Below, piece by piece: positions 1-64,000 of a stretch of 64,000 nt of DNA. The stretch spans positions 3,100,001 to 3,164,000 of the forward strand of contig NC_019962.1 in NCBI RefSeq assembly GCF_000230735.2. The letters are read 5' to 3'. The stretch's first letter is position 1, and each line of letters starts with the position of its first letter. The notes below the pieces were generated by a model. The model saw only the letters and a list, made by a program, of their open reading frames with translations, was not told the DNA's origin and ran no database searches. This stretch comes from Natrinema pellirubrum DSM 15624. Lineage in GTDB: Archaea > Halobacteriota > Halobacteria > Halobacteriales > Natrialbaceae. A program made the position numbers and the translations under genes.

Positions 1-642
1 AAACAGCGCGCCGGGCACGCCCGTCATCGTCACGTCGAATCCCAGCCGGTCGGCGTAGAACGACCGCGCCGCCTCAAGCGAGGACATCTCGAGATGGACG
101 TGGCCGATCGTCGTTCCGTCGGGGACCAGTTGCGGCCCCGCGGGAGCCGGCCCGGCATCGCCGGCGGCCGCGAGGGTATCGAGGTCGAGCGGCGCGCCGG
201 CGGCCCGGATGGTGCCGTCGTCGGCCCGCGGCCACGCCGCTCGGGGCCGGTCGCGGTAGATCTCGACTCCGTTACCCGCGGGATCCGTACAGTACAGCGC
301 CTCGCTGATGCCGTGATCGGAGGCCCCCTCGAGCGTCCAGCCATCCCGGAGTCGCTCGAGGGCGGCGGCAAGCGCTGCCCGCGAGGGGACCCGGAAGGCG
401 ATGTGATAGAGACCGGCCGCCCGCTCGTCGCGCGACGCGACGGTCGAGTCCTCGCGGACGACCAGCAGTGCCGTCCCCTCGGTTCCGAGGGTCGTCGTTC
501 GATCGGCCCGCTCTAACACACGGAGGCCGACGGTGTCGCGGTAGAAGTCGACGGTCGCAGTGCGGTCGGCGACCACCAGTGCGGCCCGGCCGAGTCGGGT
601 GCCGTCCGGAAGCGTCGGGGATGGATCCGAAGACGCAGTCAT
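1..642 (-). CDS. VOC-family ring-cleaving dioxygenase/glyoxalase-like protein (3' end outside window)
   Basis: This reading frame starts at the ATG read from 642 downward and runs off the left edge; 214 residues are visible. It holds two vicinal-oxygen-chelate repeats, as in catechol-2,3-dioxygenase (CatE-like) proteins. The first has YHIAF near residue 80 and NGVEIYRD near residue 125; the second opens with GHVHLEM near residue 185. These His and Glu residues are the usual metal ligands of the fold. The family cleaves catechol rings or acts on glyoxal-type thiol adducts, and the substrate cannot be read here. A CTTAGG box lies about 26 bases upstream of the ATG, which fits a leaderless transcript. 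The protein is probably cytosolic. Confidence 0.8.
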   Translation of the reverse strand, partial: MTASSDPSPTLPDGTRLGRAALVVADRTATVDFYRDTVGLRVLERADRTTTLGTEGTALLVVREDSTVASRDERAAGLYHIAFRVPSRAALAAALERLRDGWTLEGASDHGISEALYCTDPAGNGVEIYRDRPRAAWPRADDGTIRAAGAPLDLDTLAAAGDAGPAPAGPQLVPDGTTIGHVHLEMSSLEAARSFYADRLGFDVTMTGVPGALF

Positions 643-1747
643 ACGTGTCCTACGGGCTCGAGGCCCCTAAGTGGCTCTTTCGGCCAAATGCCGACGACGG
701 ACGTCGATCGGCTCGTTGACTCCACCACCGCCAGGGACCGGGCTCCGAACACCATTTCTGTATCGCCATATGTAGTTTATACCTGTGGTGCAGGGGAGAG
801 TACCGACCGAGCGTGATCGGACCGCGATCGCTCGAATGAGTCGCCGCAAACAACCGGACTCGTGCCGATAGCGACGCGTCGCAGCCCGGTCGCGGTCCGC
901 GCGGGCTTCGATACTCAGGGACTGAACGGACGGCCACCCGAGGACGTCATCGCCGTCCGCAAGTAACGACGAGCCGAAACAGCCCTGAAATGGCGTCCGC
1001 AGTCGAAGGGGAAGGTTCGAACCGACGACCGATCGCCGTAGTCGACCACCCGGGCACGACTCTGACGACGACCGGCAACTCATCCGTTCGGCCGATCGCG
1101 GGCGACTCATCGACAGCGATCGGCGACGACCGGACTTCCCGTGGCCACCCGGCCCGCTCGAGTCCGATCGGAATCCGGTTCTCGTCCGACGGTCGGGAAC
1201 CGTCGTCACCGGCCTCAAACCCCTGGGTCACGACCCGAAAACCGGCCGCTCCGAACGGGCCGATACCGACTCGAGCCACCCGGTGGTATCGTGGAAACTC
1301 GATCGCCGACGAACGACGGATTCGACTGCAGCGTTGCAGTCGACCGTCGCGGCCCGGAGTCCCGGTCGTGACTGACGCCGTGCCATCGGCCGTGAAATCG
1401 TGTGAACTGGCAACGATGGCCAGGTACTGAGGGAGACGAACCGATCGTCGGCCCAGTTGCCGGTCGGAACGATCGGTCCATCGAGTCGAGTGGCGCTTGC
1501 TCCGAGGTCAGAACGGGAACGTCCGTTCGAACAGTATCTCATAAACTACATACTGCTATAGCAATTCCTATACTGGGCCGGACGGACATCGACTGCGTCG
1601 GAGCGGCCCTAATCGGAGATTGGCCGGACGGAACGGGGTGATCGACGGTCCGAAACGGAATCGAAACTGCGGCGTCGCCGCGAGCGGTCCCACGGGGCGG
1701 ACGATACGGATCGCATACTAATGGCGGCGGTCGGCGCGGGCGTAGAT
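643..1747. other. gene-free stretch of about 1.1 kb
   Basis: No frame here has haloarchaeal protein character; the open frames on both strands are Arg/Ser/Pro-rich and typical of non-coding GC-rich DNA. Two AT-rich islands stand out. One is at about 754-790 with TTTATA at 774-779. The other is at about 1532-1575 with the palindrome TGCTATAGCA at 1554-1563 and three ATACTG or CAGTAT words. These could be unlinked promoters or remnants of a lost gene. Confidence 0.5.
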
Positions 1748-2605
1748 ATGATACCGGACCCGACGGGATCGTTCACGACCGACCTCCAGCGGCGCGTCTA
1801 CGAGTACGTCGAGCGTAACGGAGCCGTCACTCGCGACGAGCTGGCCCGCTCGATCACGGTCGACGACGGCCGGGCCACCTCCAAGCCCGCGCGGTCGGGG
1901 ACCTACACCGAGTCGGTGCCGCCGACGCCGGACGAACTCCGCACGTGTCTCGAGGCACTGCAGGCGGAGGGACATCTGACCGAGACCGACGGCAAGCTTC
2001 GGGTCGCGCTCGCGGCGACGACGACGGACCTCGACTGCGAGGACGGGCGCGTCACCATCCGGCCGGCACGCGGGCGGGACCGAGCGGGGATCATCGAGAC
2101 GATGCGGACGGTCGCCGCCGATGGGCCGTACGTCGTCGCCGACCACGTCGCGACCGACCTCGAGCGCGATCGGGCGCTCGTACGAGCCAACGAGGACCGG
2201 GCGCGGGTCGTCTTCACCGCGATCCTCGAGCCGGCGTCCGATGACGAGGACGAGTCGGAAGCGGATTCCGGCGGAAACGCGGACGCGTCGACGGACGGCG
2301 ACGTCGTCGGCTGGCTCCACGTCGATGCACCCGAACGCCGGGCGCTCCGTCATACCGCCGAGGTGACCGTCGGCGTCGATCCCGACCACCGCCGGGAGGG
2401 AATCGGCACCGAACTGCTCGAATACGGCCTCGAGTGGGCGATCGGCGCGGGCTACGAGAAGTGCTACCAGCACGTCCCCGCGACCAACGACGGGGCGATC
2501 GCCTTCCTCGAGGAGAACGGCTGGGAGCGGGAGGGAACCCACGAGAGGCAGTACTGTCTCGACGGCGAGTACGTCGACGAGGTCATGCTGGCGATCTGGC
2601 CGTAG
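1748..2605 (+). CDS. winged-helix plus GNAT N-acetyltransferase fusion protein
   Basis: The protein has 285 residues. Residues 1-90 look like a winged-helix or helical module with two segments (DLQRRVYEYVERNGAVTRDE and a later PDELRTCLEALQAEG). Residues 100-285 form a GNAT acetyltransferase, with the acetyl-CoA loop HRREGIGTELLEYGLEWA near residue 215 and the typical late motif ATNDGAIAFLEENGWE. An acidic low-complexity loop near residues 160-185 is inserted before the core strands. GNAT enzymes move an acetyl group from acetyl-CoA to an amine; the substrate is unknown. The ATG at 1748 is preferred over 1721 because an ATACTA box lies about 28 bases before it. It stands alone between two gaps. 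Confidence 0.75.
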   Translation: MIPDPTGSFTTDLQRRVYEYVERNGAVTRDELARSITVDDGRATSKPARSGTYTESVPPTPDELRTCLEALQAEGHLTETDGKLRVALAATTTDLDCEDGRVTIRPARGRDRAGIIETMRTVAADGPYVVADHVATDLERDRALVRANEDRARVVFTAILEPASDDEDESEADSGGNADASTDGDVVGWLHVDAPERRALRHTAEVTVGVDPDHRREGIGTELLEYGLEWAIGAGYEKCYQHVPATNDGAIAFLEENGWEREGTHERQYCLDGEYVDEVMLAIWP

Positions 2606-2697
2606 CACACTGGAGAGCGAGTCGATCCGTCGCATCGGCCTCGACGAATACGCTGTTTGGCGGTAGCACTATACATAGCCACAGTGGACTCGGACGC

Positions 2698-3261
2698 ATG
2701 GAATCGAATCAGTTCGCCGAACTCGGCGTATTGGGAGTACTCGCAGAGGAGCCCGCCGACACGGAAACCGTCCGCGAGCGGCTCCGGCACAACTTCAGTC
2801 GATACTGGACAGCGGGGTACGGGGCGCTCGAGCCGACCGTCGAGCGGCTCCGGGAGGTGGGTCACGTCACGGCGGTCACGTCGGTCACGGAGGCGGGCCG
2901 CCGGGAAACCGAGTACGCGATCACGGACAACGGTCGCGAGCGACTTCGGACGCTGCTGAACGAGCCGATCCCCGACGACGAGATTCCGATGGGCGGCCCG
3001 CGACTCGTTCTGACGATCGGCTTTCTCCATCACCTCCCGACCGACGAACGGCGCGACCGGCTCGCCGCGTTGATCGATCGGTTCGAACGGGCCCGCAGCC
3101 GATGGCACGACGTCAAAGCGACTCACGAAGAGACGCTGGCGGAGCCGACCGGGTACCGGCGTGATCTGCAGGACCTCGCGATCCGGCTCGTCGACACGTA
3201 CTGCCAGTGGCTGACCGAGCTGTGGGACGAATTGGAGGCCGAGCCACAGCGTCGGTCGTGA
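2698..3261 (+). CDS. PadR-family transcriptional regulator with C-terminal effector domain
   Basis: The protein has 187 residues. The N-terminal winged helix (residues 5-85) has the PadR pattern GVLAEEP, TVERLREVGHVTAV, RRETEYAITDNGRERL. The C-terminal half is helical with the DTYCQWLTELWDELEAE tail typical of the PadR C-terminal (Vir_C-like) dimerisation domain. PadR proteins are usually repressors of transport or stress genes released by a small ligand. An ACTATACATA box at about 2668-2676 sits about 25 bases before the ATG at 2698 and fixes the start; in-frame upstream sequence is non-coding. The target is not evident from the neighbours. Confidence 0.85.
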   Translation: MESNQFAELGVLGVLAEEPADTETVRERLRHNFSRYWTAGYGALEPTVERLREVGHVTAVTSVTEAGRRETEYAITDNGRERLRTLLNEPIPDDEIPMGGPRLVLTIGFLHHLPTDERRDRLAALIDRFERARSRWHDVKATHEETLAEPTGYRRDLQDLAIRLVDTYCQWLTELWDELEAEPQRRS

Positions 3262-3355
3262 CCCCATCCCGTCGGTACTCGCGGAGCGCCGGACGCCGAC
3301 ACCATCGCAAGGACGGAGGACCATCTTCTTGCCAGTTGATCCCATATCATGCCGC

Positions 3356-3742
3356 ATGGAGGAAATTTCCCTTGGCGTACCGGAGCCGATCCTCGAGCGA
3401 CTGCCGGACGACGACGAGAGCGCGGCGGCGGACATGCACAAGGCCGTCGCGGGCTGGGAGGACCAACTCAACCGCGTCCGCAAGGAGGCCGAAGACGACC
3501 GCGAGGCCGCCGGACGGATACTCGAGGCCATCGAACGGTTCGAGGAGCGCTACGAGACCTACGACGCGTTCGTGCCCGAACTCCGGGCGTGGGGCCAGTC
3601 GCCGATCTACGCGATCGCGTGGCGGACGCTGTACGCCGACGTGATCGCCCAACTGTACGACCACGACGACCTCGCCGACCATCTCGACCGGGAGCGAAAC
3701 GCGCGACTTGTCGAGGACGGCATTCGGCTGCAGGACCTGTAG
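3356..3742 (+). CDS. conserved haloarchaeal hypothetical protein, mostly helical
   Basis: The protein has 128 residues and is acidic and mainly alpha-helical, with no signal peptide or membrane segment. A central segment (about residues 25-65) rich in Glu, Arg and Ala looks amphipathic and may be a coiled coil. I do not recognise the family. The ATG at 3356 gives the sequence MEEISLGVPEPILERLPD, which fits better than the in-frame ATG at 3329. The MITE at 3772-3922 begins 29 bases after its stop codon, so its transcript may read into the element. Confidence 0.65.
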   Translation: MEEISLGVPEPILERLPDDDESAAADMHKAVAGWEDQLNRVRKEAEDDREAAGRILEAIERFEERYETYDAFVPELRAWGQSPIYAIAWRTLYADVIAQLYDHDDLADHLDRERNARLVEDGIRLQDL

Positions 3743-3765
3743 CGACGGCGACCCGTTTCGAACCG

Positions 3766-3928
3766 TCTTCTTAGCGTGTCATAGAATACGTCTCATACCC
3801 TCAACTTGGCGATTATACAGCTTCCAATTCGCGTGTAATCCTATGAATTTCGTCAGTCATGGGTTTTGCTCAAGGGCGAAACCGTGAACAACGCCTCCTG
3901 AGAACTATTCTATGACACGCTCTCTTCT
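3766..3928. mobile_element. MITE with terminal inverted repeats and 6-bp target duplication
   Basis: A non-coding element of 151 bp lies at 3772-3922. Its ends carry the perfect 16-base inverted repeat AGCGTGTCATAGAATA (3773-3788) and its complement (3906-3921). After two mismatches another five bases (TCTCA) pair, giving about 23-base termini. The element is flanked by the direct repeat TCTTCT at 3766-3771 and 3923-3928, the expected target-site duplication. The inside is distinctly AT-richer than the surroundings and has no open frame. A transposase acting in trans is implied; none is in the window, and the parent IS family was not identified. Confidence 0.85.
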
Positions 3929-3966
3929 CCCAAGCGTTGAAACTTCAGGACGGCGTAGGAAACGGT

Positions 3967-4317
3967 ATGTCATTCGCCGTCTCCCACGCCGGAACGACGC
4001 ATCTCACCCTCCATGGAGGATCCGATACCACCGCCTGCAACGAGGCCGAGGCCGAACTCGCCGAGGCCCTCGAGGCGCTCGTTGCGGCGGGCCGGCTGAC
4101 CGATTGGGAGATCGCCGACGCCGACGTGTACGAACACCCGACCGCGCCGTTCGATCCCTACACGATCGCGCTCGAGTTCGCGGTGACGGTGACCGTCGAC
4201 GCCGACGATGCCGACGCGGCGGCCGAGGAAGGGATGGCCGCGATCGAGGCGGCGCTCGCCGGGACCGACGCCGAGCCCAACGACGACGCGTCGTCGCCGA
4301 CGGTCGAACCGATCTAA
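3967..4317 (+). CDS. conserved haloarchaeal hypothetical protein upstream of a SAMP/MoaD-like gene
   Basis: The protein has 116 residues and is small, acidic and soluble. It has an alternating beta-alpha-beta look (MSFAVSHAGTTHLTLHGG, then an Ala/Glu helix, then FDPYTIALEFAVTVTVDADD) and a disordered acidic tail. No known motif was seen. The start at 3967 is chosen because translation from 3937 would begin inside less protein-like sequence close to the MITE. It lies 45 bases after the MITE, so the element may have replaced or altered its promoter. It is 68 bases ahead of the SAMP3-like gene on the same strand and may be co-transcribed with it. Confidence 0.65.
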   Translation: MSFAVSHAGTTHLTLHGGSDTTACNEAEAELAEALEALVAAGRLTDWEIADADVYEHPTAPFDPYTIALEFAVTVTVDADDADAAAEEGMAAIEAALAGTDAEPNDDASSPTVEPI

Positions 4318-4385
4318 GAACGGCCGCCGCGTCCCGGGACCGCGTTACCGGACGGACTTATGTCGCTGGACGGCGAGTACGTGGT

Positions 4386-4664
4386 ATGGACATCGATCTC
4401 CGATTCTTCGCCACGTTCCGGGAAGCCGTCGGCGAGAAGGAGCGAACGCGAACCGTGGCGGACGACGCCACCGTCGGCGACGTCCTCGCGAGCCTCGAGG
4501 CCGAGTACGAGGGCCTCGAGGGGCAGCTACTCGCCGATGGCGAGGTTCGGCCGCAACTGAGCGTGTTGAAAAACGGCCGCAACGTGGTCCACATGGAGGG
4601 CGTCGACACGACGCTCGAAGCGGGCGACGTGGTGTCGGTGTTCCCGCCGGTCGCCGGCGGGTAG
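4386..4664 (+). CDS. samp3: ubiquitin-like small archaeal modifier protein (SAMP3/MoaD type)
   Basis: The protein has 92 residues with a beta-grasp fold and the C-terminal VFPPVAGG. The terminal di-Gly is the site adenylated by an E1-like enzyme (UbaA in Haloferax) before thiocarboxylate formation or isopeptide linkage to target lysines. FFATFREAVG at the N-terminus and VLKNGRNVVHMEG in the middle match my memory of Haloferax volcanii SAMP3 (HVO_2177) better than SAMP1. It may serve in molybdopterin synthesis, protein modification or both. The only Lys residues are few (near positions 18 and 63), as usual for this family. Assignment to SAMP3 is from recalled similarity, not a search. Confidence 0.85.
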   Translation: MDIDLRFFATFREAVGEKERTRTVADDATVGDVLASLEAEYEGLEGQLLADGEVRPQLSVLKNGRNVVHMEGVDTTLEAGDVVSVFPPVAGG

Positions 4665-4732
4665 GGTGAAATCGGGCGGTGATCCGGGGGATTTCCCCGA
4701 CGCTTTTGTTGGTCGGTCGAAACGATCAGCGT

Positions 4733-4942
4733 ATGCTCGACGAAGCCGCCGAACTCGTCTTCGAGTTGGGGGTCGACCGCCTCATCGAGCGGACCGACGA
4801 CCGGTCGCGAATCCAGCAGGCCTGTCTGTTCCTCGGGGTCGTCGCTGCACTGATCGCGATCGCGCTGGCGGCTGTCAGTGGCCTCCTGTACGGGGCCGCC
4901 GCTGGCGTCGTCGCGCTAGCGCTGTTGCGCTACGGCGCGTGA
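4733..4942 (+). CDS. small membrane protein, two predicted helices
   Basis: The protein has 69 residues. A charged N-terminal segment of about 25 residues (MLDEAAELVFELGVDRLIER) is followed by two hydrophobic stretches at about residues 27-46 and 49-66, which should form a hairpin in the membrane. I do not recognise the family. The ATG at 4733 is used because the sequence before it (from 4679) contains the promoter-like GCTTTTGTTGG at 4701-4711. Confidence 0.6.
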   Translation: MLDEAAELVFELGVDRLIERTDDRSRIQQACLFLGVVAALIAIALAAVSGLLYGAAAGVVALALLRYGA

Positions 4943-5015
4943 ATCCGAGCGGACGCCCCCGATAGCTGCGGGCACTTTCGAGAACGCTTTAGGCCTCGTG
5001 ATACTCGAGTCGAAC

Positions 5016-5798
5016 GTGACGGAAACCGACAGCAGTGACGCGGATCGCGGTGCCGCCGGTGAGACGCCACCGGACTCGATCGGCGGGGGCCGACCCGCCG
5101 AGGTCGAGGCCGAGTCGGTCACGTTCGATCGCGAAGGGATCCGCGCCGGCTTCCTGACCTGTCTCCCGATCGCCGTCGGCGTCGGCGGCTACGGGATCGC
5201 CTTCGGGATGCTCGCGCGCCAGGCGGGCCTGAGCGTCGCCGAGGCGGCACTGATGAGTGCGACGGTCCTCGCCGGCGCGGCCCAGATCGTCGCCGTCGAG
5301 CTTTGGACCGAGCCGATCCCCATTGCGACCGTCCTCCTCGCGACGCTGGCGATCAACCTCCGGTACTCGCTGATGGGCGCGGCGCTTCGCCCGTGGCTCG
5401 AGCGACTCACCCCGCTTCGGAGCTACGGCAGCCTCCTGCTGATGGCCGACGAGAACTGGGCACTGACGATGCGCGAACTCAAAGACGGAGGCAGCCGGGG
5501 CGCGTTCCTGCTGGGGACCGGGATCGTGATGTGGCTCTTCTGGGTCGCGGCGACGGTCGTCGGCGCGGCCGCCGGCGGCGTGATCGGCGACCCGGCCCGG
5601 TACGGCCTCGATTTCGTCCTCGCGGCGGTCTTCGTCGCGCTCGCGCTCGAACTCTGGGAGGGGCGGGCGACGCTGGTGCCGTGGCTCGTCGCGCTCGCAA
5701 CCGCCGTCGTCGCCGACGCCCTACTGTCCGGCCAGTGGTACATCCTCCTGGGCGGGTTCGCGGCCGCCGCCGTCGAGGTGGTCCGCTATGATGAGTGA
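5016..5798 (+). CDS. azlC: AzlC-family branched-chain amino acid exporter, large subunit
   Basis: The protein has 260 residues. A hydrophilic N-terminal stretch of about 40 residues precedes roughly six to seven membrane helices starting near FLTCLPIAVGVGGYGIAFGM. LMSATVLAGAAQIVAVEL and INLRYSLMGAALRPWL are characteristic AzlC segments. AzlC and AzlD together export branched-chain amino acids or analogues. The GTG at 5016 is preferred to the GTG at 4998 because the CTTTAGG box at 4988-4994 lies about 26 bases before it. The gene overlaps azlD by 11 bases, so the two are translationally coupled. Confidence 0.88.
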   Translation: MTETDSSDADRGAAGETPPDSIGGGRPAEVEAESVTFDREGIRAGFLTCLPIAVGVGGYGIAFGMLARQAGLSVAEAALMSATVLAGAAQIVAVELWTEPIPIATVLLATLAINLRYSLMGAALRPWLERLTPLRSYGSLLLMADENWALTMRELKDGGSRGAFLLGTGIVMWLFWVAATVVGAAAGGVIGDPARYGLDFVLAAVFVALALELWEGRATLVPWLVALATAVVADALLSGQWYILLGGFAAAAVEVVRYDE

Positions 5799-6108
5799 GG
5801 GACCGCTCGCGCTCGATCCGCTCGTCGTCGGCGTCGTCCTCGCGATGGCGATCGTGACCGCCCTCACGAAAATCGGCGGCTTCTGGCTGCTCTCCCGACT
5901 CGAGGTGAGCGATCGAGTCGAAGCCGGCCTCTCGGTCCTGCCGGGCGCGATCGTGATCGCGATCCTCGGACCGGAGCTGGCGGCGGGCGGGCCCGCGGAG
6001 TGGGGCGCAGCCGGCGTCGTGGTGGCGATCATGTGGCGCACCGAGAACATCCTGGTGTCGCTGTGTGGCGGAATCGGCGCCGTCATCGCGTTCCGCGCAC
6101 TCTTGTAA
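5788..6108 (+). CDS. azlD: AzlD-family branched-chain amino acid exporter, small subunit
   Basis: The protein has 106 residues with four predicted membrane helices. The opening LVVGVVLAMAIVTALTKIGG and the later PGAIVIAILGPELAAGG and MWRTENILVSLCGGIGAV follow the AzlD pattern (TYLTRALP-type entry, LPxAxLAAL, WRxRNLLLAVL-like). It is the obligate partner of AzlC in the export complex. Its start lies inside the end of azlC, in another frame. Confidence 0.88.
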   Translation: MMSEGPLALDPLVVGVVLAMAIVTALTKIGGFWLLSRLEVSDRVEAGLSVLPGAIVIAILGPELAAGGPAEWGAAGVVVAIMWRTENILVSLCGGIGAVIAFRALL

Positions 6109-6158
6109 CCCGTTACCGCTGAACGCGATTTTATCCGTCCGGCCGTCGAACCGGGTGT

Positions 6159-6419
6159 ATGGTAACTCGTCTCGAACGGTCCTTTCGCGGCATCTCCGAG
6201 CGGCTCGTCGTCCGCTACCTGACGAATCTGGGTGGCGAGCAGGTCGACGATACGACAGTCGAAGGCGAGGACTGGACGGCGACGTTCTCGTCGGAGCGGG
6301 TCGGCGTCGGCCCGTCGCTGCAACTGACCGAGGTGACGATCGTCTTCGAGGGCGACGAGGAGACCCTCGAGCCGCTGGTCGAGCAGTTCGCACAGAAGGC
6401 GATGCGCGCGGGCGGATAG
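6159..6419 (+). CDS. small conserved haloarchaeal protein, possibly MoaD-related C-terminal (DUF1952-like) domain
   Basis: The protein has 86 residues and is cytosolic, with an alpha-beta plait look: an N-terminal helix (LVVRYLTNLGGEQV), strands (WTATFSSERVGVGPSLQLTEVTIVFEG) and a C-terminal helix. The resemblance to the MoaD-related C-terminal domain is from memory and weak. A GATTTTATCC box at 6127-6136 lies about 27 bases before the ATG, consistent with a leaderless start. The next gene begins directly after its stop codon, so the pair is an operon. Confidence 0.7.
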   Translation: MVTRLERSFRGISERLVVRYLTNLGGEQVDDTTVEGEDWTATFSSERVGVGPSLQLTEVTIVFEGDEETLEPLVEQFAQKAMRAGG

Positions 6420-6791
6420 ATGGCGGGCGAACCGATCGAGGGGCAGGTCCTCCTGCTGACGGCCGCGAAGGCGAGCGTCCCGGCGACCCGACTGCCGGAC
6501 CTCATCGAGCGGGCGCAGGCGAGGGTGGGCCCCGATCGCGAGCGGTACCGCCGGGAGTTCGAGCGATGCTACGCCGACGACGATCTCGAGGCCTTCCTGG
6601 TCGGGTGGGGCCACTGGGAGGAGATCGGCGAGGAGATCGGACTCACCGATCGCGAACTGTCGGCCGTTCGTCGCGCACACGAGGAGCAACTCCTGCGGAT
6701 CGGCCGACGAACCGACCGCGAGGCGGAGTTCGAGACGGCCCTCGAGATCCGCGAGCCGGTGGTCATCGCCACGCCGGAAGACGACGAGTAG
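6420..6791 (+). CDS. conserved haloarchaeal hypothetical protein
   Basis: The protein has 123 residues. The ATG follows the previous stop codon with no spacing. It is mainly helical and charged, with one short strand at each end (GQVLLLTAAKA at the start and PVVIATPEDDE at the end). A conserved-looking core reads AFLVGWGHWEEIGEEIGLTD. There is no signal peptide or membrane segment. I do not recognise the family. Coupling to the preceding 86-residue protein suggests that they act together. Confidence 0.7.
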   Translation: MAGEPIEGQVLLLTAAKASVPATRLPDLIERAQARVGPDRERYRREFERCYADDDLEAFLVGWGHWEEIGEEIGLTDRELSAVRRAHEEQLLRIGRRTDREAEFETALEIREPVVIATPEDDE

Positions 6792-6895
6792 CGGCGGTCA
6801 GCGGCCCCTCGTGGGCGTCGCGGTCGCGCCGCGGCCGCTCGCGGTCGATGGCAACTATAAAGATCGTGTTTCACCTTTGAAGAACCACCCAGACG

Positions 6896-7348
6896 ATGGC
6901 TATCGACCAGGAAACCGAGATGACCGACGCGGAGATCGACGACTTCCTCAGTCGTCACGAGACGGGGGTGTTGTCGCTCGCGCGGACGGACGACCCGTAT
7001 GCGATTCCGATCTCGTACGGCTACGACGACGACGCCCGGGAGTTCTACATGCGGATGGTATCGACGCCCGACAGCGAGAAGCGGCAGTTCCTCGAATCCA
7101 CGCCTGCGGGGCGACTCGTCGTCTACGACGAAGCCGGTTCGACCTACCGGAGCGTCATCGCGACCGGCGAACTACAAAGCATCGAGCCCGCGGAGTTGAC
7201 GCCGGACCAGATCGCCCAGTACGGCGACGCGAAGCGGCCGCTGTTCGAAATCTGGGCCGAAGGGAAGGACGCACTCGACATCGAACTCTACCGCCTCGTG
7301 CCCGCAACGCTGGCGGGACGGCGAACCGAAGTCGATCGAGAGGAGTAA
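6896..7348 (+). CDS. pyridoxamine 5'-phosphate oxidase-family split-barrel flavoprotein
   Basis: The protein has 150 residues. The split-barrel pattern is clear: a start helix (MTDAEIDDFLSRHETGVLSLA), the strand pair DDPYAIPISYGYDD, then RLVVYDEAGSTYRSVIATGELQSIE. Such proteins bind FMN, F420 or haem; in haloarchaea most are unassigned oxidoreductases of this fold. An ACTATAAAG box at 6853-6861 lies about 39 bases upstream, so a leader of roughly 15 bases is expected. It converges with the small zinc-ribbon gene on the other strand, with a 37-base gap. Confidence 0.8.
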   Translation: MAIDQETEMTDAEIDDFLSRHETGVLSLARTDDPYAIPISYGYDDDAREFYMRMVSTPDSEKRQFLESTPAGRLVVYDEAGSTYRSVIATGELQSIEPAELTPDQIAQYGDAKRPLFEIWAEGKDALDIELYRLVPATLAGRRTEVDREE

Positions 7349-7385
7349 GAGCGGGCGATCGGGCCGGTGCCGACTCGGAGCGAGT

Positions 7386-7535
7386 CTAATTCGTCTGCTG
7401 TTCTGCGACGAAGTCCGCCGACGAGACCGATGCCCCACAGACCGGACAGCCGTGTGTAAGCGTGGCCTCGCGCATCGATTCGTTGACCTCGATCTCCTGC
7501 CCGCACTCGGGGCACGTGAACTCGTATCTACTCAT
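7386..7535 (-). CDS. 49-residue zinc-ribbon protein
   Basis: This small gene encodes MSRYEFTCPECGQ, a short linker, then HGCPVCGASVSSADF. Two CPxC knuckles (Cys 8/11 and Cys 30/33) make one treble-clef or rubredoxin-like zinc site. It belongs to the many tiny zinc-finger proteins of haloarchaea (DUF7560-like, from memory); the function is unknown. A long TATATATA run at about 7590-7599 lies about 60 bases upstream of the start on this strand. That distance suggests a leader or a promoter shared with another transcript. Confidence 0.75.
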   Translation of the reverse strand: MSRYEFTCPECGQEIEVNESMREATLTHGCPVCGASVSSADFVAEQQTN

Positions 7536-7709
7536 GTCGGGGGAAACTCGCGTGAACCGTCGGTTGTCTACCGTATAGCTGTACGTCCAGTATATATAGG
7601 GTTGCGGTTCGGTGCCACCGGCCTGTAGGTCCCGTTACGTTCATAGGGTTCGAGTCAGCAGCCGCCGTCCTCGTCCCGTTGTCCCGACCGACGACCGACG
7701 CGTCGTCGG

Positions 7710-8369
7710 TCACTCATGGTCGAGGATCGCATCGAGGAGTTTCGTCTGGGCCGCCGCGAGGTGTTCGGTAAACGTCGTACTGGTGATCCCGAGTTCCGTG
7801 GCGACCTCGCCGGCATTGGCCCGCTTTGGGTGGTCGAAGTAGCCCATCCGGTGAGCCGTCTCCAACACCTCGGTCTGGCGGTCGGTCAGCGTACTCCGGT
7901 CGACGAAGACGAGGTGTCGCTCGTCGTGGTCCTGCTGGGACTGAAGCAGTCGCTGGACGTCGAGCCCCGAATACCGCTCGCGCAGGTCGCCGATGACCGC
8001 CTGCAGGACGTGCATGTCCGGGGTGTGGAACGTGAGATACAACGCGCTGCCGTGTGCCCGGACGTCGACGACCGGACAGTCGTGGCCCTCGATACACTCG
8101 CAGGGACAGCCGTGGCCCAGCTCGCGCTCGAACCGGTAGACCTCGCTCGAGCCGTAGGAGAAGATCGACTCGATCTCGGCGTCGACGTCGAACTCCTCGG
8201 GGTAGTCGTCGGCCTCGAGCATGAACTCCTCGGTCACGCGCTCGGGCGCGGACGGGCTGGTGCTTTTGGAAACCGAATGGACCCGCCCACTGGCCGCCGC
8301 GGCGGCCTGCGCGACGACGCAGTCCGGCGGGTCGTCGATCTTTATCTCAGCGCGAATCCCCGAAGCCAT
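7710..8369 (-). CDS. Bat-type helix-turn-helix (HTH_10) transcriptional regulator
   Basis: The protein has 219 residues. The C-terminus (about 160-219) is the bacterio-opsin-activator HTH: LTDRQTEVLETAHRMGYFDH then TSTTFTEHLAAAQTKLLDAI. The N-terminal part (about 1-150) is an unassigned sensor with a Cys-rich stretch, GHGCPCECIEGHDCPVVDV near residue 115, which could bind metal or sense redox state. Such proteins activate or repress nearby genes. A TTTAGGAT box read from 8400 to 8393 lies about 27 bases before the ATG at 8369, supporting a leaderless start. It is divergent from the winged-helix gene at 8512, so the two may cross-regulate. Confidence 0.85.
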   Translation of the reverse strand: MASGIRAEIKIDDPPDCVVAQAAAAASGRVHSVSKSTSPSAPERVTEEFMLEADDYPEEFDVDAEIESIFSYGSSEVYRFERELGHGCPCECIEGHDCPVVDVRAHGSALYLTFHTPDMHVLQAVIGDLRERYSGLDVQRLLQSQQDHDERHLVFVDRSTLTDRQTEVLETAHRMGYFDHPKRANAGEVATELGITSTTFTEHLAAAQTKLLDAILDHE

Positions 8370-8511
8370 CGACCGGTACTCGGGGGGCCGGCATCCTAAA
8401 CCCTGTGTCCGCAGTTCGACCCCGCCACCCGCATCCCACCCTATATAAAGGGCCCTGTATTTATTGGGACTCGTTTGGAGGGGGCTCGGTGGATACGATG
8501 AGGTGTAACAG
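8370..8511. promoter_or_regulatory. divergent promoter region between two regulator genes
   Basis: This region holds TATATAAA at 8442-8449 and GTATTTATTGG at 8457-8467, which are strong TATA-like boxes for rightward or leftward transcription, and a TTTAGG box (8393-8400, minus strand) for the HTH_10 gene. GGGCCC lies between the two boxes at 8450-8456. The dense packing of boxes suggests more than one start. Confidence 0.5.
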
Positions 8512-8907
8512 ATGTCCGCTACGAACTCCGACGCCCGGAAGCGAGGCTGGCACCGCGACGAGACCGTCGATACACAGGCCGTGTTGGCCGCCCTCGATGA
8601 CGATGCCTGTCGGGCCATCCTCGAGGTGACGACCGAGGAGGCACTGACCGCGACGGAACTCTCCGACCGCTGTGACATCCCGATGTCGACCGCCTACCGG
8701 AAGGTCGAACTGCTGACCGACGCCGACCTGGTCGAGGAGCAGGTCCGGATCAACACCTCGGGCAAGCACGCGACCGAATACGCCACGAACTTCGACGACG
8801 TCCACGTCTCCGTCGGCGACGACGGGTTCGAGATCGAACTGACCAAACCGGAGAGCGACGCCGAGGCCGGGTCGAGCTACGGCTCGCCCGCGGTCGCCGA
8901 TGACTGA
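8512..8907 (+). CDS. winged-helix (ArsR/HTH_20-like) transcriptional regulator
   Basis: The protein has 131 residues. After a short basic N-terminus (KRGWHRDETVDT), residues 20-95 form a winged helix: VLAALDDDACRAILEVTTEE, then TATELSDRCDIPMSTAYRKV as helix-turn-helix, and LVEEQVRINTSGKHATEY as the wing. The remaining 35 residues form beta strands and an acidic tail. The two Cys residues (near 33 and 55) are not an obvious metal site. It is transcribed away from the HTH_10 regulator, and it converges with the AOR gene after a gap of about 195 bases in which I see nothing. Confidence 0.82.
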   Translation: MSATNSDARKRGWHRDETVDTQAVLAALDDDACRAILEVTTEEALTATELSDRCDIPMSTAYRKVELLTDADLVEEQVRINTSGKHATEYATNFDDVHVSVGDDGFEIELTKPESDAEAGSSYGSPAVADD

Positions 8908-9102
8908 ACCGGGCGCGTTCGCCGTCTTCGGATCGATTGTAGTGGATCCCGCTCGAGTCGACACCGTTCGTCGATAGATTCCTTCTCGTCGCATCGTTGC
9001 CGTCGTCTACTGCTCGGATCGGACGACAGCAGTCGGTAGGGCGACCGATATCACTCCGGACACGCCGTCTCGACCGCGAAAAAACGAACCCGACCTGACC
9101 GC

Positions 9103-11028
9103 TCAGTCGTCGCTCGAGACCGCCGCACCGCCCTCCCCGCTGACGCCGGTGCCGGGGCCGAGGTCGATGCCGAGTTCGTCGAGTTTCTCGTCGGGGACGA
9201 CCCCGTCGACCCAGCCGCGGTGGTCGTAGTACTCTTCTTTCATCTCCTCGAGTTCGCAGTACTCGCCCTCGCTTGCGCCCTGGCCGCGGATGCCGTCCTC
9301 GAGGAAGCGCACGGGCAGGGAGTCGTCGGCGCCGTCGAAGCCGTTGAGGTTGTTGTAGTAGCGCTCTAAGTTGTAGATGCGCTCGCCGGCCTCGAGCAGT
9401 TCCTCCTCGCCGACGTCGCGGCCGGTCATCCCGTTGTACTGCAGGACGTACTCCTCGATGCCCTCCGCGAAGGCGTTGAACTTGCAGATGTCGAAGGAGT
9501 CGCTGATGGCGTGGAGGTCCTGGAACTGGGCGGTGAGTTCGCCCTTGCCCTCGTACTCGTAGGGGTCGACCTTCTCGGGGATCCCGAGGATTTCGGCTGC
9601 GGGGGTGTACCCGCGCAGATGGCAGGCCCCGCGGTTCGAGGTGGCGTAGCCGATGCCCATCCCCTTCATGCAGCGCGGGTCGTAGGCCGCGATGGTCTGG
9701 CCTTTGACCGCCAGCGAGTTGTCGTGGGCGTCTTTCGCGTCGGCGACGCGCTTTGGACCTTCCGCCAGCAGGTCGCCGAGGTCGTCCTCGCGGTGGGCGA
9801 TGCGCTCGATCATGTCGATCATGGTTTCGGTGTCGCCCCACTCGAGTTCGCCGACGCCCTCGAGTTTGCCCTCCTCGGTCATCTCCATGGCCATCGCCAT
9901 CATGTTGCCCGCGTCGATGGTGTCGATGCCCATGTCGTTACAGCGCTCGAGCATGAGCGCGATCTTGTCGCGGTCGGTGTGGCCGGAGTTGGGGCCGAGC
10001 GCGTAGGCCGACTCGTACTCGTAGGACTCGGTGCGGACGTTCATCTCCTCGCCCTTGTGCATCGTCGTCACCTCGACTTCCTTCTTGCAGGCGACGGGAC
10101 AGGAGTGACACGTCGGCTCGTCGACGAGGATGTTCTCGCGGACGTTCTCGCCGGAGACCCGTTCAGCGTCGATGTCGACGCCCTCGGCCTCGCGCATGCT
10201 CTTGGTCGAGGTGTATTTCCCGTTCTTGGTCGGGAGGCCGTCCATCTCCTCGCCGATGTTCATCAGGACGTTGGTGCCGTACATCGAGAGACCGCCCTCG
10301 TTGGGCGCGGTGACCTCCGATTCCTGAATGGCCTGCATGGCCTGCTGGTGGCCCTCCTTGAACGTCTCCGGGTCGGCCGGCTTCGGCATCTTCGTCGAGG
10401 ACTTGACGACGACTGCCTTGAGGTTCTTCGACCCCATGACACAGCCGGTGCCGCCGCGGCCGGAGGCCCGGTCGTCCTCGTTCATAATGGAGGCGTACTT
10501 GATGCCGTTCTCGCCGCCGGGGCCGATCCCCATGATCGAGAGGTTCTTGCCGTAGGACCCCTCGACTTCCTCCTCGATGGCATCGCGCGTGTCGTGGAAG
10601 CCCTCGCCCCAGAGGTGGGAGGCGTCGCGCAGTTCGACTTCGCCGTCCTCGACGAAGGCGTAGACCGGTTCGTCGGCCTCACCTTCGAAACACAGGCCGT
10701 CGAAGCCGGACCACTTGAGCCGAGCGCCGGACCAGCCGCCGTGGTGGCTGTCGGTAACTGTCCCGGTCAGCGGCGATTTGGTACAGATGGCGATCCGGCC
10801 GCTCATCGTTACCTGCGTGCCCGACAGCGGCCCGTTCATGAAGGCCAGCAGGTTGTCGGGTCCGAGCGGATCGACGTCCGGACCCTGGTCGAAGACGTAC
10901 TTTACCCCAAGCCCCCGCGCACCGATATACTGCTTTGCATCTTCGTCGTCGATCGACTCGTATGCGACTTCCCCGTCCGAGAGATCGATGCGGGCGACCC
11001 TGTCTTGAAATCCGCCGAGTTCAGTCAT
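9103..11028 (-). CDS. aor: aldehyde:ferredoxin oxidoreductase (tungsten/molybdenum AOR family)
   Basis: The protein has 641 residues, slightly longer than the typical 600-620. AOR enzymes oxidise aldehydes to acids with ferredoxin as acceptor, using bis-pterin tungsten (or molybdenum) and one [4Fe-4S] cluster. The cluster cysteines are visible as C307, C310 and C314 in TCHSCPVACKKEV and C515 in SFDICKFNAF, with the same spacing as the hyperthermophile enzyme. GRGGTGCVMGSKNLKAVVV (about 191-209) is the family's central motif. It has no signal and is cytosolic. It stands alone behind a palindrome at 11082-11105 that lies just upstream of the expected TATA zone. Confidence 0.93.
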   Translation of the reverse strand: MTELGGFQDRVARIDLSDGEVAYESIDDEDAKQYIGARGLGVKYVFDQGPDVDPLGPDNLLAFMNGPLSGTQVTMSGRIAICTKSPLTGTVTDSHHGGWSGARLKWSGFDGLCFEGEADEPVYAFVEDGEVELRDASHLWGEGFHDTRDAIEEEVEGSYGKNLSIMGIGPGGENGIKYASIMNEDDRASGRGGTGCVMGSKNLKAVVVKSSTKMPKPADPETFKEGHQQAMQAIQESEVTAPNEGGLSMYGTNVLMNIGEEMDGLPTKNGKYTSTKSMREAEGVDIDAERVSGENVRENILVDEPTCHSCPVACKKEVEVTTMHKGEEMNVRTESYEYESAYALGPNSGHTDRDKIALMLERCNDMGIDTIDAGNMMAMAMEMTEEGKLEGVGELEWGDTETMIDMIERIAHREDDLGDLLAEGPKRVADAKDAHDNSLAVKGQTIAAYDPRCMKGMGIGYATSNRGACHLRGYTPAAEILGIPEKVDPYEYEGKGELTAQFQDLHAISDSFDICKFNAFAEGIEEYVLQYNGMTGRDVGEEELLEAGERIYNLERYYNNLNGFDGADDSLPVRFLEDGIRGQGASEGEYCELEEMKEEYYDHRGWVDGVVPDEKLDELGIDLGPGTGVSGEGGAAVSSDD

Positions 11029-11081
11029 GGTAACCGTTCCGTGTTATCTACGACGCCCAGAGTGTTAGGAGTTCTCAACCA

Positions 11082-11105
11082 CACGTAACCGCAACGGGTT
11101 ACGTG
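11082..11105. promoter_or_regulatory. palindromic operator candidate upstream of aor
   Basis: CACGTAACC (11082-11090) is repeated inverted as GGTTACGTG (11097-11105) with the 6-base spacer gcaacg. It lies 54-77 bases before the aor start codon, upstream of where a TATA/BRE would sit, a position that suits an activator. GTAACC/GGTTAC words recur nearby at about 11188-11194 and 11213-11219. Confidence 0.5.
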
Positions 11106-11254
11106 CCGGGGTGGACGGTCCGAGTGAAAACAGGCAGACATTGTCCCGTCCCGAACCGATAGTCGGGTTGGCAAGTTCTGCGAACCCGTAACCACCGGTA
11201 GTGACATCGATGTAACCGGCGGGGCGACCGGTTCATACGGTCTACTGTAAGTCA

Positions 11255-11295
11255 TTACCGGTGCAACCATGACCGCTCTGCGGTTGCACCGGTAA
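11255..11295. terminator. strong hairpin, terminator or operator
   Basis: A perfect 14-base inverted repeat, TTACCGGTGCAACC (11255-11268) and its complement (11282-11295), encloses a 13-base loop. It lies 20 bases past the stop codon of the small DUF1328-like gene on the minus strand, so it may end that transcript. No T-run follows, so a regulatory or RNA-stability role is also possible. Confidence 0.5.
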
Positions 11296-11314
11296 ATCCG
11301 TACAGCAAACCGTA

Positions 11315-11521
11315 TCACAACAACAACGCGACCACCGCGAGGATGATGAAGATCAGCACGAAGATCCGTGCGATCTCCATCGAGATGCCGGCGACCCCGC
11401 GGGCACCGACGGCGGCGGCGATGATCGCGAGGACGAAGAAGACGATCGCCCAGTACAGGAACCCACCACCCGTCTGCAGCGGCACGGTCTGCAGCGGCAT
11501 CGTGAACGAGAACATGCTCAT
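11315..11521 (-). CDS. DUF1328-like small membrane protein
   Basis: The protein has 68 residues. Two hydrophobic helices, [18 protein letters not shown] and [19 protein letters not shown], flank the short loop ARGVAGISM, the pattern of DUF1328 (YtjA-type) proteins. Their role is unknown, though they are often linked to stress. A GGTTTATG box (about 11540-11547 on this strand) lies about 24 bases before the ATG at 11521, so I take that start over a GTG at 11530. A hairpin follows the stop codon. Confidence 0.75.
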
Positions 11522-11623
11522 CGCTCCCACGACTGCTCACATAAACCTCCGCGACCGTCCACGACCGTTCTGAGTCCTAAGCCGGGACTACAGGTCACGA
11601 GCGAAGACAGTCCGGGCCGGGGG

Positions 11624-13507
11624 TTACGCGTCCCCGAAGAACGCGCGACAGAGCTTCGCCTCCGCCGTCCGCAGGTGTTCGTGGAACGTCGGCCGCGAAA
11701 CGCCCATCGACTGGGCGAGTTCCTCGCCGGTCGTCGGCCGGGGCCACTCGAAGTAGCCGCCGAGATAGGCCCGCTGTAGGGCCCCGAACTGGCGGTCGGT
11801 CAACGCCTCCTCGAGCCGGGCGGCGAACTCCTGCCGGGTCTCGCCCTCGCGTTCGCGTTGCTGGAACGAGCGGACGTCGGTGCCGGCGTAGCGGTCCTCT
11901 ATGGCCTCGACGATCGATCGGACGTTCGCCGAGCGGGGGATCTCGAGGGTGACCCGGGCCCGACCGTCCTCGGCCTCGATCGCCTGCGTTCGGGCGCCCC
12001 GTTCCGAGAGCCAGCCGACGAGGCCGGAGTCGCCGGTCAGTTCGACCAGACACTCGTCGTCGTGTTCGACGACGACCCGGCAATCGACCCCCTCGAGGTC
12101 CGCGACTGCCGCGGTGAGGTCCTCGCCGGTTGCACCGGCGACGGTAAACAGCGACGCCGTCTCGTCGCCGGTGCGATGGACCGACCGGCGGTACTCCAGC
12201 CGGCAATCGGCCGCCGACGAGAGAGCCGCCGGCGCGAACGACCGGTCGGCCAACTCGAGTTCGACGGCGACGACGGCGTCGGTCGCGAGGACCCGGCTCG
12301 TTTCGCGGGCATTGACACCGCTTGCGATCGACCGAGCCAGCGCGGAGAGGATGACCGTCTCCCGCTCGTCGACGTCCCGGTCCTGGTCGGCCCGAACCGT
12401 CAACACGCCGTACTCGATGCCGTTGTACGACAGCGGCAGGGCGACACAGGTGCGGCCTTCGACCGTGCCGACGGTGGATTCGGTCGTCTCGAGGGTCTCG
12501 ACGGCGGGGTGGTCCGCCCCGGTCTCGAGCTGCTGGCGGTCCGTTCCGCTGCCCGCACTCGAGCGAACGTCGATCGTGCCGGTCGCGGGGTTCCGTTCCC
12601 CGATCCAGGCTCCGTCGTAGCCGTCTTCGGCGGCGATCCGCTCACAGACCTCGCTCTCGAGTTCCGAACGATCCGTCGAGCCCGCCACGACCGCGGTCAC
12701 GTCCTGAATCAGCCCCTCGACGCGGTCGAGGATGTACTCGAGTTCCTCGGTCCGTTCCTCGAGTGCGAGTTCGGCCTCCTTGCGCGCGGTGACGTCGTTC
12801 TGGAAGCCGACGTAGTTGGTCACCGTGCCGTCCTCGTCGCGGACGGGCGCGATGGTCACCTCGTTCCAGAACTCGGTCCCATCTTTCCGGTAGTTTTTGA
12901 GTTCGACGGTCACCGGGTAGTCCTCCGCGACGGCCGCCGCCATCTCCGCGATGGCCGCCTCGCTGGAGTCTTCGCCCTGGAGGAACCGGCAGTTCCGACC
13001 GACCACCTCGTCGTACTCGTAGCCGGTCATCTCCTCGTAGGCCTCGTTGACGTACACCAGCGGGTTGTCTTCCATGTCGGGATCGGAAATGGTGATCCCG
13101 ACCGGCGCCTCCTCGAGCGCGCGGTCCTTGACGAGTCGGTCCCGAGTGCCGGCCAGTGCCCCCTCGTCGTCGGCGCCGGTCGCCCCGCGGTCGAACGTGA
13201 TCGTCGCGCCGTCGACCCCGCGGTGGATCCGCGCGCCCTGCCGATCGTCGTCGAAATCGACCCGGCGAACGGTGCCGACCGTCGTCTCGTCGATCGCCGT
13301 CGCGAGCCGGTCCCAGTAGCCCGGGAGTGCGGTCGCGGCGTCGCGGTCGGCCTCGCCGATCCCGAAGGCGTTGCGCGCGGCCTCGTTCGCGTACGTGATC
13401 GTCCCGTCAGCGACCGCTACGAGCGGATCGACGACGTGCTCGAGGGCACGTGCTGCGGCCGCGGGGTCGCCGACGTTACCACGCCGGTCCGCATCCACAT
13501 CGTCCAT
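11624..13507 (-). CDS. bat: Bat-type regulator with LOV-like PAS, GAF and HTH_10 domains
   Basis: The protein has 627 residues. The domains in order are a PAS-like module (about 15-100), a second PAS domain (about 130-240) with the LOV flavin signature VVGRNCRFLQGED whose Cys 173 could form the photo-adduct, a GAF domain (about 280-415), the Bat domain (about 415-560) and the C-terminal HTH_10 (LTDRQFGALQRAYLGGYFEW, then SRPTFHEHLRTAEAKLC). Bat of Halobacterium controls bacterio-opsin genes in response to light and oxygen; no opsin gene lies in this window, so the target may differ. The ATG at 13507 is chosen because TTCTTAGGG lies about 25 bases before it. Confidence 0.88.
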   Translation of the reverse strand: MDDVDADRRGNVGDPAAAARALEHVVDPLVAVADGTITYANEAARNAFGIGEADRDAATALPGYWDRLATAIDETTVGTVRRVDFDDDRQGARIHRGVDGATITFDRGATGADDEGALAGTRDRLVKDRALEEAPVGITISDPDMEDNPLVYVNEAYEEMTGYEYDEVVGRNCRFLQGEDSSEAAIAEMAAAVAEDYPVTVELKNYRKDGTEFWNEVTIAPVRDEDGTVTNYVGFQNDVTARKEAELALEERTEELEYILDRVEGLIQDVTAVVAGSTDRSELESEVCERIAAEDGYDGAWIGERNPATGTIDVRSSAGSGTDRQQLETGADHPAVETLETTESTVGTVEGRTCVALPLSYNGIEYGVLTVRADQDRDVDERETVILSALARSIASGVNARETSRVLATDAVVAVELELADRSFAPAALSSAADCRLEYRRSVHRTGDETASLFTVAGATGEDLTAAVADLEGVDCRVVVEHDDECLVELTGDSGLVGWLSERGARTQAIEAEDGRARVTLEIPRSANVRSIVEAIEDRYAGTDVRSFQQREREGETRQEFAARLEEALTDRQFGALQRAYLGGYFEWPRPTTGEELAQSMGVSRPTFHEHLRTAEAKLCRAFFGDA

Positions 13508-13580
13508 ACCTCCGTATACGGACGGATCCCTAAGAACCGTTGCGATCGGACGAACCATCCCAGCCGCATCGCAGGCTAGG

Positions 13581-13612
13581 GTGTTAAATACTGCCACAGT
13601 ATAGTGTAACAC
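13581..13612 (+). promoter_or_regulatory. promoter with inverted GTGTTA/TAACAC flanks
   Basis: GTTAAATA at 13583-13590 is a TATA-like box about 26 bases before the ATG at 13613. GTGTTA (13581-13586) and TAACAC (13607-13612) form an inverted pair that brackets the box and the start site, a layout that suits a repressor. Confidence 0.45.
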
Positions 13613-13804
13613 ATGTCAGCGTATCGATCACCGTTCGAGCGGCTCCGGGAGAAGTTCGACGAGTCCGAGCGTCGCTGTCCGGAGTGTGGCTACGTCGACA
13701 CCGAGGGTGGCTGGCGCGTGACCACGTCCGGCGGCCGGGTCCGCTACCAGTTCGTCTGTCCCACCTGCGACGCCGTCGAAACCAGGGAACTCCGCCTCGA
13801 GTGA
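13613..13804 (+). CDS. small zinc-finger protein (HVO_0649-like)
   Basis: The protein has 63 residues. An N-terminal amphipathic helix (FERLREKFDE) is followed by CPECGYVD and VCPTCDAVETRELRL, giving a four-Cys zinc site with a beta hairpin between the knuckles. The family name HVO_0649-like is from memory; the function is not known. It is divergent from the Bat-type regulator with 105 bases between the starts, so it could be a target of that protein. Confidence 0.75.
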   Translation: MSAYRSPFERLREKFDESERRCPECGYVDTEGGWRVTTSGGRVRYQFVCPTCDAVETRELRLE

Positions 13805-14140
13805 TCGCTCACCGGGGCTCGAGCGACCGCAGCCGTTCGCGAGCGGCGACGCCGCCCATCGACCGCTCAGTTTCGGACGGAAACCCGCCTTTTTCCGCAG
13901 GAGCCGTCGGTAACGAGGAACTGAGACCGACTGGATGGCGCAGAATCGTCGGTTTCAGTCGTCGCGGCGTCGATCCGGCAGTCACCGCCGATCGCTTTCG
14001 GTCGGTCGCAGCCGACGCAGTCGAACGGGGGTCGTATGACCATGATCGATCGGCTCCGGGCTCGAAAGGGCTGTTTTCTCCGGTCTAATCCCGTAACAGT
14101 CGACCCGTTTTAGCCGGGGACCGCTCCTACGTCGGTCCGT
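13805..14140. other. intergenic stretch with promoter for the next gene
   Basis: No gene was seen in these 336 bases. The only clear signal is GTTTTAGCC at 14108-14116, about 28 bases before the ATG at 14141. Confidence 0.5.
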
Positions 14141-15235
14141 ATGGTTTCACGACCACGAACACTCGGTGTCGCGTTCGTCGCCGTGCTGGTCGCGCTCTCG
14201 GGGGGTCCCGCCCTCGTAGGGGCGACCGCACCGGCCGCGAACGACGACGCCGGAGACATGAGCGACACGAGCGCAACGCTACAGAACGTCCAGGTCGGGA
14301 CGCTGGAACTCGAGAACGTCACGGTTCGAAACGCCACGATCGAAGAACTCAGCGTCCAGCAGTTGGACGTCCAGAACAGCGAGGGGCTCCAAGACGCACT
14401 GAACGAGTCCGCGGACGACCAGTCCACCGGAAACGACACCGCGGCCGGCAACGAGTCCGCGGGCGACGAGGTCACGATCTCGAACGTCGCGTTCGAGTCG
14501 CTCGCGCTCGAGAACGTCTCGATCGAGGACCTCGGCGGAACCGATGGCGAAAACGCGACCGACAACGAGAGCGCCGCCGGCGAGAACGACTCCACGGCCG
14601 GCATCGGGCAGGCGATCGACGAGGGGGCCACGAACGTCACGGTCGGAAACATGACGATCGAGTCGATGACCACCGAGCAACTGACCGTCGAGGACCTGAC
14701 TGTCGAGGACGACGGCGGCGGCATCCTCTCGGGGATCTCCGATTTCATCGGCGGCCTGTTCGGCGGTGACGGCGACGGCGAGGCCAACGAGAGCGAGAAC
14801 GCCAGCACGCAGGATATCGAGGAACTGACCGTCGAGGAGTTCGACGTCGACGAGATTACGGTCACCTCGATGACCGTCGGCAGCCTCGAGACACAGGCCG
14901 ACGGGAACGAGACAGCCGACAACGAGATGGCCGGCAACGAAACCGGCGGAAACGAAACGACGGCGAACGAGACTGGTGAGAACGAAACCGCCGGCAACGA
15001 GACGGCTGGCAACGAACCGGAACCGACCGGTACCGACGACGAGATGGCGGGCGAGACGATCCCCTCGCTCGAGGCCGGCTCAATGACGATCGACGACGTC
15101 GCGGCGAGCAGCGTCACCCTCGGTGAAACCGACGGATTACAGGCCGCCCTCGAGCAGTCACAGGGCGAGAACGAGACGGCCGACAACGAGAGCGGGAACG
15201 AGACAGACACTGCAAGCGACACCGAAACCGGGTGA
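14141..15235 (+). CDS. secreted pentapeptide-repeat protein with many N-glycosylation sequons
   Basis: The protein has 364 residues. A Sec-type signal (RPRTLGVAFVAVLVALSGGP, cleavage probably near residue 28) is followed by about five blocks with a five-residue period, for example TLELE-NVTVR-NATIE-ELSVQ and NMTIE-SMTTE-QLTVE-DLTVE. A central Val/Ile/Leu every five residues is the hallmark of a pentapeptide right-handed beta-helix. The blocks are joined by acidic linkers rich in GNETA-like repeats with more than 20 N-x-S/T sequons. GLQDALNES (about 85) and GLQAALEQS (about 335) look like a repeated capping segment. There is one amphipathic Gly-rich stretch (ILSGISDFIGGLFGG, about 200). It is probably an S-layer-side glycoprotein; no known family was recognised. 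Confidence 0.8.
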   Translation: MVSRPRTLGVAFVAVLVALSGGPALVGATAPAANDDAGDMSDTSATLQNVQVGTLELENVTVRNATIEELSVQQLDVQNSEGLQDALNESADDQSTGNDTAAGNESAGDEVTISNVAFESLALENVSIEDLGGTDGENATDNESAAGENDSTAGIGQAIDEGATNVTVGNMTIESMTTEQLTVEDLTVEDDGGGILSGISDFIGGLFGGDGDGEANESENASTQDIEELTVEEFDVDEITVTSMTVGSLETQADGNETADNEMAGNETGGNETTANETGENETAGNETAGNEPEPTGTDDEMAGETIPSLEAGSMTIDDVAASSVTLGETDGLQAALEQSQGENETADNESGNETDTASDTETG

Positions 15236-15301
15236 CGTGGGACAGCGACTCCCCAGTCACGGTAGTCGCTTCGCGGCCGTTCGTCGCCGATCTCCGGACG
15301 A

Positions 15302-15871
15302 CTACACCTCGTCCGAGTCGCGGTCCGTCCCGAACAGTCGGTAGTACGAGAGCGCGAGGACGGTCCGGCCGTCGCGGACCTCGCCGTCGGCCACCGCATC
15401 GGTCAGCGCCTCGAGCGACCGGGTTCGGACGCGAATGCTCTCGTTGTGATCGAGGCGCTGTTCGGCGGTCGGCCGACAGCCCCGAGCGACGAAGAAATGC
15501 AACACGGCGTCGGCGATCCCGTTTGCCGGTTCGACGGTCACCAGCGGCTCCAGCTCGTCGGCCTCGTGGCCGGTCTCCTCGGCGAGTTCCCGACGAGCTG
15601 CTGCCTCGAGGTCGTCGTCCTCGGGCTCGGTGCCGCCGACGGGGAGGCCGTGGCTGACCCGGGAGACGGCCTGTCGCCACTCGTCGATACAGACGACGTC
15701 GCCGTCGGGCGTCAGCGGCAGCACACAGACGCTGGCCGGCTCCGAGAGGTAATCGAAGTCGGTTTCGGTCCCGTCGGGAAGTCGAACGGACTCGTTAACG
15801 ACATCGAACCCCGGACAGGAGTAGGCTACGCGACGATCGCGGGTCTCCCACTCGAGCGAATCGGTTGGCAC
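15302..15871 (-). CDS. Nudix hydrolase (ADP-ribose pyrophosphatase-like)
   Basis: The protein has 189 residues. It opens with WETRDRRVAYSCPGFDVVNE and carries the Nudix box GGTEPEDDDLEAAARREL followed by AEETGHE at about residues 90-115. The catalytic REL-x-EE core is intact, while the first box Glu is Asp. The family hydrolyses nucleoside diphosphates linked to another moiety and needs Mg2+. The GTG at 15871 is chosen over the ATG at 15946 because TTTTTGACC lies about 28 bases before it and the 25 extra residues look non-coding. It converges with the secreted repeat protein gene after a 66-base gap. Confidence 0.82.
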   Translation of the reverse strand: MPTDSLEWETRDRRVAYSCPGFDVVNESVRLPDGTETDFDYLSEPASVCVLPLTPDGDVVCIDEWRQAVSRVSHGLPVGGTEPEDDDLEAAARRELAEETGHEADELEPLVTVEPANGIADAVLHFFVARGCRPTAEQRLDHNESIRVRTRSLEALTDAVADGEVRDGRTVLALSYYRLFGTDRDSDEV

Positions 15872-16057
15872 AGCCGCGACTACGGCCGTCCGGGTCAAAA
15901 ACACCGCGTCACGCGACCGGCGGACAGCGAGGCCACGGTCAGACACCGGTTGCGGCAGAGACCGATTCTACGCGGTCCGTTCGGGGGTTCCCGGCCGACG
16001 TACACGTTCTATAACAAAGCCACAGCACGGTGAACGTCGTCACTCAGAGGGTGATCC

Positions 16058-16333
16058 ATGGACCAGCTAACTGGCTTCCAACGTGACCTGTTGTACGTGA
16101 TCGCAGGGAAAGATCGGCCGTCCGGACAGGCCATTCTCGACGACATCAACGACTATATCGAGCAGCCGGTGACACACGGCCGGCTGTATCCGAACCTCGA
16201 TACGCTCGTCGAGAAAGACCTCGTCGAAAAGGGGCAACTCGACCGCCGGACGAACTACTACGCGCTGACGCCCAAGGGCCGACGCGCGCTCCAGCGCCGT
16301 CAGGAGTGGGTCGACCAGTACGTCGACGTATAA
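16058..16333 (+). CDS. short PadR-family transcriptional regulator
   Basis: The protein has 91 residues, essentially only the winged helix: LTGFQRDLLYVIAGKDRPSG, QAILDDINDYIEQPVTHGRL, YPNLDTLVEKDLVEKGQLDR, then RTNYYALTPKGRRAL as the wing. It lacks the C-terminal domain of longer PadR proteins. This minimal form is common in haloarchaea and is likely a dimeric repressor. A TTCTATAAC box at 16007-16015 implies a leader of about 20 bases. Its target is unknown; its nearest neighbour on the same strand is far away. Confidence 0.85.
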   Translation: MDQLTGFQRDLLYVIAGKDRPSGQAILDDINDYIEQPVTHGRLYPNLDTLVEKDLVEKGQLDRRTNYYALTPKGRRALQRRQEWVDQYVDV

Positions 16334-16415
16334 CTTCTGACGTCGTGGCCCTTCTGACCCAACTCGGCAGCCACGCGTATCGCCGGCCAGTCGCCGGCGG
16401 CTCGTCGGCGGGCGG

Positions 16416-16643
16416 TCACCGGGCGTCGTCGAGATCGACGACCGTCTCGAGATCCGCCGCGAGCCAGGCGTTGAGCTTCGCCTCGGTCGACCCGTCGCGC
16501 GGCACGAGCGTACAGCGATCGCAGTCCGACTCGTAGCGGACCACGACGGCCTCGAACAGGGCCGCATCGGCGGGTCCGGCTCGGTCGTCGGTCGCGTCCT
16601 CGTTGCCAGTGCCCCCGTCGGTCCCGTCAGTAGCGCCGTCCAT
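16416..16643 (-). CDS. small conserved haloarchaeal protein (DUF7511-like)
   Basis: The protein has 75 residues. After a low-complexity Gly/Asp/Thr N-terminus of about 25 residues comes FEAVVVRYESDCDRCTLVPR and later NAWLAADLETVVDLDDAR. The C-x-(L/I)-x-PR, W(L/I)-x-A and VDL-x-x-x-R pattern recurs in the protein at 25832-26023, so the two are paralogues. The DUF7511 label is from memory. The function is unknown. It converges with the short PadR gene. Confidence 0.65.
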   Translation of the reverse strand: MDGATDGTDGGTGNEDATDDRAGPADAALFEAVVVRYESDCDRCTLVPRDGSTEAKLNAWLAADLETVVDLDDAR

Positions 16644-16809
16644 GGTGATCTCGGCGAGCGTCGTCGCCACCGGTAGTAGGGGCTGGGCGGTAAAAACGGC
16701 TACTAGTTGGAGTATAGAGGGGTCACGTGAACTCGGTACCGTTCGAAAACGGCCTCGAGCGCGTCGGCCGTTCGCCAGCCCTCGACACGGTGACACCCCG
16801 ACGGCGGGC

Positions 16810-17538
16810 TCACTGCGACTCGAATGCGACCGTCTCGAGGTCGGCCTCGAGGTCCTCGACGTGGTCGTTGAACGCGGTGACGAACGCGGGAACGTCGTCG
16901 ACCAGCCGGCGGACCTCGGGGGCCGGCGGCGGCCCGTACTGCGAGAGGAGGTAGATCCCGTCCTCGCCGCCGACGCGCAGATAGGAGACCGCGTCGCCGT
17001 CCCACTTCAGCTCCCAGCGGGTCCCGTCGATCGTCGTCGCGTAGGTGCCGTAGTCGCCGTCGTAGCGGTGGAGCTGGCCCGCCATTGCGGTACAGACCTC
17101 GCGGATCCGCTCGAGGGTTCGATCCCGCTGGGCGGCCAGCTCGGCGGTCGATTCGACCTCGGGGAACTCGTCGGGCACGTCCGCGAAGAGCCCCTCGAAC
17201 GACCGGACGTACTCGTTGAAGGCCGCGACGAAGGCCTCGTAGTCGGTCATCGCCCGCTCGAGCGCGTCGGGCTCGGGCGGCTGCTTGCTCGAGACGGCGT
17301 AGATTTCCGACCCCGACTGGGGCTCGTATCGCAGGTACTGCACGTCGCCGGCCTCGTACTTGAGCGTCCAGCTGCCGGCGTCGGTGGTGAACGTCTTCTG
17401 TCCGTAGTCGCCGCCCTGTAAAACGGCCAACTCCCGTGCGATCCGGCCGGCGTGGGTCCGCACCCGGGTCGCCAGCTCGTCGCGCTGCTGGGCGACGTCG
17501 TCTGCCCCTTCGACGTCCGCCTCGAGTCCGTCGGTCAT
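16810..17538 (-). CDS. haloarchaeal hypothetical protein made of two tandem homologous repeats
   Basis: The protein has 242 residues and is soluble and acidic. Repeat 1 (about 20-120) contains LQGGDYGQKTFTTDAGSWTL, then KYEAGDVQYLRYEPQSGSEI and FVAAFNEYVRSFEG. Repeat 2 (about 140-240) contains HRYDGDYGTYATTIDGTRWE, then LKWDGDAVSYLRVGGEDGIYL and FVTAFNDHVEDLEA. Each unit is a helix, a beta meander with two Trp/Tyr-rich strands, then a helix. I do not recognise the family. Two symmetric clefts or a pseudo-dimer are likely. It starts at the second Met (17538), preceded by another Met codon (17541). The lipoprotein gene downstream of its 5' end is read in the same direction. Confidence 0.72.
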   Translation of the reverse strand: MTDGLEADVEGADDVAQQRDELATRVRTHAGRIARELAVLQGGDYGQKTFTTDAGSWTLKYEAGDVQYLRYEPQSGSEIYAVSSKQPPEPDALERAMTDYEAFVAAFNEYVRSFEGLFADVPDEFPEVESTAELAAQRDRTLERIREVCTAMAGQLHRYDGDYGTYATTIDGTRWELKWDGDAVSYLRVGGEDGIYLLSQYGPPPAPEVRRLVDDVPAFVTAFNDHVEDLEADLETVAFESQ

Positions 17539-17619
17539 CACTCGAGGGAGGAACCGAGGGCCGGTAACGGTTTCGCCACGGTGCTGGGTGACGGGACAAC
17601 CCGACGGCGGGACGGGGTG

Positions 17620-17889
17620 CTATTCGCTTTCGTCGGTTTCGTTCGCGCCGGCCGTCTCGTTCGTTTCGTTCGTGTCGGTCTCGTTGTCGCTCACCCCGGG
17701 CGTCTCCTCGCTCGGTTCCTCGTCCTCCTCGATGTCCTGGCCGTTGCCCGTCCCCTCTTCGGCCTCGGTCTCGGTGTCGTTCTCACTGTCGCCGCCCGGC
17801 CCGCCACAGCCGGCAAGGAAGGCGCTCGAGGCCGCGACACCGGTCAGTCCCAGCACGCGTCGGCGAGTCGTCGACGGGTCGTTGGTCAT
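17620..17889 (-). CDS. small Tat-exported lipoprotein, low complexity
   Basis: The protein has 89 residues. STTRRRVLGLTG is a twin-arginine signal and SAFLAGC a lipobox with Cys 28 as the acylated residue. The remainder is an acidic Glu/Asp/Thr/Asn-rich tail with several N-x-T sequons (NDT, NET) and no folded domain. It probably sits as a short surface peptide anchored to the membrane. It lies upstream of the tandem-repeat gene on the same strand, separated by 81 bases. Confidence 0.75.
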   Translation of the reverse strand: MTNDPSTTRRRVLGLTGVAASSAFLAGCGGPGGDSENDTETEAEEGTGNGQDIEEDEEPSEETPGVSDNETDTNETNETAGANETDESE

Positions 17890-18012
17890 ACGCCACGAGT
17901 CGAGTGCGACCGGAATAAGCCGTCAGGCGGCACGTGCGTGGTCGTCTCCGCCCGCGGCCACGGGAGGGCGATCACCGCCGCCGGAGCCGCGACGCCTCGA
18001 TCCCGGTCGATG

Positions 18013-18096
18013 TATCGTAGCCACTGAAACGATTCACACACTGTTCGCAACGCCATCGTGTGGTTAGGTGCCTAATGATATTCAGTGGCTACGATA
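18013..18096. mobile_element. 84-bp inverted-repeat element (MITE-like)
   Basis: The perfect 16-base repeat TATCGTAGCCACTGAA (18013-18028) faces its complement (18081-18096) across 52 bases of AT-richer non-coding sequence. I found no convincing target duplication, so insertion is inferred from the termini alone. The element ends 39 bases before the start of the split-barrel gene at 18136 and may carry or disrupt its promoter (TAATGATATTC at 18073-18083). Confidence 0.6.
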
Positions 18097-18135
18097 GGCA
18101 TCACGCCCAAGAACGGGGCCGGTGAACCGTGGTCC

Positions 18136-18525
18136 ATGGTCTCGATCCCCGAGGGGTTCCACGACCTGTTCGAGAAGGCAACGTTCGCTCACGTCGCGAC
18201 GCTGACCGACGAGGGGCTGCCCCACGTCACGCCGGTCTGGATCGACTACGATACGGCCGACGACCGGCTGCTGATCAACACCGAGCGGGGGCGACAGAAG
18301 GAGCGAAACGTCCGGAACAACCCCGGCGTCGGCGTCAGCATGACCGACCCCGAGGATCCCTACCGGTTCCTCTCGGTGATCGGTGAGGTCGAGGAGGTCA
18401 CGACCGACGGCGCTCGAGCCCACATCGACGAACTGGCCCGGCGCTATCAGGACGTCGACGAGTACCAGCCGACGATCGAAACCGAGCGCGTGATGCTGCG
18501 AATTCGGCCGGATCGGGTCCTGTAG
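18136..18525 (+). CDS. PPOX-class F420-dependent oxidoreductase-like protein
   Basis: The protein has 129 residues. IPEGFHDLFEKATFAHVATL at the N-terminus, then GLPHVTPVWIDYD, LINTERGRQKERNVRNNPGV and GVSMTDPEDPYRFLSVIGEV match the F420-binding split-barrel group. The RxRKxRNL-type stretch (RGRQKERNVRNN) contacts the cofactor in known members. The ATG at 18136 fits the family start; an in-frame GTG at 18085 lies inside the inverted-repeat element and is unlikely. F420 reduction of a small cytosolic substrate is inferred. Confidence 0.85.
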   Translation: MVSIPEGFHDLFEKATFAHVATLTDEGLPHVTPVWIDYDTADDRLLINTERGRQKERNVRNNPGVGVSMTDPEDPYRFLSVIGEVEEVTTDGARAHIDELARRYQDVDEYQPTIETERVMLRIRPDRVL

Positions 18526-18817
18526 CCCGCGGGAGGACAGAAATTTCCGACCGCCAGCGGCCGCTTCGCTTCGAGCGATCCCGCCCGTGAAGCCGTCACC
18601 TCACGATTCGCCGTCAGTGCGGCCGACGGACCGGCCGAGATCCCCTCACTAGCGAGGTGATAAACTAATACGGGCGATACTAAATTCGGATTCGGCCGGC
18701 CGACGTACCCGTGAGAACCGCGCGAGCGCGACATCGATCCGATATGGCATGCCACTCGAGACCCCCGCGGCCGCCTGCAGGGGCGACGATTAATGCCGAC
18801 GGTATGGACGGCCGCCT

Positions 18818-20398
18818 ATGGCTACCACTGCGGACCTGCTGGTCGACTGTCTCGAGGCGGAGGGCGTCGACCGGGTCTTCGGCGTGCCGGGCGAGGAGAT
18901 CGAGGACCTGCTGTTCTCGCTGCGGGCGTCGTCGATCCGCTTTATTCCGACGCGTCACGAACAGGGAGCGGCGTTCATGGCGGACGTCCACGGCCGGCTG
19001 ACCGGCGCGGCCGGCGTCTGTCTGTCGACGCTCGGCCCCGGTGCGACGAACATGATGACCGGCGTCGCCGACGCCCAACTGGACAAGAGCCCCGTCGTCG
19101 CGATCACGGGTCAGGGCGGCCGCGAGCGGCTCCACAAGGAGAGCCACCAGGCGCTCGACGTTGTCGACGTCTTCGAGCCGATCGTCGAGTGGAACACTCA
19201 GATCGGCGAACCCGAGATCGCCCCCGAGTCGGTGCGCAAGGCGTTCAAACTCGCCGAGTACGAGAAGCCGGGTGCGACCCACCTCGAGTTCCCCGAAGAC
19301 GTCGCGGCGGCCGAGATCGACGCGGAGCCGATCGACCGTCGCGATCCGGTCCGGCGGCCGGATCCCGACGACAAATCGGCCGAACGCGCGGCGGCGTTGA
19401 TCGCCGACGCCGAGCGACCGATCCTGCTGGCGGGCAACGGCGCGGTCCGGACCCGCGCATCCGAGCAGGTCCGGGCGGTCGTCGACCGCGTCGGGCTCCC
19501 CGTCGTCGAGACCTACATGGGAAAGGGGGCGATCTCCGACCGCGAGCCGGCGTCGCTGATGACGCTCGATTCGGGACCGGACGAGGAGGCCGCGCGGGCG
19601 ATCGAGCGGGCCGACTGCGTCGTCGCCGTCGGCTACGACATCGCCGAACACGATCCACAGGGGTGGAACCCGGACCTCGAGAAGACCATTATCCACGTCG
19701 ACTACGAGCCCGCGGAGGTCTACCGCCACTACAACCCCGACGTCGAGATCGTCGCCGACGTCGGTGCGGCGCTGTCGGCCATCGCCGATCACCTCTCCGC
19801 GGCGGCCTGTTCGCTGTGGTGTGACGACCTCCACGACCGGCTGCTCGAGGGCGTGACGGAGCCGCCGACCGACGACGACCCGGTGACGGTACGAAACGCC
19901 CTCCCGCTCCTGCGCGAGGCGATGGCCGATTCCGGCGTACTAGTCTCGGACGTTGGCAGTCACAAGATGGCCATCGCCCAGTCGTTCCCGACCTACGAGC
20001 CGAACACCTGCGTGATCTCGAACGGGCTGGCGAGCATGGGGATCGCTGTCCCGGGCGCGCTGGCGGCGGATCTGGCCGTCGACGCGAACGTCGTGGCGGG
20101 CACCGGCGACGGCGGGTTCCTGATGAACGCGGCCGAACTCGAGACCGCGACCAGACTGGACTGTGGCTTTACCACCGTCGTCTTCGACGACGAGGATTAC
20201 GGGCTCATTTCGGAGAAACAGGAGGCCCATCGGGCCGACCACACCGGCACCGAACTGACGACGCCGAACCTGGTGACCTTCGCCGAGAGCTTCGGGATCG
20301 AGGCCTACCGCCCCGACGGGTGGGACGAACTCGAGGCGGCGTTCGCCGGAGCCGTCCCGTCGGACGAACTGGCGGTGATCCAGGTCCGACTCGAGTGA
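18818..20398 (+). CDS. thiamine-diphosphate enzyme, acetolactate synthase large-subunit type
   Basis: The protein has 526 residues with the three domains of the POX/ALS family. The Pyr domain (about 1-170) has the catalytic Glu in RHEQGAAFMADVHGRLTG, the central domain (about 190-320) follows, and the PP domain (about 350-526) has GTGDGGFLMNAAELETATRL. The usual Asn pair at the end of the ThDP motif is FDDEDYG here. The overall pattern is closer to catabolic acetolactate synthase (AlsS) than to the biosynthetic enzyme, and no small subunit gene is adjacent. Benzoylformate or oxalyl-CoA decarboxylase-like activity remains possible. GATTAATGC at 18788-18796 lies about 26 bases before the ATG. 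Confidence 0.82.
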   Translation: MATTADLLVDCLEAEGVDRVFGVPGEEIEDLLFSLRASSIRFIPTRHEQGAAFMADVHGRLTGAAGVCLSTLGPGATNMMTGVADAQLDKSPVVAITGQGGRERLHKESHQALDVVDVFEPIVEWNTQIGEPEIAPESVRKAFKLAEYEKPGATHLEFPEDVAAAEIDAEPIDRRDPVRRPDPDDKSAERAAALIADAERPILLAGNGAVRTRASEQVRAVVDRVGLPVVETYMGKGAISDREPASLMTLDSGPDEEAARAIERADCVVAVGYDIAEHDPQGWNPDLEKTIIHVDYEPAEVYRHYNPDVEIVADVGAALSAIADHLSAAACSLWCDDLHDRLLEGVTEPPTDDDPVTVRNALPLLREAMADSGVLVSDVGSHKMAIAQSFPTYEPNTCVISNGLASMGIAVPGALAADLAVDANVVAGTGDGGFLMNAAELETATRLDCGFTTVVFDDEDYGLISEKQEAHRADHTGTELTTPNLVTFAESFGIEAYRPDGWDELEAAFAGAVPSDELAVIQVRLE

Positions 20399-20541
20399 GC
20401 GGCGACGGGGCTCAGGAAGGAGCGCGTCGGGCGGGGCGGACAGAAGCTACTTGAACGATTAGGCGTATCCGGACGTATGTTCACTCGGCAGCCGCGCGGC
20501 CGCGTCCCGGGGCGGGCGGCAACGACGGACGGTGACGGTAC

Positions 20542-22623
20542 GTGACCGACGCCGATGGGAGCAACGTGGATCGGCGGACGGTACTCGGCGCGCTCGCCGG
20601 CGTCGGTGGGGCTGCCCTCGCCGGCTGTTCGGCGTTCGAGCGGGAGAGCGACGCCGAGACCGAGCAACTGGACGACGACGCGGCGCGGGAGTTGGCCGAG
20701 CGGTTCGCCCCGACGTTGTACTTCGACAGCCGGGAGCCGTGGTTCCCGACGGATCCCCGGCCCTACGAAAGCGAGCGCAACGGCGACACCGTCGTCGACG
20801 GCTTCGACGCGCTCGAGGGGTACCACGCCCGGGCGAGCGACGGGGAGCCGCCGAACCCGACCGTCTTCTACCACGCCGTCGCGTACGAGGATTCGCCGCT
20901 GGCGGCCGTCCAGTTCTGGTCGTACTCGGCGTTCGACCAGTTCACGACCAACTTCCACTGGCACGACTGGGAGGTACTGCACGTTTTCGTCGACACCGAG
21001 ACCGACGAGCCCCAGTTGTACGTCGCCAGCTCCCACTCCAGAACGGTCCCCAACAACGAGTTCCTGGATCCCGACCCCGACGCCGTCCCACGGGTCCTCT
21101 CGGAGCTGGGCTCGCACTCGAGTACGCTCTCGGTCAACGACGTCCCGGATCGCTTCCAGCGGGTCGCCGTCGAGGACCTGTTGGCGGACATCACGAATAC
21201 GGCAATCGAAGGGATCGAGGACCTCGCCGAGATCCCGCTGGCGTACGGGCTGCCCCGCGACGAGGGCTCGCGACTCCCCTACGTCGTTCCGGAGTACGAG
21301 GGCGCGCCGCTGTACGACCACGAGGACCTGCCGTCGGTCTCCCGCGACTCGTTGATCGACGCGGCGGTGACGGTCCGCTCGTTCGACGCGCTGACATCGC
21401 CGCCGACCGATCTCCCGGCCCGCGAAACGGGGCTGGTCTTCGACCACCGCGAGCGCGCCGGCGACGCCGACGTCGCGTACGACCTCGTCCCGACCGCCGA
21501 CATCGAGCATATCACCGCGTTTTCGGGGCCGCAACTGAGATTCGAGTTCGCCGTCCCCGACGCCATCGAGGACGCCGTCGCCGGCCATATCACGGCGACT
21601 GGGATCCCGTGGGACCAGCCCCGCTACGAGAACCCGGCGGCAGACATCTCCGCGCCGAACCACCGAGAAGCGCTGGCCGACCGCTACGACGCCATCGGTG
21701 ACCCTGCACCGATAAACACCGTCGTCAGCGAGATCACGGCGGCGGTCACGGCTGACGACGCGCCGGCCGACGAGGGACTGACGACGACCGCGACGGGGGT
21801 CGAATCGGTCGTCCTGCTCGAGAGCGACCCCGAAGCCGTACCGACCTTCGACGGCGTCGCCGTCGTGCAGGACGTGCCGGCCGGCGACCACCGGCTGACC
21901 GCCAACGGGGCCGGGACGGCACCCCACAGCGAGCGCGTCACCGTGGCCGACGACGGCGCGACGACGGCGGCCGGCGTCGACGGCGAGATCCCGCTAGTCG
22001 CCCGCGAGCGTGCGACGAAACTCGAGGTCGGCGGCGAGGAAAGCGACGGGGAGCTGTCGCGGGTGGCCCTCGAGGACGACTTCGCCGGGCGACTCTACGA
22101 GTCGTCGGTCGATGGCAGCGACGCGGTCTACGTCCACGACGGCGGGGCCTACACGACCGAGGTCCGGGACGCCGACGACGAGATCGGTGCCTATCGGATC
22201 AACCCCGATGCCGGCGCCGAGGAACCGGTCCGAATCGACCGCCCCGAGACCGGCACGGCATCGTTGGCGTCGTTCGTCGCGGAAATCGCCGCGGAGACGC
22301 AGGCGGCGGTCGCCGCGGTCGAACCCGAGGGCGATACGGACGACGACGATGACGACGGTTCGTCGAACCCCGTTACCGGTCTCGAGCGCGCCCTCGCGGC
22401 CGTCGCCGACGCCGCAAGCCGGGCCGCCGAACGAGCGCGTGCTGGCGATCGCGGAAACGCGGACGAGCAACTCGAGGCCGTCCGGGACCGACTCGAGCGG
22501 GTCGGGGAGCGTCTCGCTGCAGCGGAGGAAGACATGCCGGCGTCGCTCTCGCGGGCGACCGAGAAGCGCCTCGAACAGGCCGATCGGCGCGCCGAACAGG
22601 CCCGGGCGTCCGAGACGCTGTGA
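20542..22623 (+). CDS. large Tat-exported lipoprotein with Vps62/DUF946-like domain and C-terminal coiled coil
   Basis: The protein has 693 residues and starts at GTG. DRRTVLGALAGVGGAALAGC combines a Tat motif and lipobox (Cys 29). Residues 45-380 hold RFAPTLYFDSREPWFPTDPR, FHWHDWEVLHVFVD and VASSHSRT, which resemble the Vps62/DUF946 group (entry strand plus the HxxDWE motif). A middle beta-rich segment (about 400-520) looks like an Ig- or carboxypeptidase-regulatory-like domain (VQDVPAGDHRLTANG). Residues 580-693 form a long charged Ala/Glu/Arg coiled coil after an Asp run. It is anchored outside the membrane. The ligand is unknown. The -90 region has TTGAACGATTAGGCG, suggesting a leader. 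Confidence 0.75.
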   Translation: MTDADGSNVDRRTVLGALAGVGGAALAGCSAFERESDAETEQLDDDAARELAERFAPTLYFDSREPWFPTDPRPYESERNGDTVVDGFDALEGYHARASDGEPPNPTVFYHAVAYEDSPLAAVQFWSYSAFDQFTTNFHWHDWEVLHVFVDTETDEPQLYVASSHSRTVPNNEFLDPDPDAVPRVLSELGSHSSTLSVNDVPDRFQRVAVEDLLADITNTAIEGIEDLAEIPLAYGLPRDEGSRLPYVVPEYEGAPLYDHEDLPSVSRDSLIDAAVTVRSFDALTSPPTDLPARETGLVFDHRERAGDADVAYDLVPTADIEHITAFSGPQLRFEFAVPDAIEDAVAGHITATGIPWDQPRYENPAADISAPNHREALADRYDAIGDPAPINTVVSEITAAVTADDAPADEGLTTTATGVESVVLLESDPEAVPTFDGVAVVQDVPAGDHRLTANGAGTAPHSERVTVADDGATTAAGVDGEIPLVARERATKLEVGGEESDGELSRVALEDDFAGRLYESSVDGSDAVYVHDGGAYTTEVRDADDEIGAYRINPDAGAEEPVRIDRPETGTASLASFVAEIAAETQAAVAAVEPEGDTDDDDDDGSSNPVTGLERALAAVADAASRAAERARAGDRGNADEQLEAVRDRLERVGERLAAAEEDMPASLSRATEKRLEQADRRAEQARASETL

Positions 22624-22768
22624 GGAGTCCCCGATGCGGCTGTCGTCCACGTGGCGTCGTGGGGAGCGCGAAGCGAGTGGGCCGTTCGGACGACGGTCGG
22701 CGGGCGTTCGACCGCGAGCGTTTTCTGTGTGGGGGTAGTTAGCAATATACGAAGATGAGGTTGTTTCT

Positions 22769-22987
22769 GTGACGAACGCCGACGACGAGCGGGAGAAGGC
22801 GGCCGGTATCTGTCGCAACTGTGGCGAACTCTTTACCGTCTGGCGAACCCGCGACGGGACTGTCCGGCCGGTGAGTTCGCACAACACCTGTCCGTGTGCG
22901 GACCCGTCGCCGCGGGTCATCGACGGCGGAGAGGTCTTCGACGACGCGGACCCGGACGAGAACGGGGAGGCACATCCCGGCGTGTAG
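22769..22987 (+). CDS. 72-residue zinc-finger protein
   Basis: The GTG start at 22769 is supported by CAATATAC at 22743-22750, about 26 bases before it. CRNCGELFTVWRTRDG and HNTCPCADPSPRV give a C-x2-C ... H-x3-C-x-C set that should bind one zinc ion. The C-terminal third is acidic and disordered. I know of no function; it belongs to the tiny zinc-finger set typical of haloarchaea. Confidence 0.7.
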   Translation: MTNADDEREKAAGICRNCGELFTVWRTRDGTVRPVSSHNTCPCADPSPRVIDGGEVFDDADPDENGEAHPGV

Positions 22988-23099
22988 TCGACTCGAGCGC
23001 TTGCCCGTGCTTCCGATGGTACCGAGGCGGTACTCACCCCGGAGCTGAACGGGCGGTGCTATCGATCGACTCCGTTCTTTGGGTACGGGATGTCGGGCC

Positions 23100-23146
23100 G
23101 TCATCGTTGGACGATGACCAACCTGCGGCCAACAAGGCTATTTAAG
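23100..23146. promoter_or_regulatory. orphan promoter with adjacent hairpin
   Basis: GTCATCGT-tgg-ACGATGAC (23100-23118) is followed by the TATA-like box CTATTTAAG (23138-23146). On the plus strand a transcript would begin near 23170 and meet no open frame; on the minus strand it also lacks a gene. A small RNA or a lost tRNA gene is possible. Confidence 0.4.
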
Positions 23147-23385
23147 AACGGCACAACGTCACGAACGGCGAGGCACGGTTCAGTCGTTTCCCGACGGAAT
23201 CCGCCGACTCCGAGACAGACGGCACCTCGCCCATGAGATCGTTCGCCGCCACTGGCCACAGTGCGACGATCTCGGATCCATCCGATCGATTTCCCATCAT
23301 CGGAGGGGGTTCCAACGCCGGCTTCCGTCGGCGTTTCTCGAAACCACTGTTCCGTCCGAACGCTGATCATCGTCTTCCACCTATG

Positions 23386-23409
23386 CGCGGTTACGGCCAC
23401 CCGAAAGCC
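23386..23409 (-). repeat. partial copy of tRNA-Pro (att-like fragment A)
   Basis: This 24-base sequence matches the tRNA-Pro gene at 23600-23623 with one mismatch. It covers the anticodon loop, the 3' side of the anticodon stem, the variable region and the start of the T stem. Confidence 0.75.
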
Positions 23410-23525
23410 GTCGCTGTGAAGACACGCGAGACTCACGGTACTCGTCTCGCTTGCTCTCGTTCGGTTCGTCGCCGGCCTGCGGCTGGCTTCCAGCGGGACC
23501 TCCGGTCCCGCACCGCTCACGAGAA

Positions 23526-23544
23526 CGCGGTTACGGCCACCCGA
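23526..23544 (-). repeat. partial copy of tRNA-Pro (att-like fragment B)
   Basis: These 19 bases are identical to 23600-23618 inside the tRNA-Pro gene and to the core of fragment A. The match ends within the anticodon loop. Confidence 0.75.
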
Positions 23545-23578
23545 CGGTCGTCACTGGACGAACGAAAGTGGGGAAAAG

Positions 23579-23651
23579 TGGGCCGGCGCGAATTCGAATC
23601 GCGGTTACGGCCACCCGAAGGCCGAAGGATACCAAGCTACCCCACCGGCCC
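23579..23651 (-). tRNA. tRNA-Pro (anticodon CGG)
   Basis: This 73-base cloverleaf is read on the minus strand. The acceptor is GGGCCGG/CCGGCCC with discriminator A. A D arm contains AGCTTGGTA. The anticodon stem is CGGCC/GGCCG around loop TTCGGGT (anticodon CGG), the variable region is TAAC, and the T arm is CGCGA/TCGCG around TTCGAAT. CCA is not encoded. A TTAAA core at 23679-23683 (minus strand) lies about 30 bases upstream, and TTTTCCCC just after the 3' end could stop transcription. No intron was seen. Confidence 0.93.
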
Positions 23652-23676
23652 GCATTCGAATCGTACGCGGCCGGGC

Positions 23677-23687
23677 GTTTAACGCTT
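23677..23687 (-). promoter_or_regulatory. TATA-like box of tRNA-Pro
   Basis: GCGTTAAACGC on the minus strand is almost palindromic and centred about 31 bases before the first base of the mature tRNA, the normal spacing for archaeal tRNA genes. Confidence 0.55.
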
Positions 23688-23729
23688 GCGAAAGCCGCCG
23701 TCGGACCGCCCGAGGGCACGCCGCTGCGC

Positions 23730-24332
23730 TCAGAACCGCTCGTAGCCGCCGGTGTCCAGATAGTGGTGCGCGACGGTGATCGCCTGATCGGCATGCAGGA
23801 GTTTCGGCCCCAGCCGAAGCCGCTGCGCCGCGTGCGCCTCGAGCAGCGCCGCTTCGTCGGCGGTGAAATCCCGATGGTCCGACAGCACGAAGACCCCATC
23901 GGCGAGCGTCGTGGGGTCGAGGTCGACGACGGCGTCGCCCTCCTCGTGGAGCTGGATCACCGGGCCGTCGTCGGCGATTTCCTCGAGGGTCCCCTCGAAC
24001 CCGCGCCGGTACAGCTCGACCCCGGGGCTGGGCTCGGCCGGGAGGGCCCCGATGGCGTCCTCGCGATGCTCGAGGGCGTTGCGGACCAGCGCGGCGGTGC
24101 TGCGCTCGTCGGGATTGAGCCGCTGTAGCTCGCGTCCGTCGAAGGTAATGGTGAGTTCGTCCTGTGCGATCAGGTGGACGCGGACGGCCTCCCGGATGCC
24201 GTGGGAGGTAACGAACGCGGCGGTGATCGACCGACAGAGCGCGTCGAGGCGACCGGCCCCGCCCGCGAGGTCGTCCAGCGAGAAATCGGGCTCGGTTGGG
24301 ATGTCGTGACCGAGCAACACGAACTGGCGCAT
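23730..24332 (-). CDS. trmY: tRNA pseudouridine(54) N1-methyltransferase TrmY
   Basis: The protein has 200 residues, the usual length. MRQFVLLGHDIPTEPDFSLD and the C-terminal SPOUT knot region (GVFVLSDHRDFTADEAALLE and LRLGPKLLHADQAITVAHHY) are characteristic. TrmY uses S-adenosylmethionine to make N1-methylpseudouridine at T-loop position 54, on the pseudouridine made by Pus10, whose gene lies 3.2 kb away. A cytosolic homodimer is expected. The stop codon is 78 bases upstream of the tRNA-Pro gene on the same strand. Confidence 0.93.
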   Translation of the reverse strand: MRQFVLLGHDIPTEPDFSLDDLAGGAGRLDALCRSITAAFVTSHGIREAVRVHLIAQDELTITFDGRELQRLNPDERSTAALVRNALEHREDAIGALPAEPSPGVELYRRGFEGTLEEIADDGPVIQLHEEGDAVVDLDPTTLADGVFVLSDHRDFTADEAALLEAHAAQRLRLGPKLLHADQAITVAHHYLDTGGYERF

Positions 24333-24446
24333 ACCGGTGCAAGGAGGACGAACGGAATAGCTGCCACGGTTCCGGATCGGCGGTTCGGCCCGACAACTGT
24401 GAAACGATCGATAACATATATCACTGTGATTCTCTAGATTGATAAT

Positions 24447-24758
24447 ATGTCACGCTCGGACGACGAGTTACCGATCACGGACGGCGGTGCGTCGGTTCGA
24501 ATGCAGTACGAAGAGCCGACGGCGATCGTCGACACCGTCGTACGGGGCGTCGAAGCCGTCGATGAACCGCCGGCTCCCGACCGGCCGCTCTACGACTGGA
24601 TCGAGCCGGAGGCGATGGTCGATCTGTTCGCCCACGCCGCGGCGAAAGGCGGCGACGTGCGCCTCGAGTTCGCGGTCGGGGACTGTACGGTCGTCGTCAC
24701 GAGCGCGGGGACGGTCGCGGTCCGCGACGATCCGGCCCGCATCTGCCCGACTGAGTGA
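24447..24758 (+). CDS. stand-alone HalOD1 output-domain protein
   Basis: The protein has 103 residues. AIVDTVVRGVEAVDEPPAPD, RPLYDWIEPEAMVDLFAHAA and VRLEFAVGDCTVVVTSAGTV follow the HalOD1 pattern (halobacterial output domain of signalling proteins). Here no receiver or PAS domain is fused, so it may pair with separate sensors. An ATAACATATA box at about 24411-24420 lies about 30 bases before the ATG. Confidence 0.8.
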   Translation: MSRSDDELPITDGGASVRMQYEEPTAIVDTVVRGVEAVDEPPAPDRPLYDWIEPEAMVDLFAHAAAKGGDVRLEFAVGDCTVVVTSAGTVAVRDDPARICPTE

Positions 24759-24774
24759 GCCGTCGTAAACGGGT

Positions 24775-25326
24775 CTACGCGGTCACCCACCGCTCGAGCG
24801 GGGCGGTCACGAGCCCCAGTCCCGGCATGCCGTCGCGATACCAGACGACGGCCCCGACGGCGAACAGGCCGAACTGAACCCACTCGAAGGCCCCGAGTTC
24901 GTAGTAGCTGAGGATGGCATCGAGGATGCCGGCGACCGGCTCCTCCGGTGGCGGCTCGAGGACCGGCCACAGGAGATAGGTCGCGCCGGAAAAGTCACCG
25001 CCCAGCGCCGCTGGCGGAACGTCGGCCAGCAGGTGCGAGCCGTAGCCTGCCAGAAAGCCGACGCCGAGCGGGCGACGGCGCAGTCGTGTCGCGACGGCCA
25101 GTACCACGACCACGAGCGCGGCGAAGGTAAAAATCGAGTGCGAGAGGGTCCGCCCGCCGGGCAAGATTCCGACGTTCCACGCGAGGGGCTTGTCGATCAG
25201 GTCCGGCGTCTGTGAGCCGACGGCGAGGGCGATCGCCGGCAGGGCACGCGGCGGGCGGCGGAACCGGCGGTGAACGACGGCGGTGTACAGCAGGTAGGCG
25301 ACGGCGAGGTGTCCCCAGGGCCACAT
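24775..25326 (-). CDS. membrane-bound metal-dependent hydrolase-like protein (YdjM/DUF457 group)
   Basis: The protein has 183 residues with about four to five membrane helices. MWPWGHLAVAYLLYTAVV, GSQTPDLIDKPLAWNVGILP, GRTLSHSIFTFAALVVVV and AGYGSHLLADVPPAALGG carry the His and Asp residues (H6, D42, H61, H97, D101 region) that define this group. The true activity is not established; some members act on envelope or lipid substrates. It converges with the HalOD1 gene after a 16-base gap. Confidence 0.78.
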   Translation of the reverse strand: MWPWGHLAVAYLLYTAVVHRRFRRPPRALPAIALAVGSQTPDLIDKPLAWNVGILPGGRTLSHSIFTFAALVVVVLAVATRLRRRPLGVGFLAGYGSHLLADVPPAALGGDFSGATYLLWPVLEPPPEEPVAGILDAILSYYELGAFEWVQFGLFAVGAVVWYRDGMPGLGLVTAPLERWVTA

Positions 25327-25431
25327 CCCGCGGGTCTACTCCGGAAGCCGGCATAGGCGCTTCGACTCGCCGCCGTCGGGCTGCATAGGCATGGCCAACC
25401 GGTTTCCCCGTCTCGAGTATGGAGTGCGTAT

Positions 25432-25608
25432 ATGGCGAAATCAGAGTCGTCGCAGTCCGGCGGTAGTCGGCGGTTGCTCGCGATCCTCGAGGGGCGGCCC
25501 TGCCCGGACTGCGCCGACGGCGAACTCGAGCGGGACAGCTACAAGGACAAGCGAGCGGTCGTCTGCGACAGCTGTGGCACGCCGCGGGCGCAGGTCTGGA
25601 CCGGCTAG
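25432..25608 (+). CDS. 58-residue zinc-finger protein (HVO_A0556-like)
   Basis: This short gene encodes SRRLLAILEGRPCPDCADG, then RDSYKDKRAVVCDSCGTPRA and the end QVWTG. CPDC and CDSC form one zinc site linked by a charged hairpin. The family name is from memory. It is divergent from the hydrolase-like gene. Confidence 0.72.
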   Translation: MAKSESSQSGGSRRLLAILEGRPCPDCADGELERDSYKDKRAVVCDSCGTPRAQVWTG

Positions 25609-25634
25609 CGCTCGAGGGACCGAGCGAGACCCGC

Positions 25635-25823
25635 TCACCGCGACCGCGAGCCGGAGTAGTCGTGGCCGATGACGAGCGCGAGTGCGTGAACCGCGATGAG
25701 CCCGAGAAACATCGTGAGCCGGCCGAACGAGTCGATCCCCGCGACGATGACGGGGACGTAGACGATCGGAAGCAGGGCCCCGAGCCAGAAGCCCGCCGCG
25801 GTAACGGAGCGGTGCAGCGGCAT
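25635..25823 (-). CDS. 62-residue membrane protein, two helices
   Basis: MPLHRSVTAAGFWLGALLPI opens the first helix (about 8-30) and RLTMFLGLIAVHALALVIGH forms the second (about 35-54), followed by a short basic tail. I do not recognise it. Its start is 8 bases past the stop of the DUF7511-like gene on the same strand, so the two form an operon. Confidence 0.6.
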   Translation of the reverse strand: MPLHRSVTAAGFWLGALLPIVYVPVIVAGIDSFGRLTMFLGLIAVHALALVIGHDYSGSRSR

Positions 25824-25831
25824 CGGCACGA

Positions 25832-26023
25832 TCAGCGCATCGCCTCGAGGTCGACGAACCCCTCTCCGTGGGCGGTGATCCAGGTCGTCGTCAACACGCT
25901 CCCGCTGGCGTGGCGCGGGAAGATGGCACACTCGTTGGGTGCATCATCGTTTTCGATGGTGACGTGTTCGAGTTCGACTGGCGGTTCCTCGCTGTCAGTG
26001 CGGTGGACATCGGCGTCGGTCAT
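25832..26023 (-). CDS. 63-residue DUF7511-like protein
   Basis: The protein has an acidic N-terminus, then LEHVTIENDDAPNECAIFPR, TTTWITAHGEGFVDLEAMR. The NECAIFPR / TTWITA / FVDLEAMR blocks align with CTLVPR / NAWLAA / VVDLDDAR in the protein at 16416-16643, which identifies a paralogous family of unknown function. The operon partner is the small membrane protein downstream. Confidence 0.68.
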   Translation of the reverse strand: MTDADVHRTDSEEPPVELEHVTIENDDAPNECAIFPRHASGSVLTTTWITAHGEGFVDLEAMR

Positions 26024-26292
26024 GCGGGATCAGGCGACGGGTACGCGCGCCGAGAGTTCCTATCCGGTCCCCTACTATTGTTATCGAGTGGGTAACGCCT
26101 CGAACGCGGACGATAGCGTTCGGTTCAGTCGGTTCGAGACCGGTCACTGCCACGACACTGACGGTAACGGGGGCTGACGTGTACGACGCTGCTATGGCAC
26201 GGGTTCCGGACAGTCATCGCCGTATCAACGCAATAACTGATCGTTTCCGCCAGTCGCGTGCCCTCGGAGCCGCGGTTTCCCGACGGTCGATC

Positions 26293-27405
26293 CTACGCCG
26301 AGGGAGGCTCCGGCCTGGCGTCGAGCATGAGTTGCGCCGTCTCGGTTCGCCCGTTCCGGCGGAACCGCACGTCGAGGGCCTCGCCGGGACTGGTCTCGAG
26401 CGCGAGATACGTCGAGAGGGCGTGTCGGTCGGGGATCGGCGTCCCGTCGAACGCGCGGATGACGTCGCCGCCGACGGGGATGGCCTCGCCGCGGCGCTCG
26501 ACGGTTCCCGTAGCCGGCTCGAGAACGCCGTCGGCCGCCGAACCGTCGACGACGTCGGTGACGAGGACGCCGCTGGCCTCGTCGAGGCCGTTCGCCTCGG
26601 CGACGAGCCGGTCGACGGACCTGAGTCCGATCCCCATGTACGAGTGGTCGTAGGAGCCGTCGGCGAGCAGCGACGGGACCACGCGCTCGGTGAGTGCGGC
26701 CGAGATGGCGAAGCCGATGTTGTCGCCGCCGCCGGAGTTGACGACGCCGACGACCTTGCCGTCGAGGTTCACGAGCGGGCCGCCGCTGCTGCCGGGGTTG
26801 ACCGCGGCGTCGGTCTGGACGACGTTCGGGAAGGAGAACTGCCGCCGCGGGACATCGAGCGTCCGATCGACGCCGCTGACGATCCCCGCGGACATCGACC
26901 CCTCGAGGCCGTAGGGGTTGCCGACCGCGGCCACCTGCTGGCCGACGACCGGTCGGTCGTCGGTCAGCGACAGTGGCGTCGCCGAGTCGGGAGCGTAATC
27001 GACCTCGAGGACGGCCAGGTCGCTGTGGTAGTCGCTGCCGACGAGCGTGGTGCCGGCCCAGTCGCCGGTGACGTACTGGAGGTCCGCGGCCTCGGCACCG
27101 GCGACGACGTGGTGGTTGGTGACGACGTGGTCCTCGTCGTAGAGAAAGCCCGAACCCTGGCCTCGCCCCCGTTCGCCCGTCGATGGGTTCTCGACGCCGA
27201 AGGCACGCACCTGTGTCACCGATTCGATGATCTCGTTGTAGAGGTCGGTAAACGCCGAGCCGTCGGCGAGGTTCCCGCGGTTGTTGAACGAGGAGTCGCC
27301 CTCGATCGAACTGTCAGCTCGGGGTTCGGCACAGCCGGCGACCGCAGCGACCCCAGCACTTGCGGCCGCGAGAAAGGAACGGCGATCCAGTCGGGACTCG
27401 TTCAT
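26293..27405 (-). CDS. HtrA/DegP-like serine protease, Tat lipoprotein
   Basis: The protein has 370 residues. DRRSFLAAASAGVAAVAGC is a Tat signal with lipobox (Cys about 25). The trypsin-like domain (about 50-250) has the triad in VVTNHHVVAG (His), YHSDLAVLEVD (Asp) and NPGSSGGPLVNLDG (Ser). A PDZ domain (about 265-355) follows: MGIGLRSV, GVLVTDVVDGSAA and GGDVIRAFDGTPI. Such proteins degrade or refold misfolded exported proteins. It is anchored on the outer face of the membrane. The ATG at 27405 is used, as the in-frame ATG at 27429 adds residues before the Tat motif. Confidence 0.9.
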   Translation of the reverse strand: MNESRLDRRSFLAAASAGVAAVAGCAEPRADSSIEGDSSFNNRGNLADGSAFTDLYNEIIESVTQVRAFGVENPSTGERGRGQGSGFLYDEDHVVTNHHVVAGAEAADLQYVTGDWAGTTLVGSDYHSDLAVLEVDYAPDSATPLSLTDDRPVVGQQVAAVGNPYGLEGSMSAGIVSGVDRTLDVPRRQFSFPNVVQTDAAVNPGSSGGPLVNLDGKVVGVVNSGGGDNIGFAISAALTERVVPSLLADGSYDHSYMGIGLRSVDRLVAEANGLDEASGVLVTDVVDGSAADGVLEPATGTVERRGEAIPVGGDVIRAFDGTPIPDRHALSTYLALETSPGEALDVRFRRNGRTETAQLMLDARPEPPSA

Positions 27406-27560
27406 GTCGTGACCTTGGACCCGATCCATTTGAACGTCGGGGCTAGCGATCGGCGCGTTCGAGGGTCGCCGGCCGCCGAACCGGACGGCCCCATCGTCGA
27501 CACCACGGTCGGCCTCGCGAAGGGAAAACGTGTTACCCGCGGCACCCCGAGTCCCGAGAC

Positions 27561-28934
27561 ATGATCACGGAAGACGCCCGCGCGCTGCTGTCGACAGGTG
27601 CCGTCTGCGATTCGTGTCTCGGACGGCCCTTCGCCGATCGCAGTTTCGGGCTGACCAACGCCGAACGCGGCCGGGCGCTGCGGACGACCGTCGCACTGGC
27701 CGACGACGAGGACTTCGAGCCGACCGCGCCCGCGGACTGCTGGGTCTGTGAGGGCTACTGCGGCACGTTCGACGCCGTCGCCGAGACGATCGTCGAGGCC
27801 CTCGAGGGAACCGAGTTCGCCACCTATCAGGTCGGCAGCCGCATCCCGCCGCTGGTCGAGGAGAACGAACGGCTGCTCCGGGAGGACGCCGGCCTCGAGC
27901 CCGACGTCGGCGAGTCGATGAAACGGGAGATCAACCGGGAGGTCGGCCGGCGGGTCGGCGCGACGACCGAGACCGAGGTCGACTTCGACCGGCCCGACGT
28001 ACTCGCGGTCGTCGATCTCGCGGGGTTCGACCCGCGCGAGGCCCTCGAGTCGGGGACCGTCACGAGCCACGCGGTCGACGTCCAGATCAACCCCGCGTTC
28101 GTCTACGGCCGCTACCGCAAACTCGAGCGGGACATTCCCCAGACCGAGTGGCCCTGCCGGGAGTGTGGCGGCAGCGGCATTCAGTTGGGCGACGACGGCG
28201 AGGAGCCCTGTGACTACTGCGGCGGCTCGGGCTACATGTACGACACCAGCGTCGAACAGGTCGTCCGCCCTCACGTCGTCGACGCCATGGACGGCGACGA
28301 GGGCACCTTCCACGGCGCGGGCCGCGAGGACGTCGACGCCCGCATGCTCGAGGGCGGGCGGCCGTTCGTCCTCGAAGTGAAACGACCCCGGGTGCGAGAC
28401 CCCGACCCGGCCGAACTCGAGGCCGAGATCAACGACGCGGCCGAGGGGTCCGTCGAGGTCGATGGCCTCCGGCTGGCGACCCACGAGATGGTCGAGCGCG
28501 TCAAGGAACACGACGCGAGCAAACGCTACCGCGCCGACGTCGAGTTCGCGGAACCGGTCGACGGGGACGCCTTCGAGACCGCACTCGACGAACTCGAGGG
28601 AACGACCGTCGATCAGTACACGCCGGAGCGGGTCGACCACCGCCGGGCGGGGCTGACCCGCGAGCGGACGGTCTATGACATCGACGGTGATCTGCGATCG
28701 CCCACCGAGGTCGAGGTCCGACTCCACGGCGAGGGCGGCCTCTACGTCAAGGAACTGATCAGCAGCGACGGCGGCCGGACCGAACCCAGCCTCGCGGGCC
28801 TGCTCGAGACCGACGCCGAAGTGACCGCGCTGGACGTGACCGGTGTCGAAGGAGAGAACGAGCCGTTCGAGCGCGAGGCGTACTTCCTGGACGAGCCGCG
28901 CGACGGCTCCGAAACGGCAGCCGGCGACGCCTGA
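27561..28934 (+). CDS. pus10: tRNA pseudouridine(54/55) synthase Pus10
   Basis: The protein has 457 residues. The N-terminal THUMP-like zinc region contains CDSC (about 16-19) and CWVCEGYC (about 60-67). The catalytic domain has the Asp in GAGREDVDARMLEGGRPFV (about 257). A second zinc ribbon, CRECGGSG and CDYCGGSG (about 204-224), resembles a DnaJ zinc repeat and is inserted in the middle. Pus10 makes pseudouridine 55, and in many archaea also 54, in the T-loop. The start ATG at 27561 is divergent from the protease gene, with 155 bases between the starts. Confidence 0.92.
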   Translation: MITEDARALLSTGAVCDSCLGRPFADRSFGLTNAERGRALRTTVALADDEDFEPTAPADCWVCEGYCGTFDAVAETIVEALEGTEFATYQVGSRIPPLVEENERLLREDAGLEPDVGESMKREINREVGRRVGATTETEVDFDRPDVLAVVDLAGFDPREALESGTVTSHAVDVQINPAFVYGRYRKLERDIPQTEWPCRECGGSGIQLGDDGEEPCDYCGGSGYMYDTSVEQVVRPHVVDAMDGDEGTFHGAGREDVDARMLEGGRPFVLEVKRPRVRDPDPAELEAEINDAAEGSVEVDGLRLATHEMVERVKEHDASKRYRADVEFAEPVDGDAFETALDELEGTTVDQYTPERVDHRRAGLTRERTVYDIDGDLRSPTEVEVRLHGEGGLYVKELISSDGGRTEPSLAGLLETDAEVTALDVTGVEGENEPFEREAYFLDEPRDGSETAAGDA

Positions 28935-28979
28935 GCCGTCGTCGGCCGCTCGGTCGAAACAGGGCGGCTCACGCCCCAG

Positions 28980-29279
28980 CTACTGTTCCGGAGATCCGTC
29001 GACGGACGCCTCCTCCAGTTGCCGCTTGAGGAGCCGAAAGTCCGCCGCGCGCCGCTTTCCGACCAGAGCGGTCAGTTCCTCGAACGTGACCTCGTCGTCG
29101 TAGTAGGCGGCGGCGACCTCCCCCTCGAGCGGTCCCTCCCGCGCGTTCTCGACGTAGTCCCGCAGCGCGGCGACGAGCAGTTCGGACCGGCTCGTCCCGA
29201 GTGCGGTCGCCAGAACATCCGCCCGCTCGAGGAGCCGATCGGGCGCGTCGACCTCGAGTCCCTCGCTGTCGGATTGCAC
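28980..29279 (-). CDS. ribbon-helix-helix-like DNA-binding protein with helical tail
   Basis: The protein has 99 residues. GLEVDAPDRLLERADVLATA, then LGTSRSELLVAALRDYVENA looks like a CopG/RHH domain with one strand and two helices (about 5-50). The second half, VTFEELTALVGKRRAADFRL, is a charged helix. The GTG at 29279 is chosen because GATATTTGTCC lies about 31 bases before it. It may be an antitoxin-like or autoregulatory protein; no toxin gene is adjacent. It is divergent from rnhB. Confidence 0.68.
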   Translation of the reverse strand: MQSDSEGLEVDAPDRLLERADVLATALGTSRSELLVAALRDYVENAREGPLEGEVAAAYYDDEVTFEELTALVGKRRAADFRLLKRQLEEASVDGSPEQ

Positions 29280-29385
29280 GACGCGCCGGTTTCGAGGCCA
29301 CGGACAAATATCGTGCGACACGCGACGCGGCGAATCAGGGACCGACAACGCAACGGTTTAGCGCCCGGCGACGGATCCACGGCGT

Positions 29386-30057
29386 ATGCCATTCGGCGTC
29401 GACGAGGCCGGCAAGGGCCCCGCGTTGGGATCGATGTTCGCCGCGGCCGTCCACTGCGAGGCGCCCGACGACCTCCCGGACGGGATCCGGGACTCGAAGC
29501 GGCTCTCGCCCGAGCGCCGCGAGGAACTGGCGGCCACACTACGAGACGACGACCGGATCGCGATCGGCGTCGCCGAGATCACGCCGGCGCGGATCGACGA
29601 CCCCGAGACGGACATGAACTCGCTGGCGGTCGCGGCCCACGCCGAGGCGATCGAGGGCGCGTTCGCGGACCGCGCTCGCGACGCGAGCGCGGACGAGCAG
29701 TTCTCGGGACTCTGCGACGCCTGCGACACCGACGCCGACCGCTTCGCCCGGCGGGTCGCCGACGCCTGCCCGCTCGAGGCCGTCTCCATCGACGCGCGTC
29801 ACGGAGCCGACGACGAGTCGACACTGGTCGGCGCGGCCAGCGTCGTCGCCAAGGTCGAACGCGACGCCCACGTCGCCGCGCTGGCCGACGAGTATGGCGA
29901 GATCGGCAGCGGCTACCCGGGCGATTCAACGACCCGCGAGTTCCTCGCGGACTACGTCGACGAACACGGCGACCTCCCGCCGTTCGCGCGGGCGTCGTGG
30001 TCGACCTGCGAGGACGTGCTAGCCGCGGCCGAACAGACCGGGCTCGAGCAGTTCTGA
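29386..30057 (+). CDS. rnhB: ribonuclease HII
   Basis: The protein has 223 residues. FGVDEAGKGPALGSMFAAAV carries the first catalytic Asp-Glu pair, IRDSKRLSPERREELA follows, and SIDARHGADDEST with VVAKVERDAHVAAL supply the other acidic residues. It cleaves RNA in RNA-DNA hybrids, removing primers and single ribonucleotides. The archaeal enzyme normally begins with GxDEAGRGP; here Lys replaces Arg, as in some relatives. It is cytosolic. Confidence 0.92.
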   Translation: MPFGVDEAGKGPALGSMFAAAVHCEAPDDLPDGIRDSKRLSPERREELAATLRDDDRIAIGVAEITPARIDDPETDMNSLAVAAHAEAIEGAFADRARDASADEQFSGLCDACDTDADRFARRVADACPLEAVSIDARHGADDESTLVGAASVVAKVERDAHVAALADEYGEIGSGYPGDSTTREFLADYVDEHGDLPPFARASWSTCEDVLAAAEQTGLEQF

Positions 30058-30111
30058 CCGACCCACGGTCCCGGTCGGAGCCTATATCGTGGTCACAGTC
30101 GTACTGTCACC

Positions 30112-30498
30112 GTGATTGATATGCGCGTTCGAACGCTCGGCTACACCGCGGCGGCGGGTATCGCAGCGTTTCTCGTCGTCTTCGTCGCCGTGTCGGAACT
30201 CCTGCTCCCGTTCATCGAGTTCTCGGTACTCGTCGGCCTCCCGGCCGGGATCGGGGCCGGCGTCCTGGTCGCAGCCGTCGTTCTCATCCAGTTCGGACGA
30301 AACGCGGACGGGACGCCCCACCCGCTCGCGCTGAGCCTCGGGACGTTCGGCGTCACCTTTCTCACCGTCTTGGCTGTCGCGCTCGTCTTACTCCGGGCCG
30401 GCGTGGCCGGTTCGATCGTGATCGCGACCGGCGTCGGACTCATCGGCGGCCTCGTCGGCGGGCTTCGGGCTCGAGGCGAGAAACCGCCGGCCGGATAG
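30112..30498 (+). CDS. haloarchaeal membrane protein, four helices
   Basis: The protein has 128 residues. Hydrophobic segments lie at about 8-28, 34-58, 74-94 and 98-117, with a polar loop (FGRNADGTPHPL) between the second and third. CCTATATCG at 30080-30088 lies about 27 bases before the GTG at 30112, supporting that start over the ATG at 30121. I do not recognise the family. Confidence 0.65.
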   Translation: MIDMRVRTLGYTAAAGIAAFLVVFVAVSELLLPFIEFSVLVGLPAGIGAGVLVAAVVLIQFGRNADGTPHPLALSLGTFGVTFLTVLAVALVLLRAGVAGSIVIATGVGLIGGLVGGLRARGEKPPAG

Positions 30499-30584
30499 CG
30501 CGACACGCGACGAGGACGGACGGGTTCGTCTCGGTGACAGCCGACTCGAGCGACGCCACGAGAGGACCGACCCCTCGAAACCGA

Positions 30585-30932
30585 TCAACTGCGCCAGACC
30601 GCGTAGACGTAGCAGCCGACACCGAGAAAGACCAGCAGCGAGGAGAGTGTCTCGACGGCGCTCGAGCGCGTGAGAACGGCACCGAAGTTCAAGACGCCGC
30701 CCGCGACGAGACTCCCCGCACCCACGGTCAGCACCGACCGCAGCCCCGTAGTCGACCGTTGCCCGTACAGCATCGTCCCCACCGCGATCGCGATGACGCC
30801 GAAGCCGAGTTCCGTGAGCGTCACCGCCCGCGGATCGTTCGTCGCCGTCGCGTAGGCCAACACGGCGAAGTAGCTCACGATCATGGCGGTGACCGCTCGA
30901 GAGCGAGCCGGTGAGCCGGCAGTCAGATCCAT
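30585..30932 (-). CDS. haloarchaeal membrane protein, four helices
   Basis: The protein has 115 residues with helices at about 12-30, 41-57, 66-86 and 95-113. The loop ATATNDPRAVTLTELGFG is the most polar part. It follows the CPBP protease gene on the same strand with a 24-base gap, so it may be the third gene of the lonB transcript. The function is unknown. Confidence 0.65.
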   Translation of the reverse strand: MDLTAGSPARSRAVTAMIVSYFAVLAYATATNDPRAVTLTELGFGVIAIAVGTMLYGQRSTTGLRSVLTVGAGSLVAGGVLNFGAVLTRSSAVETLSSLLVFLGVGCYVYAVWRS

Positions 30933-30956
30933 AGCCGGTCGACGGACTCCCGTCCC

Positions 30957-31982
30957 TTAGCCTTCGAGGGTTTCGGCCCACTCGAGACCCAGCCCTTCGT
31001 GGACGATGAACTCGAAGGCGTTGATGAAGTAGTGAGCGACGACGACGACCAGCAGGCTGCCGGTGACGATATAGACGGCCGCGAGGCCGAATCCGAGCAG
31101 GCCGGTGACGACGACGCCGACCGAGCCCTGCATCCCGTGCCCGAGGGCGAAGGCGATCGAGGAGCCGACCGCGAGGAGCCACGGCGAGACGCCGTAGCCG
31201 GCTGCCGGGACGCCGATCAGCGCCGCCCGGAAGAGCAGTTCCTCGAAGCCGGCGATGATCGGCAACACTCCGACCAACAGGACGAGCCAGCCCGCCGCCG
31301 AGTCCGGCGAGAGCAGTTCCCGCAACGCCTCGTCGTGATCGAACCCGAACCGGGTCGCCCCCGCCGCGACGAGTTCGTTCGCGACGTAGAATCCGAGCCC
31401 GGCGACGGTTCCCAAAAGCAGGCCGGACTCGAGGTATGGGAGGGAGAGCTCGACGCCCAGGGCCGACGCCGGGATCGCCGTATAGATCGCCGCGCCGAGC
31501 AAGAGGACCGCGAACAGCCCCTGCGAGAACGCGACGTTGGCGAGGACCATCCCCGTCGAGAGCGAGTCCGGATCGACGCCGCGATTCGCCGGGTGGTCCG
31601 CATCGAGAGCGGACGCAGCCGGATCGCTCGAGTCGGTGTTCGTGTCCCCATCGGGCTCGGTACCGGCATCGGTGGCGCTCGGCGGCGTCGCCGATCGCTC
31701 TACCGGGCGCTCACCGTCGCTCGAGGCGTGAGTCGCCGACCCGGGCCGGCCCCGGCCGTGAGCGTCGGGCGGCCGCGACCCGTCGTCGTCCGATGACGGC
31801 TCGCGGAAGGCGTCGGTAGACGGCGGCGACTCGCCGGCCGATGCGTCACTTCTCGCTGTAGCCGGTCCGTCAGTGGCGTCGTCGGCTTCGTCGGTAAACG
31901 CCGACTGCGTGAGGTGGGACAAAACAAGCAGCAAGACGAGGACGACGCCCGCGAGACCGAGGAACGTCGCCCACTGCGGCAT
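30957..31982 (-). CDS. CPBP-family intramembrane metalloprotease
   Basis: The protein has 341 residues. A membrane anchor (about 5-22) is followed by about 110 residues of low-complexity acidic Ser/Asp/Thr sequence, then six to seven helices. The CPBP motifs are GFEELLFRAALIGVP (about 245), FALGHGMQGSVG (about 280) and AHYFINAFEF (about 318), which give the Glu-Glu, His and His-x3-Asn metal site of Abi/CAAX proteases. The ATG directly follows the lonB stop codon with no spacing, so the two are co-transcribed. A role in processing membrane proteins alongside LonB is inferred. Confidence 0.9.
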   Translation of the reverse strand: MPQWATFLGLAGVVLVLLLVLSHLTQSAFTDEADDATDGPATARSDASAGESPPSTDAFREPSSDDDGSRPPDAHGRGRPGSATHASSDGERPVERSATPPSATDAGTEPDGDTNTDSSDPAASALDADHPANRGVDPDSLSTGMVLANVAFSQGLFAVLLLGAAIYTAIPASALGVELSLPYLESGLLLGTVAGLGFYVANELVAAGATRFGFDHDEALRELLSPDSAAGWLVLLVGVLPIIAGFEELLFRAALIGVPAAGYGVSPWLLAVGSSIAFALGHGMQGSVGVVVTGLLGFGLAAVYIVTGSLLVVVVAHYFINAFEFIVHEGLGLEWAETLEG

Positions 31983-34136
31983 CTACTGCGGGCTCGGGTT
32001 CGACCCGCCGGCGGAGCCGACGGTGCCCTGATCGAACGCGGTACCGGTAATCGACTTGAGTCGATCGACCAGCGAGTCCTTCTTGGGTTCGCCCATCAGG
32101 GCGACGTCCAAGACTTCGCTGATGTTCGAGCAGGGGATGATCTCGATCATGTCCTCGTACTCGTCTTCGATCATCACGTCCTGTTCGTTCGCTTGGGGAA
32201 TGATGACCTTGGTACAGCCGGCCTTGGCGGCGGCCTCGATCTTGTGGGTGACCCCACCGACCGGCAACACGTCGCCGCGGACCGACAGCGAGCCGGTCAT
32301 CGCGACCGACTGGTCGACCGGGATGTTCTCGAGGGCGCTGATGACGGCGGTCGCCACCGTAATGGAGGCGGAGTCGCCGTCGACGCCCTGTTGGCCGGCC
32401 TGAACGAACTGGATGTGGATGTCCTTCTCCGAGAGGTCGACGTCGGAGAACTTCTTGATGATCGCGGAGACGTTCTGGACCGACTCCTCGGCCATCTCCT
32501 GGAGCTTCCCGGTGGCGATAACCTGGCCGCCGCCCTGTGCGGGGGCGATCTCGGCCATGACCGGGAGCATGATGCCCGAGTCTTCGCCCATGACCGCGAG
32601 GCCGTTGACACGGCCCTCGACGCCGCCTTCGTTGACCTGCAGTTCGTAGTCCTTGCGGCGCTCGATGTAGTCGTCGGCGAGCTGTTGCTCGATCGACCGG
32701 GAGCGCTGCTTGGCCTGCAGGACGTCCTCGCGGGTGGTTCGGTCCCGATCCTCGGCGCGGGCGATGTCGCCGGCGACGCGGACCAGGCCACCGAGGCTCC
32801 GGAAGTGCAGCGTGAGGTGGTTCTTCCGGCCCGAGCGACGCTTGGCCTCGAGGATGAGTTCCTCGACGGCGTCGTCGGTGAAGTGGGGGAGACGCCCGTC
32901 GCGTTCGACCTCTTGAGCGATGAAGCGGGCGTACTTGCGCCGCATCTCGGGAGTGTCCTCGATGGTGTCGTCCATGTAGACTTCGTACCCGTACCCCTTG
33001 ATCCGGTTGCGCAGCGCGGGGTGCATGTTCTCCATGGCGTCGAGGTTCCCCGCAGCGACCATGATGAAGTCACAGGGGACGGGTTCGGTCTGGACCATCG
33101 CGCCCGAGGAGCGCTCGGACTGGCCCGTGATGGCGAACTCGCCTTCCTGGATCGCCGTCATCAGCTTCTGCTGGGTGCGGATGTCGAGCGTGTTGATCTC
33201 GTCGACGAACAGCACGCCCTTGTTGGACTTGTGGATCGCGCCGGGTTCGACGCGGTCGTGACTCGGCGTCTCCATGCCGCCGGACTGGAAGGGGTCGTGG
33301 CGGACGTCGCCCAGCAGCGCACCGGCGTGAGCGCCGGTCGCGTCCTCGAACGGGGCAACGCGCTGATCGCCGTTGTTGACGATCATGTTGGGGACCATCG
33401 CGTCCGATCCCCGAGAGGTGTAGCGGAAGATCAGCCAGATGATCCCGGCTGCGAGGATACCAAGCAGGATCGGACCCGTGAGGATCGCGTACCCGATGAC
33501 GATCGCGATGATGATCCACATCAGGATCGACCGCATCTGGTTGCGCTTGCGGGCTTCCTCCTTGTGGGCGTCGATGATCTGCTCGCCTTTCCCAGCAGGA
33601 ACGGTTCGGACTTTCGGCTCGTTACCGTCGTCCGGGTTGTGGTAGACTAAGACGTCTTGGAGATCTTCCTTCGGGAGCAGTTGGCTCATCGCCTTGGCCA
33701 GCATCGACTTGCCGGTCCCCGGGGAACCGATCATCATGACGTGGCGACGCTGCTTGGCCGCCTTGATGATGATATCGCGTGCTTCGTCCTGGCCGATGAC
33801 CTGATCGACGAGCCGATCCGGGACCTCGATGTCCTCGGTCGAATCGATCTTCAGTCCACCGAGAAGGTCGTCCTCGGCGATCTCCTCGTCGACCTCGACG
33901 CCGGGATCGACCTCGACCGTGCTGCCGAGGTCCTCGACCGTCTCGAGGTCGTCGTCCTCGTCGGACGACGGCTCGAACCCGTCGATCGGCTCATCGAGGT
34001 CGTCGCCTCGGTCGCCCTCGTCCTCGAGCGGCGGCCGGTCTCCCTGACGCTCGGAGGGCTGCTCGCGCCCGTCCTCGTCGGGAGCAGCGTCCGAAGCGTC
34101 TTCGGGAGGATCGTCAACGTTCGTATCGTTACTCAT
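31983..34136 (-). CDS. lonB: membrane-anchored ATP-dependent protease LonB
   Basis: The protein has 717 residues. After about 100 acidic disordered residues come Walker A GSPGTGKS (137-144), two adjacent membrane helices inserted in the AAA domain (about 203-242, [20 protein letters not shown] and onward), and Walker B GVLFVDEI. The S16 protease domain holds the catalytic Ser in GDSASITVA and the Lys in [14 protein letters not shown] near the C-terminus. Archaeal LonB degrades regulatory and damaged proteins at the membrane; in Haloferax it is essential and controls carotenoid synthesis (from memory). The CPBP gene follows directly. Confidence 0.95.
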
Positions 34137-34421
34137 AGAACTCTGTTCGGTATCTGTTTCGAAGGGATTGCGACTGATATACTTTCTCCATGCGGAGGAT
34201 GGTGTCAGTTGCTGATACCGGCGGGAACAGCGCCCGACGTGGCTAATCAGGGAGCGACCGTCCCTGTTTTAATTCGGTACATATTCAGCGAATGTATCGC
34301 TCGGTGATCGGTCAGCGTGACCGGCACGGGACGAGCGGGGGGTGACGGGGCGCTGTCGGTCAGTGTCCCGCGTTCGAGACGACTCGCCACGCTTAAGCGC
34401 CGTGCCCGAGCAGTTCCCGGC

Positions 34422-34940
34422 ATGACTCGGGGGTTCTACATCGGTCGGTTCCAGCCGTTTCACAACGGCCATCTGAACATGGTCAAGCAGATCGCCGAAG
34501 ACGTCGACGAACTCGTCCTCGGGATCGGTAGCGCCGACGACTCACACACCGTACGTAACCCGTTTACCGCGGGCGAACGCATCATGATGATCACGAAGTC
34601 GCTGGTCGAGTACGATCTGGTCACCTACGCCGTCCCGATCGAGGACTTAGAACGGAACTCGGTGTGGGTGAGCCACGTCCAGAGCATGAGCCCCGACTTC
34701 GACATCGCCTACTCGAACAATCCGCTGGTCATCCAACTCTTCCGGGAAGCCGGCATCGAGATCCGCCAGTCCCCGATGTTCAACCGCGACGTCTTGGAGG
34801 GGTCGGAGGTCCGCGAACGGATGATCACCGACGGCGACTGGCAGTCGCTCGTGCCCGACGCCGTCGTCGAGGTCGTCGAGGAGATGGACGGTATCGAACG
34901 GATTCAGATGGTCAGCGATTCGGACTCGAACGGGGACTGA
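34422..34940 (+). CDS. nicotinamide-nucleotide adenylyltransferase
   Basis: The protein has 172 residues, the normal length for the archaeal enzyme. GFYIGRFQPFHNGHLNMVKQ carries the (H/T)xGH nucleotide-binding motif of the class I adenylyltransferases, and the later GSEVRERMITDGDWQSLVPD fits the ISSTxxR position. It joins NMN and ATP to NAD. CTTAAGCG at 34392-34399 lies about 26 bases before the ATG at 34422, so the longer frame from 34317 is not used. It is followed after 28 bases by the SAM hydrolase gene. Confidence 0.92.
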   Translation: MTRGFYIGRFQPFHNGHLNMVKQIAEDVDELVLGIGSADDSHTVRNPFTAGERIMMITKSLVEYDLVTYAVPIEDLERNSVWVSHVQSMSPDFDIAYSNNPLVIQLFREAGIEIRQSPMFNRDVLEGSEVRERMITDGDWQSLVPDAVVEVVEEMDGIERIQMVSDSDSNGD

Positions 34941-34968
34941 TTTGGCCTCGAGGGTCGTAACCGAGCCC

Positions 34969-35814
34969 ATGATCACGCTCGCGTCCGACTTCGGCTCGCC
35001 CTATCCCGCGGCGATGAAGGGCGTGCTGTTGCAACGCACCGATGCCCGGCTGGTCGACGTCGCACACGATTTCCCCCGACAGGACGTCCGTACGGCCGCC
35101 TTCTGGCTCCGAGAAGTACTGCCCTATTTTCCGCCGGCGACCCATCTGGTCGTCGTCGACCCCGGCGTCGGAACCGACCGCGACGCGATCGTTCTCCGTG
35201 CGGGCGATCACACGTTCGTCGGCCCCGACAACGGCGTCTTGGTCCCCGCAGCGACCCGACTCGCCGGATCCGAGAACCTCGAGTGCTACACCGTCGACGA
35301 GGCGGCGCTCGAGCCGGTCGAACCGACTGCACCCGTCGAGTCGATCGACGGTGAGAGCCCACAGCGACCGCCGGGTGGCCGGAGCAACACGTTCCACGGT
35401 CGGGACGTCTTCGCGCCCGCGGCCGCCGCCGTCCACGAGGCCGATCCGGCGGCGCTGGACTCGCTCGAGTGGCTCGAACCGACGGCGATCGATGTCGACC
35501 TGACGTTGCCGACGCCGACGCTGGACGGCGAGCGGGCGGTCGGCGAGGTGCTGGTGGTCGACGGCTTCGGGAACGCCATTACGAACGTCCCGGGCTCCTA
35601 TCTCGAGGGCCGAGCGCGGATCGTCGCGAACGGCGATGCGATCCCGGTCGGCGACACGTTCGCCGCGGTGCCGGCGGGTGAGCGACTCGCGACCGTCGGG
35701 AGCCACGGCTACGTCGAACTCGACGTCAACCGCGGCCGCGGTGACGACGCGTTCGGCCTCGCACCCGGCGATCGGGTGGTCCTCGAGCCCGAAGGCGGCG
35801 AGAAAGCGGCGTAG
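34969..35814 (+). CDS. S-adenosyl-L-methionine hydrolase (adenosine-forming), DUF62 family
   Basis: The protein has 281 residues. The family motifs are ITLASDFGSPYPAAMKGVLL at the N-terminus, VVVDPGVGTDRDAIVLRAGD, FVGPDNGVLVPAA, TFHGRDVFAPAAAAVHEA and VDGFGNAITNVPG. The Asp-Arg/Lys-His set of the hydroxide-type enzymes is present. Archaeal members hydrolyse SAM to adenosine and methionine. The gap in the middle (about 105-135) is an acidic loop. Together with the NMN adenylyltransferase upstream it may form a short nucleotide-metabolism operon. Confidence 0.88.
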   Translation: MITLASDFGSPYPAAMKGVLLQRTDARLVDVAHDFPRQDVRTAAFWLREVLPYFPPATHLVVVDPGVGTDRDAIVLRAGDHTFVGPDNGVLVPAATRLAGSENLECYTVDEAALEPVEPTAPVESIDGESPQRPPGGRSNTFHGRDVFAPAAAAVHEADPAALDSLEWLEPTAIDVDLTLPTPTLDGERAVGEVLVVDGFGNAITNVPGSYLEGRARIVANGDAIPVGDTFAAVPAGERLATVGSHGYVELDVNRGRGDDAFGLAPGDRVVLEPEGGEKAA

Positions 35815-36186
35815 TCAGTCATCGGCCGGCCGCGGCCGCTGTCGCGCCGGATCGATTACGACCTCGCCGTCGGCATACACCGTCACGGCACACTGTGAGA
35901 ACGTAAACGACACCGAGCCGTCGCCGATCCGTGGCTCGTCGCCCCGCCAGTGGACGAACAGGGCGTTGAGTGCGTCCGGATCGATACACTCCGAAAGCGC
36001 CTCGAGATCGTCGGGCTCGACGCCGAGGACCGACGAGACGGTCATGAGCAGGGCCGTACTCACCGGTTCATAGGCGCGGTCGTCACACCACGTGTGGTAG
36101 GTCCCGCGGTCCTCGTCGTAGTAGACCGTCCGACCGTCAGTGTCACCGATCGGCGTCAGGGTGTCTCGCGGAGCGGTTCCGGACAT
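35815..36186 (-). CDS. stand-alone HalOD1 output-domain protein
   Basis: The protein has 123 residues. YYDEDRGTYHTWCDDRAYEP, VSTALLMTVSSVLGVEPDDL, EALSECIDPDALNALFVHWR and VSFTFSQCAVTVYADGEVVI match the HalOD1 fold. The stop codons of this gene and of the SAM hydrolase are adjacent, so the two transcripts converge. CTAGATCTAG (36190-36199) and GTTAACACTTAAC upstream are candidate regulatory sites. Confidence 0.8.
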   Translation of the reverse strand: MSGTAPRDTLTPIGDTDGRTVYYDEDRGTYHTWCDDRAYEPVSTALLMTVSSVLGVEPDDLEALSECIDPDALNALFVHWRGDEPRIGDGSVSFTFSQCAVTVYADGEVVIDPARQRPRPADD

Positions 36187-36292
36187 ACTAGATCTAGGTG
36201 ATGTTTGTTAACACTTAACAGTAATGGCCATAATCGACCGGGATCAGCAGCAAGCGACACGAAAAAAAACGCGAACGCGGGAAACAGCGACG

Positions 36293-37870
36293 TTACTCGG
36301 CGGCGATGACGTCGTCGATACGGGCGATCATCGTCGCGGCCTCGGTCGCGCTCTCGACGGCCTCACGCTTGACGTCGGCGGGGTCGACGACGCCGTACTC
36401 GAAGGGATCGTCGATCGTGACCTCGTCACCGTCGGTGATCAGGCCCGCACGGCCCTCGGAGTCGTGGGCGGCACGGAGGTCCACGAGCGCGTCGATGGGA
36501 TCGCGGCCGGTGTTGGCTGCGAGCGTCCGTGGGACGATGTCGACCGCGTCGGCGAAGGCCGTCACGGCGAGCTGTTTACGGCCCTCGATACCGGCGGCTT
36601 CCTCGCGGACCTTGTCCGCGATCGCGATCTCGGTCGCGCCCGCGCCGGGGACGACCTCGCCCGACTCGAGCGCCGTCGCGACGACGTCGAGTGCGTCACC
36701 GATAGCGCGCTCGAGTTCGTCGACGACGTGTTCGGTGCCACCGCGAACGAAGACGGTGACCGTCTCGGCGGCCGCGCCGCCCTCGACGAACGCCAGGTCG
36801 TCGTCGCCGAAGTTCTCGGTGCGGATCCGGTCGGCGGAGCCGAGATCCTCGTCCTCGAGGTCGTCGAGGTCGCCGACGCGGCGTGCGCCGGTCGCGGAGG
36901 CGACCTGTCGTGCGTCGCTGTCGCCCAGCCCTTCGAAGACGAGAACGTCCTCGTTTGCCAGCGCGTTCGCGACGCGGTCGTTGACGTCTTCGGTGGTGAA
37001 GACGACGTCGGCCCCGCTGTCGGCGACGGCCTCGGCATAGCCCTCGAGTTCGCCCTCTTCGGCGTCGATGGCGGCGTTGAGCTGGTCGATCGAGTCGATG
37101 GCGTACTCGGCGTCGACGTCGCCGGTCCGGACGTCGAGTTCGACGTCCAGGATGGCGATCGACGCGTCTTCGACCGCGCTCGGCATGCCGTCGTGGGCGG
37201 GCTCCTCGTCGACGACGATCCCGGGGACGAGTTCGGTCGCGTTCGAGGAGGCACCGATCTGGGTGTGAACGGTGACGTTGTCGCGGGCGACGCCCTCGTC
37301 CGTGTCGACGTGGCGGATCGCCTCGACGACGGTCTCGGCCAGGGACTCGGCGGTGAGTCCGCCGGTACCCTTGCCGGTCATGCACGACTCGGCGACCTGT
37401 CGGAGGATTTCATCGTCGACGTCGGCCTCGTTGACCTGCTCGTCGATCGCCTCGAGGGCGATTTCGGCGGCCTCGTGGTAGCCCTCGACGATCGTCGTCG
37501 CGTGGACGTCCTGTTCGATCAGGTCCTCGGCCTCGCCAAGCAGGTTGCCGGCCAGTACCGCGGCGGTGGTCGTTCCGTCGCCGACTTCCTCCTCCTGGGT
37601 GTCGGAGACTTCGACGATCATCTGGGCCGCGGGGTGTTCGATGTCCATCTCGTTGAGAATGGTCGCGCCGTCGTTGGTGATGACGACGTCCCCGCCGGAG
37701 TCGACGAGCATCTTGTCCATACCGCGGGGTCCGAGTGTGGTACGTACCGACTCGGCCACGGCCTTGCCGGCCATGATGTTGGACGACTGGGCGTCCCGAC
37801 CCTGCGTTCGCTGACTATCCTCGCTCATAATGAACATGGGCTGCCCACCCATGCGTCGCTGTTGTGCCAT
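36293..37870 (-). CDS. thermosome (group II chaperonin) subunit
   Basis: The protein has 525 residues. The equatorial, intermediate and apical domains are all present: [56 protein letters not shown] and the late [19 protein letters not shown] contacts GDGTTT are intact. It folds cytosolic proteins as an 8- or 9-membered double ring. The C-terminus stops at [11 protein letters not shown], without the Gly-Gly-Met-rich tail seen in many haloarchaeal subunits, which makes it shorter than the usual 550-560. A strong CTTATATAG promoter precedes it. Confidence 0.95.
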
Positions 37871-37900
37871 CGTTGATCCTCACTACCTATGTCGTTAGCA

Positions 37901-37914
37901 CTTCTATATAAGCG
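37901..37914 (-). promoter_or_regulatory. strong TATA box of the thermosome gene
   Basis: CGCTTATATAGAAG on the minus strand is the clearest TATA box in the window, about 36 bases before the start codon, so a leader of about 10 bases is expected. Heat-inducible thermosome promoters of haloarchaea have this type of core. Confidence 0.6.
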
Positions 37915-38024
37915 TTTCCCTCCCACCACCACTCCGTCTTGCGATTGCCCGTGTGAACCGTCGACACGACGGGTCGGCGACGAGCCGGTAGGGAAATATG
38001 GGTCCGCTCGGAATGACCGGACGA

Positions 38025-38858
38025 ATGCTGGAGCTGGAACACGGGTTCCGCGTCGTCGACGTCGCGACGCGGCTGCCGCCGGCCGACGGGATGGGGGTGC
38101 CCAGCGTACCAACGATCACCGCGGATCGACTCGAGCGGGAGATGCATCAGGCGGGGATCACGGGATCGGTCGTCTTCCCGCCGTCGCTGCCGGAGACAAG
38201 CTATCTCGCGCCGAACAACGGCGTCGCCAGGCGGAGCGTCGACCGCCCGTTCGTCGCCTTCGCCCGGATCAACGGGACCGAAACGCCAGGACGGACGACC
38301 ACCGACCGACTCCGCAATGCCGTCAGCGGCCGCGAGGACCACCACACCTCGCCGAGCGACGTCGAGAAGTTCGCCTACGACGACCGGTTTCACGGGTTCG
38401 TCCTCGATCCCGCCGTCGACGACTACCCCGACGAGGACGTGCTGGCGGCCCTCGAGGACGTCGGCCTCCCCGTGATCGTCCGCGGCGGCGTCGACGCGCC
38501 TCCCGAGACCCTCGCCGAAACGGTACTCGATCGGTCGTTCCCCGTCGTCGTCGGCCGCTTCGGCGGCCACCCGCTGAACCGCGAGTTGATGGACGAGATG
38601 ATCGACCTCCTCGACGAGTACGACGACTGCTACCTCGAGACGAGTTTCGTCCGCTACCGCGAGCAACTCGAGCGCGCCGTCCTCGAGCATCCCGACCGCG
38701 TCTTCTTCGGCAGCGGTGCCCCGGCCTGTCACCCCAACGTCGCGGTCATGGAGATCCTCACGCTGGACGTCTCCGAGGACATGCTTCGCCGTGCGTTTTC
38801 GAAAAACGCCTGTCGCGTGATCGACGCGCTTGCGCCCGAGGCAGACGCCTGGAACTGA
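38025..38858 (+). CDS. amidohydrolase-like protein (TIM-barrel, PF04909-like)
   Basis: The protein has 277 residues. MLELEHGFRVVDVATRLPPA begins the first strand. Later strands include GITGSVVFPPS, FVAFARINGTE, FHGFVLDPAVDD, LPVIVRGGV, VVVGRFGGHPLNRELMDEM, CYLETSFVRY and HPDRVFFGSGAPACHP, in the order of amidohydrolase family 2. Several canonical metal ligands are not obvious (the first HxH is absent), so it may be non-hydrolytic. AAATATGGG at 37994-38002 lies about 28 bases before the ATG at 38025. It is divergent from the thermosome gene. Confidence 0.72.
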   Translation: MLELEHGFRVVDVATRLPPADGMGVPSVPTITADRLEREMHQAGITGSVVFPPSLPETSYLAPNNGVARRSVDRPFVAFARINGTETPGRTTTDRLRNAVSGREDHHTSPSDVEKFAYDDRFHGFVLDPAVDDYPDEDVLAALEDVGLPVIVRGGVDAPPETLAETVLDRSFPVVVGRFGGHPLNRELMDEMIDLLDEYDDCYLETSFVRYREQLERAVLEHPDRVFFGSGAPACHPNVAVMEILTLDVSEDMLRRAFSKNACRVIDALAPEADAWN

Positions 38859-39200
38859 AATCGGGCGGCGGCCGCGGTCCTGCCCGTTCGCGCCGGGGGT
38901 CGTGCGGTTCTCGTCGACCGCTCGGACTCCGCCCGCCGTCCGCCGACGAACGGATTTCGCCGACCCGCCACTCGACGACCGGACAGCGGCGGGTGAGCCG
39001 GCCCGCGAGGGGGCTCGCGCTTCGGGAACGAAACGCATCGGGTTTCGACACGAGTGGCCCCCGATTCGCCTGAATCACTTACCAAATATCTCCATTCCTA
39101 CGTTTCAGGTGCAAGATATGGGGCAGAATCATATACCAGATATCACGAATCACGTATTGATCGATAAATTCATCATCGTTCATGAGCGGGAACCGACTAC
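38859..39200. other. intergenic stretch with AT-rich promoter region of the GntP gene
   Basis: No gene was seen. The last 130 bases are AT-rich with two ACCARATATC repeats, at 39081-39090 and 39135-39144, and the box GATAAATTC at 39163-39171 about 33 bases before the ATG. The repeats are candidates for an operator. Confidence 0.45.
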
Positions 39201-40562
39201 ATGCTCGAAGGATTTCCACTGGTACTGTTGCTCGCCGCGGCGGTGGCCTTTATTATCGTCGCCACGGCGAAGTTGGATCTGCACGCGTTCCTCGCACTGC
39301 TGATCGCCGCCTACCTGACCGGCCTCGCCGCGGGGCTCGATCCCGCGGAGGTCGCCTCACTCGTGACCGACGGCTTCGGCGGCATCCTCGGCTACATCGG
39401 GATCGTCATCGTCGCCGGGACGATCATCGGCACCTGCCTCGAGCGGTCGGGTGCCGCCATCGTCATCGCGGAGACGGTTCTTGACTACGTCGGAGAGGAG
39501 TACACCACGCAGGTGATGGCGATCACGGGAAGCATCGTCTCGATCCCGGTGTTCTGTGACTCCGGGTTCGTTATTCTCTCGGGCCTGAACCGGTCGCTCG
39601 CCGAGCGGTCGGGGCTCTCGCTGTCGACGCTCGGCGTCGCGCTCGCGGGCGGGCTCTACGTCACGCACGTCTTCGTGCCGCCGACGCCGGGCCCGATCGC
39701 CGCGGCCGGAATCATCGGCGCGGACATCGGCCTCGTCATGCTCGCGGGACTCATCGTCAGTGCCCCCATCGTCTTCGTCGCCGCGACGTGGGCCGACAGG
39801 GTCGCCTCGAACTACCACATCGACCCCAACCCCGAGATGACGATCGAGGAGATCAAGTCCGAGTACGGGTCGATGCCCTCGCGTGCGGCATCGTTCGCCC
39901 CGCTGCTCGTGCCGATCGTACTCATCGCGCTCGGCTCGATCGCCGCCTACCCCGAAGCGGAGAACCCGGAACTGATCACTGGAACGCTCCAGCGCTGGCT
40001 GCTGTTCCTCGGTGACCCCGCCGTCGCGCTGATCATCGGCGCGTTCATCGCCTTCGCGATCGTGCCCGACTTCACCAGCGACGTGACCGACGAGTGGGTC
40101 TCCGATGGGATCAAGAACGCCGCGGTCATCCTCGCGGTGACCGGCGCCGGCGGCGCGTTCGGCGAGGTCCTCTCGGCGCTGCCCCTCGAGAACTTCATCA
40201 CCGACACGCTGGGCGGGCTCGGCATCGGCCTGCTCGCCGCGTTCGTCGTCGCCGCGGCGATGAAGTCCGCGCTCGGCTCCTCGACGGTCGCGATCCTGAC
40301 GACGGCGGGGCTCGTCGCGCCGCTGCTTGGCTCGCTGGGCCTGGACACCGAGATCGGGAAGGTGTTCACCGTCCTTGCGATCGGGGCCGGCAGCATGACC
40401 GTCAGCCACGCCAACGACTCCTACTTCTGGATCATCACGGAGTTCACCGACATGGAGACGTCGACGGCCTACCAGGCCTGGACGCTCGCGACGCTGGTAC
40501 TCGGCCTCTCGAGTATCGTCTGGATCGTCGTCCTCCGAAACGTCGCGGGACTGGCCTTCTAG
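39201..40562 (+). CDS. GntP-family gluconate/glycerate:H+ symporter
   Basis: The protein has 453 residues and about 12-14 membrane helices. GFGGILGYIGIVIVAGTIIG, IPVFCDSGFVILSGLNRSLA, VFVPPTPGPIAAAGIIGADI and MKSALGSSTVAILTTAGLVA are diagnostic of the GntP family. These permeases import gluconate or related sugar acids. Its 3' end overlaps the glycerate kinase gene on the opposite strand by four bases. That pairing suggests glycerate as a substrate, which is an inference. Confidence 0.92.
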   Translation: MLEGFPLVLLLAAAVAFIIVATAKLDLHAFLALLIAAYLTGLAAGLDPAEVASLVTDGFGGILGYIGIVIVAGTIIGTCLERSGAAIVIAETVLDYVGEEYTTQVMAITGSIVSIPVFCDSGFVILSGLNRSLAERSGLSLSTLGVALAGGLYVTHVFVPPTPGPIAAAGIIGADIGLVMLAGLIVSAPIVFVAATWADRVASNYHIDPNPEMTIEEIKSEYGSMPSRAASFAPLLVPIVLIALGSIAAYPEAENPELITGTLQRWLLFLGDPAVALIIGAFIAFAIVPDFTSDVTDEWVSDGIKNAAVILAVTGAGGAFGEVLSALPLENFITDTLGGLGIGLLAAFVVAAAMKSALGSSTVAILTTAGLVAPLLGSLGLDTEIGKVFTVLAIGAGSMTVSHANDSYFWIITEFTDMETSTAYQAWTLATLVLGLSSIVWIVVLRNVAGLAF

Positions 40563-41887
40563 CGGACGACCAGTACCCGCAGATCGTTCAGGTTCGTTCC
40601 CGTCGGCCCCGTACAAACGAGGCCGTTTCTGGACTCGAGATACGGATAGACGTCGTTATCGGCGAGGGCTGCCCGCGCCGCGTCGGGGTCCTCGACGGTC
40701 GCGCGGTCGACCAGCGCGCCGGCCGCGTCGGTCGCGCCGTCGATGCCGTCGGTGTCGACCGCGGCGACCGCGACGTCCGTTTCCCGCTCCGCGAGCGACA
40801 GCGCCGCGCTCGTCGCGAACTCCTGGTTCGGGCCGCCCGACCCGTCGCCCCGGACCGTCACCGTCGTCTCACCGCCGGAGAGGACCACGGCCGGCGGCTC
40901 GAGCGGCGTTCCGGTGGCCCGGATCTCCTCCGCGATCGCGACGTGGGTCGTCGCCGCCTCGCGGGCCTCGCCGCGAACGCGCGAGGAGAGGACGAGCGGC
41001 TCGTACCCCCGCTCGATCGCCGCGTCCCGTGCGGCCTCGAGGACGGTCATCCCGTCCGCGACAATGTGGTTCGAGACGCGCTCGAACGCCGGGTCGTCCG
41101 GCCCGGGCGTCTCGGCGACCTCGCCGGCCGCGCCGCGCTCGAGACGCTCGCGGACGGCGTCGGGCGCGTCGATCCCGTAGCGCTCGAGAACGGCGAGCGC
41201 GTCGTCGAACGTCGACGCGTCGGGGGCGACCGGGCCGCTGGCGATCACGCTCAGGTCGTTCCCGACCACGTCGCTGAGGATCACGCCGGCGACCGTCGCG
41301 GGGGCGGCCCGGCGGGCCAGCCGGCCGCCTTTCAGCGCCGAGAGGTGCTTGCGGACCGCGTTGATCTCGCCGATGTCGGCCCCGCTCTCGAGTAAGGCGT
41401 CGGTGGTCGACTGCAGATCGGACAGCGACACGTCGCCGGCGGGCGCGGCCATGAGCGCGCTCCCGCCGCCGGTGATCGCCGCCAGCACGAGCGTGTCCTC
41501 GCTCGCCGCGTTGGCCGCCTCGAGCAGGGCCCGCGTTCCCGCGACCCCGCGCTCGCTCGGTGTCGGATGGTCGCCCTCGCGGACCGTCACCCGGTCCGTC
41601 TCGACGGGGTCGTCAGTGACGACCACGCCCCCGTCGAGCCGGTCGCCCAAGACGCCCTCGAGCGCCGCGGCGACGTGGGCCGCGGCGTTACCGCCGCCGA
41701 GGACGCGGACCTCGTCGTACGCACTGAGGTCGTAGGTCGCGTCGGCGACGCGGAGGGTTTCGCCCGCGAGCGAGACGGCCTCGCGGACGACGGTGCGTGG
41801 ACGGCCCGCCTCGATGCCGGCCTCGACGCAGGCGAGCGCGGCCTCGCGGGCCTCGCTCGAGGCGAGTCGGTCGCGGTCCTCGATCAC
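40559..41887 (-). CDS. glycerate 2-kinase (GckA/DUF4147 type)
   Basis: The protein has 442 residues. Key stretches include VRVLGGGNAAAHVAAALEGV, TLVLAAITGGGSALMAAPAG, EINAVRKHLSALKGGRLARR, AGVILSDVVGNDLSVIASGP, VVLSGGETTVTV and SGGPNQEFATSAAL, the order of the class II glycerate kinase fold. It phosphorylates D-glycerate to 2-phosphoglycerate, feeding lower glycolysis. Its stop codon overlaps that of the GntP gene in CTAG (40559-40562). The start at 41887 gives MIEDRDRLASSEAREAALAC. Confidence 0.92.
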   Translation of the reverse strand: MIEDRDRLASSEAREAALACVEAGIEAGRPRTVVREAVSLAGETLRVADATYDLSAYDEVRVLGGGNAAAHVAAALEGVLGDRLDGGVVVTDDPVETDRVTVREGDHPTPSERGVAGTRALLEAANAASEDTLVLAAITGGGSALMAAPAGDVSLSDLQSTTDALLESGADIGEINAVRKHLSALKGGRLARRAAPATVAGVILSDVVGNDLSVIASGPVAPDASTFDDALAVLERYGIDAPDAVRERLERGAAGEVAETPGPDDPAFERVSNHIVADGMTVLEAARDAAIERGYEPLVLSSRVRGEAREAATTHVAIAEEIRATGTPLEPPAVVLSGGETTVTVRGDGSGGPNQEFATSAALSLAERETDVAVAAVDTDGIDGATDAAGALVDRATVEDPDAARAALADNDVYPYLESRNGLVCTGPTGTNLNDLRVLVVR

Positions 41888-42107
41888 GCCTGCCCACCCC
41901 GGGCGGAGTGCGGTCGCGGACCGGCGTCGGCGCTCGAAGCGGTCGCGGTTCGATCGGTGGCTCCCGTCGCTGTCATGTGCGAGCGGTCAGTCGCGACCGG
42001 CTAAAGTTCGCGGATTCGGCGCGCTTCGTGTCAGGACATCGCGGAGCCCAGTTCGCCGTACGTGTCTATCAGTTGTCTTTATAGGGGAGACCGCGGACTA
42101 GTCGACC

Positions 42108-42545
42108 ATGAGCCCCGCCCTGTCCCTCCGCCCGCTGCTCGAGGACGAGAGCTGGCGAGCCGGACTCGTCGGCGGCGTCGCTGCCGTCCCGTTCACGACC
42201 GCCGCCTACCTCCGGACGGGAAGCGAAGTCACGCTCGGTCCGGTGTTCGTCGCCGGCCTCATCGCCGGCTATCTCGTCGCCGACCCGCCGGCGCGCTCTC
42301 GAGCCGCGAACAGGGCCGGCGTCATCGGCGCGTTGCCGGGGCTGTGGTTGGTCTCCGACGGCGTGTTCTTCATCGCGACGGGGATGGAGTCGGGGCCAGC
42401 GCGCATGGCAGCAGTGGTCGTTCTGACGCTGTTTACCGCGTTGCTGTTCGGACTGGCCGTCGCGGTCGCTGCCGTCGGCGCGCGGGTCGGCGGCTGGCTA
42501 CGTGCGAAGACCAGTTGGCTGCGCCCGGCCGGCCTCGCTCTGTGA
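42108..42545 (+). CDS. DUF5518-like membrane protein
   Basis: The protein has 145 residues with four hydrophobic segments (about 18-36, 44-60, 70-90 and 95-120). GPVFVAGLIAGYLVADPPAR and RAGVIGALPGLWLVSDGVFF resemble DUF5518 (from memory). TCTTTATAGG at 42075-42084 lies about 28 bases before the ATG. The gene ends about 60 bases before the degenerate purH duplicate. Confidence 0.75.
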   Translation: MSPALSLRPLLEDESWRAGLVGGVAAVPFTTAAYLRTGSEVTLGPVFVAGLIAGYLVADPPARSRAANRAGVIGALPGLWLVSDGVFFIATGMESGPARMAAVVVLTLFTALLFGLAVAVAAVGARVGGWLRAKTSWLRPAGLAL

Positions 42546-42608
42546 GAAGTGCCGGTCGCGTTCTCAGCCGTTCCGTTCCCCGGGCAAGCTATGAGCGATC
42601 GAGATCCC

Positions 42609-42651
42609 AATCGTGCCGAACACTCCGCTGACCCGTAAACGCCATCGCGGC
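42609..42651 (-). pseudogene. duplicated 3' end of purH (truncated remnant)
   Basis: The sequence is a diverged copy of 42753-42792. Read on the minus strand it encodes MAFTGQRSVRHD, against MAFTGQRSFRHD in the intact purNH. Blocks of 12, 6 and 14 bases match exactly, with mismatches between. It lies about 100 bases past the present purNH stop codon, and the bases between are non-coding. Confidence 0.7.
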
Positions 42652-42751
42652 ATCCACCTTTTTCCGCTCGGGTTCGCTCTCGTTGGTCGCTCACCCTCGC
42701 GCAAAAATCTGGACCAAAAAACCGCTCGTTCGTTGCACTCACTCGCGGGCG

Positions 42752-44434
42752 CTAATCGTGCCGAAACGACCGCTGGCCGGTAAACGCCATCGCCATCCCG
42801 TGTTCGTCCGCCGCCTCGATCACGTCCTCGTCGTTGACCGAGCCGCCGGGCTGGACCACCGCCTCGATGCCCGCCTCGGCGGCCTCTTCGATGCCGTCCG
42901 GGAACGGGAAGAAGGCGTCCGAGGCCATCACCGCGCCCTCGGCGTCTTTCCCCTCCGCGTGTTCGTCGGCCTTCATCGCCGCCAGCCGAACCGCATCGAC
43001 GCGGGAGACCTGTCCCATGCCGATCCCGACCGTCTCGGTGCCGTCCGCGAAGAGGATGCCGTTGGACTTGACGTGTTTCAGGGTCTGCCACGCGAAGACC
43101 ATCGTCTCGAGTTCGTCGTCCGTGGGCTCGCGCTCGGTGACGACCTCGAGGTCGTCGACCGAGATCGACTGCAGATCGCGTTCCTGCACGAGGCGACCAC
43201 CGACCAGCGGCTTCTCGGTGAACCGTTCGGTGCGCTCGCCCAGCGCTCGCGGCTGCTCGCCGCTCGCATCCGAGGCGCTACGCGCCTCGCGACCCACGTC
43301 CAGTACGCGCAGGTTGTCCTTCTCGAAGAGGACCTCGAGGGCGTCGTCGGTGTAGCCCGGCGCGACGACGACCTCCTTGAAGGAGTCGATGATCTGCTCG
43401 GCCGTTTCTGCGTCGCACTCCCGGTTGAGCGCGACGATGCCGCCGAAGGCGCTCATCGGGTCCGTCGAGAGGGCCTTCTCGTATGCGTCCGAAAGCGAGT
43501 CGGCGGTCGCACAGCCCGCCGGGTTGGTGTGTTTGATGACCGCTGCCGCGGGCTCGTCGAACTCCTTGATCAGATTCAGCGCGCCGTCGGCGTCGTTGTA
43601 GTTGTTGTACGAGAGCCCCTTCGCGCCCTCGTTCAACTGGTCGGCGTGGACGACGCTGGCCTCGTCGGTGGTGTAGTCGGTGTAGACTGCCGCATCCTGA
43701 TGGGGGTTTTCCCCGTAGCGGAGCGTGTCCGCGCGGTCGTCCGAGACGAGACGCCGACTCGGCAAGCCATCGTGATCGGCGTCGTCGACGCTGGCCACGT
43801 CAGCATCGACGGTGACCTCGCCCGCCTCCAAGTCCACGTCGACCGCTCCCTCGGCGAACCACTTGACTGCCCGCGGGTAGGCACGGAACTCGCCCTCGTA
43901 GAGAACTCGCTCTTTGAGGTCGGCCTCGTCGTCGCCCTCGTAGACCGGGATCGGCTCCTGCGTGACGATCGGGCCGGCGTCGACGTCGTCCTCGACGACG
44001 TTCCCGTCCTCGTCGGTCGCGTCCGTGACGACGTGGACCGTACAGCCCGTGACCGAGACGCCCGCCTCGAGCGCGTCGCCCCAGGCGTCCATCCCGGGGA
44101 ACGACGGCAATAGGGCGGGGTGGACGTTCAGCGTGGTGGGTGCTTCCTCGAGGAACGTCTCCGAGAGGATCCGCATGTAGCCGTCCAGACAGACGAGGTC
44201 GAACTCGTAGTCCGAGAGAGCCTCGAGGACCGCCTCCTCGTGTTCGCTGCGACTCATGTCGTCCTCGAGCGGGACGACTTCGGTCGGAATCTCCCGCTCG
44301 GCCGCGCCCTCCAGCACCGGCGCGTCCGGATCGGTCGCGAGGATCACGGCGAACGCGGCCCCGCCCGGCGCTCGGTCGGCGATGTTCAACAGGTTGCGCC
44401 CTCGGTTGCCGGCCATCCCGGCGATTCGCGTCAT
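42752..44434 (-). CDS. purNH: PurN-PurH fusion: GAR formyltransferase plus AICAR formyltransferase
   Basis: The protein has 560 residues. Residues 1-200 are a PurN domain: MAGNRGRNLLNIADRAPGG, LDGYMRILSETFLE, the catalytic His in TLNVHPALLPSFPGMDAWGD, and TGCTVHVVTDATDEDG. Residues 225-560 are the AICAR transformylase part of PurH (RYGENPHQDAAVY, IKHTNPAGCATADS, SAFGGIVALNRECD and the end FTGQRSFRHD). The IMP cyclohydrolase domain is missing, as in other archaea where PurO does that step. A palindrome-encoded insert, REARSASDASGEQPRALGE (about 385-403), interrupts the AICAR domain. The start at 44434 follows GGCTTTGCC at -28. It is divergent from purB. Confidence 0.92.
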   Translation of the reverse strand: MTRIAGMAGNRGRNLLNIADRAPGGAAFAVILATDPDAPVLEGAAEREIPTEVVPLEDDMSRSEHEEAVLEALSDYEFDLVCLDGYMRILSETFLEEAPTTLNVHPALLPSFPGMDAWGDALEAGVSVTGCTVHVVTDATDEDGNVVEDDVDAGPIVTQEPIPVYEGDDEADLKERVLYEGEFRAYPRAVKWFAEGAVDVDLEAGEVTVDADVASVDDADHDGLPSRRLVSDDRADTLRYGENPHQDAAVYTDYTTDEASVVHADQLNEGAKGLSYNNYNDADGALNLIKEFDEPAAAVIKHTNPAGCATADSLSDAYEKALSTDPMSAFGGIVALNRECDAETAEQIIDSFKEVVVAPGYTDDALEVLFEKDNLRVLDVGREARSASDASGEQPRALGERTERFTEKPLVGGRLVQERDLQSISVDDLEVVTEREPTDDELETMVFAWQTLKHVKSNGILFADGTETVGIGMGQVSRVDAVRLAAMKADEHAEGKDAEGAVMASDAFFPFPDGIEEAAEAGIEAVVQPGGSVNDEDVIEAADEHGMAMAFTGQRSFRHD

Positions 44435-44611
44435 GATCGGATGCCCGCCCGCGAGGGGCAAAGCCGTTGCGGTCTCGATCCCCGATGTATGCACAGGAGT
44501 GTATACTTCGGGTTGTATTTCCGAATCGGGCGCTCTATATATGCACGCTCGTGGCCCTGAGTGGGTCGCGGTTTCGATACGCTTTTGCACCGCGCTGGAT
44601 AGACTCGCACC
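44435..44611. promoter_or_regulatory. divergent purine promoter with GTATGCAC repeats
   Basis: GTATGCACAGGAGTGTATAC (44487-44506) is a 20-base near-palindrome with half-sites GTATGCAC and GTGTATAC. TATGCAC recurs at 44540-44546 next to CTATATATG, and TTTGCAC at 44584-44590 near the purB core promoter. GGCTTTGCC at about 44459-44467 (minus strand) serves purNH. Shared control by one regulator is likely. Confidence 0.5.
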
Positions 44612-45997
44612 ATGACCGATACCGACGCCCTGTACGCCGTCTCGCCGCTGGACGGCCGGTACGACGGACGGACCGCACCACTGTCGCCGTACGCGAGCGA
44701 GGCCGCGCTCATGCGGGCCCGCGTTCGCGTCGAGGTCGAGTACCTGATCGCGCTCGCCGACCTCGAGGCGACGCCGCTGGAACTCGGCCTCGAGGAACGC
44801 GAGGAGCTACGAAGTCTCTACAAGCACTTCGCCGAGGAGGACGCCGAACTGATCAAGAAACTCGAGACGGAGGGCCACGCCGGCTTCGAGGCGACCAACC
44901 ACGACGTCAAGGCCGTCGAGTACTTCGTGCGCCACCGACTGCCCGAGGGCAGCGACGCTTCGGCGTGGATCCACTTCGGGCTGACCAGCGAGGACGTGAA
45001 CAACCTCGCCCATCGGCTGCTGGTCCGCGACGCCGTCGACGAGGTGTTGCTGCCCGAACTGTACGGCGTCCGCGACACGCTCGCCGAGATGGCGCGGGAA
45101 TATCGGGACCTCCCGATGCTGGCCCGGACCCACGGCCAGCCCGCGACGCCGACGACCTTCGGCAAGGAGATGGCCGTCTACGCGTCGCGGCTGGGCCGTG
45201 CGACCGGCCGGATCCAGCACGCGGCCGACGACCTGCGCGGCAAACTCGGCGGCGCGTCGGGTACCTACGCGGCCCACGTCGCCGCCTATCCCGACGTCGA
45301 CTGGCAGGACTTCGCAGAAGAGTTCGTGACGGAACTGGGCCTCGAGTTCGAACCGCTCACGACGCAGGTCAACCCCTGTGACGACCTCGCGGCGCTGTTC
45401 GACGCGTTCCGCGGAGCCAACGACGTCCTGCTCGATCTCGATCTGGACATGTGGCTCTACGTCTCCGATCGCTACCTCGGACAGGAGGCCGTCGAGGGCG
45501 AGACCGGCTCCTCGACGATGCCCCACAAGGTCAACCCGATCGACTTCGAGAACAGCGAGGGGAACCTCTCGAAGGCGAACTCGGATCTCACCTTCCTCGC
45601 CGACTACGTCACTACCTCCCGGCTCCAGCGGGATCTCTCGGACTCGACGGTCAAGCGCAACATCGGCGGGGCCTTCGCCCACTGCCTGATCGCCTACGGC
45701 AAGACCGCCGCCGGCCTCTCGAAAGTGGTGCCGAACGAGCAGGTCATGCGCGACGACCTCGAGGCCACCCCGGAGATCATCGGCGAGGCCGTCCAGACCA
45801 TCCTCCGACGCGAGGGCCAGGAAGACGCCTACGAGCGCGTCAAAGCCGTCACCCGGGGCAAGGACGTCACCCTCGAGGACTTCCGCGAGATGTTCGACGA
45901 CCTCGAGGTCGACGAGGACGTCCTCGAGGAACTACACGCGCTGACGCCGGCCGGGTACACGGGCGTGGCCAGCGAGTTGGTCGACGGGCTCGAGTGA
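44612..45997 (+). CDS. purB: adenylosuccinate lyase
   Basis: The protein has 461 residues. The family signature GSSTMPHKVNPIDFENSEGN is at about residue 300, with the flexible catalytic Ser; the catalytic His lies in LARTHGQPATPTTFGKEM (about 173). It acts twice in purine synthesis: on SAICAR, giving AICAR (the substrate of the PurH domain encoded divergently), and on adenylosuccinate, giving AMP. It is cytosolic and presumably tetrameric. CGCTTTTGC at 44580-44588 lies about 28 bases before the ATG. Confidence 0.95.
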   Translation: MTDTDALYAVSPLDGRYDGRTAPLSPYASEAALMRARVRVEVEYLIALADLEATPLELGLEEREELRSLYKHFAEEDAELIKKLETEGHAGFEATNHDVKAVEYFVRHRLPEGSDASAWIHFGLTSEDVNNLAHRLLVRDAVDEVLLPELYGVRDTLAEMAREYRDLPMLARTHGQPATPTTFGKEMAVYASRLGRATGRIQHAADDLRGKLGGASGTYAAHVAAYPDVDWQDFAEEFVTELGLEFEPLTTQVNPCDDLAALFDAFRGANDVLLDLDLDMWLYVSDRYLGQEAVEGETGSSTMPHKVNPIDFENSEGNLSKANSDLTFLADYVTTSRLQRDLSDSTVKRNIGGAFAHCLIAYGKTAAGLSKVVPNEQVMRDDLEATPEIIGEAVQTILRREGQEDAYERVKAVTRGKDVTLEDFREMFDDLEVDEDVLEELHALTPAGYTGVASELVDGLE

Positions 45998-46078
45998 GAC
46001 GCGGCCCCGGCCGAGGACGGCACCGGCACGCCGTTCCGGGATCGTGACTGTATAGGTCGCCCTCGAGGGACCGTCGGT

Positions 46079-46501
46079 ATGGAGTATCTCCTCTGGGTGA
46101 TCGTCGCCCTCGTGGCGTACGGGCTGATGGCACCGCTGACGAGTTTCGTAACGAAGGAGGTTCCGCCCGCGGTCGCGCTCTTTCTCTCGACGACGATCTT
46201 CCTCTGTCTGACAGCGGTCGTCCTCCTGGTGTCCGGGACGGGCCAGCCGACCGACGTAACGACGCCCTCGGCGGGGATCGTCTACGTCGCCGGCCTCTTC
46301 CTCTCGACGGGGATCCTCGCGTACTATCAGGCCTTAGAGCAGGGGCCGGTCAGCGTCGTCGTCCCGATCTACGGCCTCTTTATCGTCGGCAGTTCGATCG
46401 TCGGCATCGCCGCGCTGGGCGAGGAGCTGACCGCGACGCGGGCGGCCGGGATCGCCGTCGCGACGGCGGCGATCTACCTCGCCGCGGGGGGTGAGGAATA
46501 A
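46079..46501 (+). CDS. half-size EamA/DMT transporter subunit A
   Basis: The protein has 140 residues and about four to five helices, one EamA unit instead of the usual two. LLWVIVALVAYGLMAPLTSF opens, and the conserved LAYYQALEQGPVSVVVPIYG matches the DMT core. Its stop codon overlaps the start of the next gene (TAATG), which encodes a paralogue, so the two likely form a heterodimer. The substrate is unknown. Confidence 0.82.
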   Translation: MEYLLWVIVALVAYGLMAPLTSFVTKEVPPAVALFLSTTIFLCLTAVVLLVSGTGQPTDVTTPSAGIVYVAGLFLSTGILAYYQALEQGPVSVVVPIYGLFIVGSSIVGIAALGEELTATRAAGIAVATAAIYLAAGGEE

Positions 46502-46917
46502 TGCGCCGATACCTCGAGCTATCGGTCCTCGCCTGTCTGGCCTACAGCCTGGTCGCGCCGCTGCTCTCGATCGCGATGACCGATCTGCCGAGTTCCCTCG
46601 CCGTGTTCCTCTCGAACTCGGTGATGTTCGTCACCGTCGGTCTCGTCGTCCGCTATCGTGGCCACCCCGTGCGGCCGTATCTGCACCACCCCCGCACCCC
46701 GTACATCCTCGCGATGGGCGTGTTGCTGACGATCGGATTGCTGACCTACTACCGGGCGCTCGCGCTCGGCCCGGTGAGCATCGTCGTCCCGATTTACGGC
46801 CTGTTCATCGTGGTCAGTTCCCTGATCGGGATCGTCGCCTTCGACGAGACCGTCACACCGCGTAAACTCGCCGCCATCGCACTGAGCGTGGTCGCGATCG
46901 CGCTGATGTCGGTCTGA
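46501..46917 (+). CDS. half-size EamA/DMT transporter subunit B
   Basis: The protein has 138 residues. LTYYRALALGPVSIVVPIYG corresponds exactly in position to the motif in the upstream paralogue, and the C-terminal helix pair (PRKLAAIALSVVAIALMSV) completes the unit. Coupling by a one-base overlap ensures equal expression. The orientation of the two subunits in the membrane may be opposite, as in paired small multidrug transporters. Confidence 0.82.
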   Translation: MRRYLELSVLACLAYSLVAPLLSIAMTDLPSSLAVFLSNSVMFVTVGLVVRYRGHPVRPYLHHPRTPYILAMGVLLTIGLLTYYRALALGPVSIVVPIYGLFIVVSSLIGIVAFDETVTPRKLAAIALSVVAIALMSV

Positions 46918-46999
46918 CGACGGGGCCGAGACATCGTCCCGATGGACGAACAGTTCACCGAGAAAACAGTTATTGTGCGTGCCGGGCCAATTGACACAC

Positions 47000-47263
47000 A
47001 TGCGAACCGCACTCCGCTATCACGCGTCCATGGCCATTATCGGCGGCACGCTCGGTGTCATGGGATTGTCGACGCTCGCGTCGGGGATCACCTCCATTCC
47101 GGCCGTTTTGCTCTCGATCGGCGGCGTCGGGATGGTACTGGCGACGGCCTACCAGGTCACGATCGCCGACGATCCCTCGATCCCCGACGACCGGGTGGTA
47201 ACCGTCGTGACAGTCGGCGCGATCCTCACCGTTCTCGGGGGACTTCTCACGTTGCTGTCCTGA
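47000..47263 (+). CDS. small membrane protein, three helices
   Basis: The protein has 87 residues. MRTALRYHASMAIIGGTLGV begins a series of three hydrophobic helices (about 9-26, 30-50, 66-86) separated by a polar DDPSIPDDRV loop. The ATG at 47000 has CAGTTATTG about 30 bases upstream. I do not recognise the family. It converges with dapE after a 34-base gap. Confidence 0.62.
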   Translation: MRTALRYHASMAIIGGTLGVMGLSTLASGITSIPAVLLSIGGVGMVLATAYQVTIADDPSIPDDRVVTVVTVGAILTVLGGLLTLLS

Positions 47264-47297
47264 CGCCACGCAGCGCAGAGAATCGAATCGTACCGCC

Positions 47298-48467
47298 CTA
47301 TTCGACCAGTTCCGATAGCGTCGCCTCGAGCGCTCGGGCAGCCTTCCGAACGGCCTCGAGCCGCACGTACTCCCGTGGCGCGTGTGCGACGGCCCCCTCA
47401 TCGTCGGCGAGGACGCCGGGACCGAAGACGACCGTCGGGGCGTCGGCGGCGAAGTAGGAGGCTTCCGTCGCCGCGGTGAACGGTCGGATGTCGCCGCCGG
47501 CGGCGTCCGCAAGCGTTCGCGCAACCGGCGCGTCGGGATCGGTGTCCCAGGCCTCGAGGAACGGCGTCGGTCGGCCGGTAAAGCGAAAGTCGAGGCCGAC
47601 ATCGTCGGGGACGGTGGCCCGCAGGTGCGCGGTCAGTGCTTCGTGGAACTCGTCGGCCGTCTCCGGGGGGACGCTCCGGCGGTCGACGGTCAATGCGGCG
47701 TCGGCCGGCACCTGATTCGTCGCGTCGCCGCCCTCGACGACTGTCGGGGTCAGCGTCGCCGCACCGAGTTGCGGGTGGGTCGGCGGCGCGTCGGCGCGCT
47801 CGCCGAACGTCCGGATCGCCTCGAGGACGCCCTCAAGGGCAGCGACGGCATTGGTTCCGGTCTCGGGTTCGGCGGCGTGGGCGTTGGCACCCGAAAGGTG
47901 GATCGTTCCCTGGAACCGGCCCTTGGCGGCCGTACAGACGTCGAGATCGGTCGGTTCGCCGACGATCACGGCGTCGGCGTCCGCGGTCAGCGACTCGTCG
48001 CCGGAGACGAGCGCGTACGCGCCCGTCGAGAGGACTTCCTCGTCCGGCGTAATCGCGAGCGTGACGCGGTCATCGGTCGGCTCGATCGCGAAAAAGGCCG
48101 ACAACAGCGCCGCGAGCGGTCCCTTCGCGTCACAGGAGCCCCGTCCGCGGATCACCTCACCGCCGTCGGCCTCGGGTGCATCCGGGTCGCGCTCGTAAGG
48201 GACGTGGGGCGAGACCGTGTCGATGTGGGTGTTCAACACGACGTGGCTGTCGGCGTCGGCCGCCGGCGGTCCGCGACTCGCCAGCACGTTTCCGGCGTCG
48301 TCGACGCGGGGGTCGACCCCGTGGGTCTCGAGCGTCTCGCAGAGATACGTCCGCATCGGGTCGACGTCCTCGTGGGAGGCGTGTTGGACCGCCGTCTCGA
48401 GGAACGCGATGGGGTCGAACTCGTCGTCGCCGTCGGGGCCGCTCGCGGTCGGCTCGTTCCCGCTCAT
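47298..48467 (-). CDS. dapE: succinyl-diaminopimelate desuccinylase-type M20 peptidase
   Basis: The protein has 389 residues. The M20 motifs are SHVVLNTHIDTVSPHVPYER (first metal His-x-Asp), RGRGSCDAKGPLAALLSAFF (bridging Asp), ITPDEEVLSTGAYALVSGD (catalytic Glu pair) and VIVGEPTDLDVCTAAKGRFQ. Homologues cover DapE, ArgE and ACY1; the location as the last gene of the lysine cluster, 13 bases after dapF, favours the DapE role of freeing LL-diaminopimelate from its succinyl derivative. Confidence 0.88.
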   Translation of the reverse strand: MSGNEPTASGPDGDDEFDPIAFLETAVQHASHEDVDPMRTYLCETLETHGVDPRVDDAGNVLASRGPPAADADSHVVLNTHIDTVSPHVPYERDPDAPEADGGEVIRGRGSCDAKGPLAALLSAFFAIEPTDDRVTLAITPDEEVLSTGAYALVSGDESLTADADAVIVGEPTDLDVCTAAKGRFQGTIHLSGANAHAAEPETGTNAVAALEGVLEAIRTFGERADAPPTHPQLGAATLTPTVVEGGDATNQVPADAALTVDRRSVPPETADEFHEALTAHLRATVPDDVGLDFRFTGRPTPFLEAWDTDPDAPVARTLADAAGGDIRPFTAATEASYFAADAPTVVFGPGVLADDEGAVAHAPREYVRLEAVRKAARALEATLSELVE

Positions 48468-48480
48468 CGCTGGATCCCGT

Positions 48481-49311
48481 TCACAGTTCGGTCGGCGATC
48501 GGACGGCTACCTCGCCGTCGAACTCGTGTTCGACGGGGCCGGCAAGCGTCGCGTTCCCCCGGTCGTTGAAGCTCACCTGCAGGTCCCCGCCCGGCGGTCG
48601 GACCTCGACCGGATCGGCGTCGGTCAGTCCGAGCCGTCGCGCGACGACCGCGATGGCGACCGCACCGGTGCCACAGGAGTCGGTCTCGTCCTCGACGCCG
48701 CGTTCGTAGGTCCGCTGGTCGAAGCCGCCCTCGCCGTCGGGGCTGGCGATCGTGACGTTCGTCCCGACGGGGAACGCGTCGGCATAGCGGACCCGCGGCG
48801 CGACGGTCTGGAGGTCGACGTCGTCGACGTCGTCGACGAAGCTCACGGCGTGGGGAACGCCGGTGTTGACCATCGTCACCTCGAGGCCTTCGATCTCCTC
48901 CTCGAAGACCGGTTCGTCGGCCCTGACGGGGACCTCCTCGGGGTCAAACGTCGGGGTCCCCATCTCGATGATGATCCCGCCGTCGGTCCGGTCCGCGCGC
49001 AGGGTGCCGGCCTGCGTGTCGATCATGACGCTGTCGGCTCCGGTCCGATCCATGGCCCAGTCGGCCGCACAGCGCGCGCCGTTGCCACACATCGGCGCGG
49101 TCGCGCCGTCGGGCTGGACCAGCGTCATCACGACGCGGGGCGGGTTGAACCGCTCCTCGAGGGCGAGATAGAGGATCCCGTCGGCACCGACGCCGTCGTC
49201 GCGGTCGCACTCGCGTTCGGCGAGCGCACCCCGATTGGGGACGTACTCGTCAGCCTGGATGATTAGAAAGTCGTTGCCGGTGCCGTGGTATTTCTGGAAT
49301 GGGACGCTCAT
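48481..49311 (-). CDS. dapF: diaminopimelate epimerase
   Basis: The protein has 276 residues. The two active-site cysteines are in MCGNGARCAADWAM (about 78) and ETDSCGTGAVAIAV (about 222), as in every DapF, and VPFQKYHGTGNDFLIIQADE is the usual opening. It converts LL- to meso-diaminopimelate without cofactor. The start at 49311 is the family start; the upstream in-frame stretch is low-complexity non-coding sequence. Confidence 0.95.
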   Translation of the reverse strand: MSVPFQKYHGTGNDFLIIQADEYVPNRGALAERECDRDDGVGADGILYLALEERFNPPRVVMTLVQPDGATAPMCGNGARCAADWAMDRTGADSVMIDTQAGTLRADRTDGGIIIEMGTPTFDPEEVPVRADEPVFEEEIEGLEVTMVNTGVPHAVSFVDDVDDVDLQTVAPRVRYADAFPVGTNVTIASPDGEGGFDQRTYERGVEDETDSCGTGAVAIAVVARRLGLTDADPVEVRPPGGDLQVSFNDRGNATLAGPVEHEFDGEVAVRSPTEL

Positions 49312-49408
49312 CGTACTTGGTCGTTGTCGGTGTCGGTCGCTCGGTCGTGGTCGTTCTTTCGGTCCGCCGATGCAGTATCGCTCGCCTCGCGCTCTCGCGG
49401 TGACTCGC

Positions 49409-50785
49409 TCACGGGTCGTTCCGCCCCGCTCCTTCATCGAGGCGCTCACTTCGGTCGCGCCTCGCACCGCTCGAGGTATCCGAGACGCCCCGCGCCTCGC
49501 GTTCGGGGCGGGTCACGTCGGTGACCGTCTCGCGACGGCGGGCGAGTCGCGCCTGGCCGTCCGCGAGGACGATCGACGCGGGTCGAGGTCTGGTGTTGTA
49601 CTGGTTCGCCATTTCGTAGCCGTAGGCCCCCGCATTGCCGATCGCGAGGATGTCCGCACGTTCGCTTGCCGGTAGTTCACGCTCAGCACAGAAAACGTCG
49701 CCGCTCTCGCAGATGGGGCCGGCGACGGTCTGCGGAACGATCTCGCGCCCGGCGGCGTCGGTCGCGTCGCGATCGCTCGAGCCGTCGCCCGCCGTCTCGG
49801 CGGTCAGGTTTCGGATCGGGTGGTAGGCGTCGTACATCGCCGGCCGGAGCAGGGTCGTCATCCCGGCGTCGACGCCGGTAACGGTCGTCTCGCGGGCTTC
49901 CTTGACCGTGTTTACTTCGGTCAGCAACACGCCCGCGTCCGCGACGAAGTAGCGGCCGGGCTCGATCGTCAGGTCGGCGTCGACGTCACCCAGCGCATCG
50001 CGGGTCGTCTCGGCGACCGACTCGAGGTCCAGCGGAGTCTCGTCCTCGCGGTAGGGCACCCCGAAGCCGCCGCCGACGTCGACGAACTCGAGGCCACCGA
50101 CGGCGTCGGCAACGGAACGAGCCAGTCCGCCCATCCGCGCGACGAACTCCCGGTGAGCATCGAGCTGGTCGCTCGAGACGCCGGAGCCGACGTGAGCGTG
50201 GATCCCGACGACGTCGAAGCCCCGATCGGCGGCGTCGGCCAGCACGTCGACGGCTCGCTCGGCGGGGACGCCGAACTTCGCGGCCGCGCCGGTTTTGACC
50301 TTCTCGTGGTGGCCGGCACCGATCCCCGGGTTCACCCGCAGACAGAGCCGGCCGTCGTAGCCGCGCTCCTCGAGACGATCGATCGTGTCCGCGGAGCCGG
50401 CGGTGACGGTCAGCTCCGGTTCGTCGGCCCAGGCGTCGACGATCCAGTCGAGATCCCGCGCCGGCGGGTTGACCGCTGTGTAGTGGATCTCCGACCCGGA
50501 CGCGCCGGCCTCGAGCGCGCGCTGGACCTCGCCGGCCGAGGCACACTCGAGGCCCGCACCGGCCTCGTGGAGCGTCGAGAGAACGTCTCCCAGCGCGTTC
50601 GCCTTCACCGCATACAGGATCTCAGCGTCGGGAAAGGCCGTCTCGAGGCGGCGGTAGTTCTCCCGTACGCGCTCGAGATCGAGGACGTACAGCGGCGAGC
50701 CGTAGTCCTCGACGAGCGTGTGTAGTTCGGCCGCGTCCCAGTCGGAGAGGCGGCGGACGGGCACCGAAGCCGCGTCGTCAGTCAT
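49409..50785 (-). CDS. lysA: diaminopimelate decarboxylase with an unusual C-terminal tail
   Basis: The protein has 458 residues. The PLP Lys is in ILYAVKANALGDVL (about 60), HAHVGSGV and EFVDVGGGFGVPY are the phosphate-binding loops, and AGPICESGDVFCAERELP plus GNAGAYGYEMANQYNTRPRP are the C-terminal barrel. It decarboxylates meso-DAP to L-lysine. The last 40 residues (RPEREARGVSDTSSGARRDR and onward) are low-complexity and derive from DNA with the palindrome CGAGGCGC/GCGCCTCG at 49438-49464. The normal end may have been near residue 415. Confidence 0.93.
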   Translation of the reverse strand: MTDDAASVPVRRLSDWDAAELHTLVEDYGSPLYVLDLERVRENYRRLETAFPDAEILYAVKANALGDVLSTLHEAGAGLECASAGEVQRALEAGASGSEIHYTAVNPPARDLDWIVDAWADEPELTVTAGSADTIDRLEERGYDGRLCLRVNPGIGAGHHEKVKTGAAAKFGVPAERAVDVLADAADRGFDVVGIHAHVGSGVSSDQLDAHREFVARMGGLARSVADAVGGLEFVDVGGGFGVPYREDETPLDLESVAETTRDALGDVDADLTIEPGRYFVADAGVLLTEVNTVKEARETTVTGVDAGMTTLLRPAMYDAYHPIRNLTAETAGDGSSDRDATDAAGREIVPQTVAGPICESGDVFCAERELPASERADILAIGNAGAYGYEMANQYNTRPRPASIVLADGQARLARRRETVTDVTRPEREARGVSDTSSGARRDRSERLDEGAGRNDP

Positions 50786-50831
50786 TGGTACCTCAAAGTG
50801 AGCGAGAGGATTCAAGCGTTTGGGTTCTTCG

Positions 50832-51212
50832 TTACTCCGATTCCCGTTCTTCTATCGCGATCCGATCGTCCGTCACGTCGTCGATCGATTTGTCCGATGA
50901 AACGATCGGATCTGCCGCCGCGTAGGCGACGTGGTACGCATCGAACGCAGTGAGACCGTCTTCTTCCATATAGTCCGCCGCCTGAAACAGGACATCTTCG
51001 TCTTCGGGGATAGTCGCGATTTCGAGCGCGGACGTGAGCGCTTCCATCCGATCGAACTCGAACCGGTCCGAGATCACGAGCAGTTCGAGCAGCGTCGCTC
51101 GCGAGGTGTAGATTTCGCCGTCGTTCTCGAGTGCGATCTCGGCTGCCCGATCCTGCAGCCAGTCGTCGTCTTTCACCAACGCGATGAAGAAGTCGGTATC
51201 GGCGTATATCAT
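50832..51212 (-). CDS. vapC: PIN-domain toxin (VapC-like)
   Basis: The protein has 126 residues. The four acidic residues of a PIN nuclease are present: YADTDFFIALVKDDDW (Asp 4 and 6), TLLELLVISDRFEF (Glu), GLTAFDAYHVAYAAADPIV (Asp) and IVSSDKSIDDV (Asp). VapC proteins cleave tRNA or rRNA when not bound by VapB. It follows the antitoxin gene after 6 bases. It sits inside the lysine cluster, 46 bases ahead of lysA. Confidence 0.88.
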   Translation of the reverse strand: MIYADTDFFIALVKDDDWLQDRAAEIALENDGEIYTSRATLLELLVISDRFEFDRMEALTSALEIATIPEDEDVLFQAADYMEEDGLTAFDAYHVAYAAADPIVSSDKSIDDVTDDRIAIEERESE

Positions 51213-51218
51213 CTGACC

Positions 51219-51470
51219 CTATTCACTCGCGTCGTCTATCGCATCCGTTCGAGCGGTCTCGCGTGCCTCGCGTTTGATCTCGTCGATCGATCTGCCGTCG
51301 AAGGCGTCACCGACGGCATCGCGGAGGCCCTCGATCGGGTCGTCGTTCAACGGGATCAGTTCGATCCGATCCTCGAGTTCGACGACGCGGTATCGGTCGC
51401 CGTGTCTCTCACGGATCTCGTGGGGGATGACGATGCGACCCCGATCGTCGGCTTCGGCCCGTTTGCTCAT
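51219..51470 (-). CDS. vapB: AbrB/VapB-type antitoxin
   Basis: The protein has 83 residues. The swapped-hairpin domain is seen in AEADDRGRIVIPHEIRERHG, DRYRVVELEDRIELIPLNDD. The helical tail (EGLRDAVGDAFDGRSIDEIK) would bind VapC. GACTTTTGG about 30 bases before the ATG supplies its own promoter, so the module does not rely on dap transcription. Confidence 0.85.
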   Translation of the reverse strand: MSKRAEADDRGRIVIPHEIRERHGDRYRVVELEDRIELIPLNDDPIEGLRDAVGDAFDGRSIDEIKREARETARTDAIDDASE

Positions 51471-51580
51471 TACGATCCACTACTGGGGGAACGACCAAAA
51501 GTCCTCCCACGATCTCCTGTGGTTTCCCCGGACCGAGTGCGATCACAGCGATTCGCACGGAGCCGATGGGTACGGCTCGT

Positions 51581-52417
51581 CTATTCCCGCAGCGCGTCCT
51601 CGCGCTCGGTCGCCTCGAGCGTCTCCGTTTCCAGGTCTGTCGCCACGACGGCGGGCTTGTAGGCCCCGCCCTCGAAGAGGTCGTGGTCGCTGATCGAGGA
51701 CTCGACGAACCGGGTAAAGGCGCGCCGATCCGCGGGCAGTTCGCCGTAGAGAACCTCCTCCTCGACGAGGTCGTAGACGGGGATACGCGGCGTGAGGAGG
51801 GTGTTCTCGCCGACGACGCTGTTCTCGCCGACGACGAACCCACTGGTGACGCGACAGCCCGCACCCAGCGAGACGTTGTCCTCGACGATGACCGGCGCGT
51901 TCTCGACCGGCTCGAGGACGCCGCCGATGAGCGTGTTCGCGCCGAGCTTGACGTTATCGCCGATCTGGGCGCAGGAACCGACCGTGTCACAGGAGTCGAC
52001 GAGCGTGCCGTCGCCGACGTACGCGCCGATGTTGACGAACGACGGGCTCATCATGATACAGTCGGAGCCAACGTGTGCGCCCCGTCGGACGACGGTGCCG
52101 TCGGGCGTGTTGCGGCTCCCACGGTCGCCGTACGCGCTCGAGTCCGCAAGCGGCAACACGTCGTTGTACGTCGTGTCGCCGTGGTCGTACTGCTGGATCT
52201 CCCGAAGGCCGAAGTTCAGCAGGATCCCTTGCTTGACCCACTCGTTTGCCTCCCACTCGTCGCCCGACTTCTCGGCGGCCCGGACCTCGCCGGACTCGAG
52301 GGCGTCGAGAAAGGCCTCGAGGGTAGCGTATTCGTCTTCGCCGGCGGTATCGGCGCTGACGTCGCCGTCCTGTTTGCGGTCCCACAGCTCGCCGATTTCA
52401 CGTTCGAGTGCGCTCAT
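51581..52417 (-). CDS. dapD: tetrahydrodipicolinate N-succinyltransferase
   Basis: The protein has 278 residues. A left-handed beta-helix of hexapeptide repeats fills the middle (VVRRGAHVGSDCIMMSPSFV, NIGAYVGDGTLVDSCDTVGS, CAQIGDNVKLGANTLIGGVL), preceded by a helical domain with WVKQGILLNFGLREIQ. It transfers succinyl from succinyl-CoA to tetrahydrodipicolinate. Its start overlaps the dapB stop by four bases. Confidence 0.95.
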   Translation of the reverse strand: MSALEREIGELWDRKQDGDVSADTAGEDEYATLEAFLDALESGEVRAAEKSGDEWEANEWVKQGILLNFGLREIQQYDHGDTTYNDVLPLADSSAYGDRGSRNTPDGTVVRRGAHVGSDCIMMSPSFVNIGAYVGDGTLVDSCDTVGSCAQIGDNVKLGANTLIGGVLEPVENAPVIVEDNVSLGAGCRVTSGFVVGENSVVGENTLLTPRIPVYDLVEEEVLYGELPADRRAFTRFVESSISDHDLFEGGAYKPAVVATDLETETLEATEREDALRE

Positions 52418-53181
52418 TCTCCGATCACGTCTGCGAAGTCGTACCACCCTGCCTTCTGTCCAGCGATCCAGACCGCCGCGTCGACCGCGCCCGCGGCGAA
52501 GACCCCGCGGTCCTCGGCGCGGTGGGTGAGCCGGACCTCCTCGTGGTTGTCCGCGAGGACGATCTCGTGTTCGCCCGTAACGTTGCCCGCACGAAGCGCG
52601 TGGACGCCGATCTCGGCCTCCGTCCGCGGGGCCTCGCCCTCGCGGCCGTGAACGCGTTCGCCGAAGTCGCCGTTGGCTTCGATCTCCTCGAGCAGCCGGT
52701 TGGCAGTGCCGCTCGGGGCGTCGCGCTTGGCGTTGTGATGGGTCTCGACGAGTTCCACGTCGTATCCCGGCAGGTTCCGGACTGCCTCGCCGACGACGTT
52801 GAGCAGGGCCTGCACGCCGCGGGCGAAGTTCGGCGCATGGAGGACGGGGATCTCCTCGCTTGCGTCCTCGAGGACCCCGTACCCATCGTCGTCGAAGCCG
52901 GTCGTCCCAGTGACGAACGCAACGCCGGCGTCGGCGCAGGCACGGGCGTAGTCGACGGCCGACTCCGGGCCGGTGAAGTCGATCACGGCGGCCGGCTCGC
53001 GGTCGGTGACCAGCGAGTGGAACTCGGCCGCGGGCTCGATGTCGATGCCCTCGATGGCCTCGCCGTCAGGATCGCGATTGATCGCGAAGGCGACCTCGCA
53101 GTCCTCGCGTCCCGCTGCCGCGGCGATGACTTCCCGGCCCATTCGCCCGGTCGCGCCGGTGACGCCCAGCCGGACCGTCAT
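52414..53181 (-). CDS. dapB: 4-hydroxy-tetrahydrodipicolinate reductase
   Basis: The protein has 255 residues. VRLGVTGATGRMGREVIAAA binds NAD(P)H, FVTGTTGFDDDG and HAPNFARGVQALLNVV are core motifs, and ETHHNAKRDAPSGTANRLLE contains the catalytic His and Lys. It overlaps both neighbours by four bases (dapA stop and dapD start), a tight translational coupling. Confidence 0.95.
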   Translation of the reverse strand: MTVRLGVTGATGRMGREVIAAAAGREDCEVAFAINRDPDGEAIEGIDIEPAAEFHSLVTDREPAAVIDFTGPESAVDYARACADAGVAFVTGTTGFDDDGYGVLEDASEEIPVLHAPNFARGVQALLNVVGEAVRNLPGYDVELVETHHNAKRDAPSGTANRLLEEIEANGDFGERVHGREGEAPRTEAEIGVHALRAGNVTGEHEIVLADNHEEVRLTHRAEDRGVFAAGAVDAAVWIAGQKAGWYDFADVIGE

Positions 53182-54101
53182 CGATCACCCTCCGCCGGAT
53201 CGGCGACGTCCGTTTCGTCGCGCTCGAGGTCGGCCAGCACTGCCTCGAGGTCGTCGCGATACTCGTCGGCCAGTCGGGACAGCGGCGAGCGCAGGCGGGC
53301 CGGGCCGTAGCCACGGATCTCCATGGCCTCCTTGACCGGGATGGGGTTGGTCTCGACGAACAGTTCGCGAAACAGCGGGCCGAGTTCGTGGTGCAGTTCT
53401 CTAGCGCGTTCGTAATCGCCCTCCAGTGCCGCACCGACCATGGCACACGTGCGCTCGGGTTCGATGTTCGCGGCGACGCTGATCGTTCCGGTGCCGCCGA
53501 CCGAGAGGGTCGGCAGGGTCATGCCGTCGTCGCCCGACAGCACCGCAAAGTCCTCGTCGCGCGTGCGTTCGACGACCTCACTGATCTGGCCCAGATCGCC
53601 GCTGGCGGCCTTGTAGCCCACGATGTTCTCGTGGCTCGCCAGCTCGACGGCGGTGTCGGGCTCGATGTTCCGGCCCGTCCGCGAGGGGACGTTGTAGACG
53701 ATCTGGGGCAGGTCGACGGCGTCCGCGATCGTCCGGTAATGCTCGATCAGTCCGCGCTGTTCGGGCTTGTTGTAGTACGGCGAGATGAGCAAGAGCCCGT
53801 CTGCACCCGCGTCGGCGGCCCGCTCTGACAGTTCCAGCGCCTCGCGCGTGTTGTTCGAACCGGTGCCCGCGATGACGGGCACGTCGTCGACGGCCTCGAT
53901 GACGGCCTCGACGACCTGGACGTGTTCGTCGTGGGTCAGCGTCGCCGATTCACCGGTCGAGCCGACCGGGACGAGCCCGTCGACGCCCGCGGCCTCGAGG
54001 CGCTGGGCGTCGGTCTGCAGCGTTTCGAAGTCGATCCGTTCGTCGCTGTCGAAGGGCGTACACATCGCCGGAAAGACGCCCGAAAGGTCGATAGCAGTCA
54101 T
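53178..54101 (-). CDS. dapA: 4-hydroxy-tetrahydrodipicolinate synthase
   Basis: The protein has 307 residues. The TIM barrel motifs are PAMCTPFDSDERIDFETL, VPVGSTGESATLTHDEH (dihydroxyl site), PVIAGTGSNNTREALELSER, YYNKPEQRGLIEHY, IVYNVPSRTGRNIEPDT (Tyr) and IVGYKAASGDLGQ, where the Schiff-base Lys sits. It joins pyruvate and aspartate semialdehyde. As first gene of the cluster it sets the rate; no leader or attenuator was recognised in the 350 bases upstream. Confidence 0.94.
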   Translation of the reverse strand: MTAIDLSGVFPAMCTPFDSDERIDFETLQTDAQRLEAAGVDGLVPVGSTGESATLTHDEHVQVVEAVIEAVDDVPVIAGTGSNNTREALELSERAADAGADGLLLISPYYNKPEQRGLIEHYRTIADAVDLPQIVYNVPSRTGRNIEPDTAVELASHENIVGYKAASGDLGQISEVVERTRDEDFAVLSGDDGMTLPTLSVGGTGTISVAANIEPERTCAMVGAALEGDYERARELHHELGPLFRELFVETNPIPVKEAMEIRGYGPARLRSPLSRLADEYRDDLEAVLADLERDETDVADPAEGDR

Positions 54102-54451
54102 GTGATGGTGGTGGTGTCGTTGAGTCGTGTGTCGAACTCCGATCGAGAGGTCCTATCGGTTCCGATCGGTCGTTGGGGTCGTTGGAATCGATCACGCGCG
54201 GTCGAAACGTGCCCGGGACGGGGGCGCTACGCCCGCCGCGAGCACTCGCAGGCGCGTTTACGTTTCGAAAAACGGGGGGCGACGCCGCTCACGGTGGGCT
54301 CGAGCCTCGAGCGAGCGACGTGACGCATACCCGGGAGACTGAGCCGAACCGACTTAGCCGTTGTGTCTTCGACCGACCCGATCGCTGTGGGTGAGTCGGT
54401 CTGACACAGGAATCCGCGTAACTTATCCCGAGTCGTTGTCTAGAGTCAGCC
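54102..54451. other. divergent intergenic region dapA-htpX
   Basis: No gene was seen in these 350 bases. AACTTATCC at 54420-54428 is a probable box for the protease gene. A patch with GCGCTACGC-like short palindromes (about 54220-54260) resembles the hairpin units found at 59.7 kb. Confidence 0.45.
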
Positions 54452-55276
54452 ATGACGAATTTCGGATTGAAAGTGCGAATGGCGATCGTCGGCTCGATCC
54501 TGTTCGCGTTCTACATGCTCGTCGGCGCCTTCGGCCTGGCGATGTTCGGGGTCGGCGCGTGGCCGTTCGTCGGCCTCGGCCTGCTGGTCCTCCCGTTCAT
54601 CCAGTACAAGATCGGGACCTGGAGGGCTACGAGACGAGCCGAAGAGATGCCGGAAGACGGCCAGTATCGCGAGGTTCACCAGATGACGGAGTCGCTCTGT
54701 CGTGACATGGGCATCGAGAAGCCCAAACTGATGGTCATGGATATGGGCGTCCCCAACGCCTTCGCGACCGGCCGGAAAGGGAACGGCTACGTCGTCGTCT
54801 CGACGGAACTGATCCGCCTGCTCCAGCGGGACGAACTCGAGGGCGTCATCGCCCACGAACTCGCCCACATCAAGAACCGCGACGTCCTCGCGATGGTCTT
54901 CGGGAGTTCCATCGCGATGATGGTCGGCTGGGTCGCCTACATGGTCTACATGTTCGGCGGGGAACGCAACATCGGCAGCATCATCGTCGGCATGATCATC
55001 TCGAACATCGCCCAGATGCTCGTGATGGTGTTCGTCCTCGCGATTTCGCGGTACCGCGAGTACGTCGCCGACGACGACGCCCGCCAGTACATCGGCAGCG
55101 GCGACCCGCTCGCCCGCGCCCTCGAGAAGATCTCGAACGGTGCGCAGGGTCGCGAATCCCAACTCGACGACAGCATGAGCGCGCTGTGTATCTTCAACTC
55201 GGAGAAGGGCCTGCTGCAGACGCTGTTTGCCACCCACCCGCCGACGGAAAAGCGCATTCGGAAGCTTCGGAGTTAA
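54452..55276 (+). CDS. htpX: HtpX-like membrane zinc metalloprotease (M48)
   Basis: The protein has 274 residues. Two N-terminal helices (about 10-52) precede the catalytic HELAH motif in EGVIAHELAHIKNRDVLAM (about 131-135). Two more helices follow (about 147-195), and the third zinc ligand Glu lies in ISRYREYVADDDARQYIGSG. It degrades damaged membrane proteins. The final segment (FATHPPTEKRIRKLRS) is typical of the family. It is a functional companion of LonB and CPBP proteases but not linked to them. Confidence 0.93.
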   Translation: MTNFGLKVRMAIVGSILFAFYMLVGAFGLAMFGVGAWPFVGLGLLVLPFIQYKIGTWRATRRAEEMPEDGQYREVHQMTESLCRDMGIEKPKLMVMDMGVPNAFATGRKGNGYVVVSTELIRLLQRDELEGVIAHELAHIKNRDVLAMVFGSSIAMMVGWVAYMVYMFGGERNIGSIIVGMIISNIAQMLVMVFVLAISRYREYVADDDARQYIGSGDPLARALEKISNGAQGRESQLDDSMSALCIFNSEKGLLQTLFATHPPTEKRIRKLRS

Positions 55277-55345
55277 CCACGACAGGCCCACCGGGGCCGT
55301 CTCGAACGCCGCGATTTTTTATAGCCGCCCGCGACATGCTAGTAT

Positions 55346-55843
55346 ATGACGGAAATTCACCCCGGGCAGCGCGTCGCCGTCCTCGTCGACGCCCAGAACC
55401 TCTATCACACTGCCCAGAGCATGCACAGCCGCAATATCGACTACTCCGCCCTGCTCGAGAAGGCGGTCCAAGACCGCCAGCTCACGCGTGCGATCGCGTA
55501 CGTCATCCGCGCGGACTCGCCGGAGGAGGAGAGTTTCTTCGAGGCGCTGATCGATATCGGCTTCGAGCCGAAGATCAAGGACATCAAGACCTTCGCCGAC
55601 GGCTCGAAGAAGGCCGACTGGGACGTCGGGATGAGTCTGGACGCGGTGACGCTGGCCAACCACGTCGACACGATCGTCCTCTGTACGGGCGACGGCGACT
55701 TCTCGCGGCTGTGTTCGCACCTGCGCCACGAAGGGGTCCGCGTCGAGGTGATGGCGTTCCAGTCCTCGACGGCCGAAGAACTCATCGACGCCGCCGACTC
55801 CTTCCTCGATCTCGGCGAACGCCACGAGACGTTCCTGCTGTAG
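55346..55843 (+). CDS. NYN-domain (LabA/DUF88-like) nuclease
   Basis: The protein has 165 residues. The PIN-like fold has its acidic residues in VAVLVDAQNLYHTAQS, KKADWDVGMSLDAVTLANH and VLCTGDGDFSRLCSHLRHEG. NYN proteins are thought to cleave RNA with a metal ion. GATTTTTTATAGCC at 55312-55325 places a TATA box about 26 bases before the ATG. The usual C-terminal OST-HTH is absent. Confidence 0.88.
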   Translation: MTEIHPGQRVAVLVDAQNLYHTAQSMHSRNIDYSALLEKAVQDRQLTRAIAYVIRADSPEEESFFEALIDIGFEPKIKDIKTFADGSKKADWDVGMSLDAVTLANHVDTIVLCTGDGDFSRLCSHLRHEGVRVEVMAFQSSTAEELIDAADSFLDLGERHETFLL

Positions 55844-55881
55844 GCGCGCCGACCCGAACCACACCCGGTTCGGACCGAGAA

Positions 55882-56058
55882 TCAGTTCGGCTGGCGGGTC
55901 TGCCAGAGACCGATCACCAGCGCGTAGCCGGTGACAAGCAGCGTCGCGCCGGTAACGAGATAGACGAGCGGACCGGTGGCGATCGCGGCCGGCCCGATCA
56001 GTGTCAGGGTCCCGATGACCAGCAGGGCGACCCCGAGACCGATTTGCGTGACGTCCAT
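55882..56058 (-). CDS. 58-residue membrane protein, two helices
   Basis: The frame encodes MDVTQIGLGVALLVIGTLTL, then a short GPAAIATG loop and LVYLVTGATLLVTGYALVIG, ending LWQTRQPN. Two membrane helices form a hairpin. Codon use is normal for the genome. It converges with the NYN gene (38-base gap). I do not recognise it. Confidence 0.6.
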   Translation of the reverse strand: MDVTQIGLGVALLVIGTLTLIGPAAIATGPLVYLVTGATLLVTGYALVIGLWQTRQPN

Positions 56059-56172
56059 GTAGGGCCGATACTACTGAAGCAACGATAATAACGTTCTCCA
56101 TCTCGTTTCGGTCGCGTCGATGGCCGATCGCGGGTCGAAGGGCTTTCGACCCGCCGGCGCAAATTCGGCCCA

Positions 56173-56661
56173 ATGAGCGAGTCAGCAGACGGGAGCGCGG
56201 GCCTGCCCCAGCTTCGGACCATCGCGGACTACCAGTTCGGCGCGGACGCCGGGGCGGCACTGTTCCCGCCGGCGGAATCGCTGACGGTCAAACGGACCTC
56301 CTCGGGCCGCCCCCAGCAGATCCACGCCGACGCCGGCCGGATCGTCTCCTTCGGCACCGACGGCCGGTTCACGCTCGGCCTCGAGGGCGGTCGCCGGCTC
56401 GCGGCCGCGCTCGAGCCGCCGGCCTATCGAGTTGTCGTCGACGACGAGAGCGAACCCTTCGTCCGCGAGGAGAAGAACGTCTTCGCGAAGTTCGTCCTCG
56501 AGGTCGGCGACGAGATCCGGCCGGGCGACGAGGTACTGGTGGTCCACGAACGCGGCGAGTTGCTGGCGGTCGGGACGGCCGAACTCGACGCCGACGCTAT
56601 CCGAGACTTCGAGACGGGGATGGCGGTCAACGTGCGCGAGGGTGCGCCCGCAGAGACGTAG
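56173..56661 (+). CDS. PUA-domain RNA-binding protein (TGT C-terminal-like)
   Basis: The protein has 162 residues. Residues 85-160 form a PUA domain: YRVVVDDESEPFVREEKNVF, AKFVLEVGDEIRPGDEVLVV and LLAVGTAELDADAIRDFETG. The N-terminal part (ADYQFGADAGAALFPPAESL and RIVSFGTDGRFTLGLEGGRR) resembles the domain that precedes PUA in archaeosine tRNA-guanine transglycosylase. It therefore likely binds tRNA or rRNA, but no catalytic domain is present. Confidence 0.83.
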   Translation: MSESADGSAGLPQLRTIADYQFGADAGAALFPPAESLTVKRTSSGRPQQIHADAGRIVSFGTDGRFTLGLEGGRRLAAALEPPAYRVVVDDESEPFVREEKNVFAKFVLEVGDEIRPGDEVLVVHERGELLAVGTAELDADAIRDFETGMAVNVREGAPAET

Positions 56662-56696
56662 TGTTCGACGGACCGGCAGCCGGTCCGCGAGGACAG

Positions 56697-57308
56697 CTAG
56701 AGCTGACACTCCCGACCGATCTCGCGCTCGTACCGCGTCTTGATCGCCTCGAAGAGCCGCTCGCCGACGGGCGTCCGGAGCCGCGGCGCGGCCGTCGCGA
56801 AGAACTCGTCGAGGTTTTCGTACTCGTCGAACGCCTCATTGCGCTCGGTCTCGTCGTAGCGCTCCCCGCGTTCGTATTTGAGCGCCTGCAGACAGTTGTC
56901 GATCAGATCCATGTCCTTGACGAACCGCGCCGTCTGAGTCTCGCGGGCCTCGTACGCTGCCCAGAGGGAGCGAAACTCGTCGCCGTCGAACGGCTCGAGT
57001 AGGTCCGTGATCGCATCCCGCTCGCGGGCGACTTTCTCGTCGCCGTCGACTCGCTGGTTGTCGTCCTCGGCGCGTGTCGCAATATCGCCGATGCGGGCCT
57101 CGCCCAGATCGTGAAGCAGCGCCATCGATACCGCGCGGTCGCGGTCGACGCCGTCGGCCCGGTCGGCATAGTACAGACACAGCGTCGCCACGCCCCACGT
57201 GTGGGCCGCGACGGACTCCGGAGAGTCGATCCCGCGGAGATCCCAGCCGGTCCGGCGCTCGTCTTTCAGTTCGAGGGCCTCGAGCAGGGCGTCGAGTTCG
57301 TCGGCCAT
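56697..57308 (-). CDS. HD-domain hydrolase (YfbR/5'-deoxynucleotidase-like)
   Basis: The protein has 203 residues. The HD metal site is spread over SPESVAAHTWGVATLCLYYA (His), ALLHDLGEARIGDIATRAED (His-Asp) and FVKDMDLIDNCLQALKYE (Asp). The same pattern is seen in YfbR and its HD_3 relatives, which dephosphorylate deoxynucleoside monophosphates. The start ATG at 57308 follows GTTTTCAATC about 30 bases upstream. It is divergent from the SDR gene. Confidence 0.85.
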   Translation of the reverse strand: MADELDALLEALELKDERRTGWDLRGIDSPESVAAHTWGVATLCLYYADRADGVDRDRAVSMALLHDLGEARIGDIATRAEDDNQRVDGDEKVARERDAITDLLEPFDGDEFRSLWAAYEARETQTARFVKDMDLIDNCLQALKYERGERYDETERNEAFDEYENLDEFFATAAPRLRTPVGERLFEAIKTRYEREIGRECQL

Positions 57309-57406
57309 TACGGTCGCCCACGCCCCGACGGGGATTGAAAACGTCGATCGGCGACCCGGGAGTTTGAATGGACTATTATGGGTGCAGGTATGTGTATAGA
57401 TCACGA

Positions 57407-58264
57407 ATGCCGCAGAAACCAGACCTGAGCGGACAGACCGCGTTTATAACGGGTACCACACGTGGAATCGGGAAGCAACTCGCACTCGCACTCGCCGAGC
57501 AGGGCTGTGACATCGTCTCGACGGGCAAGACCGTCGACGACTCGGACTCGGACCTCGAGGGGACGATCCACAAGACCGCCGAGGCCTGCGCCGAGAAGGG
57601 CGTCGAGACGCACGCGATCCAGTTGGACGTCCGCGACGAGGACGCCATCGAGGCGGCCGTCGAGGAGGCGATCGACGAGATGGGCGAGATCAACATCGTG
57701 ATCAACAACGCCTCGGCCATCCAGATGGGCGCGGTCGAGGACCTGCCGGCGAATCGCTACGACCTCCTGAACGAGGTCAACGTGCGCGGCACCTATCTCG
57801 TCTCACGGGCGTTCATCGACCACCTCAAAGGCGTCGAGGAAGACGCCTGGATCCTGACGAACGCGCCGCCGGTCGAACTCGATCGCGCCCCGGGGTCGGC
57901 CGCTTACTCCTGGTCGAAGATGGGGATGTCGTTCGTGACGCTGTCGATGGCTCAGGAACTGGCCGACGACGAGATCGGCTGTAACACCTTCTGGCCGGTC
58001 ACTGCGATCGACACGCGCGCGACCCGGTACTTCGAGATGGGGACCGAAGACGACTGGCGAACGCCCGATATCGTCTCGGACACCGTCCTCGAGATCCTGG
58101 CCCGTGATCCCGCCGAGTTCACTGGGAACCGCGTCTACGACGAGGACTTCCTCCGGGAGGCCGGCGTCGAGGACTTCTCCGAGTACAACCTCACCGAGGG
58201 CGATCCCGAACCGACGTCGGCACAGCTGTTCGATCCGGGCTACTCGCGGCCGGACGACGCCTGA
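57407..58264 (+). CDS. short-chain dehydrogenase/reductase, HSDL2-like
   Basis: The protein has 285 residues. TAFITGTTRGIGKQLALALA binds the dinucleotide, INIVINNASAIQMGAVEDLP is the NNAS motif, and AAYSWSKMGMSFVTLSMAQE gives Y-x3-K. The catalytic Ser position reads WILTNAPPVELDRAPG, with Ala where HSDL2 proteins have ISPP (comparison from memory), so activity may be altered. The group is linked to fatty-acyl or steroid substrates. ACTATTATGG at 57372-57381 lies about 30 bases before the ATG. Confidence 0.85.
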   Translation: MPQKPDLSGQTAFITGTTRGIGKQLALALAEQGCDIVSTGKTVDDSDSDLEGTIHKTAEACAEKGVETHAIQLDVRDEDAIEAAVEEAIDEMGEINIVINNASAIQMGAVEDLPANRYDLLNEVNVRGTYLVSRAFIDHLKGVEEDAWILTNAPPVELDRAPGSAAYSWSKMGMSFVTLSMAQELADDEIGCNTFWPVTAIDTRATRYFEMGTEDDWRTPDIVSDTVLEILARDPAEFTGNRVYDEDFLREAGVEDFSEYNLTEGDPEPTSAQLFDPGYSRPDDA

Positions 58265-58285
58265 GACGGGCCGCTGTACGATCGG

Positions 58286-58316
58286 CGGCGCGACCGCGGG
58301 TCCTGCGGTCGCGCCG
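58286..58316 (+). terminator. GC-rich hairpin after the SDR gene
   Basis: CGGCGCGACCGC (58286-58297) pairs with GCGGTCGCGCCG (58305-58316), a perfect 12-base stem with a 7-base loop, starting 21 bases after the stop codon. It probably ends or protects the transcript. There is no T-run. Confidence 0.5.
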
Positions 58317-58393
58317 ACACTGACGGCCGGGACTGTCCGCCCACCCTCGAGCGAACGACAAACTAAAAGGTCGCCCGTGGCCACGTGTCGAGT

Positions 58394-58774
58394 ATGTTCG
58401 GAGGAGGCGGCGGCGGACTCAACCCGCGCAAGATGGAACAGATGATGGAACAGATGGGCATCGACGTCGAGGACATCGACGCCGAAGAGGTCATCATCCG
58501 CACCGACGAGTACGACCTCGTCTTCGACGACGCCGAGGTCACCAAGATGGACGCCCGCGGCCAGGAAACCTACCAGGTCATCGGCTCGCCCGAGGAGGTC
58601 GAGGCCGGCTCGGCCGGCGGCAGCGCCGACGCCGGGGGCGACGCCGGCTCGTCGATCCCCGACGAGGACGTCGAACTCGTCGCGACCCGCGCCGGCGTGA
58701 GCGAAGACGAGGCCCGCGAGGCCCTCGAGGACGCCGACGGCGACCTCGCCGCAGCAGTCGAATCCCTCGAGTGA
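58394..58774 (+). CDS. nac: nascent polypeptide-associated complex protein
   Basis: The protein has 126 residues. [40 protein letters not shown] and [20 protein letters not shown] form the ribosome-binding N-terminus and NAC barrel; the C-terminal 40 residues ([20 protein letters not shown]) are a UBA domain. It binds nascent chains at the ribosome as a homodimer. An ACTAAAAGG box lies about 30 bases before the ATG at 58394; an in-frame GTG at 58385 is less likely. Its stop overlaps the trmI start. Confidence 0.95.
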
Positions 58775-59556
58775 CTCGCGTGAGCGAGGACGAGAGCGCG
58801 GACGACGCCGAAAGTGGCACGGATCGTGTCCCGGTCTTGCTCGTCCGCGGCGACCGCGAGTACCTCGTCGAACCCGGCGGCGAACAGGGGACCGACCTCG
58901 GCGTACTCGAGGTCCCCGAGGACGTGCAGTCGGGCGACACCATCGAGACGCATCTGGGCGACGAGTTCCAGGTGCGTCGGCTGCGCGGCCCCGATCTCTT
59001 TCATCACTTCGAGCGGACGGGCGCGCCGATGGTGCCCCGCGACATCGGGCTCGTCATCGGCGAGACCGGCATCGCCGGCGGCGACCGGGTCCTCGACGCC
59101 GGCACCGGAACCGGCGTCCTCGCGGCCCTGCTGGCCCGGGCCGGTGCCGAGGTCGTGACCTACGAACAGGACGCCGAGTTCGCGGACGTCGCTCGCGGAA
59201 ACATGGCACTCGGCGGCGTGGCCGACGCCGTCGACGTCCGGACCGGCGACGTGACCGAGGAGATCGACGCCCTCGAGCCGTCGTCGTTCGACGTCATGAC
59301 CCTCGATACGGCCGACGCGCCCGCGATGGTCGAACACGCACCCGACCTGCTGGTCGACGGCGGCTTCGTCGCGGTCTACAGCCCCTTCATCGAGTCGACC
59401 CGCGAGGTCGCACGGACGGCCCGCGAGGTCGGCCTCGCAAACGTCACTACTCGAGAGACGATCCAGCGCGAGATGCAGTTCGACGAGCGGGGCTCGCGGC
59501 CGACGACCGCACCCGTCGGGCATACCGGCTATCTGACGATCGCGCGAAACGAGTAG
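58771..59556 (+). CDS. trmI: tRNA (adenine-N1)-methyltransferase TrmI
   Basis: The protein has 261 residues and a GTG start inside GTGA, overlapping the nac stop by four bases. The N-terminal beta domain ([18 protein letters not shown]) precedes the Rossmann fold with [20 protein letters not shown] (SAM-binding) and [18 protein letters not shown] (catalytic region). Archaeal TrmI methylates A57 and A58 in the T-loop as a tetramer. Linkage to nac places a tRNA-modifying enzyme next to a ribosome-associated chaperone. Confidence 0.93.
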
Positions 59557-59647
59557 TACAGTTTCTCCTTACTCAAATTCCGTATTCAACTCGAGAGAGC
59601 AATGGCCGAGAGCGGGCTCCGAGCAACGCGAGGTGCCCGCGATCCTA

Positions 59648-59971
59648 CGGAAGAGCAAACTCTTCCGAGCAGCGAGGGACCGAAGGTCCCTCGAGCAGTC
59701 GGCGCTTCACGCCGACGACCTCGCGGACGCTACGCGTCCGCTCAACGGGGGAGGGCAGGCCGTCACTCGATACCGACCGCGAGCGAGTGAAACGAGCGAG
59801 CGGGCCGACGACTGACCCGGAGAGCGCGGCGCGAAGCGCCGCGTCGAGGCGAGCGGCCGAAGGCCGCGAGCCAAGGGAAGGAGGAGTGCTTTTAATCGAA
59901 ATTTTGCCGAGGGACATCGCGAGCGAGGCGCTGAGCGCCTCGCTCGCGATAGACCGCAGAGCAAAATTTCG
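59648..59971. repeat. array of seven short palindromes with mostly 3-base loops
   Basis: The stems are: CGGAAGAG-caaa (59648-59667), CGAGGGACC-gaa (59673-59693), GTCGGCG-cttca (59698-59716), GCGGACGC-tac (59723-59741), CGCGGCGC-gaa (59825-59843), GCGGCC-gaa (59853-59867) and ATCGCGAGCGAGGCGC-tga (59916-59950, a 16-base stem). The last is enclosed by CGAAATTTTGC and its complement (59897-59907 and 59961-59971), the outer arm ending exactly at the tfs stop codon. The stems differ in sequence but share loop size and often loop sequence. Confidence 0.8.
59897..59971 (-). terminator. compound long hairpin directly after tfs
   Basis: An 11-base outer stem and a 16-base inner stem fold 75 bases of the tfs 3' end. 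Read on the minus strand it is followed by GATTAAAAGC. It could end transcription or protect the mRNA. Confidence 0.55.
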
Positions 59972-60280
59972 TTAGTTGTCGTCCTCGCGCCACTTGTGTT
60001 CGCACTCGGTACAGATGAAAAAGCGCGTCTCGGACTCGTCGGCCGAGCGGATCTGTTGCATGTACCAGTGGGCACGGTCGTTGCCACACTCGGGACAGAT
60101 GGCGTCGGTCTCGGGCAGCGAGGTCTCGCCGGAGGACTCGATGATCTCGCCGACTTCCTGATCGTCGGTGATGACGTACTGGTCGGCGTCGCCTTTCGGC
60201 TCCGTGTATCCACAGCTGCCACACTCCCAGAGGCCGTCGTCAGCCTTCATCATCGAACCGCATTCGTCGCAGAATTCCAT
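59972..60280 (-). CDS. tfs: transcription factor S (TFIIS/RPB9-like)
   Basis: The protein has 102 residues. The N-terminal ribbon EFCDECGSMMKADDGLWECG and the C-terminal ribbon ICPECGNDRAHWYMQQIRSA with FFICTECEHKW bind two zinc ions. The acidic pair that TFS inserts into the polymerase active site to restart backtracked complexes appears as SADESETRFF: the standard RSxDEP/A-motif Asp-Glu is kept, shifted as ADES. It is cytosolic, bound to RNA polymerase. Confidence 0.92.
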   Translation of the reverse strand: MEFCDECGSMMKADDGLWECGSCGYTEPKGDADQYVITDDQEVGEIIESSGETSLPETDAICPECGNDRAHWYMQQIRSADESETRFFICTECEHKWREDDN

Positions 60281-60415
60281 ACGACTCGGTTGTCACTCAC
60301 TCCGGTTAAGTGTGTAGAAACGCAGCTGTCCTGCGAGCGGGACGTTGACTGGGTGATAGCGTCGGTAGCGAGGCGAAAGCAACGGATCAGCCGAGGGAGC
60401 CTGGGCGTGACCTCA

Positions 60416-60811
60416 TCACACTGCCCACCTGTAGGTCCGTTCGATCGCCTCGTGGATCGCAAACACGAGACCGACGGCGAGAACCAGCGTCTGGTAGTCG
60501 GAAAGCGAGACGACGGTGGAGTCGATGTATTCGGTGATGAGGACCGTGGATGCAACCACTACAACAGAGACCGAGTCGTGTTTATCGGCGAGGGCTTTCT
60601 CACCGTCATCGGTTCGGTCGTCTCGAATCGAGTTTCCGGAGAGCGCTTCGTATAGCCGTTCGATCGTCCGATGAACACCGACCAGAACGAGTACGAGGAG
60701 AACGAACGACCAGACTATCGACAGTTCGATCACGGTCGAATTGACGTACACGAGACAATATCCAGAAATGAGAAGCGAGACGATATCGAGACCGGTTCGT
60801 CTTCTGCTCAC
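60416..60811 (-). CDS. membrane protein with internal duplication, low GC
   Basis: The protein has 131 residues with two repeated halves, each two helices: VYVNSTVIELSIVWSFVLLV with HRTIERLYEAL, and EYIDSTVVSLSDYQTLVLAV with HEAIERTYRWA. A charged loop (SIRDDRTDDGEKALADK) joins them. The conserved [NDS]STV and H-x(2)-IER positions suggest a symmetric membrane unit. The base composition is clearly lower in GC than in the neighbours, a sign of recent transfer. I do not recognise the family. Confidence 0.6.
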   Translation of the reverse strand: MSRRRTGLDIVSLLISGYCLVYVNSTVIELSIVWSFVLLVLVLVGVHRTIERLYEALSGNSIRDDRTDDGEKALADKHDSVSVVVVASTVLITEYIDSTVVSLSDYQTLVLAVGLVFAIHEAIERTYRWAV

Positions 60812-60983
60812 CGTCGATCGTCTCTAGAAGTTCGCCACTCTGTTATATTTCCAACTATACGGAGACAAGATCTATGGATGGATCCCCTGTTCCGTTGTGG
60901 CGGTTCCTCGTCAGGAACCCGGGACGTCAGTCGGGACTGACAAACGAGAAGTACGTACCGAGTGACTGCAGCGTCTCATCGGT

Positions 60984-61238
60984 CTAGCCCTCGCCTTCGG
61001 ACTGGTAGGGCTCGCCGACGGCTTCCCGTGGGAGGACGTTATTGAGTTCCGACTGGAGGTCCTCGGTCGACTCGAAGCGGTCGCTGTCGCTTTTCGCGAC
61101 GAGGTCGCCCAGGTTCCGCTGGCCGTCGGCGAGCAACAGGGTGACGTCCGCGAGTTCGGACGCGGCGCGGTCGGTGGTGATCGGGTACTCGAGGTTCTCA
61201 AGGACGGAGTCGATCCGGCTGAGTTTGACGTCGGGCAT
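60984..61238 (-). CDS. DUF5789-like small protein
   Basis: The protein has 84 residues. MPDVKLSRIDSVLENLEYPI, TTDRAASELADVTLLLADGQ, RNLGDLVAKSDSDRFESTED and the end REAVGEPYQSEGEG fit DUF5789 (from memory). It is a compact soluble protein widespread in haloarchaea; its role is unknown. It is divergent from the MFS transporter gene. Confidence 0.8.
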   Translation of the reverse strand: MPDVKLSRIDSVLENLEYPITTDRAASELADVTLLLADGQRNLGDLVAKSDSDRFESTEDLQSELNNVLPREAVGEPYQSEGEG

Positions 61239-61353
61239 GGACGAACGGAGGCGGGCCAGCGGCTTGTAGCTCCGCGACGCTCCCGCGGACTATCCATTCG
61301 ATCGACATTTCGGTTCGAAACTATAATCGGTCGGGATCACGCAGGTGTTGCCA

Positions 61354-62643
61354 ATGCGGAGCGTGGTGGAACGTCTCGTCGCGCCCTTCGCCGTCGATCG
61401 ACGGGTCCTCGCACTGGCGGGCGCCCGCATGGCCGACGGGATCGGCAACTCGTTTCTGATCATCGTCATCCCGCTGTACGTGACCAGCGGCGTCGTCGGC
61501 GGGACGGCCTTCGGTCTCGGCGAGTCGCTGCTCATCGGGGTGATCCTCTCGCTCTTTGGCTTTCTCAATAGTTCGTTCCAGCCGTTTACCGGCCGGCTAT
61601 CGGATCGGCTCGGCCGGCGCAAGCCGTTCATTCTGGTCGGGCTCGCGGGCCTCGCGATGACCAACGTCGCGTACGTCTTCGCGGAGACGTACCTCTCCTT
61701 GCTGGTCATCCGGGGGTTACAGGGCGTCAGCGTCGCCTTCATCATCCCGTCGTCGGTCGCGCTCGTCAACGAACTCGCGACGACGGGCGACCGCGGCGGG
61801 AACATGGGCGTCTACAACACGTTCCGACTGATCGGGTTCGGCGCCGGGCCGGCGGTGGCCGGCGCGGTCGTCAGTCGCGGGCCGTACGCGCTCCCCGGCG
61901 ACCTGGCGGTCTCCGGGTTCGACGCCGCCTTCTACGTCGCGACGATCACCGCGACGATCAGCTACGGCATGGTGACGGTACTGGTCTCGGACCCCGAGTC
62001 GACGGCCGCCAACGCCGGCGCGGACCTCTCGATCCCGATCCTCGATCGGACCGGCCCGAACCTGCTCGATCCGATCTTCACCCTCGGGGTCGCGTCGTTT
62101 TTCATGGCGACCGCCATCGCGCTGTTCGCGACCATCCAGCCGCAGGTCAACGCCCGCCTCGAGCAGGGGGCGACCTGGTTCGGCCTGCAGTTCGCGGGGT
62201 TTATCATCGCACAGGTCGCGCTCCAGACGCCGATCGGGCGGGCCTGCGATCGGTACGGCCGGCGGCCGTTCATCGTGACTGGGATGGCACTGTTGATCCC
62301 GACGACGCTCGTCCAGGGCTTTCTGCTCTCTTCGGCGCTGATGTTCGTCGCCCGCCTGTTTCAGGGGATCGCCGCCGCGATGGTCTTTGCCCCGTCGCTG
62401 GCGCTGGCCGGCGACCTCGCCGGCGAGGGGGAGTCAGGCTCGAAGCTGTCGGTGCTGACGATGGCTTTCGGCTACGGGATCGCGGTCGGGCCGCTCTCCT
62501 CGGGCGCGCTGGTGCGGTTCGGCTTCGAGACCCCGTTCGTCTTCGGCACCGCGCTCGCCGTCCTCGGGACGATCCTCGTCTACACGCAGGTCGAGGAGAC
62601 CCTCGAGACGACGGTCCCGGTTCCGGTCATCGGTGACGATTGA
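61354..62643 (+). CDS. major facilitator superfamily transporter
   Basis: The protein has 429 residues and about 12 helices. The MFS loop motif GRLSDRLGRRKPFILVGLAG lies between helices 2 and 3 and recurs as GRACDRYGRRPFIVTGMALL between helices 8 and 9, as expected for the two halves. It is probably a drug or metabolite exporter (tetracycline-resistance-like group); the substrate is unknown. CTATAATCGG at 61321-61330 points to the ATG at 61354, not the GTG at 61345. Confidence 0.88.
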   Translation: MRSVVERLVAPFAVDRRVLALAGARMADGIGNSFLIIVIPLYVTSGVVGGTAFGLGESLLIGVILSLFGFLNSSFQPFTGRLSDRLGRRKPFILVGLAGLAMTNVAYVFAETYLSLLVIRGLQGVSVAFIIPSSVALVNELATTGDRGGNMGVYNTFRLIGFGAGPAVAGAVVSRGPYALPGDLAVSGFDAAFYVATITATISYGMVTVLVSDPESTAANAGADLSIPILDRTGPNLLDPIFTLGVASFFMATAIALFATIQPQVNARLEQGATWFGLQFAGFIIAQVALQTPIGRACDRYGRRPFIVTGMALLIPTTLVQGFLLSSALMFVARLFQGIAAAMVFAPSLALAGDLAGEGESGSKLSVLTMAFGYGIAVGPLSSGALVRFGFETPFVFGTALAVLGTILVYTQVEETLETTVPVPVIGDD

Positions 62644-62730
62644 CGATACGCCTTTGTGACGTGGCCGAGTCGAATCCGGTATGCGGGTCGGTATCACGAA
62701 CGATGGCGGAACTCGAACCGGGGTAGCGAC

Positions 62731-63894
62731 ATGACGACGGACGCCGACGACTCGATTCGACCGTTCGAGGTGTCGGTCGGCCGGGACGAGATCGACGACC
62801 TCCGGACGCGCCTCGAGCGGACCCGCTGGCCGGACCAACTCCCCGAGACGGGCTGGGCGGACGGGACCGAGCGCGAGTTTCTCCGGGACCTCTGTGCGTA
62901 CTGGCGCGCGGAGTTCGACTGGGCGGCGTTCGAGGACCGGTGTAACGAGTTCGACCAGTACGTGACGACGATCGACGGGCAGCGGCTGCACTTCTATCAC
63001 GTCCGGTCGCCCGAGTCGGACGCGACGCCGCTCGTTTTGAGCCACGGCTGGCCCGGCTCCGTCACGGAGTTCCTCGACGTTCTCGGGCCGCTGACGGATC
63101 CGGCCGCCCACGGCGGCGATCCGGCCGACGCCTTTCACGTCGTCGCGCCCTCGTTGCCGGGCTTTGGCTTCTCCGGCCCGACCGGCGAGCGGGGGTACGA
63201 CGTGCCCCGCATCGCCGACGTCGTCGCCGACCTGATGGCCCGGCTCGGCTACGACCGCTACGTCGCCCAGGGCGGCGACTGGGGCGCGCTGGTCGCCGCG
63301 CTGCTGGGTGCGAACTACCCCGACCGCGTGGACGCGATCCACACGAACATGCTGTTCCTGAACCCCTCGTCGCTCGAGGCCGATGACCCGACCGACCTGC
63401 TCGACGAACAGGGGCTGGCTGACTACCAGGAGACCGCGGCGTTCCGCGAGACCGAAACCGCCTACCACGAGATCCAGGCGACCAAACCCCGGAGTCTGGC
63501 CTACGGACTCACCGACTCCCCGGCCGGGCTGGCGGGCTGGATCGTCGAGAAGTTCCGGGCCTGGAGCGACTGCGACGGCGACCTCGAGTCGTGGATCGAC
63601 CGTGACCGGCTGCTCGACAACCTGAGCGTCTACTGGCTGACCGGAACGATCGGCTCTTCGATGCGACTCTACGCCGAGACGGACGTGGGCGCGGCGACGC
63701 CGGATTCGGTCGACGTGCCGACGGGCCACGCGCGCTATCCGGCCGAAGTGTATAAGACGCCTCGCGGCTGGGCCGAGGCGGTCTACGACGTCGAGTACTG
63801 GTCCGAACAGCCCGAAGGCGGGCACTTCGCCGCCATGGAGGTGCCGGAACTGTTCGTCGAGGACCTGCGAGCGTTCGCCGGCGAGTTCGGCTGA
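62731..63894 (+). CDS. epoxide hydrolase (alpha/beta fold, EHN domain)
   Basis: The protein has 387 residues. The N-terminal epoxide-hydrolase domain (about 10-110) has IDDLRTRLERTRWPDQLPET and WRAEFDWAAFEDRCN. The oxyanion HGWPGSVTEFLDVLGPL motif follows (about 113), the nucleophile Asp is in YVAQGGDWGALVAALLGANY (about 187), and the catalytic His in EQPEGGHFAAMEVPEL (about 366). The Tyr pair that activates the epoxide is plausible at LSVYWLTGTIGSSMRLY. It adds water to an epoxide; the natural substrate is unknown. It is cytosolic. Confidence 0.9.
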   Translation: MTTDADDSIRPFEVSVGRDEIDDLRTRLERTRWPDQLPETGWADGTEREFLRDLCAYWRAEFDWAAFEDRCNEFDQYVTTIDGQRLHFYHVRSPESDATPLVLSHGWPGSVTEFLDVLGPLTDPAAHGGDPADAFHVVAPSLPGFGFSGPTGERGYDVPRIADVVADLMARLGYDRYVAQGGDWGALVAALLGANYPDRVDAIHTNMLFLNPSSLEADDPTDLLDEQGLADYQETAAFRETETAYHEIQATKPRSLAYGLTDSPAGLAGWIVEKFRAWSDCDGDLESWIDRDRLLDNLSVYWLTGTIGSSMRLYAETDVGAATPDSVDVPTGHARYPAEVYKTPRGWAEAVYDVEYWSEQPEGGHFAAMEVPELFVEDLRAFAGEFG

Positions 63895-63965
63895 GGGCGG
63901 GACGGAGTCGCTCGAGCCGCGGCGGGACGCAACGCAAAAGTACCGGATCCCCATACGGTTCGACG

Positions 63966-64000
63966 ATGACGCTCTCGGAGGAGGCCCAGGACCGGTTGGC
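63966..64000 (+). CDS. start of a gene cut by the window edge
   Basis: Only MTLSEEAQDRL and a partial codon are visible from the ATG at 63966. The start is acidic and helical and lies 71 bases after the epoxide hydrolase stop. A CAAAAGTACC stretch about 30 bases upstream could be its box. No product can be named. Confidence 0.4.
   Translation, partial: MTLSEEAQDRL

Follow-up and report, generated by a model that had tools for sequence, protein, structure and literature searches.

A secreted haloarchaeal pentad-repeat protein with a probable beta-solenoid core and exchangeable acidic linkers

A gene in the window analysed here (the whole stretch of 64,000 nucleotides from Natrinema pellirubrum DSM 15624, contig NC_019962.1, positions 3,100,001 to 3,164,000) encodes a protein that we lean, if only slightly, towards reading as a secreted haloarchaeal structural protein, in which a core of about 25 pentads probably forms a beta-solenoid and which would have a surface or matrix role. 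The features of the gene are collected in Table 1.

Table 1. Features of the pentad-repeat gene (window positions)
Feature	Position	Strand	Basis
Whole gene, 364-aa secreted pentad-repeat protein	14141..15235	+	ORF; matches in 100/125 genomes of the family; pN/pS mostly <1
Putative Sec-type signal peptide, residues 1-29	14141..14227	+	alignment and sequence inspection
Block 1, residues 45-79, 7 pentads, family signature LxLxNVTVxNATIxxL	14273..14377	+	pentad counts
GLQDALNES, residues 82-90, helix-like, after block 1	14384..14410	+	alignment; helix in low-confidence AlphaFold models
Linker 1, acidic, sequon-bearing, not conserved	14411..14470	+	homologue comparison
Block 2, residues 111-130, 4 pentads	14471..14530	+	pentad counts
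Linker 2, variable length	14531..14635	+	homologue comparison
Block 3, residues 166-190, 5 pentads	14636..14710	+	pentad counts
GGGILSGISDFIGGLFGGD, residues 192-210, helix-like, hydrophobic, possibly amphipathic, after block 3	14714..14770	+	homologue conservation
Linker 3	14771..14824	+	homologue comparison
Block 4, residues 229-253, 5 pentads; I226 also in register	14825..14899	+	pentad counts
Linker 4, NET-rich, 6 NET tracts, most variable stretch among close relatives	14900..15067	+	homologue comparison
Block 5, residues 310-329, 4 pentads	15068..15127	+	pentad counts
GLQAALEQS, residues 332-340, helix-like, after block 5	15134..15160	+	helix in low-confidence AlphaFold model
Acidic NET-rich C-terminal tail	15161..15232	+	sequence inspection

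The gene and its family

The pentad-repeat gene represents a real, selected gene family. It is an intact open reading frame, with its ATG at 14141 and its stop codon at 15233-15235, exactly as delimited in the initial annotation. The gene is assigned to the plus strand because its homologues have that frame in common and, for the most part, a pN/pS below 1. Such values hold for blocks and linkers alike, and in most comparisons the inward positions vary less than the outward and linker positions. A minus-strand ORF of 429 aa (14110-15399) was rejected as a shadow of the plus-strand gene.

The closest named relatives are from Natrinema, with 95% identity in N. thermotolerans. At an E of 1e-3 or better the protein finds matches in 100 of the 125 genomes of its own taxonomic family, covering 27 of the 29 genera sampled, a count of single-sequence matches in which some of the weakest could owe their score to linker composition. 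A profile search of a class sample extends the distribution to three more taxonomic families of the order and to nothing else in that sample; neither a relative among viral contigs nor a match on plasmids was found. A single copy was found in the source genome, and tandem copies, two per genome, occur in several genera (L007, L008, L009).

On its upstream side, where the neighbour varies between genera, the gene is flanked by a PAS/GAF/BAT regulator and a zinc-ribbon miniprotein. Its downstream neighbours, among them a NUDIX protein and a PadR-type regulator, are found close to the gene in several genera. An operon partner was sought among these neighbours, none of which points to a function. 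The frame ahead of the start codon, PVYxRxRxYDxLHM, shows striking conservation across six relatives (L052, L056, L059, L061, L066, L067), which suggests a conserved promoter or 5' leader. Two small genes of the window were noted. A 63-aa ORF at 13613-13804 (+), with two CPxC pairs and a sub-threshold match to Zn_ribbon_8, appears to be a haloarchaeal zinc-finger miniprotein; an 89-aa putative Tat lipoprotein, RRRVLGLTGVAASSAFLAGCGG, at 17620-17889 (-), ends in an acidic, NET-rich tail and matches nothing in Pfam, and in L003 and L006 lipoproteins like it occur close to the homologous gene.

Pentad blocks, conserved segments and termini

Hydrophobic residues of the protein co-occur at lag 5 (z = 8.4) and lag 10 (z = 6.9); lags 2 and 3 are positive and lags 1, 4 and 6 depleted, giving an alternating 2-3 spacing. 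The five blocks of five-residue period first noted by the model reader are borne out as strict runs of 7, 4, 5, 5 and 4 pentads, 25 in total, as against 0.75 on average and never more than 7 in 2000 shuffles. The pentads of this protein read [LVM][TS][VIL]E[N/E/S], and the family consensus has L 36%, V 29%, M 13% and A 12% at the first position, T 45% at the second, V 37%, I 30%, L 18% and F 5% at the centre, E 43% at the fourth and N 25% at the last. The block vector 7-4-5-5-4 recurs exactly in 14 of 59 proteins and most others are off by a pentad or two, although the block finder used for this set accepts weak pentads and single-pentad differences may be finder noise. The distant relative L052 has 7-4-5-5-4 in the strict count despite much shorter linkers, and in three relatives with another linker type (L056, L061, L067) blocks 2 and 3 are fused into one array of about 13 pentads (weak pentads accepted); both arrangements would follow if the linkers had been inserted into a single solenoid. 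Compact relatives of 223-241 aa (L058, L062, L068) likewise have short linkers. Homologues therefore keep the period, and nearly keep the number of pentads per block, and the possibility that they lack the period, raised by the initial annotation against its own reading, is excluded.

The GLQxALxxS segments previously remarked at both ends are present after blocks 1 and 5, with L83 and L87 nearly invariant in the one and L333 in the other. A third conserved segment, GGGILSGISDFIGGLFGGD, had been overlooked; it is kept in the nearest homologues and in L050 and L051, which belong to a different family of the order, and is absent from the type-A tandem paralogues. The N-terminus, MVSRPRTLGVAFVAVLVALSGGPALVGAT, has by inspection the Sec form of the signal peptide that had been proposed (two Arg, a run of some 20 hydrophobic residues, small residues), with neither lipobox Cys nor twin-Arg, and is unusually conserved among homologues (M1, S3, F12, A14, V17, GGPAL). 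Inspection of the C-terminal tail reveals no membrane anchor or sorting motif. The protein has no cysteine and is extremely acidic, with 23% D+E and 3 K/R.

Linkers and predicted N-glycosylation

The protein carries 22 N-x-S/T sequons (2000 shuffles: mean 5.6, maximum 12), 4 inside blocks and the other 18 in linkers or at the ends. Thus the figure of more than 20 sequons given in the initial annotation is correct for the whole protein, but the linkers for which it was meant hold slightly fewer than 20, even with the ends included. An oligosaccharyltransferase, STT3/AglB, is encoded in the source genome at C1:983017. Given the signal-like N-terminus, the sequons and the presence of AglB, N-glycosylation of the protein is predicted and plausible. 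Of 52 members, 46 retain N64, the second sequon of the block-1 signature.

Linker length among relatives spans about 5 to 162 aa, and the linkers differ in kind. NET-rich linkers in Natrinema and in another family have about 5-9 sequons per 100 residues, whereas the D/E/N-rich linkers of Natronorubrum (L008, L009) and of L063 and L069 leave 0-5 sequons per whole protein; a further type, rich in T/E, is found in another family, some members of which have a CARDB-like domain. The NETxxNET pattern also occurs in at least 5 other genes of the source genome, among them exported lipoproteins and the STT3/AglB frame in its C-terminal part, and sequon-rich spacers are therefore a general habit of its exported proteins. 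Since sequons number 0-5 in relatives that share the blocks and NET tracts stand elsewhere in the genome, dense glycosylation is best regarded as a lineage trait of the spacers; the dense sites claimed for the protein do exist, but as a defining trait they are weakened. The same acidic NET-rich spacers are shared by lipoproteins L091, L093 and L102, the AglB tail (L092) and the multidomain protein L095, whose domains differ from those of the window protein and in which no pentad blocks were noticed in passing. The C-terminal part of the STT3/AglB open frame lies at about 985.7 kb (C1:985723) and itself closes with an acidic, NET-rich tail. In the Natronorubrum copies (L008 4219-7134, L009 3912-6717) nearly all linker sequons are replaced by D/E/N repeats. 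Natronorubrum species are haloalkaliphiles; given that D/E/N linkers occur in two of them, linker type may follow pH.

The proposed fold and its alternatives

Searches of Pfam, NCBIfam, PHROGs and PDB sequences return nothing significant for the protein, and nothing above cut-off for its relatives, of which the best reaches Pentapeptide_4 at E = 5.7e-4 with 20.3 bits against a cut-off of 38. The statement that no described family accounts for it therefore holds for Pfam, NCBIfam and the PDB. AlphaFold gave low-confidence models, with a mean pLDDT of 35 for the full protein (11 sequences) and 41.5 for blocks 1-3 (12 sequences). Strands are placed in blocks 1-3 in both models and in block 4 in the full-length one, which has no strand in block 5, and linkers are without strands. 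Foldseek finds no meaningful structural match for either model. Disorder throughout, the outcome the initial annotation had set against a solenoid, is neither borne out nor excluded by these models. Because both runs are of low confidence, the beta-solenoid is something we infer.

A mucin-like, largely disordered secreted glycoprotein, in which pentads are extended sticky segments folding only on assembly or never and function resides in the sugar-bearing linkers, would agree with a pLDDT below 50 almost throughout, with long, acidic, sequon-rich linkers and with AglB/STT3 in the genome. We consider it unlikely, as the relatives with 0-5 sequons keep pentad counts and hydrophobic positions, linkers that can be exchanged for D/E/N or T/E tracts are hardly the functional point, and the compact relatives make do with short ones.

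Five-residue period and two inward hydrophobics spaced 2-3 are common to the protein and to pentapeptide-repeat proteins (PF00805, PF13599; PMC8145042), in which loop insertions (AlbG, HetL, Rfr23) and terminal helices are also known (PMC8145042), and relatives give sub-threshold Pentapeptide_4 matches (E 5.7e-4, 0.028, 0.054). That the protein simply belongs among them is a reading of some weight, to which we nevertheless assign less than an even chance. The published definition asks for at least 8 contiguous consensus repeats (PMC8145042) and the longest run here is 7, with linkers of up to 162 aa in relatives; no Pfam family, PF00805 and PF13599 included, is over its cut-off, whereas a 758-aa ORF of the same genome (C2:133 kb), taken as positive control, passes that of PF00805 repeatedly. 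The diagnostic positions differ as well. The control has A 59%, D 36%, L/F 87% at the centre and G 27% at the last position, and canonical repeats read (A/C/S/V/T/L/I)(D/N..)(L/F)xx; the family reads [LVMA][TSED][VIL][EDQ][NESD], not A(D/N)LxG, and with V 37% and I 30% at the centre its pentads depart from the rule of a central L/F with a small residue (A/C/S/V/T) two before it. YjbI-type secreted pentapeptide-repeat proteins (PMC12864828) and lumenal Rfr32 (PMC8145042) are likewise exported behind a signal peptide, but YjbI has abundant canonical repeats and conserved cysteine pairs, unlike the cysteine-free window protein with its V/I-centred repeats and long acidic linkers. The term pentapeptide repeat is therefore apt for the period and not canonical by sequence. 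By the published definition the protein falls outside the pentapeptide-repeat proteins, and it may have the same fold, a right-handed quadrilateral beta-helix; proteins of period 5 can, however, have independent origins. A beta-solenoid of a different kind, also built of five-residue faces but, for instance, left-handed and with three of them per coil, would be merely analogous to the pentapeptide-repeat proteins. V/I-centred pentads with T between the inward residues (45%), at odds with the pentapeptide-repeat consensus, and block sizes of 7, 4 or 5, 5, and 4 or 5, which are no multiples of four, speak for such an analogue; as a structural match of any kind is absent and the sub-threshold similarity favours pentapeptide-repeat families, we find it improbable.

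We read the protein as a sequence-divergent form of the five-residue solenoid, exported to the surface or matrix, even though V/I centres, unlike the L/F of proteins known for the pentapeptide fold, weigh against a solenoid. The pentads (Phi-x-[V/I/L]-x-x) would wind as five-residue faces of a single beta-solenoid, from which the linkers would exit and rejoin as disordered acidic loops, with the short GLxxAL segments as caps or breaks. Less certainly, the exported protein would be a stiff rod on the cell surface or in the matrix, its bristles hydrated, charged and in Natrinema partly N-glycosylated, with a coating, spacing or adhesive role and not that of an enzyme. We infer this structural role at the surface or matrix because of export, extreme acidity and general composition, solenoid-like repeats and exchangeable hydrophilic linkers. 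More tentatively, the family may constitute an undescribed haloarchaeal class of V/I-centred pentad beta-solenoids, built on a constant core of some 25 pentads, with four fixed interruption points and linkers exchanged by lineage (sequon-rich, polyacidic, Thr/Glu-rich), the same surface rod being re-dressed for different salt or pH regimes.

Widely distributed within one haloarchaeal family, these proteins nevertheless stand outside Pfam and NCBIfam. If the fold is confirmed, a sequence-divergent class would be added to the five-residue solenoids, and its members would form a natural series in which the core is constant and the surface loops pass from sugar-acceptor to polyacidic to Thr-rich. 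Such a series of linkers could serve to probe the role of surface glycans or charge at salt saturation.
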